Part shown: piece by piece, positions 1 through 64,000 of the stretch | Numbering within the stretch: position 1 is the stretch's first letter | Layout: each line of letters starts with the position of its first letter | Source: Shouchella miscanthi | Lineage (GTDB): Bacteria; Bacillota; Bacilli; Bacillales; Bacillaceae_D | Reading direction: 5' to 3' | DNA: 64,000 nucleotides | NCBI RefSeq assembly: GCF_007725405.1 | Contig: NZ_CP042163.1 | Span: 248,001 to 312,000, forward strand | Made by a program: the position numbers and the translations under genes | The notes under the pieces: generated by a model | Databases searched by the model: none | The model's input: the letters and a program-made list of their open reading frames with translations, nothing else | Told to the model about the DNA's origin: nothing

Positions 1-555
1 TTGATTCAAGTAACCGATTTGTCGATCCTATATGATCATCATGTTGTAAATGAACCGATCAGTTTTACGATTCAACATGGCGATCGTATTTTACTGGATG
101 GCAAGAATGGAAGCGGAAAAAGTAGTGTGTTAAAGCTGATTTTAGGTGACGCTATACAGTATAAAGGTACTGTAACCAAAGGGTCTAACTTACGGATTTC
201 ATACGTTCAGCAAGACACTTCTGGTTTAAAGGGAATGCTTTCTGACTTTATTGAAAAGCATCGTCTTGATGAAACCTTATTCAAATCGATTTTAAGAAAA
301 ATGGATTTTGAGCGGAACCAATTTGAGAAGGAGATCAGTAACTATTCAGGTGGACAAAAAAAGAAACTATTAATCGCTAAAAGTTTATGTGAAAAAGCAC
401 ATCTATACATTTGGGATGAACCATTGAACTTTATTGACATCTATTCACGAATGCAAATCGAAGCGTTAATAGAGGAATTTTCCCCCACGATGCTGTTCGT
501 TGAGCACGATAAGTCTTTTCAGCAGTCCATTGCGACAAAAGTTGTTTCAATGTAA
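1..555 (+). CDS. ABC-F family ATP-binding protein (C-terminal part, cut by window edge)
   Basis: One nucleotide-binding domain is visible with no membrane segment: Walker A GKNGSGKS (residues 34-41 of the visible part), signature SGGQ (about 116-119), Walker B ending IWDE (about 137-140) and an H-loop His in FVEHD (about 169). The degenerate signature and Walker B, and an end soon after the H-loop, fit the second ABC module of an ABC-F protein of the Vga/Lsa/Msr antibiotic-protection type. ABC-F proteins act on the ribosome rather than transporting. The TTG at base 1 is probably internal, because these proteins are about 500 residues and the N-terminal module lies outside the window. Which antibiotic, if any, is affected cannot be read. 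A terminator follows 10 bases after the stop. Confidence 0.75.
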   Translation: MIQVTDLSILYDHHVVNEPISFTIQHGDRILLDGKNGSGKSSVLKLILGDAIQYKGTVTKGSNLRISYVQQDTSGLKGMLSDFIEKHRLDETLFKSILRKMDFERNQFEKEISNYSGGQKKKLLIAKSLCEKAHLYIWDEPLNFIDIYSRMQIEALIEEFSPTMLFVEHDKSFQQSIATKVVSM

Positions 556-564
556 GAACAAGAG

Positions 565-600
565 TCAAGGAGGGGAGAAAATGAACCCCTCCTTGATTTT
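565..600 (+). terminator. Rho-independent terminator after the ABC-F gene
   Basis: TCAAGGAGGGG (565-575) pairs perfectly with CCCCTCCTTGA (586-596), followed by a T-rich tail. Confidence 0.85.
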
Positions 601-654
601 TGTCTGTTTTAAATGTAACTAGTTGAAACCAAGTTGCTGACAGATCAACTATAC

Positions 655-1443
655 TTAGGTGCTTTGATTTCTTGTATACAGGCACTCTTTATAATTAACT
701 ATTATTATGATTAGCGCAATTAGTAAATAGAATAGAGAAGTAACTGTTAAAATAGTTAGTAATTCCCCTACTTGTATGGCGATTGTGAAATTGAAGAATT
801 GATGGATTGAAATAGGGATTAAAAGGTTTTTATGTATAGTGAAAAAGGCTGTTATTATGATTGAAATAGCCATAATACCAATCAAGAAAGAGAAAATATA
901 CTGCAATAAGTGTATTCCTGTATAACCTGATAGAAACCATAACGGTGTATGCCAGAACCCCCAAAAAAAGCCAACAATAATTGATGAAATCAAAGGGTTG
1001 TAAACTTCTTGCAATTCTTTTAAAACAAATCCTCTCCATCCTAATTCTTCTCCGAGGGGTCCTAATAGTAAATTGTAACCGAAGATTATAAGTAACGAAG
1101 TCCATGAAGCAAGTAGTTGGTCATATACAGGAATGTCCCAAATGAAATAGGTTGTAAAAATACTGCAAAGCAAGACGATTAATGACATCATACTAATACT
1201 GAACATAGTAGACCATTTAATTCTCTTATTAAATTGTCTTTTAACAAATAGCCATAAATTTTCTTCAGGATAGATTCTTCGAAACATCAACACAAAAACA
1301 AACGTTGACGTCCAAGAGGAGAGCACAATAAATAGATCAATTAGAAAATGCGACTCGAGCAAAAACATTAGGAAACCTATAAAAAGAAGAAGAACATAGA
1401 ACATCATATAAGTGCTCATGATATATTCCTTAACCATTTTCAA
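655..1443 (-). CDS. CPBP family intramembrane glutamic endopeptidase
   Basis: A polytopic protein of 262 residues with about eight hydrophobic segments. It has the CPBP (Abi/CAAX-protease-like) motifs: EExxxR in EELGWRGF, a second motif with His in FFWGFWHTP, and a later HQFFNF. These residues form the intramembrane active site in the family. Substrates are unknown; family members act in prenyl-protein processing, signal-peptide clearance or bacteriocin immunity. TTG at 1443 is preferred because GGGGGTG sits 8 bases upstream; an ATG at 1437 is the alternative. It appears monocistronic. Confidence 0.8.
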   Translation of the reverse strand: MKMVKEYIMSTYMMFYVLLLFIGFLMFLLESHFLIDLFIVLSSWTSTFVFVLMFRRIYPEENLWLFVKRQFNKRIKWSTMFSISMMSLIVLLCSIFTTYFIWDIPVYDQLLASWTSLLIIFGYNLLLGPLGEELGWRGFVLKELQEVYNPLISSIIVGFFWGFWHTPLWFLSGYTGIHLLQYIFSFLIGIMAISIIITAFFTIHKNLLIPISIHQFFNFTIAIQVGELLTILTVTSLFYLLIALIIIIVNYKECLYTRNQST

Positions 1444-1554
1444 CGTTTAAGCACCCCCATAATACTAAATAGCCAATGGAACAGTTGACGACTACTCCAC
1501 TGGCTATAAGATTAAACTAGGGTGTTACGCCCAAGTCAATAAACAAATAGTATT

Positions 1555-2361
1555 TTAGTTATCAACTGGGATATATACCTCAAGAAATACCTTCTCATCA
1601 TTTTCTATGTAGGTGATTAGACGGGTTTGGACAAAGGCTAGTCCTTTCGGCTTGAACCCATTTATCTCTGCCCATTCTAAAGTTGACTTAAATAATTTTT
1701 GTTTGATATCGTTAGTCCCACCTTGAAATCTACTATCTTCAACAACTGTATAAATGCATTTCTTATAGTTTAAATCGTGTTCAGCTTTATTTCCGGTGTC
1801 ATGTTTCTGCCTATTTACAATATACATCTTAGAATCCAACAGACCATCTTTATCAAAAGTGAATTGTCTTATTATTTTACTTAGAATATCATCCTTAATC
1901 ATATCCAAATGCTCTAAGATTGTAGGGTATTCAGGGAAAGAGTAGAAATCAGAAAAATTACCGACCACTTGGTACATTGGAAATTCCCTGATTGAATACT
2001 TATTTAAGTGTTTCTCTATATCTTTACAAAACGACTTTGTTTCCCGTAATTTCTGAAGCATAAAGCGATCACGAGAGATTTTTCTTACTAACTCTTCCTC
2101 TTTTATTTGTAATAGAGATTCCAGTTCTTCCATTTCAGTTCCTTCTTGCAGCTTTTTAATATCTTTTAAAGACAAGCTCCTTTTCTTATAGAAGTCTGTA
2201 ACAAGTAATGTATAAATATCTTTATCACGATACTGTCTATAATGATTGCGTTCATCCTGCTTTGGTTTTAGAATGCCTTGATTTTCATAATATCTAAGTG
2301 CATCTCTGGAGACGCCAATCATCTCTAACAACTCACTCGTTTTATAAGTTATTCGTTGCAT
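1555..2361 (-). CDS. MerR family transcriptional regulator with C-terminal effector domain
   Basis: Residues 1-70 form a MerR winged helix (TSELLEMIGVSRDALRYYEN, then the RxYRxYxxxD wing). A coiled-coil linker rich in E/K follows, then about 140 residues that look like a GyrI-like/AraC-effector-type ligand domain. Members of this class bind a small molecule and twist a promoter with an overlong spacer. The ATG at 2361 is chosen over an upstream ATG because GGAG lies 8 bases before it. No obvious partner gene lies downstream. The ligand is not predictable. Confidence 0.8.
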   Translation of the reverse strand: MQRITYKTSELLEMIGVSRDALRYYENQGILKPKQDERNHYRQYRDKDIYTLLVTDFYKKRSLSLKDIKKLQEGTEMEELESLLQIKEEELVRKISRDRFMLQKLRETKSFCKDIEKHLNKYSIREFPMYQVVGNFSDFYSFPEYPTILEHLDMIKDDILSKIIRQFTFDKDGLLDSKMYIVNRQKHDTGNKAEHDLNYKKCIYTVVEDSRFQGGTNDIKQKLFKSTLEWAEINGFKPKGLAFVQTRLITYIENDEKVFLEVYIPVDN

Positions 2362-2461
2362 GTGTATTTCTCCATTTTCTATTAGGATCACTACTATACT
2401 ATCTTGACCGTTTCTGAACTTCTCACCAGTTAATCGTTTGTGGATTTCCTTTTTTTTTCAT

Positions 2462-2482
2462 AACCTGATGATCCATCAGGTT
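2462..2482. repeat. Perfect 9-bp inverted repeat upstream of the MerR gene
   Basis: AACCTGATG (2462-2470), a 3-base spacer, then CATCAGGTT (2474-2482). It lies between the MerR gene and the GNAT gene, both on the minus strand. On that strand an A-run rather than a T-run follows, so it is a poor terminator and may instead be an operator or a stable RNA hairpin. Confidence 0.5.
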
Positions 2483-2522
2483 ATTTGTGAAGGTCGGAGT
2501 GGCCACTTTTGTTTTTATGTAT

Positions 2523-2960
2523 TTATAAAGGTAAACTCATTGAAACGGTTCGTATGTTGAATCCCATTTTCTCATAAAGCTTAATAGCATTATTTCCTAA
2601 AAACGCACTTAAACGTACTTCGGTATGCCCTTCGTCTCTTAGCTGTGCTATAGCTGCTGTCATCAGATGTTTACCCAACCCTTTTCCTCTAAACGCCTGT
2701 ATTATGAAAAGTTCGTAAATAAATCCATGCCTACTATCTGTAAATAGGTCTGTACTGGTGCCAACTAGTATCCAACCAATGACTCTACCATTATCTACTG
2801 CCGCTAAATAATAGCTTCCTTTTATTAAAAGTGATCGAATTAGTTGTTCGCTTTTTTCCGCTGTAGGTTTTGCTGTACCTAACGTGCCATCAGACACAGC
2901 TTGTGGGGAGAGGGATATGATTGTCTCAATTTCTTGATTAGTGGGTCTTCTAATTTCCAT
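2523..2960 (-). CDS. GNAT family N-acetyltransferase
   Basis: Residues about 90-140 carry the acetyl-CoA site: the RGKGLGKHL loop (R/QxxGxG/A) followed by a helix, then NNAIKLYEKMGF, the motif-B end of GNAT enzymes. The fold transfers acetyl from acetyl-CoA to an amine; the substrate is not predictable. I start at the ATG at 2960 (MEIRRP), since the 14-residue upstream extension is lysine-rich and has no ribosome binding site. The site for the chosen start is itself weak (GTGG). About 145 residues, normal for the fold. First of three adjacent GNAT genes. Confidence 0.75.
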   Translation of the reverse strand: MEIRRPTNQEIETIISLSPQAVSDGTLGTAKPTAEKSEQLIRSLLIKGSYYLAAVDNGRVIGWILVGTSTDLFTDSRHGFIYELFIIQAFRGKGLGKHLMTAAIAQLRDEGHTEVRLSAFLGNNAIKLYEKMGFNIRTVSMSLPL

Positions 2961-3024
2961 CGTTAAACCACATCTTTCTTTTTTTGACTTCGCTTTGTGC
3001 ATAGACTTTTTATTTTATGATTCG

Positions 3025-3528
3025 TTAGAGCTTGCGAACATACCGCAAAGATATGTAGGTGTCATTATTAGAATTGCCATAGCTATCTTGTTCATGTATA
3101 CATGAAAATCCCTTTGCTTCATAAAATGGAATTCCTTTATGATTTCCTTTTTGAACGGATACATATTGCTTGAGTGCCCCTAAGTTCTTTTGTTGTTCAG
3201 ATATCGTATCGAGTATTTTCGAGCCGATTCCTTCGCCTCTTCTATCCGGTTTAAGGTACAAAACAAATAATTCTGTGTTCTCATCATCGAGCATCCCACC
3301 AGCTCCGGCACCTATTACATTACCCTCTTCAACTGCAATAAAGTAGCCACCCCATTTTTTATTCACGGTAGTCACTTCTTTCAATATGCTTTCATAGTTA
3401 TAAAATTCCCTAATGATTCGAGCCATATATTCTTTAGAAAAAATGTCGCGATACGTCGCTTTGTAACCTAACGTACATACATCCATAATTCCTTGAATAT
3501 GGTTTATATCTGCTTGTACAATCCTCAC
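3025..3528 (-). CDS. GNAT family N-acetyltransferase
   Basis: 167 residues. The GNAT signature is clear: RRGEGIGSKIL (acetyl-CoA pyrophosphate loop) and NHKGIPFYEAKGFS near the C-terminus. The start is GTG at 3528, with AAGGAGATG ending about 5 bases upstream. An overlapping ATG four bases earlier is out of frame. It lies upstream of, and in the same direction as, the GNAT gene ending at 2523, with a short gap, so co-transcription is possible. Substrate unknown. Confidence 0.8.
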   Translation of the reverse strand: MRIVQADINHIQGIMDVCTLGYKATYRDIFSKEYMARIIREFYNYESILKEVTTVNKKWGGYFIAVEEGNVIGAGAGGMLDDENTELFVLYLKPDRRGEGIGSKILDTISEQQKNLGALKQYVSVQKGNHKGIPFYEAKGFSCIHEQDSYGNSNNDTYISLRYVRKL

Positions 3529-3678
3529 TTTTCATCTCCTTACTTCTCCTTGGCTATAAACAGGATTTTGGATTTACGATTTTTCTCGTCTTCAATATTT
3601 TCCTTTTATCTGACATCATTTTTATATTGTTGCAAGCCCTTCAAAAGCCATGAGGCTAATAGAAAGGAAGGCACGTAC

Positions 3679-4494
3679 TTATTCTCCAACCCAAATTGCC
3701 TTGGTATAAGCAATATTCAATCCCGCTCTCTCCATATTGTTTTGACTGGGGGAACCAAATGAAGCCTGTCCCACAATGAAATGGCATCTTTGTCGTTGTG
3801 CTTGGTAGATCCGGTGTTTTATTAAAGCGCTATGAATGCCTTTATTTCGTAGATGTGGCAATGTAGCCGCGGCAGCTAAAGTAGCGATCCCGTCTTTTGT
3901 AAACAAAACGCCTATTCCAGCGGGTTCGTTTTGATAGCTAGCTATGTAAAAATCCCAATTTTTGAGGTGATGAAGTATTTTATTATTTTGTGCGATGCCA
4001 GCTGTTAAGAATGCGGGCAGTTGGAACCCTTTTGCGTATATTTCTGCATAGGTATCAAATTCGTCTTTTTCTAATTTACGAACATTCATCATCTTTTCAG
4101 TAAATTCATTACATGTTTCAATTGCATTGGTCAAGGGAGTATAAAGAGTTGTATGAAAACCATTATGAAAATAACCGGCTTTATTTAGGGAAGTTAGCAA
4201 TTCTGATGATGTATGAGCCGGAGTTAATTCAAATCGAATTGGAATCTTTTTTTTCTTATAAAAATCGACGATTTTATCTAGCTGTTCTTCGTCGCCATCT
4301 TGCAATCCTTTTACTGTATTAAAGGAAGGTCCTGGTATGTTCTTGGCCGTAAATGCTGTGGCATTCCCAAACTTCTGGATCTCTACGTCCATTGGATTTC
4401 CTTTAATTTTTTGAATTTCAGAAAGTCGAGAACGCAGCATGTCAATTTCTGAGGTTTCTACTTGAACAGCTAATGCCTCATTCATTATGCTCAT
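3679..4494 (-). CDS. GNAT-like acetyltransferase, two-part protein
   Basis: 271 residues. The C-terminal half contains a GNAT core (GIGVLFTKDGIATLAAAAT strand region, then LRNKGIHSALIKHR as the acetyl-CoA loop and helix). The N-terminal 130 residues resemble the degenerate first domain of two-domain GNAT proteins. No specific substrate is indicated. GGAGAGTG precedes the ATG at 4494. It is separated from the next GNAT gene by a region with no clear hairpin. Confidence 0.7.
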   Translation of the reverse strand: MSIMNEALAVQVETSEIDMLRSRLSEIQKIKGNPMDVEIQKFGNATAFTAKNIPGPSFNTVKGLQDGDEEQLDKIVDFYKKKKIPIRFELTPAHTSSELLTSLNKAGYFHNGFHTTLYTPLTNAIETCNEFTEKMMNVRKLEKDEFDTYAEIYAKGFQLPAFLTAGIAQNNKILHHLKNWDFYIASYQNEPAGIGVLFTKDGIATLAAAATLPHLRNKGIHSALIKHRIYQAQRQRCHFIVGQASFGSPSQNNMERAGLNIAYTKAIWVGE

Positions 4495-4791
4495 GTAAGT
4501 TCACTCTCCATATCTAACTTGTTAGTACATCGGCAGACAATAAATGTGCACGTGCGACTGTTCTTTAGTAATGTCACATAGTACATTCATCATGAGAGTA
4601 GTGTTCTTTCAATACTCATTTCCTCATAATAAATATAAAACCCGTTGGTAGTAGATTGCACTTCTACTTAAATTCATACCAACTTGTTTAGTTCTGTTAC
4701 AGGTTAGAGAATTCCTTCTTGTATTTAAAATCCCTTTTCAAAAAAGACTTTGTCCCATTTGGAAACTGTTTAGAAGAGAGGAGAATCATTC

Positions 4792-4959
4792 ATGTCAGAA
4801 AATGAGTTAAACAAATTACTCAGTTTGATTTTAAGGCATACACCAGAAAAGATAGGGCTTAAGTTAGATGAGAGTGGCTATGTGAATGTCAATGATCCTA
4901 TCCATTTTACTCGTTATCTAACTGAATTAGAAGAGAGCTTCCCTTGTTTAGTAAGGTAA
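4792..4959 (+). pseudogene. kptA: Truncated kptA-like gene (RNA 2'-phosphotransferase remnant)
   Basis: The ATG follows a good ribosome binding site (GAGAGGAGAA). The first 37 codons give LNKLLSLILRHTPEKIGLKL and then DESGYVNV, which matches the N-terminus of KptA/Tpt1 RNA 2'-phosphotransferases. That family is about 180 residues. Here the similarity breaks near codon 37 and the frame stops at codon 56, with an opposite-strand gene directly downstream, so the NAD-binding and catalytic part is missing. The start and SD are intact, so a 55-residue peptide may still be made. A deletion joining the stub to the neighbouring gene is the likely cause. Confidence 0.6.
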
Positions 4960-4964
4960 GCTCT
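4934..4964. terminator. Hairpin between convergent genes, overlapping the kptA stub stop
   Basis: AGAGCTT (4934-4940) pairs with AAGCTCT (4958-4964), with extra CCTT/AAGG pairing inside. The T-run is short (TTTAATCTT). It could stop transcription from either side. Confidence 0.5.
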
Positions 4965-4970
4965 TTAATC

Positions 4971-5747
4971 TTAAGAAGTGTGGCGTTTTTCGTACCATAG
5001 CTTATAGGCTTGAAGTAATGAAAGGAGTGTAGAGGAATCGACTGTTTTCATTTTATATACATAGTGAAGTTCTTGAATGACGAAATCATTGGGAAGATAG
5101 GCTTCCAAAATACTTAGTTGATCTTGTATGGTGGTTGCCCAACTTTGATCCTCCACATTTATTGTTAAATAGGCACCGCGTATCATTTTCTTAATCATGC
5201 TTTGCTTAACTAATGCTGAAGTTGCAGTTCCGCTTTTTAATGTATCCATAAACTGATTGACTTGCGGTATAAGATCTTTATTTAACGAGCTGCTGATTTG
5301 CTTAGTAGGTTTCATCATAGGGAATTGAAGGGAGAGGTCTTCTCCATGTATACAACAACAGACGTGTTTTAGCCAAAATCCCCACTCATGGTAGTGATCG
5401 GAGTGAAGGGCTTCTTTTACCAATCCCATATCGTAATCTACTTTTGTTAGTTGCTTATGTTTTTTTACTAGTTCGTGTGTTTCTGCATAAAGCCTATTTT
5501 TGGTGTTTGAACTAATGGGATAATACAAGATAACGGTTAAGTCTAAATCTGATTTAAAAAGGATGGCTTCTCCTCGTGCAACACTTCCGTATACATAAAT
5601 GCTATGTACGTTTTCTCCTAAACAATTTTGTAGTAATTGCAGCACGGTGTGTAGTAGAGGCTTGATATGGTGCTGTAATTTATTTAGATGAGTCGGATTC
5701 ACGATATACCCGTTTTGGTCAGTACCCATCCTAGTTGGTAATTTCAT
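4971..5747 (-). CDS. Nucleotidyltransferase-domain protein (aminoglycoside adenylyltransferase-like)
   Basis: 258 residues. The N-terminal half has the polymerase-beta-type nucleotidyltransferase motif: YGSVARGEA, nine bases of loop, then SDLDLTVI (GSxxRG...SDxDL), with a third acidic residue expected near KVDYDMG. The C-terminal half is helical, as in AadA/ANT enzymes. It could adenylate an aminoglycoside, but the sequence does not match a named resistance enzyme, so drug modification is inference. AAGGGGTG lies 5 bases before the ATG. Convergent with the kptA stub. Confidence 0.7.
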   Translation of the reverse strand: MKLPTRMGTDQNGYIVNPTHLNKLQHHIKPLLHTVLQLLQNCLGENVHSIYVYGSVARGEAILFKSDLDLTVILYYPISSNTKNRLYAETHELVKKHKQLTKVDYDMGLVKEALHSDHYHEWGFWLKHVCCCIHGEDLSLQFPMMKPTKQISSSLNKDLIPQVNQFMDTLKSGTATSALVKQSMIKKMIRGAYLTINVEDQSWATTIQDQLSILEAYLPNDFVIQELHYVYKMKTVDSSTLLSLLQAYKLWYEKRHTS

Positions 5748-6011
5748 ACGCTCACCCCTTTGTAATGTAGCGGTACATTCTCTACTTACTATTACAACGC
5801 TTTACTTTATTATAATCCATCTGTAAACCGTATTATCCGAGAAGTGGCGTGGTGCTTCAGCTAACATGACATTTTTTCTGTCGTTAGTTGGTGGAAAAGA
5901 TTATTTATCTTGTGACAGGTGTACTTTGATGATTGAACGATAATGAAGTTTTAAAAATCGAAAAAAGGCTATGTTCTAATGGATAACTACTTTTTGAAAG
6001 GTTTGGTATTT

Positions 6012-6644
6012 ATGAAGAAAACGACAACGTTGATGGTTACATCTATTTTTGCTGCGGGCTCACTATTGTTTGCGGCTTGCAGTGATTCAGATGTAAATCA
6101 AGAACCTGCTGAAGAGAACACTTCTAATCAAGGGAACACAGATGAAAATGAACATACTCAAACGAATGATGAAGAGGATGAGACTATTGGTGAAAACGCT
6201 GGAGAGGACCAAATGGATTTGAAGGTTGGAGACACAGCGATTATGCACAGTAACATCTCTTCTTTTGAATTTACGCTGAACAGTGTTGAGATGGTTGATG
6301 AAGTGGACGGTGAAATGTCCGATTTAGACGCTTTTGTCTCTGCTTCCATTACGATTAAAAATATTGGTGATGAACCCATTGAGGCAAAAGAAAATGCTGG
6401 TTTATTTGAATACACGGCTGACCTTGACGGGTCTGGATTCGGTGATGAAGCTGAATATACTGAGGATTATCAGGATGGTGCCATTGAAGGGGAATTAGCT
6501 CCTGGAGAAGAGGTTACAGGCACCGCTTTGTATACGAGCTACATAGATGATGAGAATTACATTCGTGTAAAAGCTGGAACGGCTGCGACCGGATTAATTA
6601 ATAACGCTGTCTTTACTTTTAGTGAGGATGAGTTGATCAAATAA
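6012..6644 (+). CDS. DUF4352-domain lipoprotein
   Basis: A lipoprotein signal peptide (MKKTTTLMVTS..., hydrophobic stretch, LLFAAC lipobox with Cys about residue 23) precedes a strongly acidic linker of about 45 residues. A DUF4352-type beta-sandwich domain follows (LKVGDTAIMHS ... SFEFTLNSVE ... SASITIKNIGDEPI). The protein should be anchored to the outer face of the membrane. ATG at 6012 is preferred over the ATG at 5979, because the signal peptide then starts normally and GAAAGG lies upstream. Its natural terminator appears to be split by the insertion element that follows. Function unknown. Confidence 0.75.
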   Translation: MKKTTTLMVTSIFAAGSLLFAACSDSDVNQEPAEENTSNQGNTDENEHTQTNDEEDETIGENAGEDQMDLKVGDTAIMHSNISSFEFTLNSVEMVDEVDGEMSDLDAFVSASITIKNIGDEPIEAKENAGLFEYTADLDGSGFGDEAEYTEDYQDGAIEGELAPGEEVTGTALYTSYIDDENYIRVKAGTAATGLINNAVFTFSEDELIK

Positions 6645-6656
6645 AATATTCCTATT

Positions 6657-6664
6657 AAGCCCTT
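6657..6664 (+). terminator. Left arm of a terminator split by the insertion element
   Basis: AAGCCCTT starts 13 bases after the lipoprotein stop. Its perfect complement AAGGGCTT, followed by TTTT, lies at 8122-8133 just beyond the IS. Joined without the IS, the two halves form a standard hairpin-plus-T-run. Confidence 0.55.
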
Positions 6665-6674
6665 GCATGGGTAG

Positions 6675-8112
6675 TGACCCCCAATAGTTAGAGTTTCATT
6701 TATGCAGTTAATTGGCTAAACTGAGTTCGGTATTGTACCGGGCTTAGTCCAGCCAATTTTTGTTTTATTCGCTTTGTATTGTAATATTCGACATACGCTT
6801 CGATTCGTTGTTTTAAGATCTCAAAGTCCACAAGAACTTCACATAGTACATTTCCTGTTTCATGATGCCGAAAAAGTTCTCCGTAGCTTCATTGTCTGCA
6901 CACGTCGCTTTACCAGACATACTTTGATAAATCTTGTTTTCTTTCAACGTGCTTAGCCATCGTTGATGTTGATAATGCCACCCTTGATCCGAGTGGTATC
7001 GAGCATCTTTTTTCATAATCGTAATGACCTGGTCAAGTGGTTTTAGAACTAAATCGAGCGTTGGTTTTTTCGTTAGCCCAAACGAAAGGATTTCCCCATT
7101 ATACAAGTACATAATCGGACTGAAATACATTTTTTGACCTTCGGTACATTTAAACTCAGTGACGTCCGTCACTACTTTTTGGATACGAATACTTGTCTTA
7201 AATCGGCGATTTAAGCGGTTTTTGGCTACATTCCCGACCGTCCCTTTATAGGAGCGATACCGTGACTTACGTGTAAACTTTGCACACATCAACCCTAATG
7301 CTTTCATAAGCCTCTGAACTTTTTTATGATTGATGACGTATCCTCTCTTTCTTAATTCTGAATGAATGCGACGATAGCCATACCTTCCTTTATGCTCTTG
7401 AAAAAGTTCACGAATCAGTGCTTTCCACTTTTGATCTGGGTCGGATTTCTTGAATTGGTTCATATGATAGTGATAGGTTGCTGATGGTATACCGACCTTG
7501 GCCAATACGCTTTTTAATGGGAATCCTTCTTCTTTGAGTTCGAATGCCAGCGCTGCTTGTGCTTTTCGAGGAGTGTCCGGGTTCTCCCGAAAAGCGTTCA
7601 ACTTTTTTAAATAAGCAACCTCCAAACGAAGCTCTTCGATCTCCATTTCTAATTGTTTTTCGCGTGATTCTTCTTTCTTTACTGGTTGTTTTTTCTTTTT
7701 CGTCATGGGAGGTCGTCCTTTCGGCTGATTCAGACCTTCCACGCCTTTTTCTCTATACTTCTTTTTCCAATTAGAAATTAAAGGTGGGTTGGTTAACCCA
7801 AATTCAATCGCTGTATCTTGGAACGAGGCGCCAGTCCGTTCCATATAGTGTAATACATCGAGTTTAAATGAAACAGAGTAAGTTGCCTTTTTACGTTTTC
7901 TTTTAATCCCATCTACGCCAAACGCTTGAAATGCGCGTACCCACCTTCGAATGATTTTTGTATCAGGGATGTTATATTTTTTAGCGAGTAATTGATACCC
8001 CAGGTATCCATCTACATATTCTTTAATGATTTTCAGTTTAAATTCGTCACTATATTTTGCCATAGAAAAAACACCCCAAGTGTTAGATTTTTACTCTAAC
8101 ATTTGGGGTGCA
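6675..8112. mobile_element. IS3 family (IS150 group) insertion sequence, degenerate
   Basis: Imperfect terminal inverted repeats bound the element: TGACCCCCAATAGTTAGAGT at 6675-6694 against TGCACCCCAAATGTTAGAGT, read on the minus strand, at 8112-8093 (16 of 20 match). Similarity continues outward for a few bases (GGGT), so the true ends may be 2-4 bases further out. I see no clear 3-4 bp target duplication. The interior is a single IS3-type transposase reading leftward, damaged near its C-terminus. Confidence 0.85.
6700..8063 (-). pseudogene. IS3/IS150-group transposase, OrfA and OrfB in one frame, C-terminal frameshift
   Basis: Two N-terminal HTH domains (IIKEYVDGYLGYQLLAKKY; VLHYMERTGASFQDTAIEF) are followed by a coiled coil and an rve-type DDE integrase core: first Asp in VVTDVTEF, second in RYHSDQGWHY, Glu in DNEATENFFG. 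The open frame stops at 6813 after MYYVKFLWTLRS. Shifting one base near 6840-6844 restores the normal IS3 ending (EVLVDFEILKQRIEAYVEYY, then LAGLSPVQYRT) down to a TAA at 6700-6702. So a single base appears lost and about 46 C-terminal residues are out of frame. OrfA and OrfB normally need a -1 shift; here the A6G heptamer (7602-7608, minus strand) remains but both parts share a frame. Confidence 0.85.
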
Positions 8113-8121
8113 GCACCCTAT

Positions 8122-8133
8122 AAGGGCTTTTTT
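8122..8133 (+). terminator. Right arm and T-run of the split terminator
   Basis: AAGGGCTT followed by TTTT, complementary to 6657-6664 on the other side of the IS. Alone it cannot form the hairpin. Confidence 0.5.
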
Positions 8134-8527
8134 GTGCGTGATCATCCGTTTCCTTGAAAAATGGGGAGAGGAGTTCGGATGGTGTGTGACTCTCCTTTTT
8201 TAGAGATGACGAAAATGTCACATGAACCTTTGATTTGTCATCTGAATCGCACGACGTAGAGTAAAGAAAGAATTAGAGTATAGTTATACCAACTTACTTA
8301 GAATGTACCAAATGATACATCTGAAACGAAATGAAAGGAAGTCCATTTTATAGCTAGAGGAGAGGTGCTCAACAGTCATAGAAATCAGACCATTGTAAAA
8401 CAGGGTTCATTCGTTGCCATCTGTACGGCGTCTTGTTTTCTCAAAGTCATCGAGGTTATATTAGCTGGGTTTACCAGTAGTAAAAAAGTACCTTGATAGG
8501 TGCTTTAATAGAGAGGAAGAAAAAGTT
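8134..8527. other. Non-coding stretch between the IS and the YxeA-like gene
   Basis: No supported gene. It holds a hairpin with GGAGAG (8165-8170) and CTCTCC (8190-8195) followed by six T, probably a weak terminator on the plus strand. GAGAGGAAG near 8511 is the ribosome binding site of the next gene. No repeat or RNA is recognised. Confidence 0.5.
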
Positions 8528-8842
8528 ATGAAAAAAATAATTAGTGTGTGTCTCGTTTTAGTCATTGTCATTGCCAGCCTATACTTCTTTTCCCGTGAGA
8601 CATTTGACCGCTTTAACCCATTGCTTACAGAAGAATATGTATTTGTTGAGGTTCAAGGCGAACCTACTGATGATGACGGACGGTATAAATATGATTTGGA
8701 AGGTGTGAATGAAGGGGGAGAGACGAAACGAGTCGTGTTCAGCGCTAGCACGAGGCTCGATCCAGGCACATTTGTAAGAGTGCTCGCTAAAGGGAGGTAT
8801 TCAAAACAATATGAATTAATCAATGAAAGTGAAATGCCTTAG
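8528..8842 (+). CDS. YxeA family (DUF1093) small exported/membrane-anchored protein
   Basis: 104 residues: an N-terminal hydrophobic segment (residues 4-22, signal peptide or anchor without a lipobox), then an OB-like beta domain typical of YxeA/DUF1093 proteins (EEYVFVEVQGEP, a TRLDPGTFVRVLAKG turn, ending near YELINESEMP). These proteins are common and uncharacterised in Bacillus; several are secreted. GAGAGGAAG lies before the ATG and a strong terminator follows. Single-gene unit. Confidence 0.75.
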   Translation: MKKIISVCLVLVIVIASLYFFSRETFDRFNPLLTEEYVFVEVQGEPTDDDGRYKYDLEGVNEGGETKRVVFSASTRLDPGTFVRVLAKGRYSKQYELINESEMP

Positions 8843-8900
8843 CGTGTGACAAGTTTGACGGGACTGAACTTCAACATTTTGTATACTTTGTCATGTTAGA

Positions 8901-8933
8901 AGAAGCGTGTTTGTACATCACGCTTCTTTTTTA
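8901..8933 (+). terminator. Rho-independent terminator after the YxeA-like gene
   Basis: AGAAGCGTG (8901-8909) pairs with CACGCTTCT (8919-8927), then TTTTTAT. Confidence 0.9.
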
Positions 8934-9001
8934 TCTGTTAAAATGGGGCTACATAGGTCTAAGAACAAGAGACTTTCGAACAGGTTAGGGTGAGTATCTA
9001 A

Positions 9002-9271
9002 ATGAATGGTGAATCAACGAAACATACTAAAATGAATGAAAAAGATGCACATCGTTTTAGCTCTCGTCATAGAGCGGAATTGGAACAAGATAGGGTGTGT
9101 GGGTGTTTCTTTTGCATCAAGGTATTTGATCCAAAAGAGATTTATGAGTGGATTGATGACAACCAAACCGCCATTTGTCCTTACTGTGGTGTGGATTCTG
9201 TTATAGGTGAAAGTTCTGGATTTCCTATTACAGAATTATTTCTAAAAAGGCTAAATGATGACTGGTTTTAA
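9002..9271 (+). CDS. Small zinc-ribbon-like cytoplasmic protein
   Basis: 89 residues, soluble, no signal peptide. Two CxxC pairs, CFFC (about 35-38) and CPYC (about 60-63), flank a helix-forming segment (KEIYEWIDDN), which suggests one structural zinc site. The C-terminus FPITELFLKRLNDDWF looks like the conserved tail of a family usually labelled cytoplasmic protein in firmicutes and other bacteria. AGGGTGAG lies 7 bases before the ATG. Role unknown. It faces the minus-strand membrane-protein gene. Confidence 0.65.
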   Translation: MNGESTKHTKMNEKDAHRFSSRHRAELEQDRVCGCFFCIKVFDPKEIYEWIDDNQTAICPYCGVDSVIGESSGFPITELFLKRLNDDWF

Positions 9272-9310
9272 TAGGGTGCATTTTTAGGAGTTAAGAATAT
9301 GATGGGCTTC

Positions 9311-9577
9311 TCATGAAACGAATAAAAAATAAATGTAAATGGTCGCAAAGGACAGATACATGATTGGAACAGATACCAGAATACGTTTAGTTAAAAGTCC
9401 AATGAGTAGTCCAATTAACCATGTGACAAGAATGATGAAAGCTTGGGGGAAAGCAAATGTGTGGTCTATATGACTTTCGGCAATCGTACCTGATGCTAAG
9501 AAAGTAGATAAAGCAAATGCAATAGCGAAACTTGGAATGGCATTAATCAAAATAATTTTATGCTCCCTTGATTCCAT
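9311..9577 (-). CDS. Small membrane protein, unknown function
   Basis: 88 residues with three probable transmembrane segments (INAIPSFAIAFALSTFLASG, AFIILVTWLIGLLIGLL, SVPIMYLSFATIYIYFLF). A strong AAGGAGG lies 9 bases upstream of the ATG at 9577. I do not recognise the family. It follows the P-loop kinase gene on the same strand with only a short gap, so co-transcription is possible. Confidence 0.6.
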   Translation of the reverse strand: MESREHKIILINAIPSFAIAFALSTFLASGTIAESHIDHTFAFPQAFIILVTWLIGLLIGLLTKRILVSVPIMYLSFATIYIYFLFVS

Positions 9578-9657
9578 ACGTAGATTCCTCCTTCAACGCC
9601 AATTATTTTGTTCTATCATCTTATGAATTTCTAAATGAATTTGCCCAAACATTTCTT

Positions 9658-10185
9658 TTAATAGGTAAACCTGGTATCGTCTCTAATAGTTGAAAGGACT
9701 TCATTCAAGGCTGAGGGGTGTATAGAGGTTGTATCATACACAAAGCGTTGATCGATCTTCTTCCTTGTGAACATTTCTGCTAATTCTAAACACCTTGCAC
9801 CCATCTGATGTTCTTTTTCTCTTAAAGCGTCTCTTCTTATGAGTTCAGCGCGATCGACCCATAAGACAACATACTTTATCTCAACATCTTTAACATGGGA
9901 ACAAAGTTTACGAGAAAATGTTTCTACTTCTTCTGGAAAGGCGACGTAATCTATAATGACATGCTTGCGCGCTTGAACGAAATTAATACTTAAATCAGCA
10001 ATATTTTCCCAAGTGAGTGTTAATGATTCCTCGCTTTCCCATGGTGGGACATAGCCACCAACGACCATATGATGAATGAGATCACCTTTAATGTAAGCAC
10101 TGTGATGAAACTGTTTTGCGAGTTTGTTGGAAGTAGTCGATTTGCCAACGCCTGCTGGTCCAGAAATAATATAGATTTGAGTCAT
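9658..10185 (-). CDS. P-loop NTPase / small-molecule kinase-like protein
   Basis: 175 residues beginning with a Walker A (SGPAGVGKST, residues 8-17), a DLIHHM segment like the substrate/magnesium part of shikimate- or zeta-type kinases, an IIDYVAFPEE strand (Walker B-like) and a lid-like region rich in Arg (WVDRAELIRRDALREKE). It is most like the AAA_33/zeta-toxin-like group that phosphorylates small molecules. AAAGGTGAT precedes the ATG. No antitoxin-like neighbour is present, so a toxin role is not supported. Confidence 0.7.
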   Translation of the reverse strand: MTQIYIISGPAGVGKSTTSNKLAKQFHHSAYIKGDLIHHMVVGGYVPPWESEESLTLTWENIADLSINFVQARKHVIIDYVAFPEEVETFSRKLCSHVKDVEIKYVVLWVDRAELIRRDALREKEHQMGARCLELAEMFTRKKIDQRFVYDTTSIHPSALNEVLSTIRDDTRFTY

Positions 10186-10480
10186 TCGTTTATCACCTTT
10201 TCTTTAATAGTCGTCATTGTGGTTTAGAAGTCATGACAAAGAATGTAGCTACTGAGAGTATTCTAAATGCGTGTGTTCTTATCATGTAGGATTGCTTTTT
10301 TATCACACATTTCTCCCTATTTTGTTTGTTCTTTACACTTTATTCCCAAGCGGCTTATCAATAAATGTGCATTATTGTTTAAGTATTCCGTTTATTTTGA
10401 TGTATACTCTGATTATAAACGGGATCCGCATAAATTTAAATACAAGAGCTGAGTAAAGGAATCAATTGGAGGCGTGATGG

Positions 10481-10978
10481 GTGAAAAATTTTTATGAATC
10501 TCTTTCTTATATAAATGACACAATCTATAAACCGATTGGATTATCAATTGAACGTGCACAAGGAGAAGAGCAGAACTCAAGATATGGAGCTGGTACATTC
10601 CGAACTCTTCATAAAACCATACGATTTAGAGTTGCGAATAACACACCAAACAAGATTGGCCAGTTTGTTGCTGTTTGGAAAAAGGATGACGCAAACAAAA
10701 ATAGACCGTATACGTACGGTGAAGCACTCGATTTATTCGTTGTTACGGTATTTAAAAATCACTTTGAATTTGGTCAGTTCGTATTTCCGAAAGACGTTCT
10801 TGTGAAAAAGAACCTTTTGAAAACAGATACAACAAAAGGAAAAATGGGGTTTCGAGTATATCCTGAATGGGACAGGCCGGTGAGTAAGCAAGGGTTGAAA
10901 ACACAAGAGTGGCAGATGCCTTATTTTGTTTATATGAATGAGCAGAAAAGAGCCGAGATACTAAAATTGTACGCTTAA
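10481..10978 (+). CDS. MepB family protein
   Basis: 165 residues covering the whole MepB domain: an N-terminal helix (SLSYINDTIYKPIGLSI), EEQNSRYGAGTFRT, then a beta-rich core (IRFRVANNTPNKIGQFVAVWKK, split here by position) and the C-terminal GKMGFRVYPEWDRP and QEWQMPYFV. MepB in Staphylococcus lies next to the mepA drug efflux gene, but its activity is unknown and no pump is adjacent here. GTG at 10481 is used because GGAGG sits 8 bases upstream. Confidence 0.8.
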   Translation: MKNFYESLSYINDTIYKPIGLSIERAQGEEQNSRYGAGTFRTLHKTIRFRVANNTPNKIGQFVAVWKKDDANKNRPYTYGEALDLFVVTVFKNHFEFGQFVFPKDVLVKKNLLKTDTTKGKMGFRVYPEWDRPVSKQGLKTQEWQMPYFVYMNEQKRAEILKLYA

Positions 10979-11328
10979 TGGATGAATCAGAAGTCGATGT
11001 AAGCTACATTGTACAAAGCCTTATGAATCGCTAGAAATTCTAGTAAACCGTGACGACAAACCGAGCTATAGAGGGTATTAGTCAAGAAAACCCCTGTAGT
11101 TATATAAAGGTTGCTATTCTAAAACGTTCTTGGTACAGTTATGACTATCTATTACCTTCACTATAAAGAAAGGGAGTGTCTATACCGTGAAAAAGAAAAT
11201 ACTGGGCTTTTTATCGATGGGTTATGGGTACTCGACTGCTGTTTTTTATTGAGTAGACAGAAATTGGTGAGGTCTGTCTAATGAATATAAGAATACGCAG
11301 AAAAATTTATAGTGAATGAGGTCATGTT
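10979..11328. other. Non-coding stretch between mepB-like and rid-like genes
   Basis: No convincing gene. A GTG-initiated 21-codon frame begins at 11188 behind a good SD (AAAGGGAGTG) and stops at once; it may be a decayed gene start. A small hairpin, AGACAG/CTGTCT, lies at about 11255-11280. Confidence 0.45.
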
Positions 11329-11721
11329 ATGAAGAAAATTAGTCGAAATAATCCTGATTCTATGCCCAAACCGGTAGGGAATTATAGTCATGTTACGAGG
11401 GTACCAAAAGGTGCTGGGTTGATTGTAACATCAGGGCAAGTGGGCACGGATATGAATGGAGAAGTCCCTCAACAGTTAAACGACCAAGTAACGAATACAT
11501 TTGCCAATATGAAAAAGGTTCTCGAATCTGAGGGGTTATCACACGATAGCGTCATCAAAGTAAATATTTGGGCGACGGAAGAAATTGATTGGGACTATTT
11601 TTACATGAAATGGGATGAATGGTTTCAAGGTGAATATCCTTCCATGACCATTGCTTATATCTCAGCATTAGGGTTGCCTGAATTAAAGATCGAAATCGAA
11701 TTATGGTGTGCAGAGATTTAA
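11329..11721 (+). CDS. Rid family (YjgF/YER057c/UK114) protein, atypical
   Basis: 130 residues matching the Rid fold along its length: GNYSHVTRV near the start, LIVTSGQVGTD, then QVTNTFANMKKVLESEGLSHD and VIKVNIWAT, ending LPELKIEIELWC. Archetypal RidA enamine/imine deaminases carry a catalytic Arg in the stretch after YP; here it reads YPSMTIAY, so that Arg is absent. The protein is therefore better placed among the non-RidA (Rid4-7) groups with unknown activity. The SD is weak (TGAGG), and a strong terminator follows. Confidence 0.8.
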   Translation: MKKISRNNPDSMPKPVGNYSHVTRVPKGAGLIVTSGQVGTDMNGEVPQQLNDQVTNTFANMKKVLESEGLSHDSVIKVNIWATEEIDWDYFYMKWDEWFQGEYPSMTIAYISALGLPELKIEIELWCAEI

Positions 11722-11725
11722 TGTA

Positions 11726-11756
11726 AAAAAGGAACAGCCAGAAGCTGTTCCTTTTT
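11726..11756 (+). terminator. Rho-independent terminator after the Rid gene
   Basis: AAAAAGGAACAGC pairs with GCTGTTCCTTTTT over 13 bp with a 5-base loop. The A- and T-runs make it bidirectional. Confidence 0.9.
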
Positions 11757-11787
11757 GTATGCTCAAGGTTCCGCAAACGAGTATGGC

Positions 11788-12510
11788 CTACGCTTTTTTT
11801 CCTTTTCGTTTTTGTAAGAGTGATTGAATGATCCAAATGGTGGTTGGTAGGATAATGGCACCGGCGACCATAGAGAACAAAATGCCTATTGGATTGTTTA
11901 AGTCACTGAAAAAAAAGATAAATAGGAGGCATCCTACTAAAACCAAAGGGACGATGGCTCTTGTCATAGCGACAAGTCGGTGTTTCTCTTCAACCACCCA
12001 TTTATTCTTAAATATGGTTAAAACCGTCCAAAGTATTGGAATGGTTATTGCACTTAAAGAAATTGCCGCAATGGCAAATAGAATCATGGGTAATCCTGTG
12101 GTCATAGAAAAACTGGTCCAAGTAATCGCTGTTAAGATAAGTAGTGATAGAGCTATCCATTTAAGTGGATTTCCTAAATGTTGATGTTTTTCAACAACTG
12201 TTTCACGATCGCTATAAATAGGTTTAGTTCCGGGAAGTGCTCTAAACAGGTGTATATCGCTATTAGAAGAAACATGCGTCCATCCTGAAGATGCAAAGAA
12301 ATCAACATACTCCTCACGCTCTTCTTCTTTAATTGTGCGGTAGTCCACGCTGTATATATAGTCAGCGCTCTGACCCTTCTCGAGCAAGTAGCCCATGAAT
12401 TTAAACTTAGTAACATGCCATCCCTTTAATGAATAGCGACGTAATTTCTCCATGTCGCGTTCCTCAGCAAATGCTAAGCCACCTGATGTAATGTATTTTG
12501 TTTGACTCAT
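11788..12510 (-). CDS. DUF2812 domain membrane protein
   Basis: 240 residues. The N-terminal 100 residues form the soluble DUF2812 domain (DMEKLRRYSLKGWHVTKF, YIYSVDYRTI, EYVDFFASSGWTHV). They are followed by four hydrophobic segments in two pairs and a basic tail (QKRKGKKA). The start ATG overlaps the stop of the upstream padR gene by four bases, so the two are translationally coupled. PadR-DUF2812 pairs are common in firmicutes, where the regulator is thought to control the membrane protein. Function unknown. Confidence 0.8.
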   Translation of the reverse strand: MSQTKYITSGGLAFAEERDMEKLRRYSLKGWHVTKFKFMGYLLEKGQSADYIYSVDYRTIKEEEREEYVDFFASSGWTHVSSNSDIHLFRALPGTKPIYSDRETVVEKHQHLGNPLKWIALSLLILTAITWTSFSMTTGLPMILFAIAAISLSAITIPILWTVLTIFKNKWVVEEKHRLVAMTRAIVPLVLVGCLLFIFFFSDLNNPIGILFSMVAGAIILPTTIWIIQSLLQKRKGKKA

Positions 12511-12824
12511 TTTTCGACCTCCTCCAATCCAGTTTCGGCTAAATGAACCATTACTTTTCTAAGCTTGATTTCTTCCTTTAAAATTTCTTTTCCTTTTGCA
12601 GTAAGCAAGTATGTTTTGCGTCTTGAATCTGTACCATCATGTAAATAAATCCATTCTAGTTTTAATAGCTTCTTAATAATGGTGTACATTGATGCAGGTC
12701 CTATCGTAATCATCTCATTCGTTGTTTCTTCAATTAAGCTCATGATGGCGTAACCATGACGTGGGCTCGTTAATGAGGCCATAATATAGAACATGGAATC
12801 GGTTAGTTGCTCGTTTGTTTTCAT
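12507..12824 (-). CDS. PadR family transcriptional regulator
   Basis: 105 residues, a short PadR (s1 type). The winged helix spans residues 10-80 (DSMFYIMASLTSPRHGYAIM, SMYTIIKKLLKLEWI, then a basic wing DSRRKTYLLTAKGKEIL), with a short C-terminal dimerisation helix. AAGGTGAG precedes the ATG at 12824. It is likely self-repressing: two identical-looking 19-bp sites lie just upstream, one inside the promoter. The inducer is unknown; PadR proteins often sense membrane-active or phenolic compounds. Confidence 0.85.
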   Translation of the reverse strand: MKTNEQLTDSMFYIMASLTSPRHGYAIMSLIEETTNEMITIGPASMYTIIKKLLKLEWIYLHDGTDSRRKTYLLTAKGKEILKEEIKLRKVMVHLAETGLEEVEK

Positions 12825-12841
12825 CTACTCACCTTCTTATT

Positions 12842-12898
12842 TATATCGTTTTGTGATATATCTCTGTATAATATATCGTAATGTGATATATATGTCAA
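12842..12898 (-). promoter_or_regulatory. padR promoter with two 19-bp operator copies
   Basis: On the minus strand, TTGACA (12898-12893), a 17-bp spacer and TATATT (12875-12870) form a near-consensus sigma-A promoter. Two copies of TATATCGnnnTGTGATATA, a pseudo-palindrome with ATATC/GATAT arms, lie at 12842-12860 and 12872-12890, starting exactly 30 bp apart. The second fills the -35/-10 spacer and the first covers the transcription start, a layout for autorepression. Confidence 0.7.
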
Positions 12899-12916
12899 TT
12901 AGAAAATAGAAGGGTG

Positions 12917-13261
12917 CTACAGCTGAAACTGCAGCACCTCTTCTACGTCTGCTACCAAGAGAATGAAGGAGTCGATGTCTTCTAAAAGCACGCCAGACTC
13001 GTCTAATCGTTTTTTAACGTTGCTTAACGAAATCCCGAATGATTGTGGTGTTGAGGTGATAAGCAAATCGTTCATGGTAATGGTGATGTTCATGGCGTCT
13101 GGATCAAACGCTTCTCGTTCTTGTTTGTTAAAGGGGGCATGAATCGAAATGGTGACAGTCTCTTGTTCGTAGTCGAGTAAGTTCAGGCTTTTTACAGGAA
13201 TGACAAACCAAATCGGTACTTGCTTGCCATCATAATAGTCATAGTAGACGGTATACGTCAT
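12917..13261 (-). CDS. Uncharacterised soluble protein
   Basis: About 114 residues, no signal or membrane segment, rich in beta-prone segments (TVYYDYYDGKQVPIWFVIPV; ETVTISIHAPF), with a C-terminal acidic region ending EEVLQFQL. I do not recognise it. ATG at 13261 or GTG at 13264 both fit the AAAGG ribosome binding site. Composition matches the neighbours. It stands alone on the minus strand, divergent from the zinc-ribbon microprotein. Confidence 0.5.
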   Translation of the reverse strand: MTYTVYYDYYDGKQVPIWFVIPVKSLNLLDYEQETVTISIHAPFNKQEREAFDPDAMNITITMNDLLITSTPQSFGISLSNVKKRLDESGVLLEDIDSFILLVADVEEVLQFQL

Positions 13262-13372
13262 CACTCAACATCCTTTGTCACTGTATTTTCTTCTTATTTT
13301 ACTCTTTTCCTGACTGATAATCCTGTGTTTCATCAGAGTTTTAAACGGGAAAAGGACATTCGAGGTGACGAG

Positions 13373-13489
13373 ATGGGTGAATTGGTAATCATCAAATACT
13401 GTGGTTTTTGTGATGCGCCGTTACGAAAAAATGGGCGTTGCAAAAATTGCGGGCGAGATCGTGGTCAGTTTTTACATAGAAAAACGTAG
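13373..13489 (+). CDS. Zinc-ribbon microprotein
   Basis: 38 residues: CGFCDAPLRKNGRCKNCG is a compact CxxC-x9-CxxC zinc ribbon, preceded by a short beta segment and followed by a basic tail. GAGGTG lies 5-6 bases before the ATG. The stop codon lies inside the left arm of the downstream terminator, a tight single-gene unit. Such ribbons bind nucleic acid or protein; nothing more specific is visible. Confidence 0.55.
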   Translation: MGELVIIKYCGFCDAPLRKNGRCKNCGRDRGQFLHRKT

Positions 13490-13518
13490 AGCGTCGTTAT
13501 AACGGCAGCTCTTTTTTT
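13488..13518 (+). terminator. Terminator after the zinc-ribbon microprotein
   Basis: AGAGC (13488-13492) pairs with GCTCT (13508-13512), with further CGTT/AACG pairing, followed by seven T. Confidence 0.65.
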
Positions 13519-13586
13519 ATGCAGAGAACATAAAAAAGAATGAAGTGGCAAAAGCTAGAGCATATCTATAAAAAGGAGTCTTTTTA

Positions 13587-14327
13587 ATGATGAAGAATCG
13601 AATGGTAGCTGCTTTGTTCATGTTAACGGTGTTCGGAATTGGTTTATTTGGTAGTGAACAAGCTCATGCACAGATTGTTCCAATACCCGCCTTGCAAGAT
13701 GAATTCCCCGGATCTGTATTCGCACACGGAGATCGTGAAAGTAAGAGAATTGCGTTAACATTTGACGATGGTCCTGATCCCCGCTTTTCTGGAAAAGTAT
13801 TAGATAAACTGGAGCAGTATAATGTTCCTGCAACATTCTTTGTCTTGGGAATGCGAGCGAATGAAGACCCTGAGTTACTTAGTCGAATTCAAGCTGGAGG
13901 ACATGAAATCGCTAATCATACTTACTCGCACCCAAATTTGACCGACAAAAGTGTGGCTGAACTTGAGCAGGAAGTCAATCAAACGAATGATGCGATTGAA
14001 AGTATAACAGGGAATACACCGAAGTTATTCCGTCCTCCTTATGGGTTCATTACGAGAGAACAAGCGGAACGTCTCGTCACCTTAGGCTATTCCATTATTG
14101 GTTGGGATGTAGATACACTTGATTGGTCCGGTATTCCTGCAAGCGAAGTGACGGACACAGTCTTACAGGATACGCAAGCTGGTAGTATTATTTTAATGCA
14201 TGATGGTGGAGACGTTGATACGGCGAATCCGGAAATTTACTCAGCAGATGCTCTTGATGCCATCATCCCAGCATTGCAAGGTCAAGGATACACGTTTGTG
14301 ACCGTTTCTGAATTAATCGGACAGTAA
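13587..14327 (+). CDS. Secreted polysaccharide deacetylase (NodB domain)
   Basis: 246 residues. A Sec signal peptide (residues 1-29, cut after AHA) is followed by a full NodB domain. It shows motif 1 LTFDDGPDP (catalytic Asp and metal Asp), motif 2 HEIANHTYSHPNL (two metal His), motif 3 FRPPYG, motif 4 GWDVDTLDW and motif 5 ILMHDGG. Enzymes of this type remove N-acetyl groups from peptidoglycan or other chitin-like glycans at the cell surface, and all metal and catalytic residues are present. AAAAGGAG precedes the ATG. Monocistronic. Confidence 0.9.
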   Translation: MMKNRMVAALFMLTVFGIGLFGSEQAHAQIVPIPALQDEFPGSVFAHGDRESKRIALTFDDGPDPRFSGKVLDKLEQYNVPATFFVLGMRANEDPELLSRIQAGGHEIANHTYSHPNLTDKSVAELEQEVNQTNDAIESITGNTPKLFRPPYGFITREQAERLVTLGYSIIGWDVDTLDWSGIPASEVTDTVLQDTQAGSIILMHDGGDVDTANPEIYSADALDAIIPALQGQGYTFVTVSELIGQ

Positions 14328-14328
14328 G

Positions 14329-14362
14329 AAAAACCACGTTGTGTCAGTGCAACGTGGTTTTT
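14329..14362 (+). terminator. Terminator after the polysaccharide deacetylase
   Basis: AAAAACCACGTTG pairs with CAACGTGGTTTTT over 13 bp. Confidence 0.9.
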
Positions 14363-14442
14363 AAGTCATTCGGATGTAGATTCCTTCCAGTTTTTAAACA
14401 CATGTGGATAAAGAGGGGTGATTGATGTGTCTTGAATGCACC

Positions 14443-14473
14443 AAAAACAACCGGCTCTACAAAGAGCCGGTTG
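14443..14473 (-). terminator. Terminator of the yjcZ-like gene
   Basis: CAACCGGCTCT and AGAGCCGGTTG pair perfectly around a 4-base loop. On the minus strand the stem is followed by TTTTTGG. Confidence 0.85.
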
Positions 14474-14512
14474 TGTTGGCAAACGTATCAGCGCTTGCGT
14501 GGGGTGCACGAG

Positions 14513-14668
14513 TTATTTTACGTAAGCCGCTCCAATGATAATCAAAAGAATGAATAAGACAACGATTAGCGCGAATCCGCCACCGTAACTGCCGCCACCG
14601 CCACAAGTACCGCCTACTGGTCCGTAGCCGTAACCTTCACAGCCGTAACCTCCGCCGTAGTAACCCAT
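14513..14668 (-). CDS. YjcZ family sporulation protein
   Basis: 51 residues: a Gly/Tyr-rich N-terminus (MGYYGGGYGCEGYGYG...) with repeated GG motifs, then one C-terminal transmembrane helix (FALIVVLFILLIIIGAAYV). This is the standard layout of YjcZ/SscA-like small spore-associated proteins. ATG at 14668 is chosen because AAAGGTGG lies 9 bases upstream; the open frame continues 21 codons further without a site. Presumably made in the sporulating cell, but no sporulation-sigma promoter was identified with confidence. Confidence 0.85.
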   Translation of the reverse strand: MGYYGGGYGCEGYGYGPVGGTCGGGGSYGGGFALIVVLFILLIIIGAAYVK

Positions 14669-14820
14669 GTGTGTACACCACCTTTGTGTTAGGATACTAT
14701 ACCCTATGCAAAAATCGCTTTTTGGCGACAAAACTGGGCGGCGATTTTACGATTGTATAAGGATAAAGAAAGTAGCCTATACTAGCAAAGGAATTGATTA
14801 AAAAAAATATAAAAAAACAG

Positions 14821-14849
14821 TTGCACAGAGAGAATCCATTTGTTATTAT
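14821..14849 (+). promoter_or_regulatory. Promoter of the tRNA-5S cluster
   Basis: TTGCAC (14821-14826), a 17-bp spacer and TATTAT (14844-14849), ending 17 bases before tRNA-Glu. The start point would fall just upstream of the tRNA. Confidence 0.7.
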
Positions 14850-14866
14850 ATAACTTGTCAGTAAGC

Positions 14867-14938
14867 GGCCCGTTGGTCAAGCGGTTAAGACACCGCCCTT
14901 TCACGGCGGTAACACGGGTTCGAATCCCGTACGGGTCA
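14867..14938 (+). tRNA. tRNA-Glu (UUC)
   Basis: Acceptor GGCCCGT pairs with ACGGGTC (one G-U). The anticodon stem CCGCC/GGCGG encloses CTTTCAC (anticodon TTC), and the T arm has GGTTCGAATCC. CCA is not encoded (the next bases are TT). Confidence 0.95.
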
Positions 14939-14988
14939 TTGTGAATTTTTTAGTTTACAAACGACTTACTGAGGGTATAATCTATAGG

Positions 14989-15105
14989 TCTGGTGGCAAT
15001 AGCAAAGAGGTCACACCCGTTCCCATGCCGAACACGGTCGTTAAGCTCTTTTGCGCCGATGGTAGTTGGGGGCTTCCCCCTGTGAGAGTAGGACGTTGCC
15101 AGGCT
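14989..15105 (+). rRNA. rrf: 5S ribosomal RNA
   Basis: Clear match to the Bacillus 5S consensus: TGGTGGCAATAGC at the start, GAGGTCACACCCGTTCCCAT, CCGAACACGG, GGGGGCTTCCCCC, GAGAGTAGGACG and the closing GCCAGGC pairing with the 5' end. No 16S or 23S gene lies upstream in the window, so this 5S copy sits in a tRNA cluster. Ends are estimated to within a few bases. Confidence 0.95.
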
Positions 15106-15165
15106 TACATAGTTTCATTAATTGACGAATAGAAGCAGAAATGTTGCTTACTTGCAGTCATATTT

Positions 15166-15241
15166 GGAGGATTAGCTCAGCTGGGAGAGCACCTGCCTTA
15201 CAAGCAGGGGGTCGGCGGTTCGATCCCGTCATCCTCCACCA
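15166..15241 (+). tRNA. tRNA-Val (UAC)
   Basis: Acceptor GGAGGAT pairs with ATCCTCC. The anticodon loop CTTACAA (TAC) sits in a CCTGC/GCAGG stem. The 3' end CCA is encoded. Confidence 0.95.
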
Positions 15242-15255
15242 TACTTTCCATATGT

Positions 15256-15340
15256 GGAGGGGTAGCGAAGTGGCTAAACGCGGCGGACTGTAAATCCGCT
15301 CCCTCCGGGTTCGGCGGTTCGAATCCGTCCCCCTCCACCA
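15256..15340 (+). tRNA. tRNA-Tyr (GUA)
   Basis: Class II tRNA with a long variable arm. Acceptor GGAGGGG pairs with CCCCTCC, the anticodon loop is CTGTAAA (GTA), and CCA is encoded. Confidence 0.95.
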
Positions 15341-15351
15341 TTTTCTATGAT

Positions 15352-15426
15352 TGGGCTATAGCCAAGCGGTAAGGCAACGGATTTTGATTCCGTCATTCCC
15401 TGGTTCGATCCCAGGTAGCCCAGCCA
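15352..15426 (+). tRNA. tRNA-Gln (UUG)
   Basis: Acceptor TGGGCTA pairs with TAGCCCA. The anticodon loop is TTTTGAT (TTG), and the discriminator G plus CCA are encoded. Confidence 0.95.
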
Positions 15427-15428
15427 TC

Positions 15429-15501
15429 GAGCCATTAGCTCAGTTGGTAGAGCATCTGACTTTTAATCAGAGGGTCGAAGGTTCGAATCCTTCATGGCTC
15501 A
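15429..15501 (+). tRNA. tRNA-Lys (UUU)
   Basis: Acceptor GAGCCAT pairs with ATGGCTC. The anticodon loop is CTTTTAA (TTT). CCA is not encoded. It starts 2 bases after tRNA-Gln. Confidence 0.95.
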
Positions 15502-15505
15502 TCCT

Positions 15506-15532
15506 AAAACGACTTGTATAAGTCGTTTTTTG
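15506..15532 (+). terminator. Terminator-like hairpin inside the tRNA cluster
   Basis: AAAACGACTT and AAGTCGTTTT form a 10-bp stem around GTAT, followed by TTG. It separates tRNA-Lys from tRNA-Ala and could reduce read-through to tRNA-Ala or act as a processing signal. Confidence 0.65.
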
Positions 15533-15536
15533 TTAA

Positions 15537-15609
15537 GGGGCCTTAGCTCAGCTGGGAGAGCGCCTGCTTTGCACGCAGGAGGTCAGCGGTTCGATCCCGC
15601 TAGGCTCCA
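15537..15609 (+). tRNA. tRNA-Ala (UGC)
   Basis: Acceptor GGGGCCT pairs with AGGCTCC (one G-U). The anticodon loop is TTTGCAC (TGC). CCA is not encoded. Last gene of the cluster. Confidence 0.95.
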
Positions 15610-15621
15610 TTTTCATAAAGA

Positions 15622-15650
15622 AAAGCGACCAGCATGCTGGTCGCTTTTTT
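15622..15650 (+). terminator. Terminator of the tRNA-5S cluster
   Basis: AAAGCGACCAGC and GCTGGTCGCTTT form a strong hairpin followed by TTT. Confidence 0.9.
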
Positions 15651-15671
15651 GTTTATTATAGGTTCATTCAT

Positions 15672-15848
15672 TTAGTCACAAGGCGTATTGGAAAGGTTTT
15701 CGTATTGATTGAGTAGGCTATCAAGTTTCCGACTCAATTGTAGCATATGTGGTGAATTCAGTGAGTACGTTGATGCTGAAACGTTTAGTTCCATTCGTAC
15801 GTCTTCTATTGAACGCGATAATGGATCAACAAGGTGCACATTCGACAT
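15672..15848 (-). CDS. Spo0E-like aspartyl-phosphate phosphatase
   Basis: 58 residues, the usual size of the Spo0E/YnzD family. Two helices in a hairpin: IEDVRMELNVSAS, then LQLSRKLDSLLNQYEN, which carries the SxxxD signature (S-R-K-L-D) needed to dephosphorylate Spo0A~P. It would delay entry into sporulation. The second ATG (15848) is chosen because GGGAGG is 7 bases upstream of it but only 1 base from the first ATG. Divergent from sigW. Confidence 0.85.
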   Translation of the reverse strand: MSNVHLVDPLSRSIEDVRMELNVSASTYSLNSPHMLQLSRKLDSLLNQYENLSNTPCD

Positions 15849-15950
15849 AGCCATACCTCCCTTTCTTTATTAAGGAACAATTCGGTACTAAAATAGAAAA
15901 ATCCTTCCAAATTTAAGAAAAAAGTTAATTTTTCTGTTATTATAAAAAAC

Positions 15951-15976
15951 GAAACTTTATTCTAGAGTGTTCCGTA
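15951..15976 (+). promoter_or_regulatory. SigW-type autoregulatory promoter
   Basis: GAAAC (15951-15955), a 17-bp spacer and CGTA (15973-15976). This matches the ECF SigW consensus TGAAAC-N16/17-CGTA and lies 25 bases before sigW, as in Bacillus subtilis. Confidence 0.8.
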
Positions 15977-16000
15977 AGTTAAATGTAGGTAGGGGATGTC

Positions 16001-16564
16001 ATGGATTCGTTAACAAAGCGCTTAATTTCGGAAATTAAACAGGGTGATGACCAAGCATTCGCAGAATTAGTTGACCTTTACAAGGACAAAGTCTATCAAG
16101 TGGCCTATCGAATGGTCGGTCATCCTCAAGAAGCGCAGGACGTTGCACAAGAAGCATTTTTAAGAGTATATACAAATTTAGAAAAGTATGATGTGAATCG
16201 AAAATTTTCTACTTGGCTTTTCAGGATTGCTACGAATGTAGCGATTGATCGATTAAGAAAGCGAAAACCGGACTTTTATTTACAGGACAAGGTCAAGGGA
16301 ACAGAAGATATTACGTATGAATCACAGTTGGCAGCCACCGATGATTTACCAGAGGATCAAGTTGTCCAATTCGAATTACAAGATTGGATTCAAGCTGAAA
16401 TTAATCATTTACCACCTAAATACCGTACAGCTATTATATTAAAGTACTTAGAAGATTTATCTTTAAAAGAAATTAGCGATATTATGGATTTACCAGTCGC
16501 AACAGTAAAGACAAGAATTCATCGAGGTCGTGAAGCGTTACGTAAACGCATGCGCCATGTTTAA
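16001..16564 (+). CDS. sigW: RNA polymerase ECF sigma factor SigW
   Basis: 187 residues with region 2 (FAELVDLYKDKVYQVAYRMV, AQDVAQEAFLRVY, FSTWLFRIATNVAIDRLRKR) and region 4 (LPPKYRTAIILKYLEDLSLK, then ATVKTRIHRGREALRKRM), nearly collinear with Bacillus SigW. In that family it directs the response to cell-wall antibiotics, alkaline shock and detergents. It is followed after 22 bases by its anti-sigma factor and preceded by its own ECF promoter. Start ATG with GTAGGGGATG upstream. Confidence 0.95.
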   Translation: MDSLTKRLISEIKQGDDQAFAELVDLYKDKVYQVAYRMVGHPQEAQDVAQEAFLRVYTNLEKYDVNRKFSTWLFRIATNVAIDRLRKRKPDFYLQDKVKGTEDITYESQLAATDDLPEDQVVQFELQDWIQAEINHLPPKYRTAIILKYLEDLSLKEISDIMDLPVATVKTRIHRGREALRKRMRHV

Positions 16565-16586
16565 ATAAGGAGGAGTGACACATATT

Positions 16587-17234
16587 ATGGATTGTCATTC
16601 TTACAATGAACTGATACACATTTATCTTGACGGGGATGCAACACCAGAGCAAAAAGCGGAGTTGTATGCGCATATGGACATGTGTCCCGAATGTAAAACA
16701 CATGTAAACGAGCTGAAAAAAGCCATTGCCTTTATTCAAAGCTCGTCTCATATAGAAGCGCCGTCTCATTTTACGACAAGTGTCATGGCCAATTTACCTA
16801 AAAAGAAAAAGCGTGCCCCTAAGGTGAAACGGTTGTTTAAAAAGCACCCGATTCTTGTTGCTGCTGCCGTGTTTTTCTTAATGATGTCAACAGCTGTTTT
16901 CTCCACTTGGACTCAAAATGACAGCATTGTTGTATCTGGAAATGGACCGTTTGTTATTGATAAAGTAAATGGTGTTGTTACTGTTCCGGAAGGTGCAGTG
17001 ATTGATGGGGATCTCATGGTAAGGAACGGTACGCTGCAATTAGATGGTGAAGTGCGCGGGGATGTATTGTTATTAAACAGTTCTTTTGATAAAGATTCGC
17101 TTTATGCATCGCCTAATCAAGTGACAGGGGATATTGAAGAAGTGGACCAATTCCTTCACTGGATTTGGTTCAATACAAAGGATTTCTTTACAGATGTTTT
17201 TTCTTTCTTTGACGATAGCGGTTCAAATGAGTAA
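16587..17234 (+). CDS. rsiW: Anti-sigma-W factor RsiW
   Basis: About 215 residues. The cytoplasmic ZAS domain (residues 1-60) has the zinc motif HMDMCPEC (HxxxCxxC). One transmembrane helix lies around residues 85-105 (PILVAAAVFFLMMSTAVF), and the extracellular part resembles a short beta-helix (VVTVPEGAVIDGDLMV ... GEVRGDVLLL), ending in an acidic/aromatic tail. RsiW holds SigW until PrsW and RasP cleave it. ATG at 16587 is preferred over GTG at 16575, which would overlap the AAGGAGG. Confidence 0.93.
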   Translation: MDCHSYNELIHIYLDGDATPEQKAELYAHMDMCPECKTHVNELKKAIAFIQSSSHIEAPSHFTTSVMANLPKKKKRAPKVKRLFKKHPILVAAAVFFLMMSTAVFSTWTQNDSIVVSGNGPFVIDKVNGVVTVPEGAVIDGDLMVRNGTLQLDGEVRGDVLLLNSSFDKDSLYASPNQVTGDIEEVDQFLHWIWFNTKDFFTDVFSFFDDSGSNE

Positions 17235-17258
17235 TTGTAGGGAAGAGTAAAAGAACAT

Positions 17259-17297
17259 GGAGTTTCTGTGTAAAACGGGAACTCCTTTAGTTTTTTA
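17259..17297 (+). terminator. Probable terminator after rsiW
   Basis: GGAGTT (17259-17264) pairs with AACTCC (17280-17285), followed by TTTAGTTTTTT. It separates sigW-rsiW from the cdaA unit. Confidence 0.6.
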
Positions 17298-17306
17298 TGA
17301 AACTAA

Positions 17307-17315
17307 TGGTATAAT
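17307..17315 (+). promoter_or_regulatory. Extended -10 promoter for cdaA
   Basis: TGGTATAAT is an extended -10 (TGnTATAAT) about 85 bases before cdaA. The -35 is weak (TTAGTT at about 17287). Confidence 0.5.
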
Positions 17316-17399
17316 GATAACGTTTGACACAATGCCGTTTAGTTTCTTAAAGATATGTCAAAGGTGTAAAGAAGAGTTTGTTTATGTGGAGGGGCGGAT

Positions 17400-18227
17400 A
17401 TGTTTTCTGCTAATCTTGAAAATTTTCCCTGGCTCGTATATATCGGACAAATTGTCGATATTTTACTTGTTACATACGTTGTCTATAAATTAATTATGAT
17501 TATACGTGGCACCCGTGCCGTTCAATTGGTAAAAGGGATTGTTGCCATTTTTATTGTGTGGTTTATTAGTAATTTCTTAGGTTTGAGTACGTTAGAGTTT
17601 ATTACAAGGCAGACGGCAACGTTTGGTTTGTTAGCGATTATTATTATTTTTCAACCAGAACTTCGTAGAGGTCTTGAGCAACTTGGACGTAGTCGACTCT
17701 TTAATAGCCGATCGGCTCAAAAGGATGATGCACTCAAGCCCACCATTGAAGCGCTTGTGAAAGCTACAGTCTATATGGGTAAGCGTAGAATCGGGGCACT
17801 CATCTCCATTGAGCGTGAGACTGGTTTAAATGATTATGCGGAAACGGGTATACCGCTAAATGCCCATGTATCATCGGAGCTTTTGATTAATTTGTTTATT
17901 CCTAATACACCGTTGCATGACGGAGCGATTGTATTAAAAAATGATAAAATTCTTGCGGCCGGTTGTTATTTACCGTTATCTGAAGATAGCTCGATTTCGA
18001 AAGAACTAGGCACGAGGCACAGAGCAGCCCTCGGTGTAAGTGAAGTAACGGATGCTTTAACGATTATCGTATCAGAGGAGACAGGTGCGATTTCCATATC
18101 AAAGCGAGGTACGCTTTATCGAGATTTAACAAAGGAACAATTGCAAGATTTGTTAGAGCAAAATTTATTAAAGCCTTCAACAGCCACCGACAACCGTTGG
18201 CAGTGGGGAGGTAAAAAAGATGGATAA
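17400..18227 (+). CDS. cdaA: Diadenylate cyclase CdaA
   Basis: 275 residues. Three N-terminal membrane helices (about 10-85) precede the DAC domain. The catalytic signatures are DGA (174-176, in LHDGAIVL) and RHR (206-208, in GTRHRAALG). The enzyme joins two ATP into c-di-AMP, which controls potassium and osmolyte uptake and wall homeostasis. GGAGGGG precedes the ATG. Its stop overlaps the next gene by 8 bases, and the cdaA-cdaR-glmM order is conserved; CdaR and GlmM both modulate CdaA in relatives. Confidence 0.96.
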   Translation: MFSANLENFPWLVYIGQIVDILLVTYVVYKLIMIIRGTRAVQLVKGIVAIFIVWFISNFLGLSTLEFITRQTATFGLLAIIIIFQPELRRGLEQLGRSRLFNSRSAQKDDALKPTIEALVKATVYMGKRRIGALISIERETGLNDYAETGIPLNAHVSSELLINLFIPNTPLHDGAIVLKNDKILAAGCYLPLSEDSSISKELGTRHRAALGVSEVTDALTIIVSEETGAISISKRGTLYRDLTKEQLQDLLEQNLLKPSTATDNRWQWGGKKDG

Positions 18228-19446
18228 GATGCTAAATAGTATTTGGTTTGTAAGAATATTAGCGTTTTTTATTGCCTTAATGCTGTTTTTTATGGTGAAT
18301 CAGAATACGATTGGGTCGCCATCCTTATTGCCGGATGCCCCGAATGCACCTTATGTATTAGAAGATGAGCCGCTAGTGGTCCTTTACGATGAAGAGCGCT
18401 TCGAGCTAGTTGAAGAGCCTGGAACAGTAGATGTGGAGCTTCGTGGTTCCCAAGTATCATTATCGTTATTCCAAATTACAAGTAATCGATCGACTGAAGT
18501 TTTTGTTGATGCATCTGAAATAGAAGAAGAGGGAAGGCACCAACTTGCCGTTAGTCATCGGAACTTCCCGAGCGACTTATCTGTTACGGTGGAACCGCAA
18601 GTCGTATCCATTACATTGAGAGAGCGGCAAACGGCTTCATTTCCCGTTGAAGTTCAGCTAGAGAATGAAGATGATATTGGTGAAGACCGCTCTCTAGGGA
18701 CGCCAATTGTAAGCCCTCTTAACGTGAATGTTACGGCAAATCGAGAAACTATACAGGCAATAGAAGATGTGCTTGTATATGTCGATTTAACAGATGCAAA
18801 TGAATCGATAGAAGACGAATACCCTGTTCATTTTTATAATGAAAATGGTCATCAGTTAGATGTTCAATCAGATCCGCAGTTTGTTACTGTAACGGTTCCT
18901 TTGACAAGCCCGAATAAGCTCGTCCCCATCAAAATTATTCGAGAAGGGGAGCTGCCTGATGGTTTAAGTTTTGAAGATGTGACGGTTTATCCAAATGAAG
19001 TAACGGTGTATGGTTCAACTGATGACATTGAGGCAGTTGATTTTGTTGAGAGTGAGCCGATTGATTTGAGTGAACTGAATGAAAGCGGAGAATTAACAAT
19101 TGGTTTAGAGGCTCCTAATGATGTAGAGAGAATTGACCCTGAAGAAGTGACGGTAGCGTTTACGTTAGCGGAAGAAGAAGAGATGGCATTTGAGTCCCTT
19201 CCAATTGTCATCACAGGAAATGATTCGAGCGTTAATTTTGACACAGATGCAGCGACGACTGTGAATGTGACAGCCTTTGGTTCTCAATCTAGATTAGAGG
19301 AATTAATTGAGAGTGATATTCAAGTAAGTGTGGATGCGACTGGTTCTTATGAAGGAGAGCAAACCCTTCCTTTAAGTGTCACAGGTCCATCATACATTCG
19401 CTTTGAGCTAGATAACGATGAAACCGTGTTGCGCTTTAATGAATAG
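18220..19446 (+). CDS. cdaR: CdaA regulator CdaR (YbbR-domain protein)
   Basis: 408 residues. One N-terminal membrane anchor (about 8-27) is followed by extracytoplasmic YbbR repeats, four by my reading; typical strands include PLVVLYDEERFELVEEPGTV, PVEVQLENEDD and LVPIKIIREGELPDG. The composition is very acidic, as expected for a surface protein of an alkaliphile. In Bacillus and Listeria CdaR binds CdaA and changes its activity. It overlaps cdaA and lies 33 bases before glmM. Confidence 0.93.
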   Translation: MDKMLNSIWFVRILAFFIALMLFFMVNQNTIGSPSLLPDAPNAPYVLEDEPLVVLYDEERFELVEEPGTVDVELRGSQVSLSLFQITSNRSTEVFVDASEIEEEGRHQLAVSHRNFPSDLSVTVEPQVVSITLRERQTASFPVEVQLENEDDIGEDRSLGTPIVSPLNVNVTANRETIQAIEDVLVYVDLTDANESIEDEYPVHFYNENGHQLDVQSDPQFVTVTVPLTSPNKLVPIKIIREGELPDGLSFEDVTVYPNEVTVYGSTDDIEAVDFVESEPIDLSELNESGELTIGLEAPNDVERIDPEEVTVAFTLAEEEEMAFESLPIVITGNDSSVNFDTDAATTVNVTAFGSQSRLEELIESDIQVSVDATGSYEGEQTLPLSVTGPSYIRFELDNDETVLRFNE

Positions 19447-19479
19447 TGTGTAACAGTGTGTAGAAGAAGGAGCGATACA

Positions 19480-20820
19480 ATGGGTAAATATTTTGGAACA
19501 GACGGCGTACGAGGTGTAGCGAATACAGAATTAACACCTGAGCTAGCATTTAAGCTTGGCCGCGCTGGAGGCTATGTTTTAACAAAAAAAGCAACGCAAC
19601 CAAAAGTATTAATTGGTAGAGATACACGGATATCTGGAGAAATGCTTGAAGCGGCCTTAGTGTCGGGGTTAGTTTCCATTGGTGTGGAAGTAATGCGAAT
19701 CGGCGTGATTTCAACGCCTGGAGTGGCATTCCTAACGAAACAACTGAGCGCGACGGCAGGTGTTATGATTTCTGCTTCTCATAATCCAGTTGAAGACAAT
19801 GGGATTAAATTCTTTGGATCAGATGGATTCAAACTTTTAGATGCACAGGAAGAAGAAATTGAGGCACTTATCGATAGTGAAGATACAATGCCGAGACCAA
19901 TTGGAGCAGCACTGGGGCAGATTAATGACTACTTTGAAGGTGCGCAGAAATACATGCAATTCCTAAAACAAACCGTCCAGGGGGATTTTGAAGGCATTCA
20001 TGTCGCAATTGACTGTGCAAATGGATCGGCTTCATCTTTGGCGACGCACGTACTAGCTGATTTAGAAGCTGATATTTCTTCAATGGGTGCATCTCCTGAC
20101 GGGACAAATATTAACAACTGTTGTGGCTCAACCCATCCAGAAGAATTGGCAAAGCTCGTAGTGGAAAAGCAAGCGGATATCGGGCTCGCCTTTGATGGTG
20201 ACGCGGATCGATTAATTGCAGTTGATGAAAAAGGAACGATCGTTGATGGTGATCAAATTATGTTCATCGTTGCGAAGCATTTCAGTGAGCAAGGCAAATT
20301 GAACAATAATACGGTTGTCGCAACTGTTATGAGTAACCTTGGTTTTCATAAAGGATTGGAAGCGAAAGGCATTCAAACCAAGCAAACAGCTGTAGGAGAT
20401 CGATACGTCATGGAAGAGATGCGTAAAGGGAACTATAACTTAGGCGGCGAACAGTCCGGTCACATTATCTTTCTTGAGCATAATACAACGGGAGATGGCT
20501 TGTTATCAGGTGTCCAGCTCATTCAAATTATGAAGCAAACAGGCAAACCGTTATCCGAGCTTGCTGGAGAGATGGAAACGTTTCCTCAATGTCTCATTAA
20601 CGTGCGCGTAACAGATCGTGATGCGGTAAAAGAAAATGAGCGCGTAAAAGAAGTCATAGCTGAAGTAGAAGCTGAAATGGACGGAGAAGGGCGTGTACTC
20701 GTTCGTCCGTCTGGTACAGAGCCTCTTGTGCGGGTTATGGTGGAAGCGAAAACCGATGAATTGTGCGAGAACTATGTAAATCGCATTGTCGATGTAGTAA
20801 AAGAAGAACTTGGTGACTAA
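19480..20820 (+). CDS. glmM: Phosphoglucosamine mutase GlmM
   Basis: 446 residues with all four phosphohexomutase motifs: the phosphoserine loop SASHNP (about 98-103), the metal loop DGDADRL, the sugar-binding GGEQSGH and the phosphate-binding [12 protein letters not shown]. It converts glucosamine-6-phosphate to glucosamine-1-phosphate for UDP-GlcNAc and the wall, and in relatives it inhibits CdaA. The ATG at 19480 follows AAGGAG by 7 bases; an upstream in-frame ATG lacks a site. Confidence 0.96.
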
Positions 20821-20831
20821 AGAAAAGATAA

Positions 20832-20867
20832 AGAGCATTCTCTGAAATACAGAGGATGCTCTTTTTT
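20832..20867 (+). terminator. Terminator after glmM
   Basis: AGAGCATTCTCTG pairs with CAGAGGATGCTCT (one G-U), followed by six T. Confidence 0.9.
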
Positions 20868-21109
20868 AAATAAAAACGGCTTAATCGTATATCAGGCTAG
20901 TCACAGTGGTTTCTGTACCTGCCATTAGCTCCGGTAATAGGTGTTCTTATGCGACACAGTCGTTAGGCATCGTCCCATCGTGAAGTAGAAAGCGTGAAAG
21001 GGCATCGATTCATGTCATCAGCGTCTTTACCGTTATGATTATAGCAATCCTAAAGCACCTTTTGAAGACACACGCATAAAGTAAAATTGTGAAGAACCAT
21101 TGAACATAA

Positions 21110-21139
21110 TTGACGACGGTTCTTTCATCCTTTATGATG
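21110..21139 (+). promoter_or_regulatory. glmS promoter
   Basis: TTGACG (21110-21115), an 18-bp spacer and TATGAT (21134-21139) lie about 30 bases before the ribozyme core. The rest of the gap from 20868 holds no gene that I can support. Confidence 0.65.
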
Positions 21140-21164
21140 AATCTTGTATGGTTGGATAAGACTC

Positions 21165-21322
21165 ATACAAAAAGCGCCAGGACTGACATGAGGTCAGTTG
21201 ACGAGGAGAGGGCTAATCGATAATCGGCGGGTTCCCTCCGGCTGCGTGTGACAGCCGTAAGCTTTTGTAAAAAACAGTAAGGTGACTTAGTGTACAAAAA
21301 CAAAAGCCGCACACACATACAA
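21165..21322 (+). ncRNA. glmS glucosamine-6-phosphate riboswitch ribozyme
   Basis: The core is plainly recognisable: the cleavage site A|GCGCC at 21174/21175, P1 GGACTGAC/GGTCAGTT, the conserved GACGAGGAGAGGG, ATAATCGGCGG, the GGCTG...CAGCC stem with GTAAGCTTTT, and AAGGTGACTTAGTG. A CACAC segment near the 3' end can pair with GTGTG for the pseudoknot. Glucosamine-6-phosphate bound as cofactor triggers self-cleavage and lowers glmS mRNA. The 3' boundary is estimated. Confidence 0.95.
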
Positions 21323-21331
21323 AAACAAAGA

Positions 21332-21369
21332 GTGGGGGTAAGTCTGCCCCTGCGGTGATTTACTCCCAC
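21332..21369 (+). other. Hairpin between ribozyme and glmS ribosome binding site
   Basis: GTGGGGGTAA (21332-21341) can pair with TTTACTCCCAC (21359-21369) with a G-U. It ends a few bases before the GGGAGG of glmS. It is not part of the ribozyme core as I read it, and no T-run follows. Confidence 0.45.
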
Positions 21370-21387
21370 GTCGGGAGGATATTTACT

Positions 21388-23190
21388 ATGTGTGGAATTG
21401 TTGGTTACATCGGAAATGAAGATGCAAAAGAGATCTTGTTGAACGGACTTGAAAAGCTGGAGTATCGTGGTTATGACTCGGCTGGTATTGCAGTTCGTAC
21501 AGAAGACGGCATGCATGTCTTTAAGGAAAAAGGACGAATTGCGACATTGCGTGACGCTGTTGATATGGATGTTGAGACGACTGTCGGGATTGGTCACACA
21601 CGTTGGGCGACCCATGGTGTACCAAGTCAGTTGAATGCCCATCCTCATCAAAGCTCTACTGAACGCTTTACCCTGGTTCACAATGGTGTCATTGAGAACT
21701 ATCAACAAATGAAGCGTGAGTATCTTCAAGATGTACAGTTACAAAGTGACACGGACACGGAAGTAATTGTTCAGTTCATTGAACAGCTTTCTAAAGATGG
21801 CTTAACAACAGAAGCTGCAGTAAGCAAAGCGCTCTCCATGATGAAGGGTTCTTATGCGATTGCGCTTCTCGATAAAGAAGAGCCAGAGACTATTTTTGTA
21901 GGCAAAAATAAAAGCCCACTGCTTATTGGTGTTGGAGACGGTGTAAACGTTATTGCGTCGGATGCCATGGCGATGCTAAATGTGACCGATCAGTTTGTTG
22001 AAATTATGGATGAAGAGCTTGTGCTTGTTAAGCGTGATAGCATTGAAATTAAAACTCTTTCTGGAGAGGTTCAAAGCCGTAAGCCTTACACAGCAGAGCT
22101 AGATGCAAGCGATATCGAAAAAGGCACGTATGATCATTTTATGCTAAAAGAAATTGACGAGCAGCCTATTGTGATTCGTAACATTATCCAGAAATATCAA
22201 CATGAAGATGGTTCAACACGTTTGGATGCAGATATCCGTGCTGCGATGCAACAGGCAGATCGTATCTACGTCATTGCGGCAGGAACAAGCTACCACGCTG
22301 GTCTTGTCGGAAAGCAATTGCTTGAGCAAGTGGCGAATAAGCCTACAGAAGTGCATATTGCAAGTGAATTTTTGTACAATATGCCGTTATTATCTCAAAA
22401 TCCACTCTTTGTGTTTATTTCTCAAAGTGGTGAAACAGCAGACTCTCGCGGTGTGCTTGTAGATGTGAAGAAAAAAGGGCATCGTACGTTAACGATTACG
22501 AACGTGCCAGGCTCAACGCTATCGCGAGAAGCCGACTTCACGCTTCACACATTTGCAGGACCAGAAATTGCTGTCGCATCAACAAAAGCTTATACAGCGC
22601 AAATGGCTGTTCTAACGCTTCTTGCTGTAGACACAGCGTATGCAGCAGGTCGTACACTTGATTTTGATCCTATTCAAGAACTAGGAATAGCGGCGAACGC
22701 AATGGAAGCTCTTTGTAACCAAAAAGACGAGTTCGAAAAAATTGCTCGTGATTATTTATCTGTGACACGTAATGCATTCTTTATTGGACGTGCGTCTGAT
22801 TATTACGTAGCGTTAGAAGGTGCTTTAAAGCTTAAGGAAATCTCCTATATTCAAGCAGAAGGCTTTGCTGGTGGAGAGCTGAAGCATGGTACGATTGCGT
22901 TAATTGAAGATGGAACACCGGTTATTGCTCTTGCCACGAATGAGCATGTAAATTTAAGCATCCGTGGAAATGTACAGGAAGTGGTTAGCCGAGGCGCTGC
23001 TGCTGTGATCATTTCAATGGAAGGTCTTGACCAAGAAGGTGATGCAGTCGTGTTGCCACGTGTGCACGAAAGCATTGCGCCACTTGTATCCGTTATACCA
23101 ACACAATTGATTGCATACTATGCAGCGCTGCATAGAGGTTGTGACGTTGATAAGCCAAGAAACTTAGCGAAAAGTGTAACAGTAGAATAG
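21388..23190 (+). CDS. glmS: Glutamine-fructose-6-phosphate aminotransferase GlmS
   Basis: 600 residues. The N-terminal class II glutamine amidotransferase domain starts with the nucleophile Cys (MCGIVGYIG) and includes HTRWATHG. Two SIS domains bind the sugar phosphate ([41 protein letters not shown]), and the end reads [10 protein letters not shown]. It makes glucosamine-6-phosphate from fructose-6-phosphate and glutamine. ATG at 21388 is fixed by the Cys2 rule and GGGAGG 9 bases upstream. Controlled by the ribozyme in its leader. Confidence 0.97.
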
Positions 23191-23204
23191 GATTGCATGT
23201 ATGA

Positions 23205-23240
23205 ACCCCTTTAGATACGATGGTCTAAAGGGGTATTTCT
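23205..23240 (+). terminator. Terminator after glmS
   Basis: ACCCCTTTAGA pairs perfectly with TCTAAAGGGGT, followed by ATTTCTTT. Confidence 0.85.
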
Positions 23241-23295
23241 TTATCGTTTGTTAAGTGAAAATTAAAATAAAAGTAAAGTGAGGGGGTTAACAACA

Positions 23296-23373
23296 ATGAA
23301 TGTAAGCGGTTATTTAAGTGTTGAAGAAGATGATGACCCACTATTAAACCCTTACACAGTAGCTGCTTACTAA
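23296..23373 (+). CDS. Possible 25-residue peptide gene
   Basis: An ATG behind a strong GAGGGGG (spacing about 9) opens 25 codons with an acidic middle (EEDDD) and a C-terminus PLLNPYTVAAY. It sits between the glmS terminator and the STAS gene. It may be a true short peptide, a leader for the next gene, or the remains of a longer gene. No family is recognised and no membrane segment is present. Confidence 0.35.
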   Translation: MNVSGYLSVEEDDDPLLNPYTVAAY

Positions 23374-23489
23374 GGAATGGTCTCTTTCATTATAAGGATA
23401 AACGTGCGTTGAGGTTAAATTTTCGTAATTCGATTAAGACTATAGTAAACTTTATGGTAAGCAAGAATAGTAGGAAGGGGGACGTTGCG

Positions 23490-24341
23490 TTGCAAAAAGC
23501 GAACACGCATTATCAATCTCATGACTCGCTTATTGAGGTTTCAAACAAATTGTTTAAATGTCTAGCCCAGCAGCTAGATGTTAATACAGCGTATATTGCC
23601 AAGAAAGAGCCAGGGTACATGGACGTGGTGAACGCCTATAATAGAGATAGGGAAATCGTTACAAATGATATGTCGGTTGAATACAAAGAGTCAAATTGTA
23701 AGTATGTGTTAGAGAATGAAGCGGGAATCCAGTACTTCACCAACTTAATGACGAATGCAAACACCGCAGAAAGACCGATAACGGAGAAATTACAGGTGAA
23801 AGCTTTTTTAGGTGTCTCGATCTACGGCTCGTCTGGTGAACCATTTGGGACGCTATGCGTAATGGATGAAGAAGAACGTCAGTTTTCGAACGAAGACGTT
23901 ACGTATATCCGCACCATTGCAGATGTCCTGTCATTTATTATTGAACTTGATGAAACGCACGAAGATATTGATTTATTGAGCGTTCCAATTATTCCTATCT
24001 CAGCAGACATTGCCATCCTTGCGTTGCAAGGGAAAGTCAGTCAATCTAGAGCAGTGAAAATTATGGACGATACAATGGGGTATGCTGTCGCTGAGCAAAT
24101 AAAAACCATTATTATCGATATTTCAGAAATCGTCGTGAAAGGCGATGAGTTTATTGAGCACTTAAATCGTCTTGTAGCAGCTTTAAATCTGATGGGCGTA
24201 TCCGTCATGTTATCAGGTGTACCCATTCATTTAGCGGCAAACGAGTCGATCTCTCAAGCGTTGTCTACGTTAGATCTTCAATATGTGAAGAGCATTGAAG
24301 ATGCGCTAGGCTTGCTTGGTTATGAGCTAACAGAACAGTAA
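23490..24341 (+). CDS. RsbR-like protein: GAF domain plus STAS domain
   Basis: About 283 residues. Residues 15-155 form a GAF-type sensor (LFKCLAQQLDVNTAYIAKK, AFLGVSIYG, GTLCVMDEEERQFSNEDV). Residues 170-280 form a STAS domain (ISADIAILALQGKVSQSRAV, TIIIDISEI, MGVSVMLSGVP). This is the layout of stressosome RsbR paralogues. The loop that usually holds the phosphorylated Thr/Ser (VDT type) reads VVKGD, so RsbT-type phosphorylation at that site seems lost. TTG at 23490 is preferred, with AGGAAGGGGG 8 bases upstream; in-frame extension to 23409 has no site. Confidence 0.75.
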   Translation: MQKANTHYQSHDSLIEVSNKLFKCLAQQLDVNTAYIAKKEPGYMDVVNAYNRDREIVTNDMSVEYKESNCKYVLENEAGIQYFTNLMTNANTAERPITEKLQVKAFLGVSIYGSSGEPFGTLCVMDEEERQFSNEDVTYIRTIADVLSFIIELDETHEDIDLLSVPIIPISADIAILALQGKVSQSRAVKIMDDTMGYAVAEQIKTIIIDISEIVVKGDEFIEHLNRLVAALNLMGVSVMLSGVPIHLAANESISQALSTLDLQYVKSIEDALGLLGYELTEQ

Positions 24342-24406
24342 AATTGAAGAAAAGCAAGTTTCTTAGGAAGGCTTGTTTTTCTACTTTTACTAAAAAGGAG
24401 CGTCTA

Positions 24407-24751
24407 ATGTACATTGTTCACTTTATGCTAGCCATTCTATTAACGGCACTCTCCTATTTTAGTGGAAGTATGTTAGTAACGGATGGTTTAATGGTATGGC
24501 AAGCGCTACTGATCGGAGCAGTAGTAGTTTCTTTAGGGGCGTTAGCGGAAAAATGGAGAGCTCCTATGTGGTTGATTATTCTTATTCCGTTTCCTGTAGG
24601 GATGGGTTTATTATTTTTTCTTCTGAATGAGTCCCTTGTTACTTGGATAACCACGTATTTTATTACCTTGCTCATGTATACACTTATTCATTCTGTATTT
24701 AGTTTTTTCTTTAAATTTCATTCCCTTATTCCTGCTTGGAAACTATCGTAA
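24407..24751 (+). CDS. Small multi-pass membrane protein, unknown
   Basis: 114 residues with four hydrophobic segments (MYIVHFMLAILLTALSYF; WQALLIGAVVVSLGALA; APMWLIILIPFPVGMGLLFF; WITTYFITLLMYTLIHSVF). AAAGGAG is 6 bases before the ATG at 24407; the open frame extends upstream without a site. It resembles small DUF-type membrane proteins of Bacilli, but I cannot name the family. It follows the STAS gene by 65 bases and may be co-transcribed. Confidence 0.55.
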   Translation: MYIVHFMLAILLTALSYFSGSMLVTDGLMVWQALLIGAVVVSLGALAEKWRAPMWLIILIPFPVGMGLLFFLLNESLVTWITTYFITLLMYTLIHSVFSFFFKFHSLIPAWKLS

Positions 24752-25069
24752 GTAAACAATAAACAATGGAGAGTGAATGAAGTCTTAATAAGATTGGTAG
24801 AATGTAAATGGCTTTTACACTAAATGACAGAATGCCGTACTATTAACTAGAGGGTTTGTTAAGGAAGGTAAAGAAGTTGACGACTACTCCTTTCGATTTT
24901 GGAAACAGTTCCCTTTTTGTCAATTATGAGAAAAAAGAAAGTGATCTTTCAATCTTGCATAAAATGTTGTAAGAACTGCAAAACGTATTTAGTGTCCCGA
25001 ATGTCGTGTGATAAGATTATGAATCTAGATTGAAAAATTACTGTCTAGTGTTAGGGGACTTGAAAATTA
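24752..25069. other. Non-coding stretch upstream of the LCP gene
   Basis: No gene or structured RNA recognised. It is AT-rich with several TTGACG/TTGAAA-like hexamers, but no -35/-10 pair with good spacing that I would call. Confidence 0.4.
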
Positions 25070-26086
25070 ATGGATTCTCGTCAGAAGAAAAGAAAAGTAA
25101 ATCGAAAAAGAAGAGTATTAAAAATAACATTATTAGTTTCTACAGTATTGCTACTAGCATTAGGTGCTGGTTTTTGGTATATCTATAGTCAAGTAAGCAA
25201 CACAGCTTCTAACTCTTATGAACAATTAGAGCGAGGCGATAAATCGAATTTAAGAGTGGAGCCAGTTGATGTAGGAAAAGACAATTTTTCAATGTTGTTG
25301 CTCGGAAGTGATTATCGTGAAGGAGATGATTATGAGCGAACAGATACATTAATTGTGGCAACGTTCAATAAATCAGATCGTTCGATTATTTTAACGAGCA
25401 TCCCACGTGATACGTACACAGAAATTATTGGTTATCACGGTGGTGGGATTTACGATAAGATTAACCATGCCCACGCTTTTGGTGGAATGAGCATGGCTGT
25501 TGATACAGTTGAGAACTTATTAGATATTCCAATCGATCATTATGCGTTAATTCGTTTTGATGGGTTTGTTGAAGTCATTGATGCTCTTGGTGGTGTGGAA
25601 GTAGACGTTACTTATGAGTTTGATTTTAAAGAAGCATCAACAAACGCTGATTATTCCTTTACAGAAGGGCCAACACAAATGGATGGTTCAAAGGCATTAG
25701 CCTATGCGAGAGAACGTAAATCTGTTGAAGGTGGCGGAGACAAAGGTAGAGGAATTCGCCAACAACAAATTATTGAATCTGTTATTAATGAATCAACTTC
25801 TATATCAAATATTACTAATTTTGATGATGTGCTTCAAGCAGTGGGTAATAACCTTAGAATGGATTTAACAATGGGGAACATTGTCTCATTAAGCGGTTAT
25901 GCTGGGTCAATTAATGATATTGAAAGCATGCAGTTACAAACGGAAGGATTTCGTCAAGCTAACGCGCAAGGACAAAGCATTTGGTATGAACGAATTGATC
26001 CAACGAGTTTACAAGAAATTCAAACAACATTAAAGGATCATCTTGAGATTGACGACTCTCTTCAAGCTGATTCAACGACGCAATAA
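25070..26086 (+). CDS. LytR-CpsA-Psr (LCP) family cell-wall polymer ligase
   Basis: 338 residues. A basic cytoplasmic start (KKRKVNRKRR), one membrane helix (about 20-40), then the extracytoplasmic LCP domain. It shows FSMLLLGSDYREGDDYERTD (conserved Arg/Asp for the polyprenyl pyrophosphate and metal), SIPRDTY, KINHAHAFGG, VDALGGVEVDV-type GGV, and AYARERK plus GDKGRGIRQQQ. These enzymes attach wall teichoic acid or other anionic polymers to peptidoglycan (TagTUV group). Which polymer is not visible. Terminator directly after the stop. Confidence 0.92.
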   Translation: MDSRQKKRKVNRKRRVLKITLLVSTVLLLALGAGFWYIYSQVSNTASNSYEQLERGDKSNLRVEPVDVGKDNFSMLLLGSDYREGDDYERTDTLIVATFNKSDRSIILTSIPRDTYTEIIGYHGGGIYDKINHAHAFGGMSMAVDTVENLLDIPIDHYALIRFDGFVEVIDALGGVEVDVTYEFDFKEASTNADYSFTEGPTQMDGSKALAYARERKSVEGGGDKGRGIRQQQIIESVINESTSISNITNFDDVLQAVGNNLRMDLTMGNIVSLSGYAGSINDIESMQLQTEGFRQANAQGQSIWYERIDPTSLQEIQTTLKDHLEIDDSLQADSTTQ

Positions 26087-26115
26087 AGAAGCAGGTGTTC
26101 ATCTGCTTCTTTTTT
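26086..26115 (+). terminator. Terminator after the LCP gene
   Basis: AAGAAGCAG (starting in the stop codon) pairs with CTGCTTCTT, then TTTT. Confidence 0.85.
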
Positions 26116-26142
26116 CATGATTATCGAAAATGGAGGGCTGGA

Positions 26143-26655
26143 ATGAGGAAGTTAGAGTTCAAACCATATTGTGAGGATTGGAAACAACAATTTGAAAGTG
26201 AAAAGAAAAAAATCGAGAATGTATTAGGCGATCGTATCTTGGCCATCCATCATATTGGAAGTACGTCTATACCTGGAATGTTGGCTAAACCGACGATTGA
26301 TTTACTAGTAGAGGTAACGTCTATTCAATCAATCGGTGAAGAGTTGTGTGTGCTTGGTTATGAATCATTGGGGGAAAACGGTATAAAAGGAAGGAGATTC
26401 TTCCTTAAAAGCGAAGAAGGAAAAAGGACTCATCATGTACATCTCTTTGAAAACGCTTCAGATGAAGTCGAGCGACACTTGGTATTTAGAGATTATCTCA
26501 TTGCTCATAAGGAAGAGGCGGTTCGCTATGCAGCCGTAAAAAAAGAATCAATGGCATTGGGACTTAGTGTTGACCAGTATCAGCGAAAGAAATCATCTCT
26601 TGTAGAACAATTAACGAAACGAGCATTGAGATGGGTAAAATCTCGTGAAAGTTGA
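26143..26655 (+). CDS. GrpB family protein (nucleotidyltransferase-fold)
   Basis: 170 residues spanning the full GrpB (UPF0157) domain: YCEDWKQQFESEKKKI, AIHHIGSTSIPGMLAKPTID (the nucleotidyltransferase-like GST...D motif), RTHHVHLFE and HLVFRDYLIAH. The family resembles minimal nucleotidyltransferases and is sometimes fused to dephospho-CoA kinase; its reaction is not established. GGAGGG precedes the ATG at 26143; upstream in-frame codons overlap the LCP terminator. Confidence 0.85.
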   Translation: MRKLEFKPYCEDWKQQFESEKKKIENVLGDRILAIHHIGSTSIPGMLAKPTIDLLVEVTSIQSIGEELCVLGYESLGENGIKGRRFFLKSEEGKRTHHVHLFENASDEVERHLVFRDYLIAHKEEAVRYAAVKKESMALGLSVDQYQRKKSSLVEQLTKRALRWVKSRES

Positions 26656-26724
26656 AACGAAAGTAGATGATTGTACGTAAATAGCGTAATGATTGACATT
26701 CACAACGTGTTGGAGGCATACATA

Positions 26725-27681
26725 ATGAAGAAAAAGTGGACGATGGTGACAGTAGCTGCTTTAAGTTTTCTGGCGGCTTGTAATGAAGTCGATGATGAGA
26801 ATGAGGCAACCCAAACAGATGAAAATGACGAGACGGTTGAAACAGCAGGCGTAACAGACGGAAATGGTGGTTTTTTATGGAAAATTGAACATGAAGATAC
26901 CGACGTTTACTTACAAGGAACGATTCATGTAGGACGTGAAGATTTTTATCCCCTTAATGAGCAAACAGAAGCGGCTTATGACGCGGCAGATGTGATCTTA
27001 CCAGAAGTGGACTTAGTTGATGTGGATCAGAATGAAGTCGAGACGATGATGACTGGTCTGTCCTTATTAGAAGAAGGCCAAACCCTTGATGAACTGATCT
27101 CAGATGAAGCATTTGAGAAGTTAGAGGCCATTTTTGCTGAATATGGTATGCCAGTCGAACTCGTTCAGGGGTTTGAGCCATGGTTTGTGGAAAATATGTT
27201 GCTGTCATTTGCAATTGCTGAGAGTGATGTGGATGAAGCGTCTGGTGTAGACGAATATTTTCTAAACCGAGCTGTTGATGATGGAAAAGAAATTAGAGAG
27301 CTTGAGAGCATCGAATCGCAATTTAATGTCTTGTCTGGTTTTTCGATGGAGACTCAGATTCAATTATTAGAACACAGGCTCCAGAACATGGATGAAGCAG
27401 GGGAAGAGCTTGAAACAATGGCAGATAGTTGGGTTGATGGTGACATTGAAGGATTGGTAGGGACTTGGGATGATTTAGAGGAGTCCGCTATAGATAAGGA
27501 ATATGCATATGAATTAAATGAAGTCCGCAATTACGATATGGCCAACACGATTGCTGATATTCTCCAAGAAAACAGTGGTCAAACGTATTTTGTCATTGTA
27601 GGTTCTTTACATTTAGTGGCCGAGCCAAGCATCGTGTCCATTCTGGAAGATGAAGGGTACACAGTTGAGTTTGTTTATTAG
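26725..27681 (+). CDS. TraB/GumN family lipoprotein
   Basis: 318 residues. A lipoprotein signal (MKKKWTMVTVAALSFLAAC, Cys about residue 19) is followed by an acidic linker and a TraB/GumN (Tiki-like) domain with its two hallmark motifs: QGTIHVGREDFYPL near the start and IVGSLHLVAEPSIV near the end. Conserved Glu and His in this superfamily suggest metalloprotease-like chemistry, unproven for bacterial members. It acts outside the membrane. GGAGG lies 8 bases before the ATG at 26725. Confidence 0.85.
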   Translation: MKKKWTMVTVAALSFLAACNEVDDENEATQTDENDETVETAGVTDGNGGFLWKIEHEDTDVYLQGTIHVGREDFYPLNEQTEAAYDAADVILPEVDLVDVDQNEVETMMTGLSLLEEGQTLDELISDEAFEKLEAIFAEYGMPVELVQGFEPWFVENMLLSFAIAESDVDEASGVDEYFLNRAVDDGKEIRELESIESQFNVLSGFSMETQIQLLEHRLQNMDEAGEELETMADSWVDGDIEGLVGTWDDLEESAIDKEYAYELNEVRNYDMANTIADILQENSGQTYFVIVGSLHLVAEPSIVSILEDEGYTVEFVY

Positions 27682-27848
27682 CTAAAACCCTTTCAAAAGG
27701 AATGTCATGTGCATGCATCTCATATGAATAAGCAAAACCACCATCATGCTTCCCTTGAGTAGAGATTCTCTAGCCGTTTTGCCGATAAAGAAGGGAATTA
27801 AGTAGACGAAAGCGAATGGTTATACAAATCTTGTAGGGGAGTGAAAGT

Positions 27849-28049
27849 ATGTCGGATCGAAATCCAGGCCCTGAAGAGAGACGAGAGCGGTTACGGCAGG
27901 AAGAGCGTAAGAGAAGCCCTCTTGGAAATATGAATGATGCTCATAACGGTGGCGGGCTAACAGATTTAATAGGGATGCTAGGGTGGAAAACGACTGGGGT
28001 TGTTTTTAGCATTGTGATCGTTATCCTGCTTGGACTTCTATTTATTTAA
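27849..28049 (+). CDS. DUF6366-like small membrane protein
   Basis: 66 residues: a charged N-terminus (PEERRERLRQEERKRSPLGN), NDAHNGGGLTDLIGMLGWK, then one C-terminal transmembrane helix (TGVVFSIVIVILLGLLF). The PEERRERLRQEE start and GGLxDLxGxLGWK core are those I associate with the DUF6366 family of Bacilli, function unknown. GGGGAGTG precedes the ATG. The next gene begins 27 bases after the stop, so the two probably share a transcript. Confidence 0.65.
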   Translation: MSDRNPGPEERRERLRQEERKRSPLGNMNDAHNGGGLTDLIGMLGWKTTGVVFSIVIVILLGLLFI

Positions 28050-28076
28050 TGGTCTTTACGTAAAGGAGGCTGTCTT

Positions 28077-28343
28077 GTGCCAACGGCTACAACAAAAACA
28101 AACACGAATGCTGTTGTAAGCTTATGCTTTGGCATTGTGTCACTAATCTTACCTTTTGTCGGTTTACTAGTTGGCGTTATTGGTGTTTTTTTAGCAAAAT
28201 CGGCCCTTACGCAAATTGAACAGTCAAGTGAAGCAGGGAAAGGGATCGCTAGTGCTGGTCTTGTCTGCAGTGTTATAGGGATTGTTTTACAGTTGTTGTT
28301 AATTGTTGGTGGACTGTCTCTTGTCTTTTTTTCAATTGCATAG
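28077..28343 (+). CDS. DUF4190 domain small membrane protein
   Basis: 88 residues: a short polar start, then two transmembrane hairpin segments (VVSLCFGIVSLILPFVGLLV; GLVCSVIGIVLQLLLIVG) linked by FLAKSALTQIEQSSEAGKG, the DUF4190 pattern. GTG at 28077 follows AAAGGAGG by 8 bases. It may be co-transcribed with the preceding DUF6366-like gene. Role unknown. Confidence 0.7.
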   Translation: MPTATTKTNTNAVVSLCFGIVSLILPFVGLLVGVIGVFLAKSALTQIEQSSEAGKGIASAGLVCSVIGIVLQLLLIVGGLSLVFFSIA

Positions 28344-28348
28344 TGAAA

Positions 28349-28592
28349 CGCTTAGAATGAGAGGAGTAGGAAGCAAACATTGTTAAGAGAGCTGCCGGTT
28401 GCTGGGAAGGCAGACAATGAATCTTCTGAAGTCGCTTATGAGTGGCTAAGCTGAAAGAAAAGTAAGCTTAGACGGATGGTAAGGCCAATCGTTAAAAAAA
28501 TGAGTTTTGTATACGGTTTATACAAATAAAAAAGAGTGGTACCACGTTAGGAGAAACCCCTATCGTCTCTAAAGAGACATAGGGGTTTCTTT
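28349..28592 (+). ncRNA. T-box leader in front of a GNAT acetyltransferase gene
   Basis: Stem I begins at CGCTTAG (28349) with the conserved AATGAGAGGAGTA motif and closes at CTAAGC. The T-box bulge AGTGGTACCACG lies at 28535-28546. A strong terminator follows: AAACCCCTAT ... ATAGGGGTTT with inner GTCTCT/AGAGAC (28554-28590), then TTTATT. Uncharged tRNA would favour the antiterminator and switch on the downstream gene. My best specifier reading is GUC (Val), in GAA-GTC-G next to the AAGC/GCTT helix, but the alignment in that loop is uncertain. Confidence 0.85.
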
Positions 28593-28612
28593 ATTAGAAG
28601 GGAGCAATCTAG

Positions 28613-29155
28613 ATGAGCGTAATTGAATTGACTACGAACCGACTCAAACTACGGTTATTTCAAGAGGAGGAGGCTGAACATATTGCGGCACTTTGTAACA
28701 ACTATGCCATCTATCGATCGACGTTGACGATGCCATATCCGTATACAGTAGATGATGCACGGCTTTGGATGAAGAATCATCGGAAAAATATTGAGCAGGA
28801 TAAACGGTATGAACTGGCGGTTACGTGTCAAAAAAGTGACATGCTTTATGGTGCGATTATGTTAAATCCGAACTATCAGCACAAGCATGGGGAGATGGCA
28901 TATTGGATTGGTGAACCGTATTGGGGAAAGGGCTACGGAACAGAAGCATTGAGAGCGATGATCGATTTTGCTTTCATTGAGAAGAACTTACACCGAGTGT
29001 ATGCTCGTTATTTTAAATCAAATCCCGCATCAGGAAGGGTTATGGAAAAGGCTGGAATGACAAAAGAAGGTGTCTTAAAAGATCATGTGTATAAGGAAGG
29101 TGCGTTTGAAGATCTTGTTTATTACGGAATGGTTAATCCAACGTATACCGCGTGA
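28613..29155 (+). CDS. GNAT N-acetyltransferase (RimJ/RimL-like), T-box controlled
   Basis: 180 residues of the acetyltransf_3 (RimJ/RimL/YdaF) type: TNRLKLRLFQEEEAEHIAAL at the start, AYWIGEPYWGKGYGTEALRA (acetyl-CoA loop), RVYARYFKSNPASGRVMEKAG (motif B) and a KEGVLKDHVYKEGAFED ending. Relatives acetylate N-termini of ribosomal proteins or small amines. AAGGGAGC precedes the ATG at 28613. The only control visible is the T-box directly upstream, which ties expression to charging of one tRNA. The substrate is unknown. Confidence 0.85.
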   Translation: MSVIELTTNRLKLRLFQEEEAEHIAALCNNYAIYRSTLTMPYPYTVDDARLWMKNHRKNIEQDKRYELAVTCQKSDMLYGAIMLNPNYQHKHGEMAYWIGEPYWGKGYGTEALRAMIDFAFIEKNLHRVYARYFKSNPASGRVMEKAGMTKEGVLKDHVYKEGAFEDLVYYGMVNPTYTA

Positions 29156-29265
29156 GAAAAATGGTTAAATCAAACTTATGGACGACAAGATCAGGTATGG
29201 CAGATAAGGGTGTATTCTCTACTGTCCTAGCTTTCTTTTCGTTTTTTTAGGGGTAGCGAAATGAG

Positions 29266-29308
29266 GTATTCTATTTATATTGAATCATGTATTCTATAAT
29301 TGTTGAAT
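29266..29308 (+). repeat. Two 20-bp direct repeats upstream of the ArsR-type regulator
   Basis: Copies at 29266-29285 and 29289-29308 share GTATTCTAT at the left and TTGAAT at the right (15 of 20 identical). The arms ATTC/GAAT also form inverted pairs. The second copy ends in the -35 hexamer TTGAAT (29303-29308) of a promoter with a 17-bp spacer and TATGAT (29326-29331). Candidate operator. Confidence 0.55.
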
Positions 29309-29361
29309 TAAGTGAATCTTTCTATTATGATAAAAGAAATAGAGTCATATAGGAGGCGCTT

Positions 29362-30411
29362 ATGGACGTTATACATTCAACCGTTCGCAAAAGAAAGACT
29401 TATGAAGTAGTGATACACCGGTCCATTTTGTGGGAATGTGCGTTAGGGATTGCTGCCATTACAAACGATCGGTTGCTCCACACGTTAGACAAGCCAACAT
29501 CGTATTGGACGAAATTAAGGTCCAGCTTATCACAAGAGCTACAGGACAACCTCAATTTGGTTCAAAAAAACAACTCTTGGAAAGCATTGCTACAACTCCT
29601 TCATCGGAAGAACTATAACGATATGAAGGAATTTGTAGACGATCTCCAGACATTATCAGAAGTTGAACTGAAATTTACGTGTCTGCCGTTTATTGGGGAA
29701 GAGTATCAAGCGGTTCGGGAGTTGGCATCAATAGGTGACAAAAAGGCATGTAGTGAACTACGAGAGGCTTCGGCTGAAAACCCGTTTTTTCCCGACTATA
29801 TTACATTTATAACCACCGGTGATGCTTCGCAACTGAGGCAACATCTCATTGCCGTGCTGTCCCAATGGTATGAACAGGTGATAAAAGAGAATGTAGAGGA
29901 AGTTGAACAAATACTAGAAACCGATTATGAGGCAAAGGTGAAAATGAAAGAGCAACTGTCACCAGAGACATTTGTTCAATGGGCAACAGGGGGAATTCAA
30001 TATAAGCCGGAGCCTCAAGTTTTTACAGTATTGTTAATCCCGCAAACCTGTTATCGTCCGTGGAATATTGAAGCTGATCTAGAAGGCATCAAGGTGTTTT
30101 ATTACCCGGTTGCCAATGCAAGTATGTTGCCGGCAGATCCATTTATGCTCCCTGATTTCCTCGTGCAGAAATATAAAGCGTTAGGTGACGATGTACGCAT
30201 GAAAATGGTCAAAATACTTCATGACAGAGATCGTAGCTTGCAGGAGATAACGGAATTACTTGAGTTGGGAAAATCAACTGTCCACCATCATTTAAAAATG
30301 CTACGTTCTGCAAAATTAGTGACGGTAAAGGAATCAAAGTATACGTTAGAAAAAGAAGCATTTCCATTAATGGCAAAAGATTTAGAAGCATTTTTGCAAC
30401 GACCTGTATAG
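29362..30411 (+). CDS. ArsR-type HTH transcriptional regulator, long form
   Basis: 349 residues. The last 85 form an ArsR winged helix (YKALGDDVRMKMVKILHDRD, SLQEITELLELGKSTVHHHLKML), and the first 260 are a helical domain of the DUF5937-like type with a TVRKRKTYEVVIHRS start. No metal-binding Cys cluster is present, so a metal sensor is unlikely. AGGAGG precedes the ATG. The MFS gene follows almost directly, so the pair probably forms one operon, with the regulator controlling it through the repeats upstream. Confidence 0.8.
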   Translation: MDVIHSTVRKRKTYEVVIHRSILWECALGIAAITNDRLLHTLDKPTSYWTKLRSSLSQELQDNLNLVQKNNSWKALLQLLHRKNYNDMKEFVDDLQTLSEVELKFTCLPFIGEEYQAVRELASIGDKKACSELREASAENPFFPDYITFITTGDASQLRQHLIAVLSQWYEQVIKENVEEVEQILETDYEAKVKMKEQLSPETFVQWATGGIQYKPEPQVFTVLLIPQTCYRPWNIEADLEGIKVFYYPVANASMLPADPFMLPDFLVQKYKALGDDVRMKMVKILHDRDRSLQEITELLELGKSTVHHHLKMLRSAKLVTVKESKYTLEKEAFPLMAKDLEAFLQRPV

Positions 30412-30420
30412 GTGAAACAA

Positions 30421-31632
30421 ATGAGCAAACACCAGTCTGTTTTTACACATAAATCATTTGTTGCGTCTTGGAGTGGGAATGCTGTTTCAGAACTTGGAGG
30501 TGCATTTGGAACCTTTTGTAACGCCATTATTATTTTTCAACTAACGGGTTCCACACTTGCACTAGGAAGTATGTGGCTACTCTATTTTACTCCTTCATTA
30601 ATATTGCAACTGTTTATAGGGCCATTTATCGATCGTTGGAGTAAAAAATGGGTCATGGTCAGTTGTCAGTGGGTAAGAGCTAGTGTCTTTTGTGTCCCAC
30701 TTTTAGCGATGGCATCAGGAGAGGTGGCCATTTGGCATATCTATGTTGTCCAATTGATCGTAGGTTTAGTGACCCCACTTTATGTTCCCGCAAATCAAGC
30801 ACTTTTACCAACACTCGTAAATCGTGAATTATTAAAACAAGCAAATGCTTATATAGATGGTACGGCGAGAATGATGATGTTTCTCTCTCCATTAGTTGCG
30901 GGGCTTGTAATTGAAGTAGTTGGTGTACCGATAACGTTACTGGTTGTTTGTAGTCTTCTGATTTTAAGTGGAGTCGCACTGCTCTTTATTGAAGAAAAAC
31001 CTTCCTTACAAAGAGAGAGAAAACAGCCGTGGCTAGCTGAACTTAGAGAGGGCTATCATTTTTTCTTCAAACAAAAAACGATGCTATGGCTAGGCGTTTT
31101 TCTTACTGTTGTCCAATTCGGAGTAGGTGTCACAATGGTTACGACGCTTCCATACGTCATCGACAATCTTTCAGGTACCTATGCACATTATGGGTATTTT
31201 ATGGCAGGGTTTCCAATTGGTTATATGCTAGGGTCTATCATTGTTGCAAAAGTAAATCGAATCCGTGGTAGGCGCGTGCTGTTTGGTGCCCTTGTCGTAG
31301 GTGGGATGACGTTTACTGTCTTGGCGTTAAACCAGAGTATTGCATTTGCCATCCTAACGGAAGTCATTGGCGGCATGGCGATGGCGGTTTTTAGTATCCA
31401 CCACTTAACGATCTGTCAGAAAATCACGCCTACACATCTTATGGGGAATGTTTTTTCTATACGGCTGTTGTTAATAAGGGCAAGCATGCCATTTGGTATC
31501 TTATTAGGTGGCACATTAGGTGATCTAATGGGGGTTCGCCCATTATATTTATTTATTGGTTTTGTGATAAGTGGAACAGCTAGTCTTGGAATGTTGCTTC
31601 CTTATTTTAAATTTATTGATGATTCTGCTTAA
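30421..31632 (+). CDS. MFS transporter (MFS_3/enterobactin-exporter type)
   Basis: About 403 residues with 11-12 transmembrane helices. The loop after helix 2 has FIDRWSKKWVM (MFS motif A-like), and helix 4/5 has PLYVPANQALLPTLV, typical of the multidrug/macrolide (MefA-like) MFS branch. It is expected to export a small molecule with protons; the substrate is unknown. The start is either GTG at 30412 or ATG at 30421; the latter has AGGTG 6 bases upstream. It lies directly after the ArsR-type regulator. Confidence 0.85.
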   Translation: MSKHQSVFTHKSFVASWSGNAVSELGGAFGTFCNAIIIFQLTGSTLALGSMWLLYFTPSLILQLFIGPFIDRWSKKWVMVSCQWVRASVFCVPLLAMASGEVAIWHIYVVQLIVGLVTPLYVPANQALLPTLVNRELLKQANAYIDGTARMMMFLSPLVAGLVIEVVGVPITLLVVCSLLILSGVALLFIEEKPSLQRERKQPWLAELREGYHFFFKQKTMLWLGVFLTVVQFGVGVTMVTTLPYVIDNLSGTYAHYGYFMAGFPIGYMLGSIIVAKVNRIRGRRVLFGALVVGGMTFTVLALNQSIAFAILTEVIGGMAMAVFSIHHLTICQKITPTHLMGNVFSIRLLLIRASMPFGILLGGTLGDLMGVRPLYLFIGFVISGTASLGMLLPYFKFIDDSA

Positions 31633-31812
31633 ATTGACAATGAACAATCCTTTATGGATCGTACGTTTCTTATGTGTAAGAGAGAGGCGCCCGTCCCGAA
31701 GTGGCTGGTTTGTTTCTTCTTTAAATGGACAGAAAATACTTGCATTGGTGCGATAGGTTCGTATATGATGGCGTACTATCTTTTTTTAAGAATCGTAAGG
31801 GAGACTAGAGAC

Positions 31813-32829
31813 ATGATTCGTTACCCTATGTTTGAAAAAGGAGCTACAATTGGGGTTGCAGCACCCTCTTCTGGAGTGCCTGAATCGTTACATCACCTCT
31901 TACACGCTGCGATTGCGCGTATGCAGCAAAGAGGGTATAACGTGAAAACGTGCCACTCTGCGTGGACACAAAGCCTTGTTAGGTCAGCTAGTGGTGGCAC
32001 GCGTGGGCAAGAGTTTAATGACTTAATGAGTGATCCTGACGTGACATGCATTTTTCCACCGTGGGGTGGAGAGCTGTTAATTGAAATGCTGGAATTCGTG
32101 GATTTTGAGAAGGTTCAAGAAAAGTGGGTTCATGGCTATTCTGATATAAGCTCACTCCTTCTTGCCATTACACTTAGAACAGGGGTAGCAACCACTCACG
32201 GTACCAACTTTATTGATTTGAGAGGCAGTGAAACAGATCCAACTACGGCGATGTGGGAGACCGTATTACAAACGAACGTGCATGAAACAATCGTGCAATA
32301 TTCATCTACCTTATTCCAGCAACAGTGGGGGCATGATAACCCAACGGAAAGGGTGTTTCATTTAACTGAAAAAACAGAGTGGAAATCAATAAATAAGAAC
32401 GATCAGGAGGTAAGTGGACGTCTTGTCGGTGGGTGTATGGATACCATTCGTCACTTAATAGGGACGCCTTATGGGGATATCGCTACTTTTCAGAAAGCTA
32501 CCGTTGGAGGCGATCCACTTCTATGGTATTTTGAAAACGTTTCGCTCTCACCAACAGACATGAAACGGACGCTTATGCAAATGAAGTATGCGGGCTGGTT
32601 TAACCACTGTAGTGGAATTGTTTTTGGAAGAAGTTCGGCTGAGGAAAGTGGGAATGGCTACAAGTTTACAGATGTCTATCAAGAAGTAAGCGATGCACTA
32701 CAAGTACCTCTATTGTATGACCTTGATTGTGGGCATTTACCTCCCCAAGTGACACTTGTGAATGGTGCATATGGCACGATTGTAGTAGAAGGAGGAAAAG
32801 GAGAAGTGATCCAACGATTTAAGCCGTAA
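31813..32829 (+). CDS. S66 family peptidase (LD-carboxypeptidase/MccF-like)
   Basis: 338 residues. S66 motifs: IGVAAPSSGVPE near the start, a substrate-loop region IFPPWGGELLIEML, the nucleophile Ser in HGYSDISSLL, a catalytic Glu region and the catalytic His in DLDCGHLPPQVTL. LD-carboxypeptidases trim the terminal D-Ala of muropeptides, while MccF relatives cleave microcin-like aminoacyl nucleotides; sequence alone does not separate them here. ATG at 31813 follows AAGGGAG by 9 bases. The region 31633-31812 has no gene I can support. Confidence 0.85.
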   Translation: MIRYPMFEKGATIGVAAPSSGVPESLHHLLHAAIARMQQRGYNVKTCHSAWTQSLVRSASGGTRGQEFNDLMSDPDVTCIFPPWGGELLIEMLEFVDFEKVQEKWVHGYSDISSLLLAITLRTGVATTHGTNFIDLRGSETDPTTAMWETVLQTNVHETIVQYSSTLFQQQWGHDNPTERVFHLTEKTEWKSINKNDQEVSGRLVGGCMDTIRHLIGTPYGDIATFQKATVGGDPLLWYFENVSLSPTDMKRTLMQMKYAGWFNHCSGIVFGRSSAEESGNGYKFTDVYQEVSDALQVPLLYDLDCGHLPPQVTLVNGAYGTIVVEGGKGEVIQRFKP

Positions 32830-32842
32830 TAACAAGATGTCA

Positions 32843-32877
32843 TTGACTTTATACTTGATAATGCTTAATATTGCTTA
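32843..32877 (+). promoter_or_regulatory. Promoter and direct repeats before the DeoR-type gene
   Basis: TTGACT (32843-32848), 17 bp and TAATAT (32866-32871). Two TGCTTA copies start 10 bp apart (32862, 32872) and overlap the -10, a possible autoregulatory site. Confidence 0.45.
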
Positions 32878-32900
32878 TATATACTTAGTGAGGTGAGGGC

Positions 32901-33677
32901 ATGTATCAAGAGGAGCGCCTTGTTAAGATTGTATCGGAGCTTAAGAAAAGAGGTAAGCTTTCTAATCAAGACGTATGTCAGCTGTTGGATGTTTCTCGTG
33001 ATACAGCACGACGGGATATTATTCGTCTTGTGGAAGAAGGAAATGCTGTACGAACCCATGGTGGAATTGCTTCAACATTCTTAATGAGTGAGCTAGAGAA
33101 GTACAAAGAGTCTGGCTTTAATGAACGAAAAGAACGTGCATCAAGAGAGAAAAGAATGATAGCAAAGAAAGCTGCATCCGTATTGAAAGATAAGGATTTA
33201 TGTTTTTTTGATGTGTCGACTACAATTGCAAGTTTAAGTACATTGGTTACAAAAAAAATAGCGGTCTATACGCATTCCCTTGATAATGCTGAAATATTAG
33301 CAAAAAAAGAGTTTGTTGATTTTCATTTGTTAGGCGGACGCTTTAATCAGGAGAATCGTTTTTTTTATGACCTATATACGATCAAAAGTCAGCTAGAAGA
33401 TGTGTATTTTGATTATGCGTTTATTGGAGCCGCTGGCTTAACGGAAGATGGCGTCTATTTTGTTGATAAAGAGGATGCGCGGATTAAGAAAGAGGCGATT
33501 AAGAGAGCGAAGCGGGTTTATGTACTGACTGATTACGAAAAGTTTAATAAAACAAGCTACTATAAATCAGCTGGATTAGCAGATATTGATGTCGTGATTA
33601 CAAATGAATTTCCTCCAGAAAATTTACGAGAGTGCTTTTTAAGCAACCATATTCAAGTGGAATTAACAGATTCTTAG
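32901..33677 (+). CDS. DeoR/GlpR family transcriptional regulator
   Basis: 258 residues. N-terminal DeoR winged helix (RLVKIVSELKKRGKLSNQDV, LLDVSRDTARRDIIRL, then VRTHGGIA), followed by a DeoR-C sensor domain of the sugar-isomerase-like fold (FFDVSTTIASLS, AFIGAAGLTEDGVYF, VLTDYEKFNKTSYY). These regulators usually repress carbohydrate genes and respond to a phosphorylated sugar. GAGGTGAGGG precedes the ATG. The sugar O-acetyltransferase gene begins 12 bases after the stop, so the pair is an operon. Confidence 0.88.
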   Translation: MYQEERLVKIVSELKKRGKLSNQDVCQLLDVSRDTARRDIIRLVEEGNAVRTHGGIASTFLMSELEKYKESGFNERKERASREKRMIAKKAASVLKDKDLCFFDVSTTIASLSTLVTKKIAVYTHSLDNAEILAKKEFVDFHLLGGRFNQENRFFYDLYTIKSQLEDVYFDYAFIGAAGLTEDGVYFVDKEDARIKKEAIKRAKRVYVLTDYEKFNKTSYYKSAGLADIDVVITNEFPPENLRECFLSNHIQVELTDS

Positions 33678-33689
33678 GAGTGTCAGCCA

Positions 33690-34238
33690 TTGATTACAGA
33701 AAAACAAAAAATGTTACGCGGAGAATTATATAATCCCGCTGACGAAGAACTGAGTGAAGAGCGCAAAAAGGCACGTGCATTAATGCATGCGTATAATCAG
33801 ACGAATGATCAACAAGAAAGAGAAGAAACAATCATTGAGCTTATTGGTAAGTCTGATGGTCAACCTGTATTTGAAGGCACGTTTAAATGTGATTATGGCT
33901 ACAATGTTCATGTAGGCAGGAATTTTTTTGCGAACTTTGACGCTGTGTTTTTAGATGTATGTACCATTACGTTTGGTGATAACTGTATGCTAGGGCCAGG
34001 GGTGCATGTCTATACTGCGACGCATCCAATTGATCCGCACGAACGAGCGAGTGGACTTGAATACGGGAAACCAGTCCAATTTGGGAACCATGTTTGGGTA
34101 GGAGGACGAGCCGTCATCAATCCAGGTGTGACCGTCGGAAACAATGTCGTTATTGCTTCTGGTGCTGTTGTAACAAAAGATGTTCCAGATAACGTTGTTG
34201 TAGGTGGGAATCCGGCGAGAGTGATTAAACCAGTTTAG
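33690..34238 (+). CDS. Sugar O-acetyltransferase (maltose/galactoside type)
   Basis: 182 residues. N-terminal Mac domain ([17 protein letters not shown] ... [12 protein letters not shown]) and a left-handed beta-helix of hexapeptide repeats ([20 protein letters not shown], then [20 protein letters not shown]-type repeats). The catalytic His lies in TATHPID. It moves acetyl from CoA to the 6-hydroxyl of sugars, probably for detoxification of non-metabolised sugars. TTG at 33690 follows AGGAG by 9 bases. Second gene of the DeoR unit. Confidence 0.88.
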
Positions 34239-34256
34239 AATAAGTTGAGATAATAG

Positions 34257-34292
34257 AAAACAAGCACCACCGTTCACGGCAGTGCTTGTTTT
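34257..34292. terminator. Bidirectional terminator between convergent genes
   Basis: AAAACAAGCAC (34257-34267) pairs with GTGCTTGTTTT (34282-34292). Confidence 0.85.
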
Positions 34293-34301
34293 GCTGTGTT
34301 T

Positions 34302-35138
34302 TTACGCTTCTTTCATTTGTTCAATTAAGTTGGAGATGCTTCGAACTTTTACATCGCCGAAAGTCATTGCTCCTTCTTCTAAATCAATATAGATTGATTT
34401 CATTCCGAGTGTTTGAGCAGGAATGATTTCATTTAAATAGTTGTCACCAATAGAGAGGGTTTTCTCAGGTGATGTGTTGTAACGGGCGATAATCTCTTCG
34501 AATCGTTGCTTCGTATATTGTGGTTTTCGAGCTGAAGTAATGACTTCGTGGAACACACCCTCTAACTGTAACAGGTGGAGTAGCCGTTCAACATCATCCT
34601 CGGTACTATTTGTCAGAAGAACAACCGATTTTTTCTCTTTTAAGGAAAGAAGTCCTTCGCGTAAACCTTCTATAACCGTGAGAGAAAAGTGTTCAGTTGC
34701 CATGTATTCTTTTGTTGCATCATAGGCAGGCTGTGGATCGGAAATACCATAATGACGAGCAGCGACATTAGGGAGCCACCAGCCGTCACCAATTGCAATA
34801 AGCTGATCAAAATCGTAGCTGACAGGTGATGGATAAAGGTTTTCCCATTCGGTAGCTGAAACTTCTTCTCCATCCCATCGATGTACTTTTTTCACATGTC
34901 CTTTAAATGGATCTACTTCAATGACATAGTCGTTCTTAACATCGTAAGCCTTCCCAATTGAGACAATGTGATTGCCTTTTTTCATTTCTTTATAGTCAGT
35001 AAAGAAACGCTCCTGTGTCTCTTCTGAAAGTTCTTTTGCAAGTGTGTCAGCGTAGTAATCAAAATGATCCGTATCTTCATAAAGTGTACCATCCAAATCA
35101 AAAATGACTAAATCTACGTCCTTAAAAAGGTTATTCAT
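34302..35138 (-). CDS. HAD family hydrolase with large cap insert
   Basis: 278 residues. Motif I DLVIFDLDGTLYED (nucleophile and acid Asp), a cap of about 110 residues containing WWLPNVAARHYG, motif II VVLLTNSTED, and motif III/IV TLSIGDNYLNEI. Mg-dependent phosphatase activity is expected; the substrate is unknown. GGGGGAT precedes the ATG at 35138. Single-gene unit ending at a shared terminator. Confidence 0.8.
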   Translation of the reverse strand: MNNLFKDVDLVIFDLDGTLYEDTDHFDYYADTLAKELSEETQERFFTDYKEMKKGNHIVSIGKAYDVKNDYVIEVDPFKGHVKKVHRWDGEEVSATEWENLYPSPVSYDFDQLIAIGDGWWLPNVAARHYGISDPQPAYDATKEYMATEHFSLTVIEGLREGLLSLKEKKSVVLLTNSTEDDVERLLHLLQLEGVFHEVITSARKPQYTKQRFEEIIARYNTSPEKTLSIGDNYLNEIIPAQTLGMKSIYIDLEEGAMTFGDVKVRSISNLIEQMKEA

Positions 35139-35285
35139 CTTTTCTATCCCCCTGAATGAAATCCATTACGTATGCTTACTCTTTATTTTACCTTATTCGT
35201 CAAATCTCGTTTTGAAAAAGTATATGAAGGAATTAATCGGTTGCTTAGCGAATCCTTCTTATTCCGAAAAAATGGGGGGATTAAC

Positions 35286-35843
35286 GTGAAACAAGGTTTA
35301 CTCATTATTGATACGCAAAAAGAGTTAGTAGATGGAAGCGAAGTAGAGGAAGGGGTTGTTGATAAACAACGATTGCTTGGGAATATAAACCACCTTATTA
35401 AAAAAGCGCGTGAACTGGGAGTTCCTGTTCTTTTCATTCGAGATAAAGATGTTGCAAATGGAATGGGAGACGGGTTTGATGTTCACCCTTCTTTATGGAG
35501 AGAACAGAGCGATATTGTGTTTGATAAAGAAGCAACAAATGCGTTTTATCAGACAGGGTTACTTCAGCATATTAAGGAAAATGACATGCAGCATCTTGTT
35601 ATTGCCGGTTGTAAAACAGAACATTGCATTGATACGGCAGTACGTACCGCTACAGTGAATGGTCTTGACGTAACATTGGTTGGCGATGCTCATTCTACCT
35701 CAAATACGAAATACTTAGCGGCACAACAAATCATTGATCATCATAACCATACACTCCATGGACATTATAATGTTGACCATTTTTCTATTGTACGCGAAAC
35801 ACAGGAAGAGGTTTTTTCACCAACTCACCATATGTATCGATAG
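35286..35843 (+). CDS. Isochorismatase-like cysteine hydrolase
   Basis: 185 residues with the complete catalytic triad of the family: Asp in LLIIDTQKEL, Lys in VFDKEATNAF and Cys in KTEHCIDTAVR (with the preceding cis-peptide stretch VIAGCKTE). Members hydrolyse amides such as nicotinamide, or isochorismate; the substrate is not assigned. GTG at 35286 follows GGGGGG by 6 bases; the open frame extends upstream with no site. The HD-domain gene follows after 15 bases, so co-transcription is likely. Confidence 0.82.
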   Translation: MKQGLLIIDTQKELVDGSEVEEGVVDKQRLLGNINHLIKKARELGVPVLFIRDKDVANGMGDGFDVHPSLWREQSDIVFDKEATNAFYQTGLLQHIKENDMQHLVIAGCKTEHCIDTAVRTATVNGLDVTLVGDAHSTSNTKYLAAQQIIDHHNHTLHGHYNVDHFSIVRETQEEVFSPTHHMYR

Positions 35844-35858
35844 AAGGGAGGAGAGAAA

Positions 35859-36800
35859 ATGATCATAAACGAACCGTTGTATCCCGACATATGCATGCTT
35901 CCTTGGGAAAAAGCGCTCTTTCAAACGAGATCCGTTAAACGACTGAAATATTTAGCGCACTATGGTGCAGGTTCATTGGTTTCTCCTGTTACTCACTCTA
36001 GGTTCGAGCACACAGTAGGGGTTTGGAAGCTGACAGCATGGTTTTTTCATGAGGATCGTGCATTACGCGCCGCAGCAATATTGCACGATATTGGACATCT
36101 GCCTTTTTCACATGCTGTTGAGCGAACACTTGGTTACAATCATCACGTATTAACAGAAAGGCTGATTCAATCAGAAGAGATCTGTACCATCTTAAGGGAC
36201 AATAAGATTAGGGTTGAAGATGTAGTAGCTTGCTTAAATCAAGAGAATGGTTTAACAGGTACAAGGGACATTATCGGCCTTGATCATGTGGACAGCTTTT
36301 TTCGTGATATGTATATGATGGGCGATGTGGATCGATTGCCTAAGGAAATTCTTCCATTTATGAACTGCACAAGAGCAGGGGTGGAGGCTGATGAAACGAC
36401 GTGCTCGTTTATAATGAATTGCATCCTTAGTGATCATCAACTGTTTCTTTCGCCTTTATTACTTGCAGCAGATCAACTATTAGCAAAAGCCGTACATCGT
36501 TATTGTAAACACCATAATGATGTAAGCATTAGCCTGTTAACAGATGATGAACTACTAAGCGTATTGAAGCGATCTCAAATTAAGGAAGTGGAAGAGCTAC
36601 TCAATGTGCTTCTTTATCAAACAGAAAACCTTTCGTTTAGTGAGACTCTTACAGGTGAAGGATTGCTACTGAACGTTCAAAAGATCTACAATAAAGCCCC
36701 ACTCTATAATGGGAAGTCATACGTTGAAACGAAGGACGGTGCAGAGAAAATAAGACAGTTACAACAACTTGAACGGACTTATAGCGCTGAATGGACGTGA
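35859..36800 (+). CDS. HD domain phosphohydrolase (dGTPase/SAMHD1-like)
   Basis: 313 residues. Metal ligands of the HD superfamily: His in SRFEHTVGVW, the HD pair in AILHDIGHLPFSH, and a later Asp in IIGLDHVDSF. The VTHSRFEHTVGV and GHLPFSHAVE context is that of SAMHD1/YpgQ-type deoxynucleotide or nucleotide phosphohydrolases. AAGGGAGGAG precedes the ATG. The DinB gene begins soon after its stop, so the isochorismatase-HD-DinB run is probably one transcript. Confidence 0.82.
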   Translation: MIINEPLYPDICMLPWEKALFQTRSVKRLKYLAHYGAGSLVSPVTHSRFEHTVGVWKLTAWFFHEDRALRAAAILHDIGHLPFSHAVERTLGYNHHVLTERLIQSEEICTILRDNKIRVEDVVACLNQENGLTGTRDIIGLDHVDSFFRDMYMMGDVDRLPKEILPFMNCTRAGVEADETTCSFIMNCILSDHQLFLSPLLLAADQLLAKAVHRYCKHHNDVSISLLTDDELLSVLKRSQIKEVEELLNVLLYQTENLSFSETLTGEGLLLNVQKIYNKAPLYNGKSYVETKDGAEKIRQLQQLERTYSAEWT

Positions 36801-36816
36801 TGATTTGGATCAAAGA

Positions 36817-37314
36817 ATGTACCCGACTGAAGGCTATGGTGACGAGATAGGTACGTTAGTAAGAATGCTTGAACTGGCGCGATTTGAAACGATACGTGAG
36901 ATAGAGGGATTAACGGTAGCTGAACTGGACTTTTTGTTGACAGAAAAGTCCAATTCAATAGGTGCTTTGCTTCAACATATGGCGGCAATTGAACACATTC
37001 ATCAGATTTTAACGTTTGAAAAGAGGGATCCATCAGAAGAAGAATTGGAAGAGTTCCGTCCAGCCTTATTTTTAGGCGAAGCTGGACGTAGCGAGGTAAA
37101 AGGAAACGAACTACATACATATTTAGAGCATCTTCGAGCAGGTCGTGACCGTACCTTAACCTATTTAAAGACTGTCGAGCGTGAATGGCTCTATGAAGAG
37201 AGTACATGGCCAGATGGTACACAGATTAATCATTATTTTCTTTGGTATCACGTGCTTGAAGATGAAATTAGTCACCGAGGTCAAATTCGTTTAATAAAGG
37301 CTCAGCTTAGCTGA
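36817..37314 (+). CDS. DinB family protein
   Basis: About 165 residues, a four-helix DinB/YfiT-type bundle. Metal-ligand histidines are expected in LLQHMAAIEHIHQ and in the C-terminal HVLEDEISHRGQIRLIK. This superfamily includes thiol-dependent transferases, but most Bacillus members are uncharacterised. The start is uncertain: ATG at 36817 has only a weak GGAT site, and an in-frame TTG at 36769 overlaps the HD gene. Last gene of the run. Confidence 0.78.
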   Translation: MYPTEGYGDEIGTLVRMLELARFETIREIEGLTVAELDFLLTEKSNSIGALLQHMAAIEHIHQILTFEKRDPSEEELEEFRPALFLGEAGRSEVKGNELHTYLEHLRAGRDRTLTYLKTVEREWLYEESTWPDGTQINHYFLWYHVLEDEISHRGQIRLIKAQLS

Positions 37315-37328
37315 ACCTTTGATGTGTT

Positions 37329-38795
37329 TTATGAGGTTCTTGTTACATGACGGGGCTTAAGTGTACCCCTTTGTAATTGCTCTACCATGTCTTTATCAGA
37401 GTGAGCGTCATAGTGAAATGGCTGTTTATATCGTTCGTGGCCTTTTCCTGTAATTAAGATCCAATCTCCTTTTTTGGCATGCTGCCATGCTTTTAGTATA
37501 GCAACGGTTCGATCAGGTACGACCTCCCCATGAGCCAAGGGAATAGCGAGCAATGTTCGGCGCATTTCTTCGGATGTCAGCTGATTTAAATCATCAAATG
37601 TTAATACGATATAATGACTCCATTTTTCGGTTGTGTGAATCATTGCTTTGCGTTTTCCTGTATCGCGTCCGCCTCTAAAGCCAAATATGTGGGTAATATG
37701 TTTAGCACCTAACTGTTTAATCGCTTGCAAACAATAGGAAAAAGCGTCTTCAGTATGGGCATAGTCAATCACAAATACGGCGCCGCTTGGATGCTGGAAC
37801 GTCTCAAAACGTCCTGGTGCCCCTTTGAAGGTAGGGAATGCACTGCATATGGCTTCTATTTTTAGGTGCATTAGTTTAGCTGTTAAGTAAGCCATAGCGG
37901 CATTATAAATATTATGTTCACCACTCAACGGGACGTTTAATGATACTGATTCTCCATTGTCGATGAGAGTCGTTTTCATCGGTAATCCATACGTAATCGA
38001 TGCTATTTCCAGTTCTTGCCCGATGCCGATCGTGTGTAAAGAAAGAGGTTCAGTTTTTAACTCAGCAACTAAATTTTTTCCCCAGTTGTCGTATGTGTTA
38101 ATGATCGCTTTTCCACCCGCATGAAGTAGCGAGAAGAGGGTTTTTTTTGCATGAAAATATTTTGTCATCGTTTGATGGTAATCAAGATGATCGTGACTTA
38201 AGTTGGTAAAAAGGGCAAAGTCGAAGGATAAACCAGCAACCCGATGTTGTGATAACGCATGGGAAGAGACTTCCATAATAACGATATCGTCTGTGCTTTT
38301 AGCTAGTTGTTTATGGAGTTCGATAGGACCTAATGTTGTATTTTTATTGGACGTCCTCTCTGTTCCATTAATAATTGTAACGACTGTCCCAAACAAGGCA
38401 CATGAATAGCCGGCCGTTTCGAATAGATGTTTAAGCATAAACGAGGTGGTCGTTTTTCCGTTTGTTCCAGTAATACCGATCATAATGGGTCTCTTGCCGT
38501 TTTTCTCATAAAAACGGCTCGCTAATTTAGCCAATACAAACCGGCTATTTGAAACGTGAACATAAGGGACAGACAAGTCTGTAAACGGTTCTTCTCCGAC
38601 AATAACGGTAGCCCCTTTTCGAATGGCGTCATGAATGAAAGCATGACCATCAGAGGCGTAACCTTTAACCGCAATAAATACGTATCCAGGCCTAACGTCT
38701 GATGAACGATCTGTAACACCTTGAATAAGTTGAGCTGGGTTTACAGTAGCGGGTAGTGGAGCGATGGATTGAAATAATAAATGAATGGGTTTCAT
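37329..38795 (-). CDS. MurE-like Mur ligase with atypical specificity motif
   Basis: 488 residues, the full MurE layout. N-terminal UDP-binding domain (GVTDRSSDVRPGYVFIAVKG), ATPase domain with GITGTNGKTTT (about 108-118), MEVSSHAL, NLSHDHLDYH and the carbamylated Lys in YFHAKKTLF, and a C-terminal domain with APGRFE, VIDYAHTEDAF, GGRDTGKR and LITGKGHE. In MurE the next segment carries DNPR (meso-DAP) or DDPN (Lys); here residues 401-404 are DDLN followed by Q, with no conserved Arg. It lies outside any division/wall cluster. Either a second ligase for a different substrate or a relaxed MurE. GGGGG precedes the ATG. Confidence 0.8.
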   Translation of the reverse strand: MKPIHLLFQSIAPLPATVNPAQLIQGVTDRSSDVRPGYVFIAVKGYASDGHAFIHDAIRKGATVIVGEEPFTDLSVPYVHVSNSRFVLAKLASRFYEKNGKRPIMIGITGTNGKTTTSFMLKHLFETAGYSCALFGTVVTIINGTERTSNKNTTLGPIELHKQLAKSTDDIVIMEVSSHALSQHRVAGLSFDFALFTNLSHDHLDYHQTMTKYFHAKKTLFSLLHAGGKAIINTYDNWGKNLVAELKTEPLSLHTIGIGQELEIASITYGLPMKTTLIDNGESVSLNVPLSGEHNIYNAAMAYLTAKLMHLKIEAICSAFPTFKGAPGRFETFQHPSGAVFVIDYAHTEDAFSYCLQAIKQLGAKHITHIFGFRGGRDTGKRKAMIHTTEKWSHYIVLTFDDLNQLTSEEMRRTLLAIPLAHGEVVPDRTVAILKAWQHAKKGDWILITGKGHERYKQPFHYDAHSDKDMVEQLQRGTLKPRHVTRTS

Positions 38796-38922
38796 ATGTT
38801 TACCCCCTTTCCAACAATTACGTATAATTAAGTTTAGAATTTGCTAAAAAGCAAATCCGAACCAAAGCAATTTTTAACAAATTGGATTGACAGAAATGAA
38901 CCCGTAGAGAGTGGTGACAAAA

Positions 38923-39540
38923 ATGGACAGTATTATTTTTGATTTGGATGGTACGCTTTGGGATTCAAGGGAACAAGTTGTTGAAGCTTGGAACAAAGCC
39001 ATTAGCAGAAGTGAGTTTCCAATTGAGAAGGTAGAAAAAGCCGATTTAACCCGTACAATGGGTTTGGTAATTCCAGAAATTGCAAGCGTGTTATTCCCTC
39101 AGTTGACAGAAAGAGAACAAAAACAGTTGATGGATGCTTGTGGTGTTGAAGAATTAGCGCTTTTAAAAGAAAATGGGGCTTTGCTTTATGATGGGGTAGA
39201 AGAGGTTTTGCGTACCTTATCGAAAACATATAAGCTTTTTATTGTAAGTAATTGTCGGGACGGGTATATTGAGGCGTTTTTTCATTCTCACGGTCTTAGT
39301 CACTATTTTACTGATTATGAGAACCCAGGCCGTACTGGTTTACCTAAAGGAGAGAATATTAAGCTTGTTGTTGAACGGAATGGTCTACAAGCACCGTTAT
39401 ATGTAGGAGATACAATAGGGGATCAAAAGGCTGCAATGCATGCAGGTGTCCGATTTGCCTATGCTGCATATGGGTTTGGCCAATCGGATCACTATGATTA
39501 CAAGCTGACCACTTTTAAAGAATTGCTTCAATTTGCATAA
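38923..39540 (+). CDS. HAD family hydrolase (PGP/Gph-like)
   Basis: 205 residues. Motif I IIFDLDGTLWDS, a helical cap (C1), motif II LFIVSNCRDGY, the motif III Lys in GLPKGENIK, and motif IV YVGDTIGDQKAA. Phosphoglycolate phosphatase-like enzymes share this pattern; the substrate is not determined. ATG at 38923 is preferred, with GGTGA upstream; an in-frame GTG at 38911 is possible. It ends at a terminator shared with the aldehyde dehydrogenase gene. Confidence 0.82.
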   Translation: MDSIIFDLDGTLWDSREQVVEAWNKAISRSEFPIEKVEKADLTRTMGLVIPEIASVLFPQLTEREQKQLMDACGVEELALLKENGALLYDGVEEVLRTLSKTYKLFIVSNCRDGYIEAFFHSHGLSHYFTDYENPGRTGLPKGENIKLVVERNGLQAPLYVGDTIGDQKAAMHAGVRFAYAAYGFGQSDHYDYKLTTFKELLQFA

Positions 39541-39543
39541 AAA

Positions 39544-39576
39544 AAGAAGGGGGCCTTACGCCGCCCTTCTTAATTT
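39544..39576. terminator. Bidirectional terminator, overlaps the aldehyde dehydrogenase stop
   Basis: AAGAAGGG-GGC pairs with GCC-GCCCTTCTT with a bulge, flanked by an A-run at the left and TTAATTTT at the right. Confidence 0.75.
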
Positions 39577-41015
39577 TCGTCTTGATAGGCAAGATACATC
39601 ACATGTGTTGATAAGAAGTCATTTAAGCCATGTTTTCCATCAGTGCCGCCAATACCGGATTGGCGCATACCTGCGTGATAACCTTGAATCGCTTCACCTG
39701 TTTCGCGGTTTACAAAGGTTTCACCGTAATGTAAATCTCGTGCTGCTTGCATCATTTCATTATAGTCATTTGTGTAGAGGGCTGATGCCAAGCCATAAAT
39801 AGAGTCATTTGCATAGTCAATGGCCTCTGAAAATGTGTTGTACGTGGTAATCGGTAGAACGGGACCGAAGACTTCCGTTGTCATAATTTCATCGTCATGG
39901 TTCACATTCGTTAATACAGTTGGAGCGTAGAAAAAGCCTCTTTCTTTGTCCATTCGTTCTCCACCAAGTTCAACATGAGCGCCAGCTTTCTTTGCATGAT
40001 TCACGAGCTGTTCAACTTTTTCTAAATGATGGGAACTTGCTAACGGTCCCATATCAATCTGATCTTCATTGAGAGAATAGCCAACCTTCGTATCTGCCAT
40101 AGCCGCCACCATTTTCTTCGTGAAGGTTTCGGCAACCTCTTCTTGCACGTAAACACGTTCTGCTGAAATACAAGCTTGTCCGGCGTTTTCAATTCGAGAA
40201 GCTTTAATATGTTTGACAGCTAAATCGAGGTCAGCGTGTTTTGATACGATGATGGGCGCTTTTCCACCGAGCTCAAGGTTTACTTTTGTGATATTCTGTG
40301 CGGCTGCTTCCATCACTTTGGTTCCAGCAGGCACACTACCCGTCATACTAATAAGTGCCACTTTCGGATGGCTGGCAAGGCGGTTTCCTACTGTATCTCC
40401 TTTACCGGTCACTAGATTAAATACGCCTTTAGGTAAGCCGGCTTTATCGATCACCTTTGCAAAAGCAACTGCTGTATTCGGTGTTTCTTCAGATGGTTTA
40501 ATGACGACTGAACAACCAGTAATAAGAGCTGTAGCGACCTTGCGAGCAAAAATAAAAACAGGGTAGTTCCATGGAATAATGCCTGCTACAACGCCTATAG
40601 GTTTCTTTTGAATCAGAATTTGTTCATTTGGATCGTCACTTGGAACGATGTCGCCACCAATTTTTCGGTTCCATTCTGACATATAGTGGAAGAAGTCAAC
40701 AGCTGTATCAACTTCACCACGGGCCTCTTCAAGCGGTTTACCTTGTTCTTCGCTTAACATTTTTGCATACGTTTCTTTGTCAGCTGCAATCGCGTCGCCA
40801 ATTTGACGAACGATGCGACCTCGCTCCACTTGAGGAACCTTCTCCCACACTTTCTGACCAGCCCAAGCCGATTCAACAGCATGGTTGGTTTCTTCTTCAG
40901 TAGCATCAGCAACTTGAGATAGTACTTCCTCTGTAGCTGGATTAACCACATCAATGAACTCATGTGATTGTGAAGTTACAAATTCGCCGTTCATATATAA
41001 AGGTTGTACGCTCAT
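39570..41015 (-). CDS. Aldehyde dehydrogenase, lactaldehyde/glycolaldehyde (AldA)-like
   Basis: 481 residues of the NAD(P)-dependent ALDH superfamily. It has cofactor loop GVVAGIIPWNYPVF, VIKPSEETPNT, FNLVTGKGDTVG, general-base Glu in NLELGGKAP and nucleophile Cys in NAGQACISAERV, with a DGKHGLNDFL ... YLAY ending as in AldA. It would oxidise a small aldehyde to the acid. ATG at 41015 follows AAGGAG by 8 bases. It is transcribed away from an AdhR-like MerR gene, which suggests aldehyde-stress induction. Confidence 0.9.
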   Translation of the reverse strand: MSVQPLYMNGEFVTSQSHEFIDVVNPATEEVLSQVADATEEETNHAVESAWAGQKVWEKVPQVERGRIVRQIGDAIAADKETYAKMLSEEQGKPLEEARGEVDTAVDFFHYMSEWNRKIGGDIVPSDDPNEQILIQKKPIGVVAGIIPWNYPVFIFARKVATALITGCSVVIKPSEETPNTAVAFAKVIDKAGLPKGVFNLVTGKGDTVGNRLASHPKVALISMTGSVPAGTKVMEAAAQNITKVNLELGGKAPIIVSKHADLDLAVKHIKASRIENAGQACISAERVYVQEEVAETFTKKMVAAMADTKVGYSLNEDQIDMGPLASSHHLEKVEQLVNHAKKAGAHVELGGERMDKERGFFYAPTVLTNVNHDDEIMTTEVFGPVLPITTYNTFSEAIDYANDSIYGLASALYTNDYNEMMQAARDLHYGETFVNRETGEAIQGYHAGMRQSGIGGTDGKHGLNDFLSTHVMYLAYQDEN

Positions 41016-41165
41016 TTTTTCCACTCCTTGTAAATCTTAATTTCTCACTGTATTCCCAAATGAATGGGGATGAAACATTGGAACAAAGCGCTTAACTGAC
41101 GTAAGCGTTTTCTAGCTCAAGGTAAAAAAGGTGGTTATTCCATGACTAAATGTCTTTAGATCTTC

Positions 41166-41196
41166 TTGCCTTAAAGTGAACTCCAAGTGTTACGAT
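41166..41196 (+). promoter_or_regulatory. MerR-type promoter with 19-bp spacer and AdhR-like operator
   Basis: TTGCCT (41166-41171), a spacer of exactly 19 bp and TACGAT (41191-41196), reading into the merR gene. The spacer region holds CTTAAAGTGAACTCCAAG (41170-41187), a dyad with CTT..AGT/ACT..AAG arms like AdhR/NmlR sites. The overlong spacer is the hallmark of MerR activation by DNA twist. Confidence 0.75.
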
Positions 41197-41217
41197 TAAT
41201 AAAAAGGAGGGCATCCG

Positions 41218-41604
41218 ATGTTAATTTCAGAAGTGAGTGAAAAAATGGGTTTATCGCAAGATACGCTCCGCTATTATGAACGAATTGGTCTAATTCCTCC
41301 GGTAAACCGTAGTAAAAGCGGAATTCGTGAATACACTGAATTAGACTGCCGTAGAATTGAGTTTGCGAAATGTATGCGTAGAGCTGGATTACCAATTGAG
41401 GTACTAATTGAATATGTGGCACTCTATCAACAAGGTGAAGAAACGGCAAATCCAAGAAAAGAACTATTAATTCAGCAGCGAGGGCAACTAAAAGAACGAT
41501 TAAAAGAGATGACAGAGACGCTTGATCGATTAGATCAAAAAATAGCCCAATACGAGTCCATGAGTAAGGAAAAGCAAGTTGAGGTCACAGGACAATCGGT
41601 GTAA
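41218..41604 (+). CDS. MerR family regulator (AdhR/NmlR-like)
   Basis: 128 residues. MerR winged helix (LISEVSEKMGLSQDTLRYYE, IGLIPPVNRS, GIREYTELDCRRIEFAKCMR) and a long dimerisation helix (LIQQRGQLKERLKEMTETLDRLD). The CMRRAGLPIEVL part, with a Cys in the same place as the aldehyde-sensing Cys of AdhR, suggests thiol-based sensing of reactive aldehydes. AAGGAGGG precedes the ATG. Divergent from the aldehyde dehydrogenase, its probable target along with itself. Confidence 0.87.
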   Translation: MLISEVSEKMGLSQDTLRYYERIGLIPPVNRSKSGIREYTELDCRRIEFAKCMRRAGLPIEVLIEYVALYQQGEETANPRKELLIQQRGQLKERLKEMTETLDRLDQKIAQYESMSKEKQVEVTGQSV

Positions 41605-41718
41605 GGCTTTTTTGTTGGCAAAGCAGTCTAATGTTTTATATGATACAAAATGAAGATAAGCTTAAGTCCACATCAAGACAGATAGGAAGCATTGGGACGA
41701 TGGAGAGGAACGATACAC

Positions 41719-41982
41719 ATGTGTTGTGTGGAAGATACGGTTGTGCCGCATTGCGAGGATACCATGAACGTGCAATGTGTGGATGTAAGAGATTACCACC
41801 TTGCCTATAAGGACGATTTTTTGAACACGATAAACATCCCATTGCCTTATTTAAAGCGTTATTATAAAGAAATAAACAAAAAGACGGTTCACTTAATTGG
41901 AAGAGATGAGCAAGAAATTAGTCGTTCTGCTCAATTTCTAAAGCGGAAAGGCTACCATATTGTTGGATCGACCATACAATAA
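41719..41982 (+). CDS. Small rhodanese-like protein without the usual active-site Cys
   Basis: About 87 residues: VQCVDVRDYHLAYKDDFLNT, INIPLPYLKRYYKEIN, TVHLIGRDEQEISRSAQFLK and RKGYHIVGS follow the rhodanese domain in order. The catalytic loop normally reads C-x-x-G-x-R-S; here it reads LIGRDEQEISRS, so the Cys is missing. It may bind rather than transfer sulfur. The N-terminus has Cys pairs (CCVEDTVVPHC) that could bind metal. ATG at 41719, SD GGAGAGGA. Confidence 0.6.
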   Translation: MCCVEDTVVPHCEDTMNVQCVDVRDYHLAYKDDFLNTINIPLPYLKRYYKEINKKTVHLIGRDEQEISRSAQFLKRKGYHIVGSTIQ

Positions 41983-42037
41983 CTGTATAACTAGATGAAT
42001 TGGAATGGAGAGCTGTTGTCCGTTCTTTTTTTTACGA

Positions 42038-42068
42038 AAAAAAAAGAGCACATCATGTGCTCTCTTTT
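42038..42068 (-). terminator. Terminator of the wrbA-like gene
   Basis: AGAGCACA (42045-42052) pairs with TGTGCTCT (42056-42063); the minus-strand side is followed by a long T-run. Confidence 0.88.
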
Positions 42069-42069
42069 C

Positions 42070-42678
42070 TTATTGACCTGCTTTTACCCAGCTCGTAACA
42101 GATACTGTACGTCTAGCCTGGTGTTTAACTGCTTCTTCAACGTCTTCAACCATATTGCCTTCTTGGTCAACTGTTACGCTTGTTCCATAAGGGTTTCCGC
42201 CAGAAGCGAATGCGACTGGATCTGTGTAACCAGGACCTGCAATGATTGCACCCCAGTGGAACATGGTTGTGTAAAGGGAAAGAACGGTTTGTTCTTGACC
42301 GCCATGCGCGTTTGCTGCAGAAGACATGCCGCTGACAACTTTGTTTGCAAGCTTACCGCCTGCCCATAAACCACCAAGAGTATCAAAGAACTGCTTTGCT
42401 TGACCAGGAACGTTTCCAAAACGAGACGGTACGGAGAAAATAAAGCCGTCTGCCCATTCCATATCTGCAGGCGTTACTTCAGGAACGTCTTTTGTTTCTT
42501 CAACATGGGCACGCCATGCAGGGTTAGAATCAATTGCTGCATCTGGAGCTAACTCTGGGAATTTTAGTACTTTCACATCGGCACCAGCTGCTGTTGCCGC
42601 TTCTTCAGCCCATTTTGCAAGCTGATAGTTTGTACCAGTAGAACTGTAATAGACAATCGCAATCTTTTCGTTACTCAT
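42070..42678 (-). CDS. wrbA: NAD(P)H:quinone oxidoreductase, WrbA type
   Basis: 202 residues, flavodoxin-like. FMN phosphate loop YYSSTGTNYQLAKW, second loop FSVPSRFGNVPGQAKQFFDT, and the WrbA signature SAANAHGGQEQTVLSLYTTM and GYTDPVAFASGGNPYGTS. It reduces quinones by two electrons with NAD(P)H and protects from redox cycling. AAAGGAG precedes the ATG. Monocistronic with its own terminator. Confidence 0.93.
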   Translation of the reverse strand: MSNEKIAIVYYSSTGTNYQLAKWAEEAATAAGADVKVLKFPELAPDAAIDSNPAWRAHVEETKDVPEVTPADMEWADGFIFSVPSRFGNVPGQAKQFFDTLGGLWAGGKLANKVVSGMSSAANAHGGQEQTVLSLYTTMFHWGAIIAGPGYTDPVAFASGGNPYGTSVTVDQEGNMVEDVEEAVKHQARRTVSVTSWVKAGQ

Positions 42679-42797
42679 AATCGTCTCCTTTTGGATCTCT
42701 TGATCCGCTGTATTGGTATAACTCTAGTGTAGGTTGATTCAAACCTTAGCACAAGTATGCACATAATTGTAACTTGGTATCGTTTTAGAAACTGTCA

Positions 42798-43643
42798 CTA
42801 GTGATGCTGTAACCAAGCGTTAATTTCAGACAAATAAGTGGGATGACGCCATGCTAGGACGGCTGCTTTAACGCCTTTTCATGTTCGTTCATGTTGAAAA
42901 AAAAGGTCACCTAGGAAGTAAGCGAGCCGTGGATAACCAAAGTGCTCTCCGCCATTAATGGAATACCACTCACGAAACAACTGTTTCTCCGAAAGCTCGT
43001 TAAAATCCTTTAAAAAAGCTCGTTTTATGTCTATCTAATTTTCTTGAGCGAATACAAACCAATCTTTCCCACCTAACGACCCGTAGGTATAGTAAAGCTC
43101 GTCTGCTACATTTGGGACAATTTGTCTCGAAAAATGAGTTGCTACTCCTTCTCGATACATGCCAAGCAGTAAACTCTCCCAACGAACCTGCTCCCAGTCG
43201 ATTCCTTCGAGATCAGTCCACTGATTGTGAATCGCGTGGCCAATTTCATGAGCAAGTAACACACGTAAACCATCTCTGTTTTTAGGCAGTTGTTCTAAAG
43301 AGAGCGTTATATCAGGCAAAATCTGTCGGTGAGTATAGGCATTTGAACTGTACGCGCCAACGATGAGGTAGATCGTTTGCCCATAGGTTAAGTGGAAGTG
43401 TTTTTCATAAAGATGCACGGTTTTATGTAGGAGGCTTGACAGCTGAATACGGAGATCGTTTATATGGGTTAAATCAGTGGGGTAGCGTTCGAGGGCACTC
43501 TGTAAGCGTAAATCAGTTTGTGTACAATGATAGGAGAAGTATTCAGTAAACACAGAAGGAAATGTAGCGTCATACTGGCGAAGTGTAAATAGGGTATGGG
43601 TGCTATTCGTTAGAAACGCTGGTGTCGTATCGACAATCTTCAA
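42798..43643 (-). pseudogene. DUF2268-type zinc protease gene with two in-frame stop codons
   Basis: From the ATG at 43643, 202 codons are open and contain the zincin motif LLAHEIGHAIHNQ (HExxH) and later EGVATHFS, which supplies the downstream Glu region. A TAG at 43035-43037 then stops the frame. With no shift, the same frame continues in protein-like sequence (IKRAFLKDFNELSEKQLF, REWYSINGGEHFGYPRLAYF) to a TGA at 42879-42881, and again to a TAG at 42798-42800. The full reading is about 280 residues, typical of DUF2268 proteins. Two nonsense mutations without frameshift indicate decay; the 202-residue product may still be made. Confidence 0.72.
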
Positions 43644-43736
43644 AAGAGAATCCTCCTTTTTAAGTGATTATTTTATTTTATCATTTTCACTTATGGAAGT
43701 TGATTTTTATGAGGAAATCTTATAAAGTTTAGGTAG

Positions 43737-43998
43737 ATGAGCGTAGATGGAGAGTAAGTACATTGGTGGCGTTACTGAAGAGAGCTAGTGGTTGGTGTGA
43801 ACTAGTGTAGCGTGCGAATGGAATGGACTTCGGAGCTTCCTTGCTGAACGTTTAGTAGGCGAGGCGGACGTCTTACCGTTAAAAAAGACAGCGTATCAGA
43901 GCCAGACTCTCGTACGTATTGGAGTGCGTTTCAATGATGAAGCGAACAAAGGTGGCACCACGGGTTATCCGTCCTTTTTGGATGGATAGCCCTTTTTC
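43737..43998 (+). ncRNA. T-box leader of trpS (tryptophan specifier)
   Basis: Stem I carries AGATGGAGAGTA. The specifier reads GAA-TGG-A (UGG, Trp) next to the AAGTACATT/AATGGACTT helix. The T-box bulge AAAGGTGGCACCACG lies at 43948-43962. The terminator GGGTTATCC/GGATAGCCC plus TTTTT spans 43962-43997. Uncharged tRNA-Trp would favour read-through into trpS. The 5' end is approximate. Confidence 0.92.
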
Positions 43999-44023
43999 TA
44001 TTGTCAAAAAGGAGGAAGACAAG

Positions 44024-45010
44024 ATGAAGCGGAGTTTAACAGGTATAAAGCCAACGGGAGATATTCACCTAGGAAATTATATCGGTGCTATTAAGCCAGC
44101 TTTACAGCTAGCAGCAAATCATGAATCTTATTATTTTGTTGCAAATGGTCATGGGCTAACGAAACCTCACCAAAGAGAGGAGCTGCATGCTTTAACGAAA
44201 GGAGTTGTGGCGAGTTGGCTCGCATTAGGGCTTGATCCAAATCAAACAACCTTGTATCGACAATCGGATATTCCGGAGGTGTTTGAATTAAGTTGGATTC
44301 TCGCCACTCTTTCTCCGAAAGGATTAATGAACAGAGCCCATGCGTATAAAGCAATGGTTGATGAAAACGAAGCGAACAGCAGGGAATTAGATGCAGGCAT
44401 CAATATGGGGCTCTTTACTTATCCTATTTTAATGGCTGCTGATATTCTTATAATAGAGCCAGATGTCGTACCAGTAGGAAAAGATCAAATCCAGCATATT
44501 GAAATCGCACGAGATCTAGGCTTAGCAATGCGTAGTCAGCACGGGTCAACAGTAAAGCTTCCAGAGCCTTACCTTATGGAGGATGTTGCAGTCCTTCCTG
44601 GTTTAGATGGGAGAAAAATGAGCAAAAGTTATGGAAATACAATCCCTTTATTTATGGAGAAAGACGAGCTTAAGAAGCGTATTTATAAAATAAAGACGAA
44701 TTCGTTACCTCCGTCTGCTCCAAAAGATTCTGCAACATCAACAATTTACATGTTGTATAAACAATTCGCGACAGCAGAGGAAGTGAAAGCGATGGAAGAA
44801 GCCTATCAGGCAGGAATAAGCTGGGGCGATGCAAAAGGTGAACTCTTCCGAGTTGCAAACCGCAGGCTTGAGGAACCAAGGGAGCTCTATAAAGAATGGT
44901 TTTCAAGCCCTGAAAAGATGGAACGAGTCCTTAAAGATGGGGCGGAGAAAGCTCGACAGGTGAGCGTGCCTTTTTTACAAACGATAAAAAAAGAGATAGG
45001 ATTAGCTTAA
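44024..45010 (+). CDS. trpS: Tryptophan-tRNA ligase
   Basis: 328 residues, class I synthetase. HIGH-type motif in PTGDIHLGNYIGA, Trp-binding DINMGL-like segment LDAGINMGLFTYPILMAADI, and the KMSKS loop in DGRKMSKSYGNTI. It charges tRNA-Trp. ATG at 44024 follows AAGGAGG by 9 bases; the frame upstream runs through the T-box terminator and is not coding. Controlled by the Trp T-box directly upstream. Confidence 0.95.
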   Translation: MKRSLTGIKPTGDIHLGNYIGAIKPALQLAANHESYYFVANGHGLTKPHQREELHALTKGVVASWLALGLDPNQTTLYRQSDIPEVFELSWILATLSPKGLMNRAHAYKAMVDENEANSRELDAGINMGLFTYPILMAADILIIEPDVVPVGKDQIQHIEIARDLGLAMRSQHGSTVKLPEPYLMEDVAVLPGLDGRKMSKSYGNTIPLFMEKDELKKRIYKIKTNSLPPSAPKDSATSTIYMLYKQFATAEEVKAMEEAYQAGISWGDAKGELFRVANRRLEEPRELYKEWFSSPEKMERVLKDGAEKARQVSVPFLQTIKKEIGLA

Positions 45011-45033
45011 AGAAATAGTAGGAGTTTTTAATT

Positions 45034-45387
45034 ATGCAAACCTTTCAATTACAATCAGCCTGGAGAAAGACGATTGCTGAGGGTGATTTAAACGAGCTTA
45101 AAGCGTTGCTAGCTGTCGGTAAGACAGAACGATTTATTCCCTATCGTCAAGCTTTTAATTATCGAGGCGACTTACTTGTTACAGTGATTATTCAAAATCA
45201 ATCTTCTGAAGAAGATGTCTGGGAGAGTAAGCTTATTGCCTGTGTCGAAGAGGGTGAAACGATTGCAGAGCGGTCGTTTTCCATCCAAACTGTGCCTCCT
45301 TACACAAGTATGCCTTGGACCTTTATTTTTCCAAAGGACAGCCTTGCTCAAGCACCTGTGAAAACAGGGACGCTGCAAGAACGCTAG
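45034..45387 (+). CDS. SLAP domain-containing protein
   Basis: 117 residues. The SLAP (surface-layer-associated) pattern is present: a mid segment RGDLLVTVIIQNQSSEEDVWE, IACVEEGETIAERSFSI, and the signature PPYTSMPWTFIFPKDSL at the end. There is no signal peptide, as in the short cytoplasmic members found in Bacillus. AGGAG lies upstream. It begins 23 bases after trpS and may be co-transcribed with it; a strong terminator follows. Confidence 0.75.
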   Translation: MQTFQLQSAWRKTIAEGDLNELKALLAVGKTERFIPYRQAFNYRGDLLVTVIIQNQSSEEDVWESKLIACVEEGETIAERSFSIQTVPPYTSMPWTFIFPKDSLAQAPVKTGTLQER

Positions 45388-45421
45388 TAAGGGTAAAAGG
45401 TGATAAATGAAAATAGGTTTT

Positions 45422-45452
45422 AGCCGTTGCGCTTGAGTGCAACGGCTTTTTT
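45422..45452 (+). terminator. Terminator after the SLAP-domain gene
   Basis: AGCCGTTGC pairs with GCAACGGCT, then TTTTT. Confidence 0.9.
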
Positions 45453-45574
45453 GTAGATATGAAAGAAGGGAATTTTTAAGAATTTGTGACGAAATAGCAA
45501 ACTCGATACGTGCAGTTTTTGTCGGTTGTGGTACACTATAGAGGCAGTATGGAAGAGGGTATCGGAGCGACTCT

Positions 45575-45614
45575 CGTAATAAAAGAAGAAACTTGTCGAT
45601 TGGCTCGACAAGTT
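45575..45614 (-). terminator. Terminator of the DUF2512 gene
   Basis: AACTTGTCGA (45590-45599) pairs with TCGACAAGTT (45605-45614); on the minus strand TCTTCTTTTATT follows. Confidence 0.8.
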
Positions 45615-45618
45615 GATT

Positions 45619-46062
45619 TTAGTCACGGTCTTTTTTTATGGGTGAAGCTGGGTCTTCATCTTTTGCGAATTCTGTGTCAAAAGCAAAGCGCGCTTTGTGC
45701 TGACGATGGCTTTCTTTCGTATACACATGCTTCATAAGGTAGCTATGAACAAAGACTTCGCATAAGGTCATAATCCCTGTTGCTAAAATGCTACCCCATG
45801 CAATAAGCATGTAGTTTGCAAATAAAACTGATCCAAATACCCATACAATAAAGTAAGTGAGGATAAAGTCACTCACTAGTGCAACCCGGTTTCCAAACTG
45901 AGGTAGAATGATTAAATCAACAGCAATATAGGACAAAGTGGTTGTTAGCAAGGCAAAGGTTAGTACATCAACATAGGTTGCTTCTGTGAAAAAAAGAAAA
46001 CCAATACTAAAAGCAAATAAGGCAATGAGCAATTTGGTTAGAATGATACTAACGTGTTTCAA
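45619..46062 (-). CDS. DUF2512 (YndM-like) membrane protein
   Basis: 147 residues with four transmembrane helices (ILTKLLIALFAFSIGFLFF, VLTFALLTTTLSYIAVDLII, DFILTYFIVWVFGSVLFANY, GSILATGIMTLCEVFVHSYL) and a charged cytoplasmic tail, the YndM/DUF2512 layout. In Bacillus subtilis yndM is linked to sporulation/SigB-type regulation, but the function is not established. TTG at 46062 follows AAGGAGG by 8 bases. Confidence 0.82.
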   Translation of the reverse strand: MKHVSIILTKLLIALFAFSIGFLFFTEATYVDVLTFALLTTTLSYIAVDLIILPQFGNRVALVSDFILTYFIVWVFGSVLFANYMLIAWGSILATGIMTLCEVFVHSYLMKHVYTKESHRQHKARFAFDTEFAKDEDPASPIKKDRD

Positions 46063-46189
46063 ATAAATACCTCCTTTTTATTCAGTTTTTCTGTTTTAGG
46101 TGAGCAATATACCTGTCATTTTGTATGTAGAAGGATTCTAAACAATAAAAAAAAGAGAAGATGTAAATTTCGATTGGGGGAGAGATCGT

Positions 46190-46627
46190 ATGCGCTTTGT
46201 GGCTATGACTGAGGATCAGGCAAAGTGGATTGCGTATCAATGGCAGTACAAGGGAGCTTATTCCTTTTTTCATGATGAAAAGAATTCTCGGACAACGTCT
46301 TTTTTAGAGTTTGGAAAGAAAAACACTTGGCAATACGCGGTTTACCGTGAAAGTGAGATCATCGGGTTTATTGGCGTGAAGCGAATAAATGGAATGATTG
46401 AAATGGCTCCAGGGTTAAACCCTGAGGAGACTGGTAAGGGTAAGGGGAGAGCATTTGTTCAGAAATGTGTAGACTTCTTGAAGACGGAAACAAATCCAGA
46501 GACAATATGTGTGTTAATGGGTGGTGACAATACAAAGGCAAAGCACGTCTTTGAAGAAGTTGGATTTGAAGAACAGAGTGAGGAAGACAATAGCATGGTT
46601 CGCATGATCTATTCTGTGAACGGTTAA
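46190..46627 (+). CDS. GNAT-like acetyltransferase
   Basis: 145 residues. Recognised by its middle and end: WQYAVYRESEIIGFIGVKRI strand pair, TGKGKGRAFVQKCVDFL acetyl-CoA loop and helix, and NTKAKHVFEEVGFEE motif B. The MTEDQAKWIAYQWQY start is typical of a small GNAT group of Bacilli. GGGGGAGAG precedes the ATG. Substrate unknown. It converges on the BCCT gene with a shared terminator. Confidence 0.72.
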   Translation: MRFVAMTEDQAKWIAYQWQYKGAYSFFHDEKNSRTTSFLEFGKKNTWQYAVYRESEIIGFIGVKRINGMIEMAPGLNPEETGKGKGRAFVQKCVDFLKTETNPETICVLMGGDNTKAKHVFEEVGFEEQSEEDNSMVRMIYSVNG

Positions 46628-46655
46628 ACGATCCTTCACTTATTAAGGTATATAA

Positions 46656-46697
46656 AAAAACACGTCCTTCTTTATGTACAAAGGAGGACGTGTTTTT
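46656..46697. terminator. Bidirectional terminator between the GNAT and BCCT genes
   Basis: AAACACGTCCT pairs with AGGACGTGTTT, flanked by A- and T-runs. Confidence 0.88.
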
Positions 46698-46707
46698 CTG
46701 TTTATCA

Positions 46708-48606
46708 TTAGATGGTTCTGCGCAAAATTTCTTGTACTGCTTCTTTTTGTTCAATCTCCACGAGAATGTATAGGTAGTCTCCAGCTTGAATCATTGTACT
46801 CCCTGTTGGGGAGAGCATAGAATCCCCACGTTCAATCGCACTTACGTTTACATGTGCAGGAAATTTAATCTCTGCAAGTGTTTTTCCGGCAATCCATGAA
46901 TCGTCAGTTGTTTGAAAATGAACCATTTCTGCTGTTGCTCGACCATTTGCTAATAGCTCTCGTTTTAATTCCTCACGCCACTCAGACGTTAATTCTTTCT
47001 TTAAATCTTCGTATGCTTCTTCTTTCATTGCTTTCTTCAGTTCGTCATCATGGGCATTTTGCTTTCGACGTTGATCGGTCTTCCAATCCCGTGTAAGCAT
47101 TGTCCCCATTGCAATAAGCATAAAGACGAGAATGAAAGCGAATGGAAGCGCAGCTGTGAGTGCGGCGGTTTGTAGGGCATCGAGTCCACCATCTCCACTT
47201 ACGAGAAGAACAGAAGCGGTACCGGCAATGAGAACCCCCCATAAGATTTTCAACTTAAAGCTTGGATTTAACGATCCGTTGGACGTCATAGAGCCAAGGA
47301 CGAAAGCGGCGGAGTCAGCCGATGTGACAAAGAAAATGCCTACGACGATTACAGCTAGTATGCTTGAAATCATGGTTAAAGGAAGCTGATCAAGCAAATA
47401 GAATAACGTTAATTCAACTTCGTTTGTTGCTACAGACGCCATATCAAAGACTCCGCTTAGCTGGATATCAAGGGCAGTCCCTCCAAAGACGGAGAACCAA
47501 ATAACGGCCATCACCGTTGGAACGAGAAGAACACCAGCAATAAACTCTCGTATCGTACGGCCTTTTGAAATACGGGCAATAAATAAGCCAACAAATGGAG
47601 ACCAGGACATATGCCAAGCCCAGAAAAAAATCGTATTTGCCCCTAACCAACCGTCATCGCTATAAGGATCCATTGAAAAAGACATGGAAACAACGTTTGC
47701 GGCATAGCTTCCAAGGGTCGTCACCATACTTTCTAAAAGCGTAATGGTTTGACCAGCGAATAAAACAAAAAACATTAATATTCCTGCTAGAACAAGATTT
47801 AAATTGGTTAATCGTTTAATGCCTTTATTAATCCCGCGGACAGCTGAGAATAGAAATAAAAATGTAATAACAGCAATAATACTTAATTGTAATGGAATCC
47901 CATTTTCAAGGGGAGATAAAAAGGATATCCCACCTGAGATTTGTAGCGCGCTAATGCCAAATGTGGTTGCCACACCTGCGCAAGTTGAAATGACAGCTAA
48001 TAAATCAATTCCCTTTCCCATCCAACCATCTGTTTTGTTTCCAAGCAATGGGTAGAAAGCAGAACTGATTAGAGCGGGGCGATTTTTTCGAAACTGTACA
48101 TAAGCGAGGGTTAAACCAACTACTGAGAACGCTCCCCAAGCGTGCAGTCCCCAATGAAATACCCCGTAACGAAGACCGACTTCTGCTGCATCTCCACCTT
48201 GTTCAGGTAAACTAAACGAATAACCTGGTGGCTGTTCAGCATAATAAAGAATTGGTTCAGCTACTCCAAAGAATACAAAGCCGACGCCTAATCCAGCTGC
48301 AAACAACATTCCGACCCATGAAATAAACGAATGTTCCGGGCGATCATTGTCTTTCCCTAACCGAAGTTTTCCGAATGGGGATAAGGCCACAACGAGTCCG
48401 AATAAAATGAACAAGCTAGCAATGGTCATATAGAACCAACCGAAGTTTTCAATGATCCAATCAAGTGCTGACTCTGCCGTTGTCCCTAAGTGACTTGGAC
48501 TAATGATTCCCCATAATACAAACAGAACGATAATAATCGTCGAGGAAATTAATACAAACGGCGAGGCTTGTTCTTTCAGGCTTTCCTTTTTAGGTGTACT
48601 GGCCAT
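46708..48606 (-). CDS. BCCT family osmolyte transporter with C-terminal TrkA-C/RCK-C domain
   Basis: 632 residues. Residues 1-520 are a 12-helix BCCT carrier: VGFVFFGVAEPILYY, the family signature FFWAWHMSWSPFVGLFIARI, and SADSAAFVLG in a later helix. A charged coiled-coil linker follows (DELKKAMKEEAYEDLKKELT). Residues about 560-632 read as a TrkA-C/RCK-C domain: DSWIAGKTLAEIKFPAHVNV, AIERGDSMLSPTGSTMIQ, AGDYLYILVE. BCCT carriers import betaine, choline or carnitine with Na+. Typical OpuD/BetP proteins lack this domain, which binds nucleotides such as c-di-AMP in potassium transporters. ATG at 48606 follows AAAGGAG by 9 bases. Confidence 0.85.
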   Translation of the reverse strand: MASTPKKESLKEQASPFVLISSTIIIVLFVLWGIISPSHLGTTAESALDWIIENFGWFYMTIASLFILFGLVVALSPFGKLRLGKDNDRPEHSFISWVGMLFAAGLGVGFVFFGVAEPILYYAEQPPGYSFSLPEQGGDAAEVGLRYGVFHWGLHAWGAFSVVGLTLAYVQFRKNRPALISSAFYPLLGNKTDGWMGKGIDLLAVISTCAGVATTFGISALQISGGISFLSPLENGIPLQLSIIAVITFLFLFSAVRGINKGIKRLTNLNLVLAGILMFFVLFAGQTITLLESMVTTLGSYAANVVSMSFSMDPYSDDGWLGANTIFFWAWHMSWSPFVGLFIARISKGRTIREFIAGVLLVPTVMAVIWFSVFGGTALDIQLSGVFDMASVATNEVELTLFYLLDQLPLTMISSILAVIVVGIFFVTSADSAAFVLGSMTSNGSLNPSFKLKILWGVLIAGTASVLLVSGDGGLDALQTAALTAALPFAFILVFMLIAMGTMLTRDWKTDQRRKQNAHDDELKKAMKEEAYEDLKKELTSEWREELKRELLANGRATAEMVHFQTTDDSWIAGKTLAEIKFPAHVNVSAIERGDSMLSPTGSTMIQAGDYLYILVEIEQKEAVQEILRRTI

Positions 48607-48934
48607 AAGCAACAACTCCTTTAATCTGTATTTACTATGTAAAAAAGATTTGTATTTCCGATATCCATACCCTAACAGAAGAAAGTTACAACATCAATTT
48701 TAAAAATACATACTATTTCGTTTTGTTTTTACAATAAAGAAAGAGGACGTGTCTGGATTAGGTTGCTTTGTCGTTTTGTCACAAGGTTTACTCTTACAAC
48801 GTAGTCTATGTAGAAATTGGTATGAATTTGTAGATAAAAATTAGTTAAATGCCCGTTGACTTTCCATGTGAAGGGGAGTAATATTCATCTTAGATTTTTT
48901 TTACAAACTACTATAGAAAAAGGAGATAGTCATC
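48607..48934. other. Divergent intergenic region between the BCCT and hydrolase genes
   Basis: No gene. On the plus strand, TTGACT (48856-48861), 17 bp and TAATAT (48879-48884) form a plausible promoter for the hydrolase. The BCCT promoter should lie on the other strand, but I see no pair I would call. Confidence 0.45.
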
Positions 48935-49798
48935 ATGGAGAGAGGCGTTGCTTCTTTTACGTATGAGGATTTGACTTTAGAGTATTCGATTACGGGAGAA
49001 GGAGAACCGATATTATATTTACATGGTGGTCATTCCAATTGTTTAGAACAACTTGGTTTAGAAGAGCTTGTTGAGCAAGGGTATTCGGTTATTATTCCTT
49101 CTAGAGCAGGTTACGGTCATACATCAAAGAGAATCGGAAAATCATTGGAAACAGCATGCAGTTTTTATATTGAGCTTTTAAATGAGTTGCACATTGAAAA
49201 AGTGCACGTTATTGCCGCTTCAACAGGCGGCCCTTCAGGTATTTATTTAGCAAGCCATTATCCCGAGCGTGTCAAAACGTTTACACTACAAGGGGCTGTA
49301 ACGAAGCCGTGGAAAGAATCGAGAAAGCGTGACGCACTTATTAGTCGTTTTTTATTCTATCCCTATGTGGAAAAATTTGTTTGGAAAGGTGTGTCCAGTT
49401 TAGCGCGATTTTCACCAGATATCGCCTTCAAAACGATTGCGCCGATTTATAGTAAGTTGCCTTACGAAGAAATTAAGGCGCGAACCTTATCCAGAGACTG
49501 GTATTTGTTTGATCGAATGACGGAATTTCAGCGCTCTAGACATGGGTTCTTAATTGATATGCACCAAATCAGACGATCGTTAGAAGAAGAACTTGATTCC
49601 ATTCAAGCACCAACGCTTATTGTGCATAGCGTTAATGACGCAATTGTTCCTTTAGAGCATGCAGAATATGCAAAAGGGCATATTCAAACAGCAAAACTAT
49701 GTTGTTTAAACACGTGGGGGCACTTACTCTCGTTAGGAAAAGGTTCTGAAGAGCACAATAATGAAGTGATTGGCTTTTTAAATCAACACTCTGCATAA
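48935..49798 (+). CDS. Alpha/beta hydrolase
   Basis: 287 residues of the alpha/beta hydrolase fold: oxyanion HGG in LYLHGGHSN, nucleophile elbow AASTGGPSG (Ser in A-x-S-x-G rather than G-x-S-x-G), an acid Asp in VHSVNDAIVP and His in NTWGHLLSLG. The cap region is helical. Substrate unknown. AAAGGAG precedes the ATG. Single-gene unit as far as visible. Confidence 0.83.
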   Translation: MERGVASFTYEDLTLEYSITGEGEPILYLHGGHSNCLEQLGLEELVEQGYSVIIPSRAGYGHTSKRIGKSLETACSFYIELLNELHIEKVHVIAASTGGPSGIYLASHYPERVKTFTLQGAVTKPWKESRKRDALISRFLFYPYVEKFVWKGVSSLARFSPDIAFKTIAPIYSKLPYEEIKARTLSRDWYLFDRMTEFQRSRHGFLIDMHQIRRSLEEELDSIQAPTLIVHSVNDAIVPLEHAEYAKGHIQTAKLCCLNTWGHLLSLGKGSEEHNNEVIGFLNQHSA

Positions 49799-50167
49799 GC
49801 TGTACCAGACGATTAATGATGATATACATGAAAAAAAGCGCGCCGATTGCACCGCTTTAGCGAGTTCTTTTAGAATTCTAGCTAGGGAAGCAACGATGTG
49901 CTTTTTCTTTTATGTTGAAAAAATTCAACCGTTGTGAAGGCTTATAAGGGATGGTTATGGCTGAATCTATACATTTTTTCCTATATTTATGTATTGTAGA
50001 AATGATTCTTAGTATTGTAACTTTTTATGAACGCATTGACTTCCTTACTCGCTTTTCATAAGCTGAATCTTGTCAGGTTATAATATTTTTTGAAGAAAAA
50101 TGCAAGAATTTCATACTTAAGGGAATAGTAAGGCGCAATGAAGACAAATTGCGTCGGGGAGGCTAAT
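49799..50167. other. Non-coding stretch upstream of nupC-like gene
   Basis: No gene recognised. A small hairpin, CGCAAT (50134-50139) with ATTGCG (50148-50153), lies just before the GGGGAGG of the next gene. An in-frame ATG at 50138 lies inside it and is not the preferred start. Confidence 0.45.
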
Positions 50168-51391
50168 ATGAACGTTTTATGGGGTATTATGGGCATTGTC
50201 ATTTTACTTGCCTTTGCTTTTTTACTTTCTACAAATAAGAAAGCGATTAACTGGCGAACGGTTTTGACTGCTCTAGCTTTACAAATTGTTTTTGCATTTA
50301 TTGTATTATGGACGGATATAGGAAGCTACGTGCTTGAGCAAGTAACAAGAGGTGTACAAGCTGCTATTGATACTTCAGGTGCAGGAATTGATATGCTATT
50401 TGGGGGAATCTTTGCAGTTGAAGGGGTCGGAATGATCTTTGCATTCCAAGTGTTACCTGTTATTATCTTTTTCTCTGCTGTTATTAGTGTATTATACCAC
50501 TACGGCATCATGCAATTTATTGTTCGTTATCTTGGTGGGGGGATCTCTCGATTACTACAAACGAGCCGCGCTGAATCTGTTTCTGCAACGGGGAATATTT
50601 TCGTTGGACAAACAGAAGCACCTTTAATGATTAAGCCTTATTTAAATAAAATGACTGCTTCGGAGCTATTCGCAGTTATGACAGGTGGTATGGCAACAGT
50701 AGCCGGATCTGTTATGGCAGGGATCTCATTGATGGGTATTCCGTTAGAATACTTAATCGCTGCAACGTTTATGGCTGCGCCTGGTGGGCTATTAATGGCC
50801 AAAATGATTGTACCTGAAACAGAAGTAAGTGAAACAAAAGATACCATTAATTTAAAAGTAAAAAGTGAGTCTCGTAACTTTATTGATGCAGCATCAAATG
50901 GTGCGCTTGACGGCTTGAAATTAGCATTAAATGTTGGTGCGATGCTAATTGCCTTTGTATCATTGATTGCATTAATTAACCTCTTATTATCATTTGTAGG
51001 AAACGGTATTCTTGGACTGGGTGTTATTACGTTAGAAGAAATCCTTGGCTTTGTTTTTGCGCCAGTTGCGTGGATTATTGGCGTTCCTTGGGGTGAAGCG
51101 CTACAAGCTGGTTCCTTTATCGGTCAAAAAACGATTGTAAATGAATTTATCGGTTTTGAAGCATTAACAAGCGCTGCTGGTGATTTATCTGAACGTACCT
51201 TCATTATTACATCGTTTGCGCTTTGTGGGTTTGCGAATATCTCTTCTATTGCGATTTTACTTGGTGGACTTGGTGGCATGATTCCAGAACGTCGTCCGCT
51301 TATTGCAAAATATGGTGTGAAAGCCCTTATTGCTGCGACACTTGTTAACTTAATGAACGCAACGATTGCGGGAATGTTAATTGGTGGGTAA
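50168..51391 (+). CDS. NupC/CNT family nucleoside transporter
   Basis: 407 residues with about 9-10 transmembrane helices. CNT motifs: GIFAVEGVGMIFAFQVLP, FVGQTEAPLMIKPYL (the conserved QTEAP substrate/Na site), MATVAGSVMAGISLMG, and FALCGFANISSIAILLGGLG (CGFANxxS near the end). It imports nucleosides with Na+ or H+. ATG at 50168 follows GGGGAGG by 6 bases. A terminator follows, so it is a single-gene unit. Confidence 0.92.
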   Translation: MNVLWGIMGIVILLAFAFLLSTNKKAINWRTVLTALALQIVFAFIVLWTDIGSYVLEQVTRGVQAAIDTSGAGIDMLFGGIFAVEGVGMIFAFQVLPVIIFFSAVISVLYHYGIMQFIVRYLGGGISRLLQTSRAESVSATGNIFVGQTEAPLMIKPYLNKMTASELFAVMTGGMATVAGSVMAGISLMGIPLEYLIAATFMAAPGGLLMAKMIVPETEVSETKDTINLKVKSESRNFIDAASNGALDGLKLALNVGAMLIAFVSLIALINLLLSFVGNGILGLGVITLEEILGFVFAPVAWIIGVPWGEALQAGSFIGQKTIVNEFIGFEALTSAAGDLSERTFIITSFALCGFANISSIAILLGGLGGMIPERRPLIAKYGVKALIAATLVNLMNATIAGMLIGG

Positions 51392-51397
51392 TATAGT

Positions 51398-51426
51398 AAA
51401 GACAGTCTTATGGCTGTCTTTTTTTT
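51398..51426 (+). terminator. Terminator after the nucleoside transporter gene
   Basis: AAAGACAG pairs with CTGTCTTT, then a T-run. Confidence 0.88.
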
Positions 51427-51450
51427 ATTATTTGAGGAGTGTGAGACGAT

Positions 51451-51912
51451 ATGCAGGTTGTAAAAGCGACTTTAGAGGATGCAGAAACCATTTTAGCCTT
51501 ACAAAAAGTAGCTTATCAAAGTGAGGCAGCTCTTTATAATGACTATACGATCTTACCTTTACACGAAACAATTGAGAATGCACAGGAAGCTTTCTCAAGT
51601 CATCTAATTTTAAAAGCATTAGACGATCAAGGCAGCATTCTTGGGTCTGTAAGAGGAAAAATAGAAAATGGCGTAACAAAGATTGGGAAGCTTATGGTTC
51701 ACCCGTCAGCACAAAATCAGGGTGTAGGTAGAGCCCTTATGGAAGCTATAGAAAAAGAGCTTCCTTCTCCAACATATGCATTATTTACAGGGTCCAAAAG
51801 TGAAAAAAACTTATTTCTCTATCAAAAATTAGGGTATACGATTGTGTCTTACGGTTCATTACCTGGTGAAGCCACTTTATTTGCTTTTTTAGAAAAGCGT
51901 AGTGAGCACTAG
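51451..51912 (+). CDS. GNAT family N-acetyltransferase
   Basis: 153 residues. GNAT core with LMVHPSAQNQGVGRALMEAI (acetyl-CoA loop QNQGVG) and NLFLYQKLGYTIVSYG (motif B). The start VVKATLEDAETILALQKVAY is typical of the acetyltransf_1 group. GAGGAG lies before the ATG at 51451. Substrate unknown; it stands alone between a terminator and the YkuK-like gene. Confidence 0.8.
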   Translation: MQVVKATLEDAETILALQKVAYQSEAALYNDYTILPLHETIENAQEAFSSHLILKALDDQGSILGSVRGKIENGVTKIGKLMVHPSAQNQGVGRALMEAIEKELPSPTYALFTGSKSEKNLFLYQKLGYTIVSYGSLPGEATLFAFLEKRSEH

Positions 51913-51972
51913 GCTTATTTTCTTACTCACTTGCATACAATGAACAAGGTCATAGTGTAAGTGAGGTTTTAC

Positions 51973-52458
51973 ATGCCTGATTATCGTACAGAGACTCGTT
52001 TAGAAAGACAGTATTTACTTCGTGATATCTTTACACGCATTGCAGCTTATTTAAACACTCATGGCTCTGAACCCTGCCATATTATTGTCGGGACAGATTC
52101 TCAAGTTCACGCACAAACCACTCGTTTCGTTATAGGTGTTGTCATCCTTTCAAGCACTAAGCAAATGTGGACAGGTACACATCGATTAACAAAGCCTTAT
52201 AAAATACATTCCATTTACGAACGGTTGCTTTATGAAACCCTATTAACAGAAGACGTGCTAACCGCATTACGAGTGAATGTAGGGAAAAAGCCAAACATTA
52301 CGTTCGAAGCGCATTTAGATATTAGTGGAGAAAATCAATTTTATTCAGCCCGCTATGCAAAAGAGTTAAGTGAGCGCTTACTGCGAATAGGTTTTTCGGC
52401 GAGGTTAAAGCCCTATGCTTATGTAGCTAGTCATTATGCCAATCGGTATACAAAATAA
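51973..52458 (+). CDS. YkuK family (DUF458) RNase H-like protein
   Basis: 161 residues. The DUF458 pattern is an RNase H fold with an acidic first strand (CHIIVGTDSQVHAQTTRFV), VVILSSTKQMWTGTH, a helix with ERLLYE and the second acidic strand EAHLDISGENQF. The Asp residues in GTDSQ and HLDIS are the likely metal ligands. Function is unproven. ATG at 51973 has GAGG 6 bases upstream; GTG at 51961 is the alternative. The stop lies in the left arm of the following hairpin. Confidence 0.82.
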   Translation: MPDYRTETRLERQYLLRDIFTRIAAYLNTHGSEPCHIIVGTDSQVHAQTTRFVIGVVILSSTKQMWTGTHRLTKPYKIHSIYERLLYETLLTEDVLTALRVNVGKKPNITFEAHLDISGENQFYSARYAKELSERLLRIGFSARLKPYAYVASHYANRYTK

Positions 52459-52481
52459 ACCGCCACGATTAGCGAGGCGGT
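52455..52481. terminator. Hairpin terminator between ykuK- and cotD-like genes
   Basis: AACCGCC pairs with GGCGGTT around a 12-base loop. It includes the stop codons of both convergent genes; the minus-strand side runs into TTTATTTTG. Confidence 0.75.
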
Positions 52482-52672
52482 TGTCTCCAGGGCTGCTGTA
52501 TGTTGATAGGTGGTGGGGGTAATTCTCTGTTCACAAACGACTCTGTATGAGGGTATTGATGAACGTGTCGGTAGACTTTATTTGTGATATAGTGAGTAAC
52601 GACAGGTTGAATTTCACGGACAACATATTCTTCTACATGTGGTCGTTGTAGGTGCTTAGGTCGATGAAACAT
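52469..52672 (-). CDS. CotD-like spore coat protein
   Basis: 67 residues, rich in His, Pro and Arg: HRPKHLQRPHVEEYVV, VVTHYITNKVYRHVHQYPHT, ES and a Pro-rich tail. The T-H-Y ... N-K-V-Y-R-H-V-H-x-Y-P-H-T-x-S core matches the CotD/YraG group of spore coat proteins. AAAGGAGG lies 8 bases before the ATG at 52672. Expected in the mother cell late in sporulation; I could not assign a SigK promoter. Confidence 0.7.
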   Translation of the reverse strand: MFHRPKHLQRPHVEEYVVREIQPVVTHYITNKVYRHVHQYPHTESFVNRELPPPPINIQQPWRQPPR

Positions 52673-52763
52673 CTACACATACCTCCTTTGCTATATGTAG
52701 TCTATGTGGAAATGGTAAAAGCGGTATAGGCGTATACGTACCCATACAGAACAGGTATGAAAT

Positions 52764-52796
52764 AAAGACCGTTTCGCGTTTTGCGAAACGGTCTTT
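52764..52796 (-). terminator. Terminator of the AI-2E-type permease gene
   Basis: AAAGACCGTTTCGC pairs with GCGAAACGGTCTTT, a 14-bp stem; works in both directions. Confidence 0.9.
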
Positions 52797-52800
52797 ATAA

Positions 52801-53928
52801 TCAAGTTCTCTTTGGGGTGGATCGCATTCGAATTCGTATTAATCGATACGTATGCTGCACAATGACCTTACCAACCGCATAAGTCGGTACAGCAAGTAGA
52901 ATGCCAATAAAGCCTGCGAGTTGGCTCGCTACAAGTAAGACGAAAATAATGGTCAGTGGGTGAACAGCAAGTTGGCGTCCCATAATTTGTGGAGAGAACA
53001 CATTGCTTTCAATTTGCTGAATAATTACGACACCGCCAATAACGAGCAGCGCTGTAAAAGGTGAATCAAATAATGCGACCACAACAGCTGGAGCAGTCCC
53101 GATCCAAGGTCCAATAAAGGGAATAACGTTTGTAAATAAGGCAACAAGTGCTAAGATTAACGCGTAATCTAAGCCTAAAATTAAGTACCAAATTAAACAA
53201 AGTACCCCAACACATGCACTCACAAGGAGCTGTCCTTGAATATAACTACTTAATGCATTATCTAAATCGCTTAATACGCGCTTACCTTCTTCTTGTTCTC
53301 TTGCTGGAAATTGGTTAATGACCATCATTGGTGCTTTATTTCCTTCTTTAAGCATGTAGAACAGAACAAAAGGGATAATCACAACGACAATAACAAAGTT
53401 TGCTACCGCACCAATAAAGGATCCGATGCTATCAACGGCAGATTCTAAATAACCTTGCAAGTTCTCCGATAAGGTATTCGAAATATTCTCGAGAGAAAAA
53501 TCCATGGAGTCGAGCACATTTTGAAAGGCTGGCTGTTCTTGTAAGCCTTCAAAGAATTCTTGTACCATGTTTGCGTACCTTGGAATGTTGTTAACAAACG
53601 ACATAATTTGGTTCTGAATGATTGGTCCTATATACAGCACGGCGCTTGTTAGTAGACCGATTAAAACAAGAAACACAATTAAGATTGAAACGCCACGATG
53701 TATTTTTTTACTGAGTATATTAACGAACGGTCTCAGTAAGTAATAGATAATGAGCGCAATGACAATTGGAGCAAACAATGTCTGAAACAAAACCGCTATT
53801 GGCCTGAAAATAAAATCTACGAGCGAGCCTAAATAGATAATCAGAAAAATAATGATAATCCAACAAGCGAATCGAAACGCTTTACTCTCCATCAAGGTAT
53901 GTATGCCCTCCTTCCATTTCCTTCTCAT
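52801..53928 (-). CDS. AI-2E family transporter (PerM/YdbI-like permease)
   Basis: 375 residues with seven to eight transmembrane helices and a cytoplasm-facing amphipathic middle (FVNNIPRYANMVQEFFEGLQ). The family end motif is present: LFTNVIPFIGPWIGTAPAVV, followed by GRQLAVHPLTIIFVLL. Despite the name, members include Na+/H+ antiporters and permeases; the substrate here is unknown. The ATG at 53928 has no site, while AAGGAGG lies 11 bases before an in-frame TTG at 53895, so the true start may be there (364 residues). Confidence 0.85.
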   Translation of the reverse strand: MRRKWKEGIHTLMESKAFRFACWIIIIFLIIYLGSLVDFIFRPIAVLFQTLFAPIVIALIIYYLLRPFVNILSKKIHRGVSILIVFLVLIGLLTSAVLYIGPIIQNQIMSFVNNIPRYANMVQEFFEGLQEQPAFQNVLDSMDFSLENISNTLSENLQGYLESAVDSIGSFIGAVANFVIVVVIIPFVLFYMLKEGNKAPMMVINQFPAREQEEGKRVLSDLDNALSSYIQGQLLVSACVGVLCLIWYLILGLDYALILALVALFTNVIPFIGPWIGTAPAVVVALFDSPFTALLVIGGVVIIQQIESNVFSPQIMGRQLAVHPLTIIFVLLVASQLAGFIGILLAVPTYAVGKVIVQHTYRLIRIRMRSTPKRT

Positions 53929-54064
53929 GTGTATTCAAAAGAGATTTGTAAAAACACTATATCACAAAATACCTGAAATCCAATGAAATTTCCATTTCTA
54001 CAGTTTGAAGTTGCTAGAATAGGGAATATCTCAAATACTATGATCCACTAAAAGGGTGAGCGCA

Positions 54065-55603
54065 ATGCGAATAGTAACCGGAGAAGAAATGGCAAGCGTT
54101 GAAGCGATTACCATGAATAAAATTGGTTTACCTGGTGTTGTGTTAATGGAAAATGCAGGCAGAGAGATTGCCCGTAAGCTGATCGAGCAGTACGGTGATA
54201 AACGCTATTTACTATTAATAGGTGCAGGGAATAATGGCGGAGACGGTTTTGCTGTTGCACGAATGCTAATGGAGCAAGGGATCACTGTCATGACATGTAT
54301 TATACCGGATGAAAGTCGCTTCGGTGGGGATGCAAAGCAACACAAGCGAATATATGAGCAGAGTGGTTACAGATGGAAGTACTGGCATGATATCGAGTCA
54401 GAATGGTTGGAACTGCTTTGCGAAATAGATGTTATTGTTGATGCGATGATCGGAACTGGGATAAAGGGTTCGCTAAAAGATCCTTATCCAGCTATTATAA
54501 AACAACTAAATCGGTCACAGAAGGAGATTGTATCCATTGATTTACCGACTGGCGTACCGGCAGATGAAACAGCGATTGCTCATGAAGCGGTGTATGCAGG
54601 CAAGACGTATTCATTACAGCTCATGAAGCTAAGCTATTTTTTAGAAGCGACAAAACCATTTTACGGGAAGATGGAAGTGTTGCCAATTGGTGTGCCACCA
54701 GCTACGTTCAAGCACCTTGAAAAGCAACGTTGCGTCTGGGGAGAGGAAGAAGTTTTTCATAGCTGGTTTACCTCTAGTTCGTTTGCACATAAAGGGAAGA
54801 ATGGTCGGATTGGTATTATCGCCGGAAATGACAACATGCCTGGTGCAGCAAGTCTTGTCACGACGGCGGCGGTTCAAAGTGGTGCAGGCTTAACAACTGT
54901 TGGAACAACCCGTCCTGTCATCCAAGCCATTGCCACTCATGTGAAAGAGGCAATGTTTACGACGCTATCCTCGGATAAAGACGGGATATTGGCTCCTACA
55001 GAAAGCGAACTGTTAGCATTTTATGAGAATAAGACGGTTTTAACAATTGGACCAGGTATTGGAAGAGGAGGGCATGTGAAGGACGTTGTCTCACATGCGA
55101 TTACTCATTTTAAAGGACCATTAATTTTAGATGCAGATGCTTTACATGTCGTTCCAAGCTGTCTTGAGTCCATACGTAAGCGTCAAGCACCTTTAATTAT
55201 AACGCCCCACCCTGGAGAGATGTCGATGCTGACAGGCTATGGAGTCGAGCACATAAAGCAGAGGCGATTTGAAGTTGCTGAGGCGTTCGCACGGACAAAT
55301 GGGATCTATGTCGTTTTAAAGGGACCTCATACGATTGTAGCGATGCCTGATGGCTTTCTGACTGTCAATATGTCAGGGAATGAAGGGTTAGCTAAAGGGG
55401 GATCGGGTGACGTATTAACTGGTATGATAACTGCATTGGTTACGAGGCAAAAAACGCAAGTCGCTTTATCGACTTCTGTTTATTTACACGGTTATGCAGC
55501 TGATTTATATAAAGAAGAAGGATGGAGTACAGATAGCATTACGCCAAGTCATTTAATTGCTAAACTGCCGGATGCGTTTAAAGTGGTAACATCAAAGTCA
55601 TGA
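54065..55603 (+). CDS. nnr: Bifunctional NAD(P)H-hydrate epimerase / ADP-dependent dehydratase
   Basis: 512 residues. The N-terminal YjeF_N epimerase domain (about 1-215) has GAGNNGGDGFAVARML and SIDLPTGVPAD. The C-terminal ribokinase-like dehydratase domain has GRIGIIAGNDNMPGAASL, LTIGPGIGRG, LILDADALH, TPHPGEM and NEGLAKGGSGDVLTGMI, where the last carries the catalytic Asp. Together they repair hydrated NADH/NADPH using ADP. ATG at 54065 has AGGGTGAG upstream; GTG at 54056 is less likely. Confidence 0.93.
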   Translation: MRIVTGEEMASVEAITMNKIGLPGVVLMENAGREIARKLIEQYGDKRYLLLIGAGNNGGDGFAVARMLMEQGITVMTCIIPDESRFGGDAKQHKRIYEQSGYRWKYWHDIESEWLELLCEIDVIVDAMIGTGIKGSLKDPYPAIIKQLNRSQKEIVSIDLPTGVPADETAIAHEAVYAGKTYSLQLMKLSYFLEATKPFYGKMEVLPIGVPPATFKHLEKQRCVWGEEEVFHSWFTSSSFAHKGKNGRIGIIAGNDNMPGAASLVTTAAVQSGAGLTTVGTTRPVIQAIATHVKEAMFTTLSSDKDGILAPTESELLAFYENKTVLTIGPGIGRGGHVKDVVSHAITHFKGPLILDADALHVVPSCLESIRKRQAPLIITPHPGEMSMLTGYGVEHIKQRRFEVAEAFARTNGIYVVLKGPHTIVAMPDGFLTVNMSGNEGLAKGGSGDVLTGMITALVTRQKTQVALSTSVYLHGYAADLYKEEGWSTDSITPSHLIAKLPDAFKVVTSKS

Positions 55604-55658
55604 TAGTGGGTAAAACTGGGCATACTGATACAATCATAGGAAAAGGAGTCTAGACACA

Positions 55659-56246
55659 ATGAAAAAAACACCATTTATGTATATGACGGTATTTACTGCT
55701 CTATCACTGCTCGCTGCTTGTAATCAAGATGAGGGTCCAGGTGAAATGAACCCTAATCCAGAGCCTGGAACTGTAGAAGAAGACAATGGCGCACAAGAGA
55801 ATGAAACGATGATGTCGTATATTCGTTTAGATGATGCGCTACAACATTTTAACAATGCGTTTCCAGATGCATCACTTACATCTGTTAAGTACGATGCTCA
55901 AAATCTACATTATGAATTAGATGGTATAGATGACGATTCCGAATATGAACTGGTCATACATGCAGAAACGGAAGAAGAGATCAATCAACAAACAGAACCT
56001 CTCGATGCTGAAGATGCTGGAGGTGTTGAACGTGAAAGAGAAGCCATTGAGTTAGAGGGTTTAATTGAACCAACTGATGCTGTAGGGACTGCTCAAAATG
56101 AAATTTCTGGTGCGATGAGAAGTTGGGAGCTCGAACGAGACGGAAACCGAATTTACTATGAAGTGAAAATTGAAGTAGACCAGGAAGAACACGAAGTAAC
56201 CATTGATGCCGAATCCGGAGAGATTATTGAAATTGATCGAGATTAA
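55659..56246 (+). CDS. PepSY-domain lipoprotein
   Basis: 195 residues. Lipoprotein signal with lipobox LLAAC (Cys about 21), an acidic linker, then two PepSY-like units: YIRLDDALQHFNNAFPDASL ... HYELDGIDDDSEYELVIHAE, and DAVGTAQNEISGAMRSWELE ... YYEVKIEVDQEEHEVTIDAE. PepSY domains often inhibit or modulate peptidases outside the membrane. AAAAGGAG precedes the ATG. A terminator follows. Confidence 0.85.
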   Translation: MKKTPFMYMTVFTALSLLAACNQDEGPGEMNPNPEPGTVEEDNGAQENETMMSYIRLDDALQHFNNAFPDASLTSVKYDAQNLHYELDGIDDDSEYELVIHAETEEEINQQTEPLDAEDAGGVEREREAIELEGLIEPTDAVGTAQNEISGAMRSWELERDGNRIYYEVKIEVDQEEHEVTIDAESGEIIEIDRD

Positions 56247-56253
56247 AAGAGTG

Positions 56254-56290
56254 TAAGGTGCTTATGTAACAAATAGGCACCTTATTTTTT
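56254..56290 (+). terminator. Terminator after the PepSY lipoprotein gene
   Basis: TAAGGTGC pairs with GCACCTTA, with extra TAT/ATA pairing inside, then a T-run. Confidence 0.88.
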
Positions 56291-56344
56291 ATGCTTCTTA
56301 CGATAAATGCTATGATTGGATAAAGACAATAGGGGGGGGAACGA

Positions 56345-57004
56345 ATGAGTACCCATCTTTTTTTATTTGGAAGCGGGCCTCCGTTTACAGAAAAATTAGG
56401 TAAGCGTTTCGTCGAGGTCATGAGAGAGAAAACATGCATCATTTTTGTTATCGATCGACCTGGAATTAATGATTATCGTAAAATGTACGAGGGAATGTTG
56501 AAGTCGTTAGGGGTGCATTGTTTATTTCGCCCGCTGCCAGCAGTGTCAGAGCAGGGAATTTGCGATGAATTGAAGGCTTGCGGAGGGATTATAATCGGCG
56601 GTGGAAATACAGAGAAATACATAGATGAATTGGTGGAAACAACGATTGGTCCAACGATTAGAGATCAATTTCATACAGGTATTCCTGTTGCTGGGTTTTC
56701 CGCAGGCGCCATTATGAGCATGGAGAAAAGCATGATATCGGCTAAAGACCATCCAAGTAAACGTTTAAACGTGCGGAAGGGATTAGGTTTGCAACAGCAA
56801 ACACAAGTGGCCGTTCATTTTAGTGAATGGAAGGAAGAGGAACATTTACGTATGATAACGAAAGACTATGGGATTGAAGGGTTTGGTATTAATGAAAAAT
56901 CTGGTATTTATTTTAAAAACGGAACAAAAGAAATGATTGAAGGATCAGGTGTTTACAAGATTCATGCAGGTGTTTTACACAAGCTGGAGGTAGAAAACAG
57001 ATGA
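56345..57004 (+). CDS. Peptidase S51-like / class I glutamine amidotransferase-like protein
   Basis: 219 residues. Flavodoxin-like start (LFLFGSGPP), GGIIIGGGNTEKYID and the nucleophile elbow VAGFSAGAIMSME with Ser as in dipeptidase E and cyanophycinase (G-x-S-A-G). The family cleaves Asp-containing peptides; the substrate here is unknown. AGGGGGGG lies before the ATG. The stop overlaps the ATG of the next gene by four bases (ATGA), so both are translated from one transcript. Confidence 0.8.
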   Translation: MSTHLFLFGSGPPFTEKLGKRFVEVMREKTCIIFVIDRPGINDYRKMYEGMLKSLGVHCLFRPLPAVSEQGICDELKACGGIIIGGGNTEKYIDELVETTIGPTIRDQFHTGIPVAGFSAGAIMSMEKSMISAKDHPSKRLNVRKGLGLQQQTQVAVHFSEWKEEEHLRMITKDYGIEGFGINEKSGIYFKNGTKEMIEGSGVYKIHAGVLHKLEVENR

Positions 57005-57507
57005 ACATCGTTTATCGGGAAGCTAGAAAAAAAGACGCAAAAAGCATGATCGACCATGTGAAGTTTGTTTTCACGGAGAACCCTACTTTTTATGGAACGC
57101 GGGCAGATGAATTTCAAATGACTATTGAACAAGAAGAACAATGGATAGAAAAACATCAGAAACATGGCTTTCTTTATTTGGCAGAAATAGATGACGTAAT
57201 AGCGGGAATGATTCATTTCCTCCCTTCAAAAAGCAAACGTTTTTCCCATCAAGGTATGGTAGGCATTAGTATAAAGGAGTTTTATGCAGGGCAAGGAATT
57301 GGTACTGAATTAATGACTCGCCTTTTACGCTGGGCAAAAGCTCAAGCGAATATTGAAAAGGTCTCATTGGAAGTTTTTTCCAATAATGAACGCGGTCTTT
57401 CTTTATATAAGAAGTTAGGCTTTCAAGAGGAAGGCCGATTAAAAAGAAATGCGCGTCTTGATGATGGTACATATGTAGATGATATTCGCATGGCGCAGTT
57501 TGTTTGA
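57001..57507 (+). CDS. GNAT family N-acetyltransferase
   Basis: 168 residues. GNAT core with ISIKEFYAGQGIGTELMTRL (acetyl-CoA loop GQGIGT), VSLEVFSNNERGLSLYKKLG (motif B) and a FQEEGRLKRNARLDDGTYVD ending, the pattern of L-amino-acid/phosphinothricin- and RimI-like proteins. It overlaps the upstream S51 gene by four bases, and GGAGG lies 10 bases before the ATG inside that gene. The coupling suggests a shared process, perhaps peptide or amino-acid handling. Confidence 0.82.
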   Translation: MNIVYREARKKDAKSMIDHVKFVFTENPTFYGTRADEFQMTIEQEEQWIEKHQKHGFLYLAEIDDVIAGMIHFLPSKSKRFSHQGMVGISIKEFYAGQGIGTELMTRLLRWAKAQANIEKVSLEVFSNNERGLSLYKKLGFQEEGRLKRNARLDDGTYVDDIRMAQFV

Positions 57508-57528
57508 GTTACATACATTCGTGTGTTT

Positions 57529-57562
57529 CGGATTTCCGGAAGCCATAGAAGGCCGAAATCCG
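57529..57562 (+). terminator. Hairpin after the S51-GNAT pair
   Basis: CGGATTTC pairs with GAAATCCG. The downstream T-run is delayed (CTCAGGTTCCTTTTT), so termination is plausible but weak. Confidence 0.5.
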
Positions 57563-57609
57563 CTCAGGTTCCTTTTTAGAGATTGTTACAGTGTATAGAA
57601 AGATTCAGA

Positions 57610-57640
57610 TTGACTGTTACGTTACGTTATAGGTTAGGCT
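57610..57640 (+). promoter_or_regulatory. MerR-type promoter with 19-bp spacer
   Basis: TTGACT (57610-57615), 19 bp and TAGGCT (57635-57640). The spacer holds the near-dyad TTACGTTACGTTA (57617-57629). This suggests that the MerR gene it drives controls itself and the ABC exporter gene. Confidence 0.65.
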
Positions 57641-57662
57641 AAGTAGAAGAAGGGGGGATTAG

Positions 57663-58415
57663 ATGGAACTCACAATTGGTCCATTTGCAAAACAAGTAGG
57701 CACAACGGTTCGAACATTACGGTATTATGATCAAATTGGCTTACTTGTGCCACTTCGTTTGAACGATAAAAGTCAGAAGCTTTATACAAGCTTAGAATGG
57801 AAAACGTATCAGCAAATTGCTGTATGTAAATATTTAGGGATGACACTTGATGAAATTAAAGCACAGCTTGAAGATCGTATCATGAGTGGTGAAGAGTTGC
57901 TAGCCTTTCAAAAACAAGTGATTGAGAAAAAACAGACTGAATTAAATGAAACAATGAAACTTATCACAAGGGCGCAACGTTTATATGAAGTAGAGAACCC
58001 GATTAGCGGAGTGACCGATGAATTAACATTTAGTTTATTAGATGCATTTAGGCGTGAAAAAGATCAAATTCAAGCATTTAAACAGTATTTCTCTGGTGAC
58101 AAAGCGATTGTTTCACAACTAGATAAATATAACGAACCATCGTTACAGCAAACAATGGATAAAGAAGGATTGCAGTTCTGTTTGAATGTCCATTGGGCCA
58201 TGCAAAAAGGAGAAACACCGGACAGTCCTTATATAAGAGAATTGATTCAACGTTTAGTAGAACGTAACCCAGAGTTGAGAAAAATGATCGCAATTGTAAA
58301 AGATGATGCATTTATTCAAAAACATAGTGATTTGTTTAATCTGTATTTTCCAGAGGAGTTAGGCGACTTTATTTATACCGCGCTTACGAATTATATGCAT
58401 GTGGAAGAGGAGTAA
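57663..58415 (+). CDS. MerR family regulator, TipA-like drug sensor
   Basis: 250 residues. MerR winged helix (TIGPFAKQVGTTVRTLRYYD, IGLLVPLRLND, YTSLEWKTYQQIAVCKYLGM), a long coiled coil (FQKQVIEKKQTELNETMKLI) and a C-terminal globular domain of about 110 residues that resembles a TipAS-type ligand pocket. GGGGGG precedes the ATG. The ABC exporter gene starts 5 bases after its stop, a drug-sensor/efflux operon by context. Confidence 0.85.
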   Translation: MELTIGPFAKQVGTTVRTLRYYDQIGLLVPLRLNDKSQKLYTSLEWKTYQQIAVCKYLGMTLDEIKAQLEDRIMSGEELLAFQKQVIEKKQTELNETMKLITRAQRLYEVENPISGVTDELTFSLLDAFRREKDQIQAFKQYFSGDKAIVSQLDKYNEPSLQQTMDKEGLQFCLNVHWAMQKGETPDSPYIRELIQRLVERNPELRKMIAIVKDDAFIQKHSDLFNLYFPEELGDFIYTALTNYMHVEEE

Positions 58416-58419
58416 TGAA

Positions 58420-60162
58420 ATGGAAGAGAAACAGCATCAATCCATTAATATCAAAGCGTTTATTGCCATGATTCGGCCATTCTTACCACGAAAGCTATTG
58501 CTTGTGCTTGCAGTCGTCCTTGTTGTTTTTGAGACGGCGCTTGCTCTCATTGTACCGCTGTTAACCATGAACTTTATTGATGAGATGACGGTGATCGGGT
58601 TTGAGTGGTCAACCATAGCCTTATTAGGAGCTGTATTTTTAGCGCAGTTAGTTATGTCAGGAATCGCCATCTATACAATGGTCTATATCGGTCAAAAGGT
58701 CGTTTATTCTTTAAGAGAAACGGCTTGGAAGCGGATCTTGCACTTACCTGTTTCATTTTTTGATCGTCATTCATCAGGAGAAATGATGAGTCGCATGACG
58801 AATGATACCCTTGTCATTAAAGACTTTATGACGATGCAATTAATTCCTTTTATTTCGGGATTAATCTCTATTATCGGTTCAATTATTATTCTGTTTGTTT
58901 TAGACTGGAAAATTACCCTTATGATGCTAGCGGTAGTACCAGCATCCTTACTTGTCATGATGCCACTAGGTAGAAAAATGTATCGTGTCTCCCGCTCCTT
59001 ACAGGATGAAACAGCTTCATTCCAAGGTGATTTAGGACGTGTGCTCGCTGATATTCGTCTTGTAAAGGCGTCTTTAGCTGAAGATCAAGAGAAACAAGTA
59101 GGCATTAATCGAATGGCAAATCTATTTGGTTTCGGTTTACGTGAAGGAAAGATCATGGCTGTCATCCAGCCAATTATGATGAGTTTAATGCTTATTATGC
59201 TCGTTGTGATTTTTGGTTATGGTGGAATGCGTGTTGCGGCTGACACATTAACAGCAGGGGCTCTTGTTGCCATTATCTTTTATTTATTTCAAATATCTGT
59301 TCCATTTACGCAGATGGCCAACTTCTTTACGCAATTACAGAAAGCACTGGGTGCAAGCGAACGGATGGAAACCATATTGAGTGCAGAAGTAGAACAAGAT
59401 TCGTTAGAGACAACGAATACGGTTGAACAACTTGATGCGTTAGCCTTTCAAGATGTGTCGTTCCAGTATGCTGATGACAAAAAAATTCTTCAGCATGTTA
59501 CCTTTACAGCTCGGGTTGGCGAAATGACAGCTTTTGTAGGCCCGAGTGGGGCTGGGAAAACGACGTTGTTCTCACTCATTGAACGATTCTATTTGCCAAC
59601 AGATGGAACCATTCAGTACCGTGGTGTGTCAACAGCATCTATACCTCTTAATGAATGGAGAGAGAAGATTGCATATGTTTCACAAGACTCTCCTATTATG
59701 TCAGGGACGATACGAAGCAATTTAACGTATGGGTTGGAGCATGTTCCCAACGACTTTGTCGAGGAGGCCGTGCATGCTGCCAATTTAAAACAGTTTTTAG
59801 AAGGATTGCCTGATGGATTAGAAACAGAGGTTGGAGAGAGAGGCGTTCGTTTATCAGGTGGCCAAAAACAGCGACTCGCTATTGCAAGGGCAATGATACG
59901 AAATCCTAAAATTTTGCTTCTTGATGAAGCAACCGCACACTTGGATAGCGCGTCAGAAAAGCTCGTTCAAGAAGCACTTGAACGATTAATGACTGGACGT
60001 ACAACGTTAGTCATTGCACACCGACTTGCGACTGTCCGCAACGCTGATCAATTAATTGTACTAGAAGGTGGCAAAGTAACAGGTTCAGGAACTCATCAAG
60101 AATTATTAGAGAAACACAGCTTGTATCAAGAGCTTGTTAAGCAGCAGCTTCATGTAGATTAA
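58420..60162 (+). CDS. ABC exporter, fused permease and ATPase (BmrA/LmrA-like)
   Basis: 580 residues. Six membrane helices (about 20-300; the coupling region includes LPVSFFDRHSSGEMMSRMTN) and one nucleotide-binding domain: Walker A VGPSGAGKTTL, Q-loop YVSQDSPIMSGTIRSNLT, signature LSGGQKQRLAIARAM, Walker B ILLLDEATAHLDS and H-loop VIAHRLAT. A half-transporter that works as a homodimer and probably exports drugs or lipids. GAGGAG lies 7 bases before the ATG at 58420. Second gene of the MerR unit. Confidence 0.92.
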   Translation: MEEKQHQSINIKAFIAMIRPFLPRKLLLVLAVVLVVFETALALIVPLLTMNFIDEMTVIGFEWSTIALLGAVFLAQLVMSGIAIYTMVYIGQKVVYSLRETAWKRILHLPVSFFDRHSSGEMMSRMTNDTLVIKDFMTMQLIPFISGLISIIGSIIILFVLDWKITLMMLAVVPASLLVMMPLGRKMYRVSRSLQDETASFQGDLGRVLADIRLVKASLAEDQEKQVGINRMANLFGFGLREGKIMAVIQPIMMSLMLIMLVVIFGYGGMRVAADTLTAGALVAIIFYLFQISVPFTQMANFFTQLQKALGASERMETILSAEVEQDSLETTNTVEQLDALAFQDVSFQYADDKKILQHVTFTARVGEMTAFVGPSGAGKTTLFSLIERFYLPTDGTIQYRGVSTASIPLNEWREKIAYVSQDSPIMSGTIRSNLTYGLEHVPNDFVEEAVHAANLKQFLEGLPDGLETEVGERGVRLSGGQKQRLAIARAMIRNPKILLLDEATAHLDSASEKLVQEALERLMTGRTTLVIAHRLATVRNADQLIVLEGGKVTGSGTHQELLEKHSLYQELVKQQLHVD

Positions 60163-60164
60163 AG

Positions 60165-60209
60165 AAAGCGATCGCGACCTACCGTTAAAGAGGCGCGATC
60201 GCTTTTTTT
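60165..60209. terminator. Bidirectional terminator between the ABC exporter and DinB genes
   Basis: AAAGCGATCGCG pairs with CGCGATCGCTTT, then TTTTTT; it reaches the stop of the minus-strand DinB gene. Confidence 0.9.
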
Positions 60210-60708
60210 AGGCATTTGGAAAAGACGGATCTGATTTTAATTCCCGGATTTGATCAATATGGCGTTGCTCGTGATATGTCCGTAAGTCAACCCATTGTTG
60301 TAGAGATAAACGACCAAAGACAGGATGCTTTGCTGATTGTTTATCAAGTCGATCCTGTTCAGTAGTCGCCACTTCTTCGTCAAGTAGCTGCTTTTCTTGC
60401 TGTAACCGCTCAAGCAAGGTAGTTTTAAAAAACGGGCCAGGGTTAGGGGCGACGATATCTGGAGCTTCAATTTTAATTGAACGGTCTAATGCTCGTTCAA
60501 TTGGTTTAATCGGTGCTTCGTCTTCTTTATTTTTGGTTAGCGTGTATTGCAACGTTAATAAGACTTGATGATCCATTTTAATTAAGTGATCACATACTTC
60601 TCCAATGGTCCAATTCGAGTTAATACGGAAGTTAAGCTGTTCGTCTGTCAAAGCATCTAGTTCTTGTACTAATTGATTTCGAACATCCATTCTACTTACG
60701 TTAGGCAT
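60208..60708 (-). CDS. DinB family protein
   Basis: 166 residues, four-helix DinB bundle. Metal-type histidines are seen in NWTIGEVCDHLIKMDHQ and in the C-terminal WVDLRTYHEQRHIDQIREL (HxxxH-like), the pattern of DinB_2/YfiT. Function unknown, possibly thiol-dependent transfer. ATG at 60708 follows AAGGAG by 9 bases; the open frame extends 27 codons upstream without a site. Confidence 0.8.
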   Translation of the reverse strand: MPNVSRMDVRNQLVQELDALTDEQLNFRINSNWTIGEVCDHLIKMDHQVLLTLQYTLTKNKEDEAPIKPIERALDRSIKIEAPDIVAPNPGPFFKTTLLERLQQEKQLLDEEVATTEQDRLDKQSAKHPVFGRLSLQQWVDLRTYHEQRHIDQIRELKSDPSFPNA

Positions 60709-60780
60709 ATCGCATGTCTCCTTTTTCAATCGATGTAGCTTGTTTTCGCTATTAACCGTGAAAGTCCTTGTCCCTTTTTG

Positions 60781-60808
60781 TTGAATCAAAGTGATTTTAG
60801 TGTAAAAT
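60781..60808 (+). promoter_or_regulatory. Promoter of the cat leader transcript
   Basis: TTGAAT (60781-60786), 16 bp and TAAAAT (60803-60808), about 80 bases before the leader peptide. Confidence 0.55.
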
Positions 60809-60890
60809 ACGATAAAAGATAACCTATCATCACGCGATGGTACAGTCGTTCAGTTAATCGCAAAAGTCACTGTCATAAAGGAGTGAGTAG

Positions 60891-60920
60891 ATGGTTAAAA
60901 CAGATAAGCTAGCCTCCTAA
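60891..60920 (+). CDS. Leader peptide of chloramphenicol-inducible translational attenuator
   Basis: ATG GTT AAA ACA GAT AAG CTA GCC TCC TAA encodes MVKTDKLAS. The MVKTDK start is the known ribosome-stalling leader of cat-86 and staphylococcal cat genes. AAAGGAG precedes it. Its last codons form the left arm of the hairpin that hides the cat ribosome binding site, so a drug-stalled ribosome would open the stem. Confidence 0.9.
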   Translation: MVKTDKLAS

Positions 60921-60946
60921 ACTAGAAACGATTTCATTTAGGAGGC
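60912..60946 (+). promoter_or_regulatory. Attenuator stem-loop hiding the cat ribosome binding site
   Basis: GCCTCCTAAA (60912-60921) pairs perfectly with TTTAGGAGGC (60937-60946) around a 15-base loop. The right arm contains AGGAGG, the cat Shine-Dalgarno sequence, 7 bases before the ATG. Confidence 0.92.
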
Positions 60947-60952
60947 GGAAAT

Positions 60953-61603
60953 ATGACATTTACAGTGATAAATCGAAGAAGATGGAAGCGCGAAGAAATG
61001 TTTGCGCATTATATAAAGCAAAAGACCACATTTAGCATAACAACGGAGCTCCAAGTAGATGTGCTGTACAAAAGGGTGAAGCAAAAAGGATATAAATTTT
61101 ATCCGGCCTTTCTCTATATGGTGACATCTGTTGTTAACAATCATGTAGCCTTTCGAATGAGCTTTAACCAAGAAGGAGAGCTTGGCTATTGGTCTCACCT
61201 TGAACCGGTCTATACGATTTTTCATGAGAAGACAAAGCTTATCTCAGGTATTTGGACGTCAATGAATAAACACTTTGGTCACTTTCATACATCTTACTTA
61301 CAGGATGCTATGACGTATCAAGGTAGCCAAGCGCTTTTTCCAAAAAAGCAGGTGCCTGAAAATGCGGTTTCCATTTCAATGATACCGTGGACATCTTTTA
61401 CAGGGTTTAACTTAATGATTCATCAAGACATCAATCATCTTCTTCCTATCGTTACTGCTGGGAAGCTAATTGAAAAAAATCAATCGCTCTACTTGCCTGT
61501 ATCATTACAAGTCCACCATGCTGTTTGCGATGGATACCATGCAAGTGTCTTTATGAACGATTGTCAACGAATGGCTAATCAAGCACATGAATGGTTGAAA
61601 TAA
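60953..61603 (+). CDS. cat: Chloramphenicol O-acetyltransferase, type A
   Basis: 216 residues, the normal length of type A CAT trimers. Catalytic His in VHHAVCDGYHAS (HHAVCDG), chloramphenicol-pocket region FRMSFNQEGELGYWSHLEPV with YTIFHEKT, and SISMIPWTSFTGFNL. It acetylates the 3-hydroxyl of chloramphenicol with acetyl-CoA. The MVKTDK leader and RBS-sequestering hairpin directly upstream predict chloramphenicol-induced translation. Base composition is like the neighbours and there is no IS or plasmid gene nearby, so it looks resident in the chromosome. Confidence 0.92.
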   Translation: MTFTVINRRRWKREEMFAHYIKQKTTFSITTELQVDVLYKRVKQKGYKFYPAFLYMVTSVVNNHVAFRMSFNQEGELGYWSHLEPVYTIFHEKTKLISGIWTSMNKHFGHFHTSYLQDAMTYQGSQALFPKKQVPENAVSISMIPWTSFTGFNLMIHQDINHLLPIVTAGKLIEKNQSLYLPVSLQVHHAVCDGYHASVFMNDCQRMANQAHEWLK

Positions 61604-61610
61604 AGCGTAA

Positions 61611-61641
61611 ACACCAATTCTAAAAAGAATTGGTGTTTTTC
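61611..61641 (+). terminator. Terminator after cat
   Basis: AACACCAATTCT pairs perfectly with AGAATTGGTGTT, followed by TTT. Confidence 0.9.
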
Positions 61642-61696
61642 ATTCGATTGAAATTTCATTTTCAGGGAATGAATAATGTAGGAAAGGAGTGTTAGA

Positions 61697-62632
61697 ATGC
61701 GTGCAGTAGCAATTGATCAGTATGGTGGGATTGAACAGCTGAAAGAAATAGAAATGGAAAGACCAACGGTAGAATCGGGACAGGTACTCGTTCGTTTAGA
61801 AGCGACATCGATTAACCCAATTGATTGGAAGCTCCGTGAAGGATACTTACAGCAGATGCTAGATTGGTCCTTTCCCATTGTGTTAGGTTGGGATGCGGCT
61901 GGTGTTATTGAAGAGGTAGGAGAAGAAGTAACAGAGTGGAAAGTAGGAGATCGGGTTTTTGCTCGTCCAGAAACGACGCCACATGGCACGTATGCCGAAT
62001 TTGTAGCCGTGGACGCCCATTTATTGTCTTTTATACCTGATAATATGACTTCTGTAGAGGCGGCAGCTGTTCCTCTTGCAGGACTAACGGCATGGCAGTC
62101 ACTCTTTACCTATGGCCATTTAACAAAAGGAGATCGAGTGTTAATTCACGCTGGCGCAGGTGGTGTCGGTCACCTGGCAATTCAACTAGCAAAACATGCA
62201 GGGGCATACGTTTATACGACCGCTAGTAAAAAAAACCATGAGCTCGTTAAAAAATTAGGGGCTGATGAAGTGATTGATTATAAAACGGAATCGTTTGAAG
62301 AGCGCTTATCCGAGCTAGATCTTGTTTTTGATACAGTTGGAGGAGATGTCCAGTTCAATAGCTACAAGGTGCTAAAAAAGAAAACCGGTCGACTTGTTAC
62401 AATTGTGGGCGTACCAGACGAAAAGGAAGCCGCTAGGTACGATGTTAAAGCCCATGGTGTATGGCTAAAACCTGACGGTGAACAATTAAAACGGCTAGCA
62501 GGCCTTATGGAAGAAAGCCAGCTAAAAGTGGTCATTCATGCGTCTTATCCTTTTGGGGAAAAAGGAATAAAAGACGCCCACTCTCTTAGTGAAACGGGCC
62601 ATGTATCAGGAAAAATCGTCATTACGTTTTAA
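61697..62632 (+). CDS. NADP-dependent MDR oxidoreductase (quinone reductase type)
   Basis: 311 residues of the zinc-free medium-chain dehydrogenase group. GroES-like N-terminal domain (SINPIDWKLREGYLQ, VLGWDAAGVIEEVG, GDRVFARPE) and Rossmann domain with HAGAGGVGHLAIQLAKHAGA, DLVFDTVGGDVQ, and a SGKIVITF end. No structural zinc Cys cluster. It would reduce quinones or enones with NADPH. AAAGGAG lies 7 bases before the ATG. Own terminator. Confidence 0.9.
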   Translation: MRAVAIDQYGGIEQLKEIEMERPTVESGQVLVRLEATSINPIDWKLREGYLQQMLDWSFPIVLGWDAAGVIEEVGEEVTEWKVGDRVFARPETTPHGTYAEFVAVDAHLLSFIPDNMTSVEAAAVPLAGLTAWQSLFTYGHLTKGDRVLIHAGAGGVGHLAIQLAKHAGAYVYTTASKKNHELVKKLGADEVIDYKTESFEERLSELDLVFDTVGGDVQFNSYKVLKKKTGRLVTIVGVPDEKEAARYDVKAHGVWLKPDGEQLKRLAGLMEESQLKVVIHASYPFGEKGIKDAHSLSETGHVSGKIVITF

Positions 62633-62641
62633 TGAAAGTGG

Positions 62642-62675
62642 AGTTCTTCTTTCTCGCAAAGAAGGACTTTTTTTT
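62642..62675 (+). terminator. Terminator after the oxidoreductase gene
   Basis: AGTTCTTCTTT pairs with AAAGAAGGACT (one G-U), then a long T-run. Confidence 0.88.
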
Positions 62676-62689
62676 ATTTTTTCTAACTG

Positions 62690-62749
62690 AAATAAAATTT
62701 TATTTATAATGATTTAATAATTGACATATAATTTCAGTAGAATGATAAT
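62690..62749 (+). promoter_or_regulatory. murQ promoter with upstream perfect palindrome
   Basis: TTGACA (62721-62726), 17 bp and GATAAT (62744-62749) form a strong sigma-A promoter. The 16-bp perfect palindrome AAATAAAATTTTATTT lies at 62690-62705, just upstream. It is a candidate operator for an RpiR/MurR-type regulator, which could be encoded beyond the window. Confidence 0.6.
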
Positions 62750-62855
62750 AAGAGTAGGTAACAAGCTTTTAATGGACTCCTTTCAACTTTTCATGTGAAT
62801 AACGTTCGTTAAAAGTGTTTTGGCTTATTAGGAACTAGAGTGAAGGATGTGAGCA

Positions 62856-63749
62856 GTGTTGTTAGACAAATTACAGACGGAACTACGAAACATTCGTTCC
62901 ATGAATCTCGACGAAATGAATCGCTACGATATTCTCAAGTTAATGAATGAAGAAGATGCGACAGTGCCAACAGCAATTGAACGCGCACTTGAAGAAATTG
63001 AAGCAGCGACAACCCTTGTCATTGATTCCCTTTCTTCTGGTGGCAGGCTTATTTATGCTGGTGCGGGAACATCTGGACGTTTAGGCGTGCTAGATGCAGT
63101 TGAGTGCACACCAACATTTGATATGCCGGCAGAGCGGGTGTTAGGTCTTATAGCAGGAGGAGAGGGTGCTTTTTTAAAAGCAGTTGAAGGAGCTGAAGAC
63201 GAGCGTATTCTTGGTGCGAATGAATGTAAGCGCATTAATGTATCCGAGAAAGATACTATTATTGCGTTAGCAGCAAGTGGGCGCACCCCTTATGCAATTG
63301 GTGTATTAGAGGAAGCAAACAAAAGGGGCGCTCATACGGTAGCGATTAGTTGTAATCGTCATGCAGAAATGAGTCCCTATGCAGATGTTGCGATAGAACT
63401 GGAAACGGGTCCAGAAGTACTGACTGGCTCAACCCGCTTAAAAGCAGGAACGGCGCAAAAGCTTGTATTAAACATGATTTCGACGGTTTCCATGATTGGT
63501 ATTGGCAAAGTGTATCAAAATTTAATGGTAGATGTTCAGCCGACGAATGCAAAGCTTGTTGAACGCTCAAAACGAATTGTCATGGAAGCAACCGATGCGA
63601 ATGCAGGAGATGCCGAACGTGCTTTACAAGAAGCGGATGGTCATGTGAAAACGGCGATCGTCATGCTACTGTTAGACTGCACTGGACACGAGGCAAAAGC
63701 GAAATTAGAAAAGGCGAATGGGTTTATTCGAAAAGCAGTGAATTCATAA
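62856..63749 (+). CDS. murQ: N-acetylmuramic acid 6-phosphate etherase
   Basis: 297 residues, SIS fold. Conserved IYAGAGTSGRLGVLDAVECT, ERVLGLIAGGEGAFLKAVEG and TGSTRLKAGTAQKLVLNMIS motifs, with a UBA-like C-terminal helix pair (DANAGDAERALQEADGHVKT). It splits the lactyl ether of MurNAc-6-phosphate to GlcNAc-6-phosphate and lactate in wall recycling. GTG at 62856 has AAGGATG upstream. The PTS gene follows after 16 bases. Confidence 0.95.
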   Translation: MLLDKLQTELRNIRSMNLDEMNRYDILKLMNEEDATVPTAIERALEEIEAATTLVIDSLSSGGRLIYAGAGTSGRLGVLDAVECTPTFDMPAERVLGLIAGGEGAFLKAVEGAEDERILGANECKRINVSEKDTIIALAASGRTPYAIGVLEEANKRGAHTVAISCNRHAEMSPYADVAIELETGPEVLTGSTRLKAGTAQKLVLNMISTVSMIGIGKVYQNLMVDVQPTNAKLVERSKRIVMEATDANAGDAERALQEADGHVKTAIVMLLLDCTGHEAKAKLEKANGFIRKAVNS

Positions 63750-63765
63750 GAGGAAGGTGAAGTGC

Positions 63766-64000
63766 ATGAACAAAGACCAACAAATGGCCTCAGCTATTTT
63801 AAAGCATGTTGGTGGAAAAGAGAATGTTGACAACCTCACGAACTGCATGACAAGAGTACGTATTAGGGCAAAAGACGACACGGCGGTGGATAAGGAAGGC
63901 TTAAAAAAAATTGATGGGGTTATGGGTGTAGTAGAAGACGATACATGGCAAATTGTCGTCGGCCCAGGAACGGTGAATGTCGTCACAGCAGAAATTCAAA
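63766..64000 (+). CDS. murP: PTS transporter EIIB domain, start of MurNAc-specific EIIBC (cut by window edge)
   Basis: The first 78 residues form an EIIB-Glc type domain: SAILKHVGGKENVDNLTNCM with the phosphorylated Cys in NCMTRVRIR, then VMGVVEDDTWQIVVGPG. The EIIC part lies outside the window. Its place directly after murQ indicates a MurNAc (MurP) carrier that imports and phosphorylates MurNAc for MurQ. GAGGAAGG precedes the ATG at 63766. Confidence 0.85.
   Translation, partial: MNKDQQMASAILKHVGGKENVDNLTNCMTRVRIRAKDDTAVDKEGLKKIDGVMGVVEDDTWQIVVGPGTVNVVTAEIQ

What the first reader, a model, noticed from the sequence alone, without database searches (positions are those of the whole stretch)
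28349..29155. T-box riboswitch controlling a lone GNAT acetyltransferase
Seen: a full T-box leader (AGTGGTACCACG bulge, stem I motif, strong terminator) sits 20 bases before an acetyltransferase gene. Known: T-boxes nearly always control aminoacyl-tRNA synthetases, amino-acid biosynthesis or transport. Inference: the enzyme may act on an amino acid, an aminoacyl product or a ribosomal protein when one tRNA is uncharged. The specifier looks like GUC (Val), but the loop is ambiguous.
Basis: partly seen in the sequence, partly recalled or inferred. Interest (0 to 1): 0.7.

Follow-up and report, generated by a model that had tools for sequence, protein, structure and literature searches.

The report
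Valine-tRNA switch controlling an acetyltransferase gene
A real tRNA-sensing RNA switch, tuned to the valine tRNA, sits directly in front of a lone acetyltransferase gene, and the same pair is found in four lineages of bacilli, which ties this enzyme of unknown substrate to valine-tRNA shortage.

Summary
Window 28344-28573 is a full T-box leader (RF00230, 117.9 bits, cut-off 93) with a terminator, 20 bases before a RimJ/RimL-type GNAT gene (28613-29155). The specifier is GUC (valine): it sits where GUC sits in the genome's own valS leader, a tRNA-Val(GAC) gene exists, and its discriminator A fits the UGGU bulge. The pair is not a fresh accident. Homologous leaders with the same specifier precede orthologous GNATs in a second Shouchella species (same locus), another genus of the family and another family of the order (different surroundings): 5 of 56 orthologues examined. 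These leaders resemble each other far more than any of 28 other T-boxes compared, group as the genes do and show compensatory changes; they are no recent copies of the valS leader. S. oshimensis lacks the leader. In streptococci a different RimJ/RimL-type GNAT lies between a Val T-box and valS. The protein model resembles RimL and MccE, which acetylate aminoacyl-adenylates. My leading guess is protection against valyl-adenylate-like inhibitors or valine analogues when tRNA-Val is uncharged. Regulation is well supported by computation; the substrate is inference.

The parts
28344..28573 (+). T-box leader (RF00230), model positions 1-219
   Evidence: cmscan 117.9 bits, E 1.9e-25; homologous leader before the orthologous GNAT in 4 other genomes
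28431..28433 (+). specifier GUC (valine), followed by G28434 and the closing helix CUUAU
   Evidence: position in the RF00230 alignment; same GUC-G before the closing helix in the own valS leader; invariant in G009, G020, G201
28537..28540 (+). UGGU of the antiterminator bulge, expected to pair with the tRNA 3' end ACCA
   Evidence: sequence; single tRNA-Val(GAC) gene, discriminator A, CCA not encoded (sequence, acceptor stem read by eye)
28550..28592 (+). intrinsic terminator hairpin, overlapping the 3' half of the antiterminator
   Evidence: RNAfold -27.7 kcal/mol on the 3' part, and hairpins at the same place in the four other leaders; whole-leader fold. The simple terminator scan did not list it
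28597..28605 (+). Shine-Dalgarno region GAAGGGAGC
   Evidence: sequence reading; the 23 bases before the start codon are 96% identical in S. oshimensis, which lacks the leader
28613..29155 (+). GNAT N-acetyltransferase, 180 aa, RimJ/RimL/YdaF type
   Evidence: PF13302 115.8 bits; NCBIfam RimJ model 53.1 bits, below its cut-off of 190; AlphaFold model pLDDT 96.4, Foldseek matches

Best explanation
This is a transcription-antitermination T-box specific for tRNA-Val(GAC) that switches on one RimL-type GNAT gene when that tRNA is uncharged. Stem I reads the anticodon through GUC, the UGGU bulge tests the free 3' end, and an uncharged tRNA stabilises the antiterminator so that transcription passes the terminator into the GNAT. 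By my reading of the 17 leaders of this genome (one, L015, unclear) the Val T-box regulon is valS plus this GNAT. Shown by computation: leader, specifier, tRNA gene, terminator, and the leader kept with the gene in several genomes. Inferred: that the switch works as T-boxes do. More loosely inferred: that the enzyme acetylates the alpha-amine of a compound that blocks valyl-tRNA formation (a valyl-adenylate-like inhibitor or a valine analogue), so that blocked charging induces its own relief.
For: RF00230 match of 117.9 bits. GUC lies in the same place as in the own valS leader, with one tRNA-Val(GAC) gene. The leader-GNAT pair is kept in G009 at the same locus, and in G020 and G201 in other surroundings; the GNAT is the only gene I found common to all. 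Leaders are mutually similar (scores 65.5-109) against at most 31 for any of 28 other T-boxes, and pair up as the genes do. In three helices 98.5% of cells pair and 4 of 17 pairs change on both sides. In Streptococcus another RimJ/RimL-type GNAT has a T-box motif upstream in 29 of 30 loci and a ValRS motif in the same locus in 22 of 30. The model resembles RimL (TM 0.82-0.85) and MccE (0.83-0.84). RimL and MccE are said to acetylate aminoacyl-adenylates with little preference for the amino acid (PMC3817062, passages).
Against: 51 of 56 orthologues examined lack the leader, including S. oshimensis at 95% identity, so the enzyme does not depend on it. No promoter above chance was found before the leader (5 sites in the region against a mean of 4.3 in shuffles), and the leader match starts right after the stop codon of the preceding gene. 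The fold match covers the whole RimJ/RimL/YdaF group and SpeG too and does not single out adenylate detoxification; the best single-sequence PDB matches are SpeG enzymes. Streptococcal T-boxes often have other small genes before the synthetase, which weakens that parallel. T-boxes before genes with no evident link to amino acids are on record (17 genes in PMC2494555, passage). No enzyme or transcript data exist here.
Confidence: 0.45

Rival explanations
1. Same switch, but the enzyme acetylates the N-terminus of a ribosomal protein or translation factor (as RimL and RimJ do), adjusting translation when valyl-tRNA runs short.
For: Best NCBIfam matches are RimJ (53.1 bits), SpeG (46.7) and RimL (41.4); solved RimJ-, RimL- and YdaF-type enzymes are at the top of the fold search.
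Against: All three NCBIfam scores lie far below the equivalog cut-offs of 190, 218 and 184. Presence in 64 of 397 sampled genomes of the order at E <= 1e-40 is patchy for a housekeeping modifier.
Confidence: 0.2
2. The leader is a chance capture: a T-box landed before a GNAT, and the enzyme has nothing to do with valine or tRNA.
For: The leader is missing from 51 of 56 orthologues. GNATs are numerous: this query alone has 16 matches in this genome.
Against: The pair persists in four lineages in three different settings with the same specifier, with compensatory changes and with leader grouping congruent with gene grouping.
Confidence: 0.15
3. The enzyme acts on free valine or branched-chain intermediates as part of amino-acid metabolism.
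For: Most T-box targets are amino-acid or synthetase genes (PMC2494555, passages).
Against: A starvation-induced enzyme that consumed valine would worsen the shortage; I saw no biosynthetic or transport gene common to the four settings.
Confidence: 0.1
4. The enzyme acetylates valyl-tRNA or mis-charged tRNA-Val itself, as GNAT toxins acetylate aminoacyl-tRNA (recalled).
For: Sensor and putative substrate would share the same tRNA; inference only.
Against: The family is PF13302; no small partner gene is common to the four settings in the ORF lists.
Confidence: 0.05

Closest known systems
T-box leaders of aminoacyl-tRNA synthetase genes, e.g. the own valS leader (L002)
   Same: RF00230 architecture, GUC specifier followed by G, antiterminator against terminator
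   Different: The gene controlled is a lone GNAT; the leader sequence is no closer to the valS leaders than to unrelated T-boxes
Streptococcal Val T-box - GNAT - valS arrangement. Wels et al. 2008 (PMC2494555, section 15 read) list S. pneumoniae spr0489 and S. thermophilus str0474 as Val T-box 'Val-tRNA ligase related hypothetical'; that spr0489 is this GNAT is my guess, not checked
   Same: Val T-box (specifier read by eye as GUU) upstream of a PF13302 GNAT
   Different: Different GNAT (31% identity over 112 residues) lying before valS; here the GNAT stands alone
RimL and MccE, which acetylate processed microcin C and other aminoacyl-adenylates (PMC3817062, passages)
   Same: Fold (TM 0.82-0.85 and 0.83-0.84); MccE also appears in the profile search, E 1.6e-15
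   Different: About 20% sequence identity in the structural alignments; not T-box controlled as far as I know (recalled); substrate of this enzyme unknown
SpeG polyamine acetyltransferases
   Same: Best single-sequence matches in the PDB search
   Different: Poorer structural fit (TM about 0.71-0.76) and below the NCBIfam cut-off

Membership tests
T-box leader (RF00230) | covariance model score above gathering threshold | tested here: met
   117.9 bits against 93
T-box leader (RF00230) | specifier codon matching a tRNA of the host | tested here: met
   GUC; tRNA-Val(GAC) gene in L159. The shifted reading UCG has no tRNA-Ser(CGA) among the 77 tRNAs found
T-box leader (RF00230) | UGGN bulge complementary to the tRNA discriminator | tested here: met
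   UGGU with discriminator A; weak on its own because wobble would also allow G
T-box leader (RF00230) | mutually exclusive antiterminator and terminator | tested here: met
   terminator hairpin found by folding; antiterminator pairing from the covariance model alignment, one of its pairs non-standard; CGUCUCU takes part in both
T-box leader (RF00230) | induction by uncharged cognate tRNA | not testable with these tools
   needs transcript measurement
RimJ/RimL-type GNAT (PF13302) | Pfam curated cut-off | tested here: met
   115.8 bits against 25.4
RimJ or RimL proper (NCBIfam equivalogs) | equivalog cut-off | tested here: not met
   53.1 against 190 and 41.4 against 184
Aminoacyl-adenylate-detoxifying acetyltransferase (RimL/MccE function) | fold of the RimL/MccE group | tested here: met
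   Foldseek TM 0.82-0.85 for RimL, 0.83-0.84 for MccE; not specific to this function
Aminoacyl-adenylate-detoxifying acetyltransferase (RimL/MccE function) | acetylation of an aminoacyl-adenylate or its sulfamoyl mimic | not testable with these tools
   needs an enzyme assay

The most novel reading that the evidence does not exclude
T-box leaders can serve as alarms for inhibitors of a given aminoacyl-tRNA synthetase: when ValRS is blocked, tRNA-Val loses its charge and the T-box turns on an acetyltransferase that disarms the inhibitor. The Val leader here, the streptococcal Val T-box-GNAT-valS arrangement and a Lys T-box before another GNAT in one Shouchella genome would be separate inventions of the same circuit.
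Probability: 0.25. Interest if true: 0.8.

Novelty: new variant of a known kind. Interest (0 to 1): 0.55.

Why it matters
A T-box reveals which tRNA a gene serves, so a leader kept with one enzyme family gives a handle on a GNAT whose substrate cannot be read from sequence. It turns a vague annotation into a testable claim: this enzyme is wanted when tRNA-Val is uncharged. If it protects ValRS, it would be a tRNA-sensing, self-limiting form of intrinsic protection against synthetase inhibitors.

Tried and rejected
Leader as a recent copy of the valS leader: rejected; the score is 9 with the G009 valS leader and lower with the own one, where unrelated own T-boxes score 4.5 at the median and 33 at most. 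Leader left behind by a deleted synthetase or transporter: rejected, since the pair recurs in three different settings. Specifier shifted by one base (UCG, Ser): rejected by its position relative to the closing helix and lack of a tRNA-Ser(CGA). Promoter search before the leader: nothing above chance. GNAT relatives in genome contigs: a strict motif scan of 80 loci found no T-box before the GNAT, one motif inside a gene (L032) apart; cmscan of 22 of these 80 at the gathering threshold found no T-box. NCBIfam model ileS_w_GNAT, a weak match of the two streptococcal GNATs scanned: 0 of 299 genomes of the phylum pass its cut-off, so that fusion gave no help. E. coli yjgM, a GNAT near valS, is parted from it by yjgN on the other strand. 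Literature: five searches that join T-box with acetyltransferase or with inducible resistance showed me no paper on a T-box before a lone GNAT, but one search listed 15 of 30 papers and one search listed 8 of 133, and most hits were seen as listings only. Passages were seen of PMC2494555, PMC7778990, PMC3766115, PMC3817062, PMC4964394, PMC4342826 and PMC5670726, and one section of PMC2494555. Two further searches on IleRS-GNAT and RimL were listings. Vitreschak 2008, Gutierrez-Preciado 2009 and Kazakov 2014 are not held. TBDB entries themselves were not seen and may include these leaders.

Full report
What is there. The window lies in a 4.25 Mb genome. The closest named orthologue of its GNAT is in Shouchella oshimensis, 95% identical, so I take it as a Shouchella species. 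cmscan finds a complete T-box at 28344-28573 (117.9 bits, cut-off 93, E 1.9e-25) and a second one, with UGG, at 43735-43979 before a trpS-like gene. The leader is followed by a terminator hairpin at about 28550-28592, a Shine-Dalgarno region and a 180-residue GNAT gene at 28613-29155. The leader match begins right after the stop codon of a DUF4190 gene; promoter-like sites in the region are at chance level, so the promoter is unknown.

Specifier. In the RF00230 alignment the stretch after GAA is GUC-G, then the closing helix CUUAU. The same genome's valS leader reads GAA-A-GUC-G and then its closing helix. GUC therefore sits in the same place relative to the helix. Of the 17 T-boxes of this genome I read GUC, by eye, in these two only; one (L015) is unclear. 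ARAGORN finds one tRNA-Val(GAC) among 77 tRNAs (71, 6), which are all the tRNA places that one search listed. Its acceptor stem leaves A as discriminator (sequence, read by eye), which pairs with the U of UGGU. The shifted reading UCG would need tRNA-Ser(CGA), and none is among the 77.

Does the leader belong to the gene? I looked upstream of 56 GNAT orthologues of 50% identity or more, found in the genus, in 41 genomes of the family and in 397 sampled genomes of the order: the window, 11, one, 20, 19 and 4 by motif only. Five carry a T-box: G000 (the window), G002 (same species, 115.1 bits), G009 (same genus, 65% identity, 97.9 bits), G020 (another genus of the family, 61%, 115.8 bits) and G201 (another family of the order, 60%, 127.5 bits). 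G009 has largely the same gene order as the window (TraB-type gene, DUF6366, leader, GNAT, regulator with an ArsR-type HTH, MFS-like protein), but no DUF4190 match. G020 and G201 have the pair in other surroundings. Of four window proteins tested there (DUF6366, DUF4190, GNAT, TraB) only the GNAT finds a match. One exception to 'other surroundings': in G020 a GrpB-like gene, 41% identical to the window's 26095-26655, lies just upstream; G009 and G201 lack it in the stretches fetched, so the GNAT is the only gene I found common to all four settings. All four distinct leaders keep GAAGUCGCUUA. Their pairwise alignment scores are 65.5 to 109, against at most 31 with any of 28 other T-boxes (the 16 others of G000 and 12 of the 19 others of G009); 120 pairs of the other own T-boxes reach at most 33. 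The leaders pair up as G000 with G009 and G020 with G201, as the genes do in the tree (groups supported 95/90 and 82/83). The first group also holds S. oshimensis and the second two orthologues, all without leader, and both groups lie in an unresolved fork of 28 rows, so one origin with several losses and transfer of the pair both remain possible.

Structure under selection. On four distinct leaders three helices give 98.5% standard pairs and a covariation score of 0.480 (shuffles 0.288, 0 of 500 as high; slid versions at most 0.157). Four of 17 pairs change on both sides; 22 of 500 shuffles reach that, and 84 of 500 reach the number of further pair types. The helices were named from the first sequence, which favours them somewhat, and four sequences are few.

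Loss. In S. oshimensis (L018, the same place as in G004) the leader is gone. About 1.6 kb of 29% GC (window 40%) lies between the DUF4190 stop and the last 23 bases before the GNAT start; blastn finds no other leader fragment there. DUF4190 itself matches in two frames there. The two small open reading frames of the insert match no family above a cut-off. At 51 of 56 loci the gene lives without the leader, so T-box control is an optional overlay on this enzyme.

Parallel cases. In S. oralis (G013) a T-box (49 bits, below the cut-off; specifier read by eye as GUU, Val) precedes a GNAT, a hypothetical gene and valS; in S. uberis (G014, 58 bits, below the cut-off) a GNAT also lies between T-box and valS. 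In 49 of 59 sampled Streptococcus genomes the GNAT is present at E <= 1e-25; of the 30 loci returned, 29 have a T-box motif upstream and 22 a ValRS motif within the locus (motif searches, not covariance model). The two GNATs scanned share PF13302 with the window's; that of S. oralis has 31% identity with it over 112 residues. Wels et al. 2008 listed Val T-box 'Val-tRNA ligase related hypotheticals' in streptococci (PMC2494555, section 15), so that part is probably already noted. In one Shouchella genome (G012) a T-box of 102.5 bits, whose specifier I read as AAA (Lys), precedes yet another GNAT; of 30 loci of that GNAT family looked at by motif, only this one has it. Streptococcal synthetase leaders often have other small genes before the synthetase, which warns against reading too much into position alone.

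The enzyme. Pfam PF13302 at 115.8 bits; NCBIfam names RimJ, SpeG and RimL only far below their cut-offs. The AlphaFold model has mean pLDDT 96.4. Foldseek ranks a RimL-like Vibrio protein, RimJ and 1nsl (YdaF, name recalled) first; TM-scores are 0.82-0.85 for RimL, 0.83-0.84 for MccE, 0.84-0.85 for 3fbu and about 0.71-0.76 for SpeG. By single sequence SpeG enzymes rank first; the profile search puts 3fbu and 1nsl first and includes MccE at 1.6e-15. So it is a RimL/YdaF-type amine acetyltransferase of unknown substrate.

Mechanism. Regulation by uncharged tRNA-Val follows from the established T-box mechanism and is well supported (I put it at about 0.93). For the substrate I commit, with low confidence, to protection of valyl-tRNA synthesis: RimL and MccE are reported to acetylate and so inactivate a broad range of aminoacyl-adenylates (PMC3817062, passages; partly given there as unpublished data). 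A tRNA-Val sensor is the right trigger for an enzyme that removes an inhibitor of ValRS, and the streptococcal GNAT beside valS points the same way. Modification of ribosomal proteins is the main rival. Nothing here measures transcription or activity.

Novelty. The leader is an ordinary member of its family, and T-boxes before genes without an evident amino-acid link are on record (17 genes in PMC2494555, passage). The kept pairing with a lone GNAT is what I did not find in print in the searches named. TBDB entries were not consulted and may list such leaders automatically.

Noticed in passing
window 43735-43979: Second T-box (127.5 bits) with specifier UGG and bulge UGGC before a trpS-like gene; ordinary Trp leader.
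   Followed up: yes
window 21162-21316: glmS ribozyme (113.9 bits).
   Followed up: no
L015 (G000:C1:3644439-3644718, minus strand): T-box of 90.9 bits, just under the cut-off, before an MFS-like transporter gene; specifier unclear, CAA or ACA by eye.
   Followed up: partly
L183 315-566 and L210 (G012): T-box of 102.5 bits, specifier read as AAA (Lys), before a GNAT of another subfamily; 1 of 30 loci of that GNAT has the motif.
   Followed up: partly
L018 4360-5975 (S. oshimensis): 1.6 kb insert of 29% GC with two small open reading frames of unknown family stands where the T-box is in the window, between the upstream stop codon and the ribosome-binding region.
   Followed up: partly
L180 (G001) and L181 (G005): Two T-boxes in tandem, 39 and 27 bases apart, before a gene that looks by eye like thrS.
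   Followed up: no
L145, L151, L152, L153, L198 (Streptococcus): Other small genes (by eye kinase-like, GNAT, Gfa-like, unknown, maa-like) sit between T-boxes and thrS, valS, glyQ or alaS.
   Followed up: partly
L199 2040-2250 (G020): Array of repeated units of about 51 bases right after the GNAT gene.
   Followed up: no
L201 1174-1258 (G037): Group II intron match (56.9 bits) before a GNAT orthologue that is matched only from residue 33 on.
   Followed up: no
L208 6712-7287 (G020): GrpB-like gene just upstream of the leader-GNAT pair, 41% identical to the window's GrpB-like gene 26095-26655; possibly a trace of shared surroundings.
   Followed up: no
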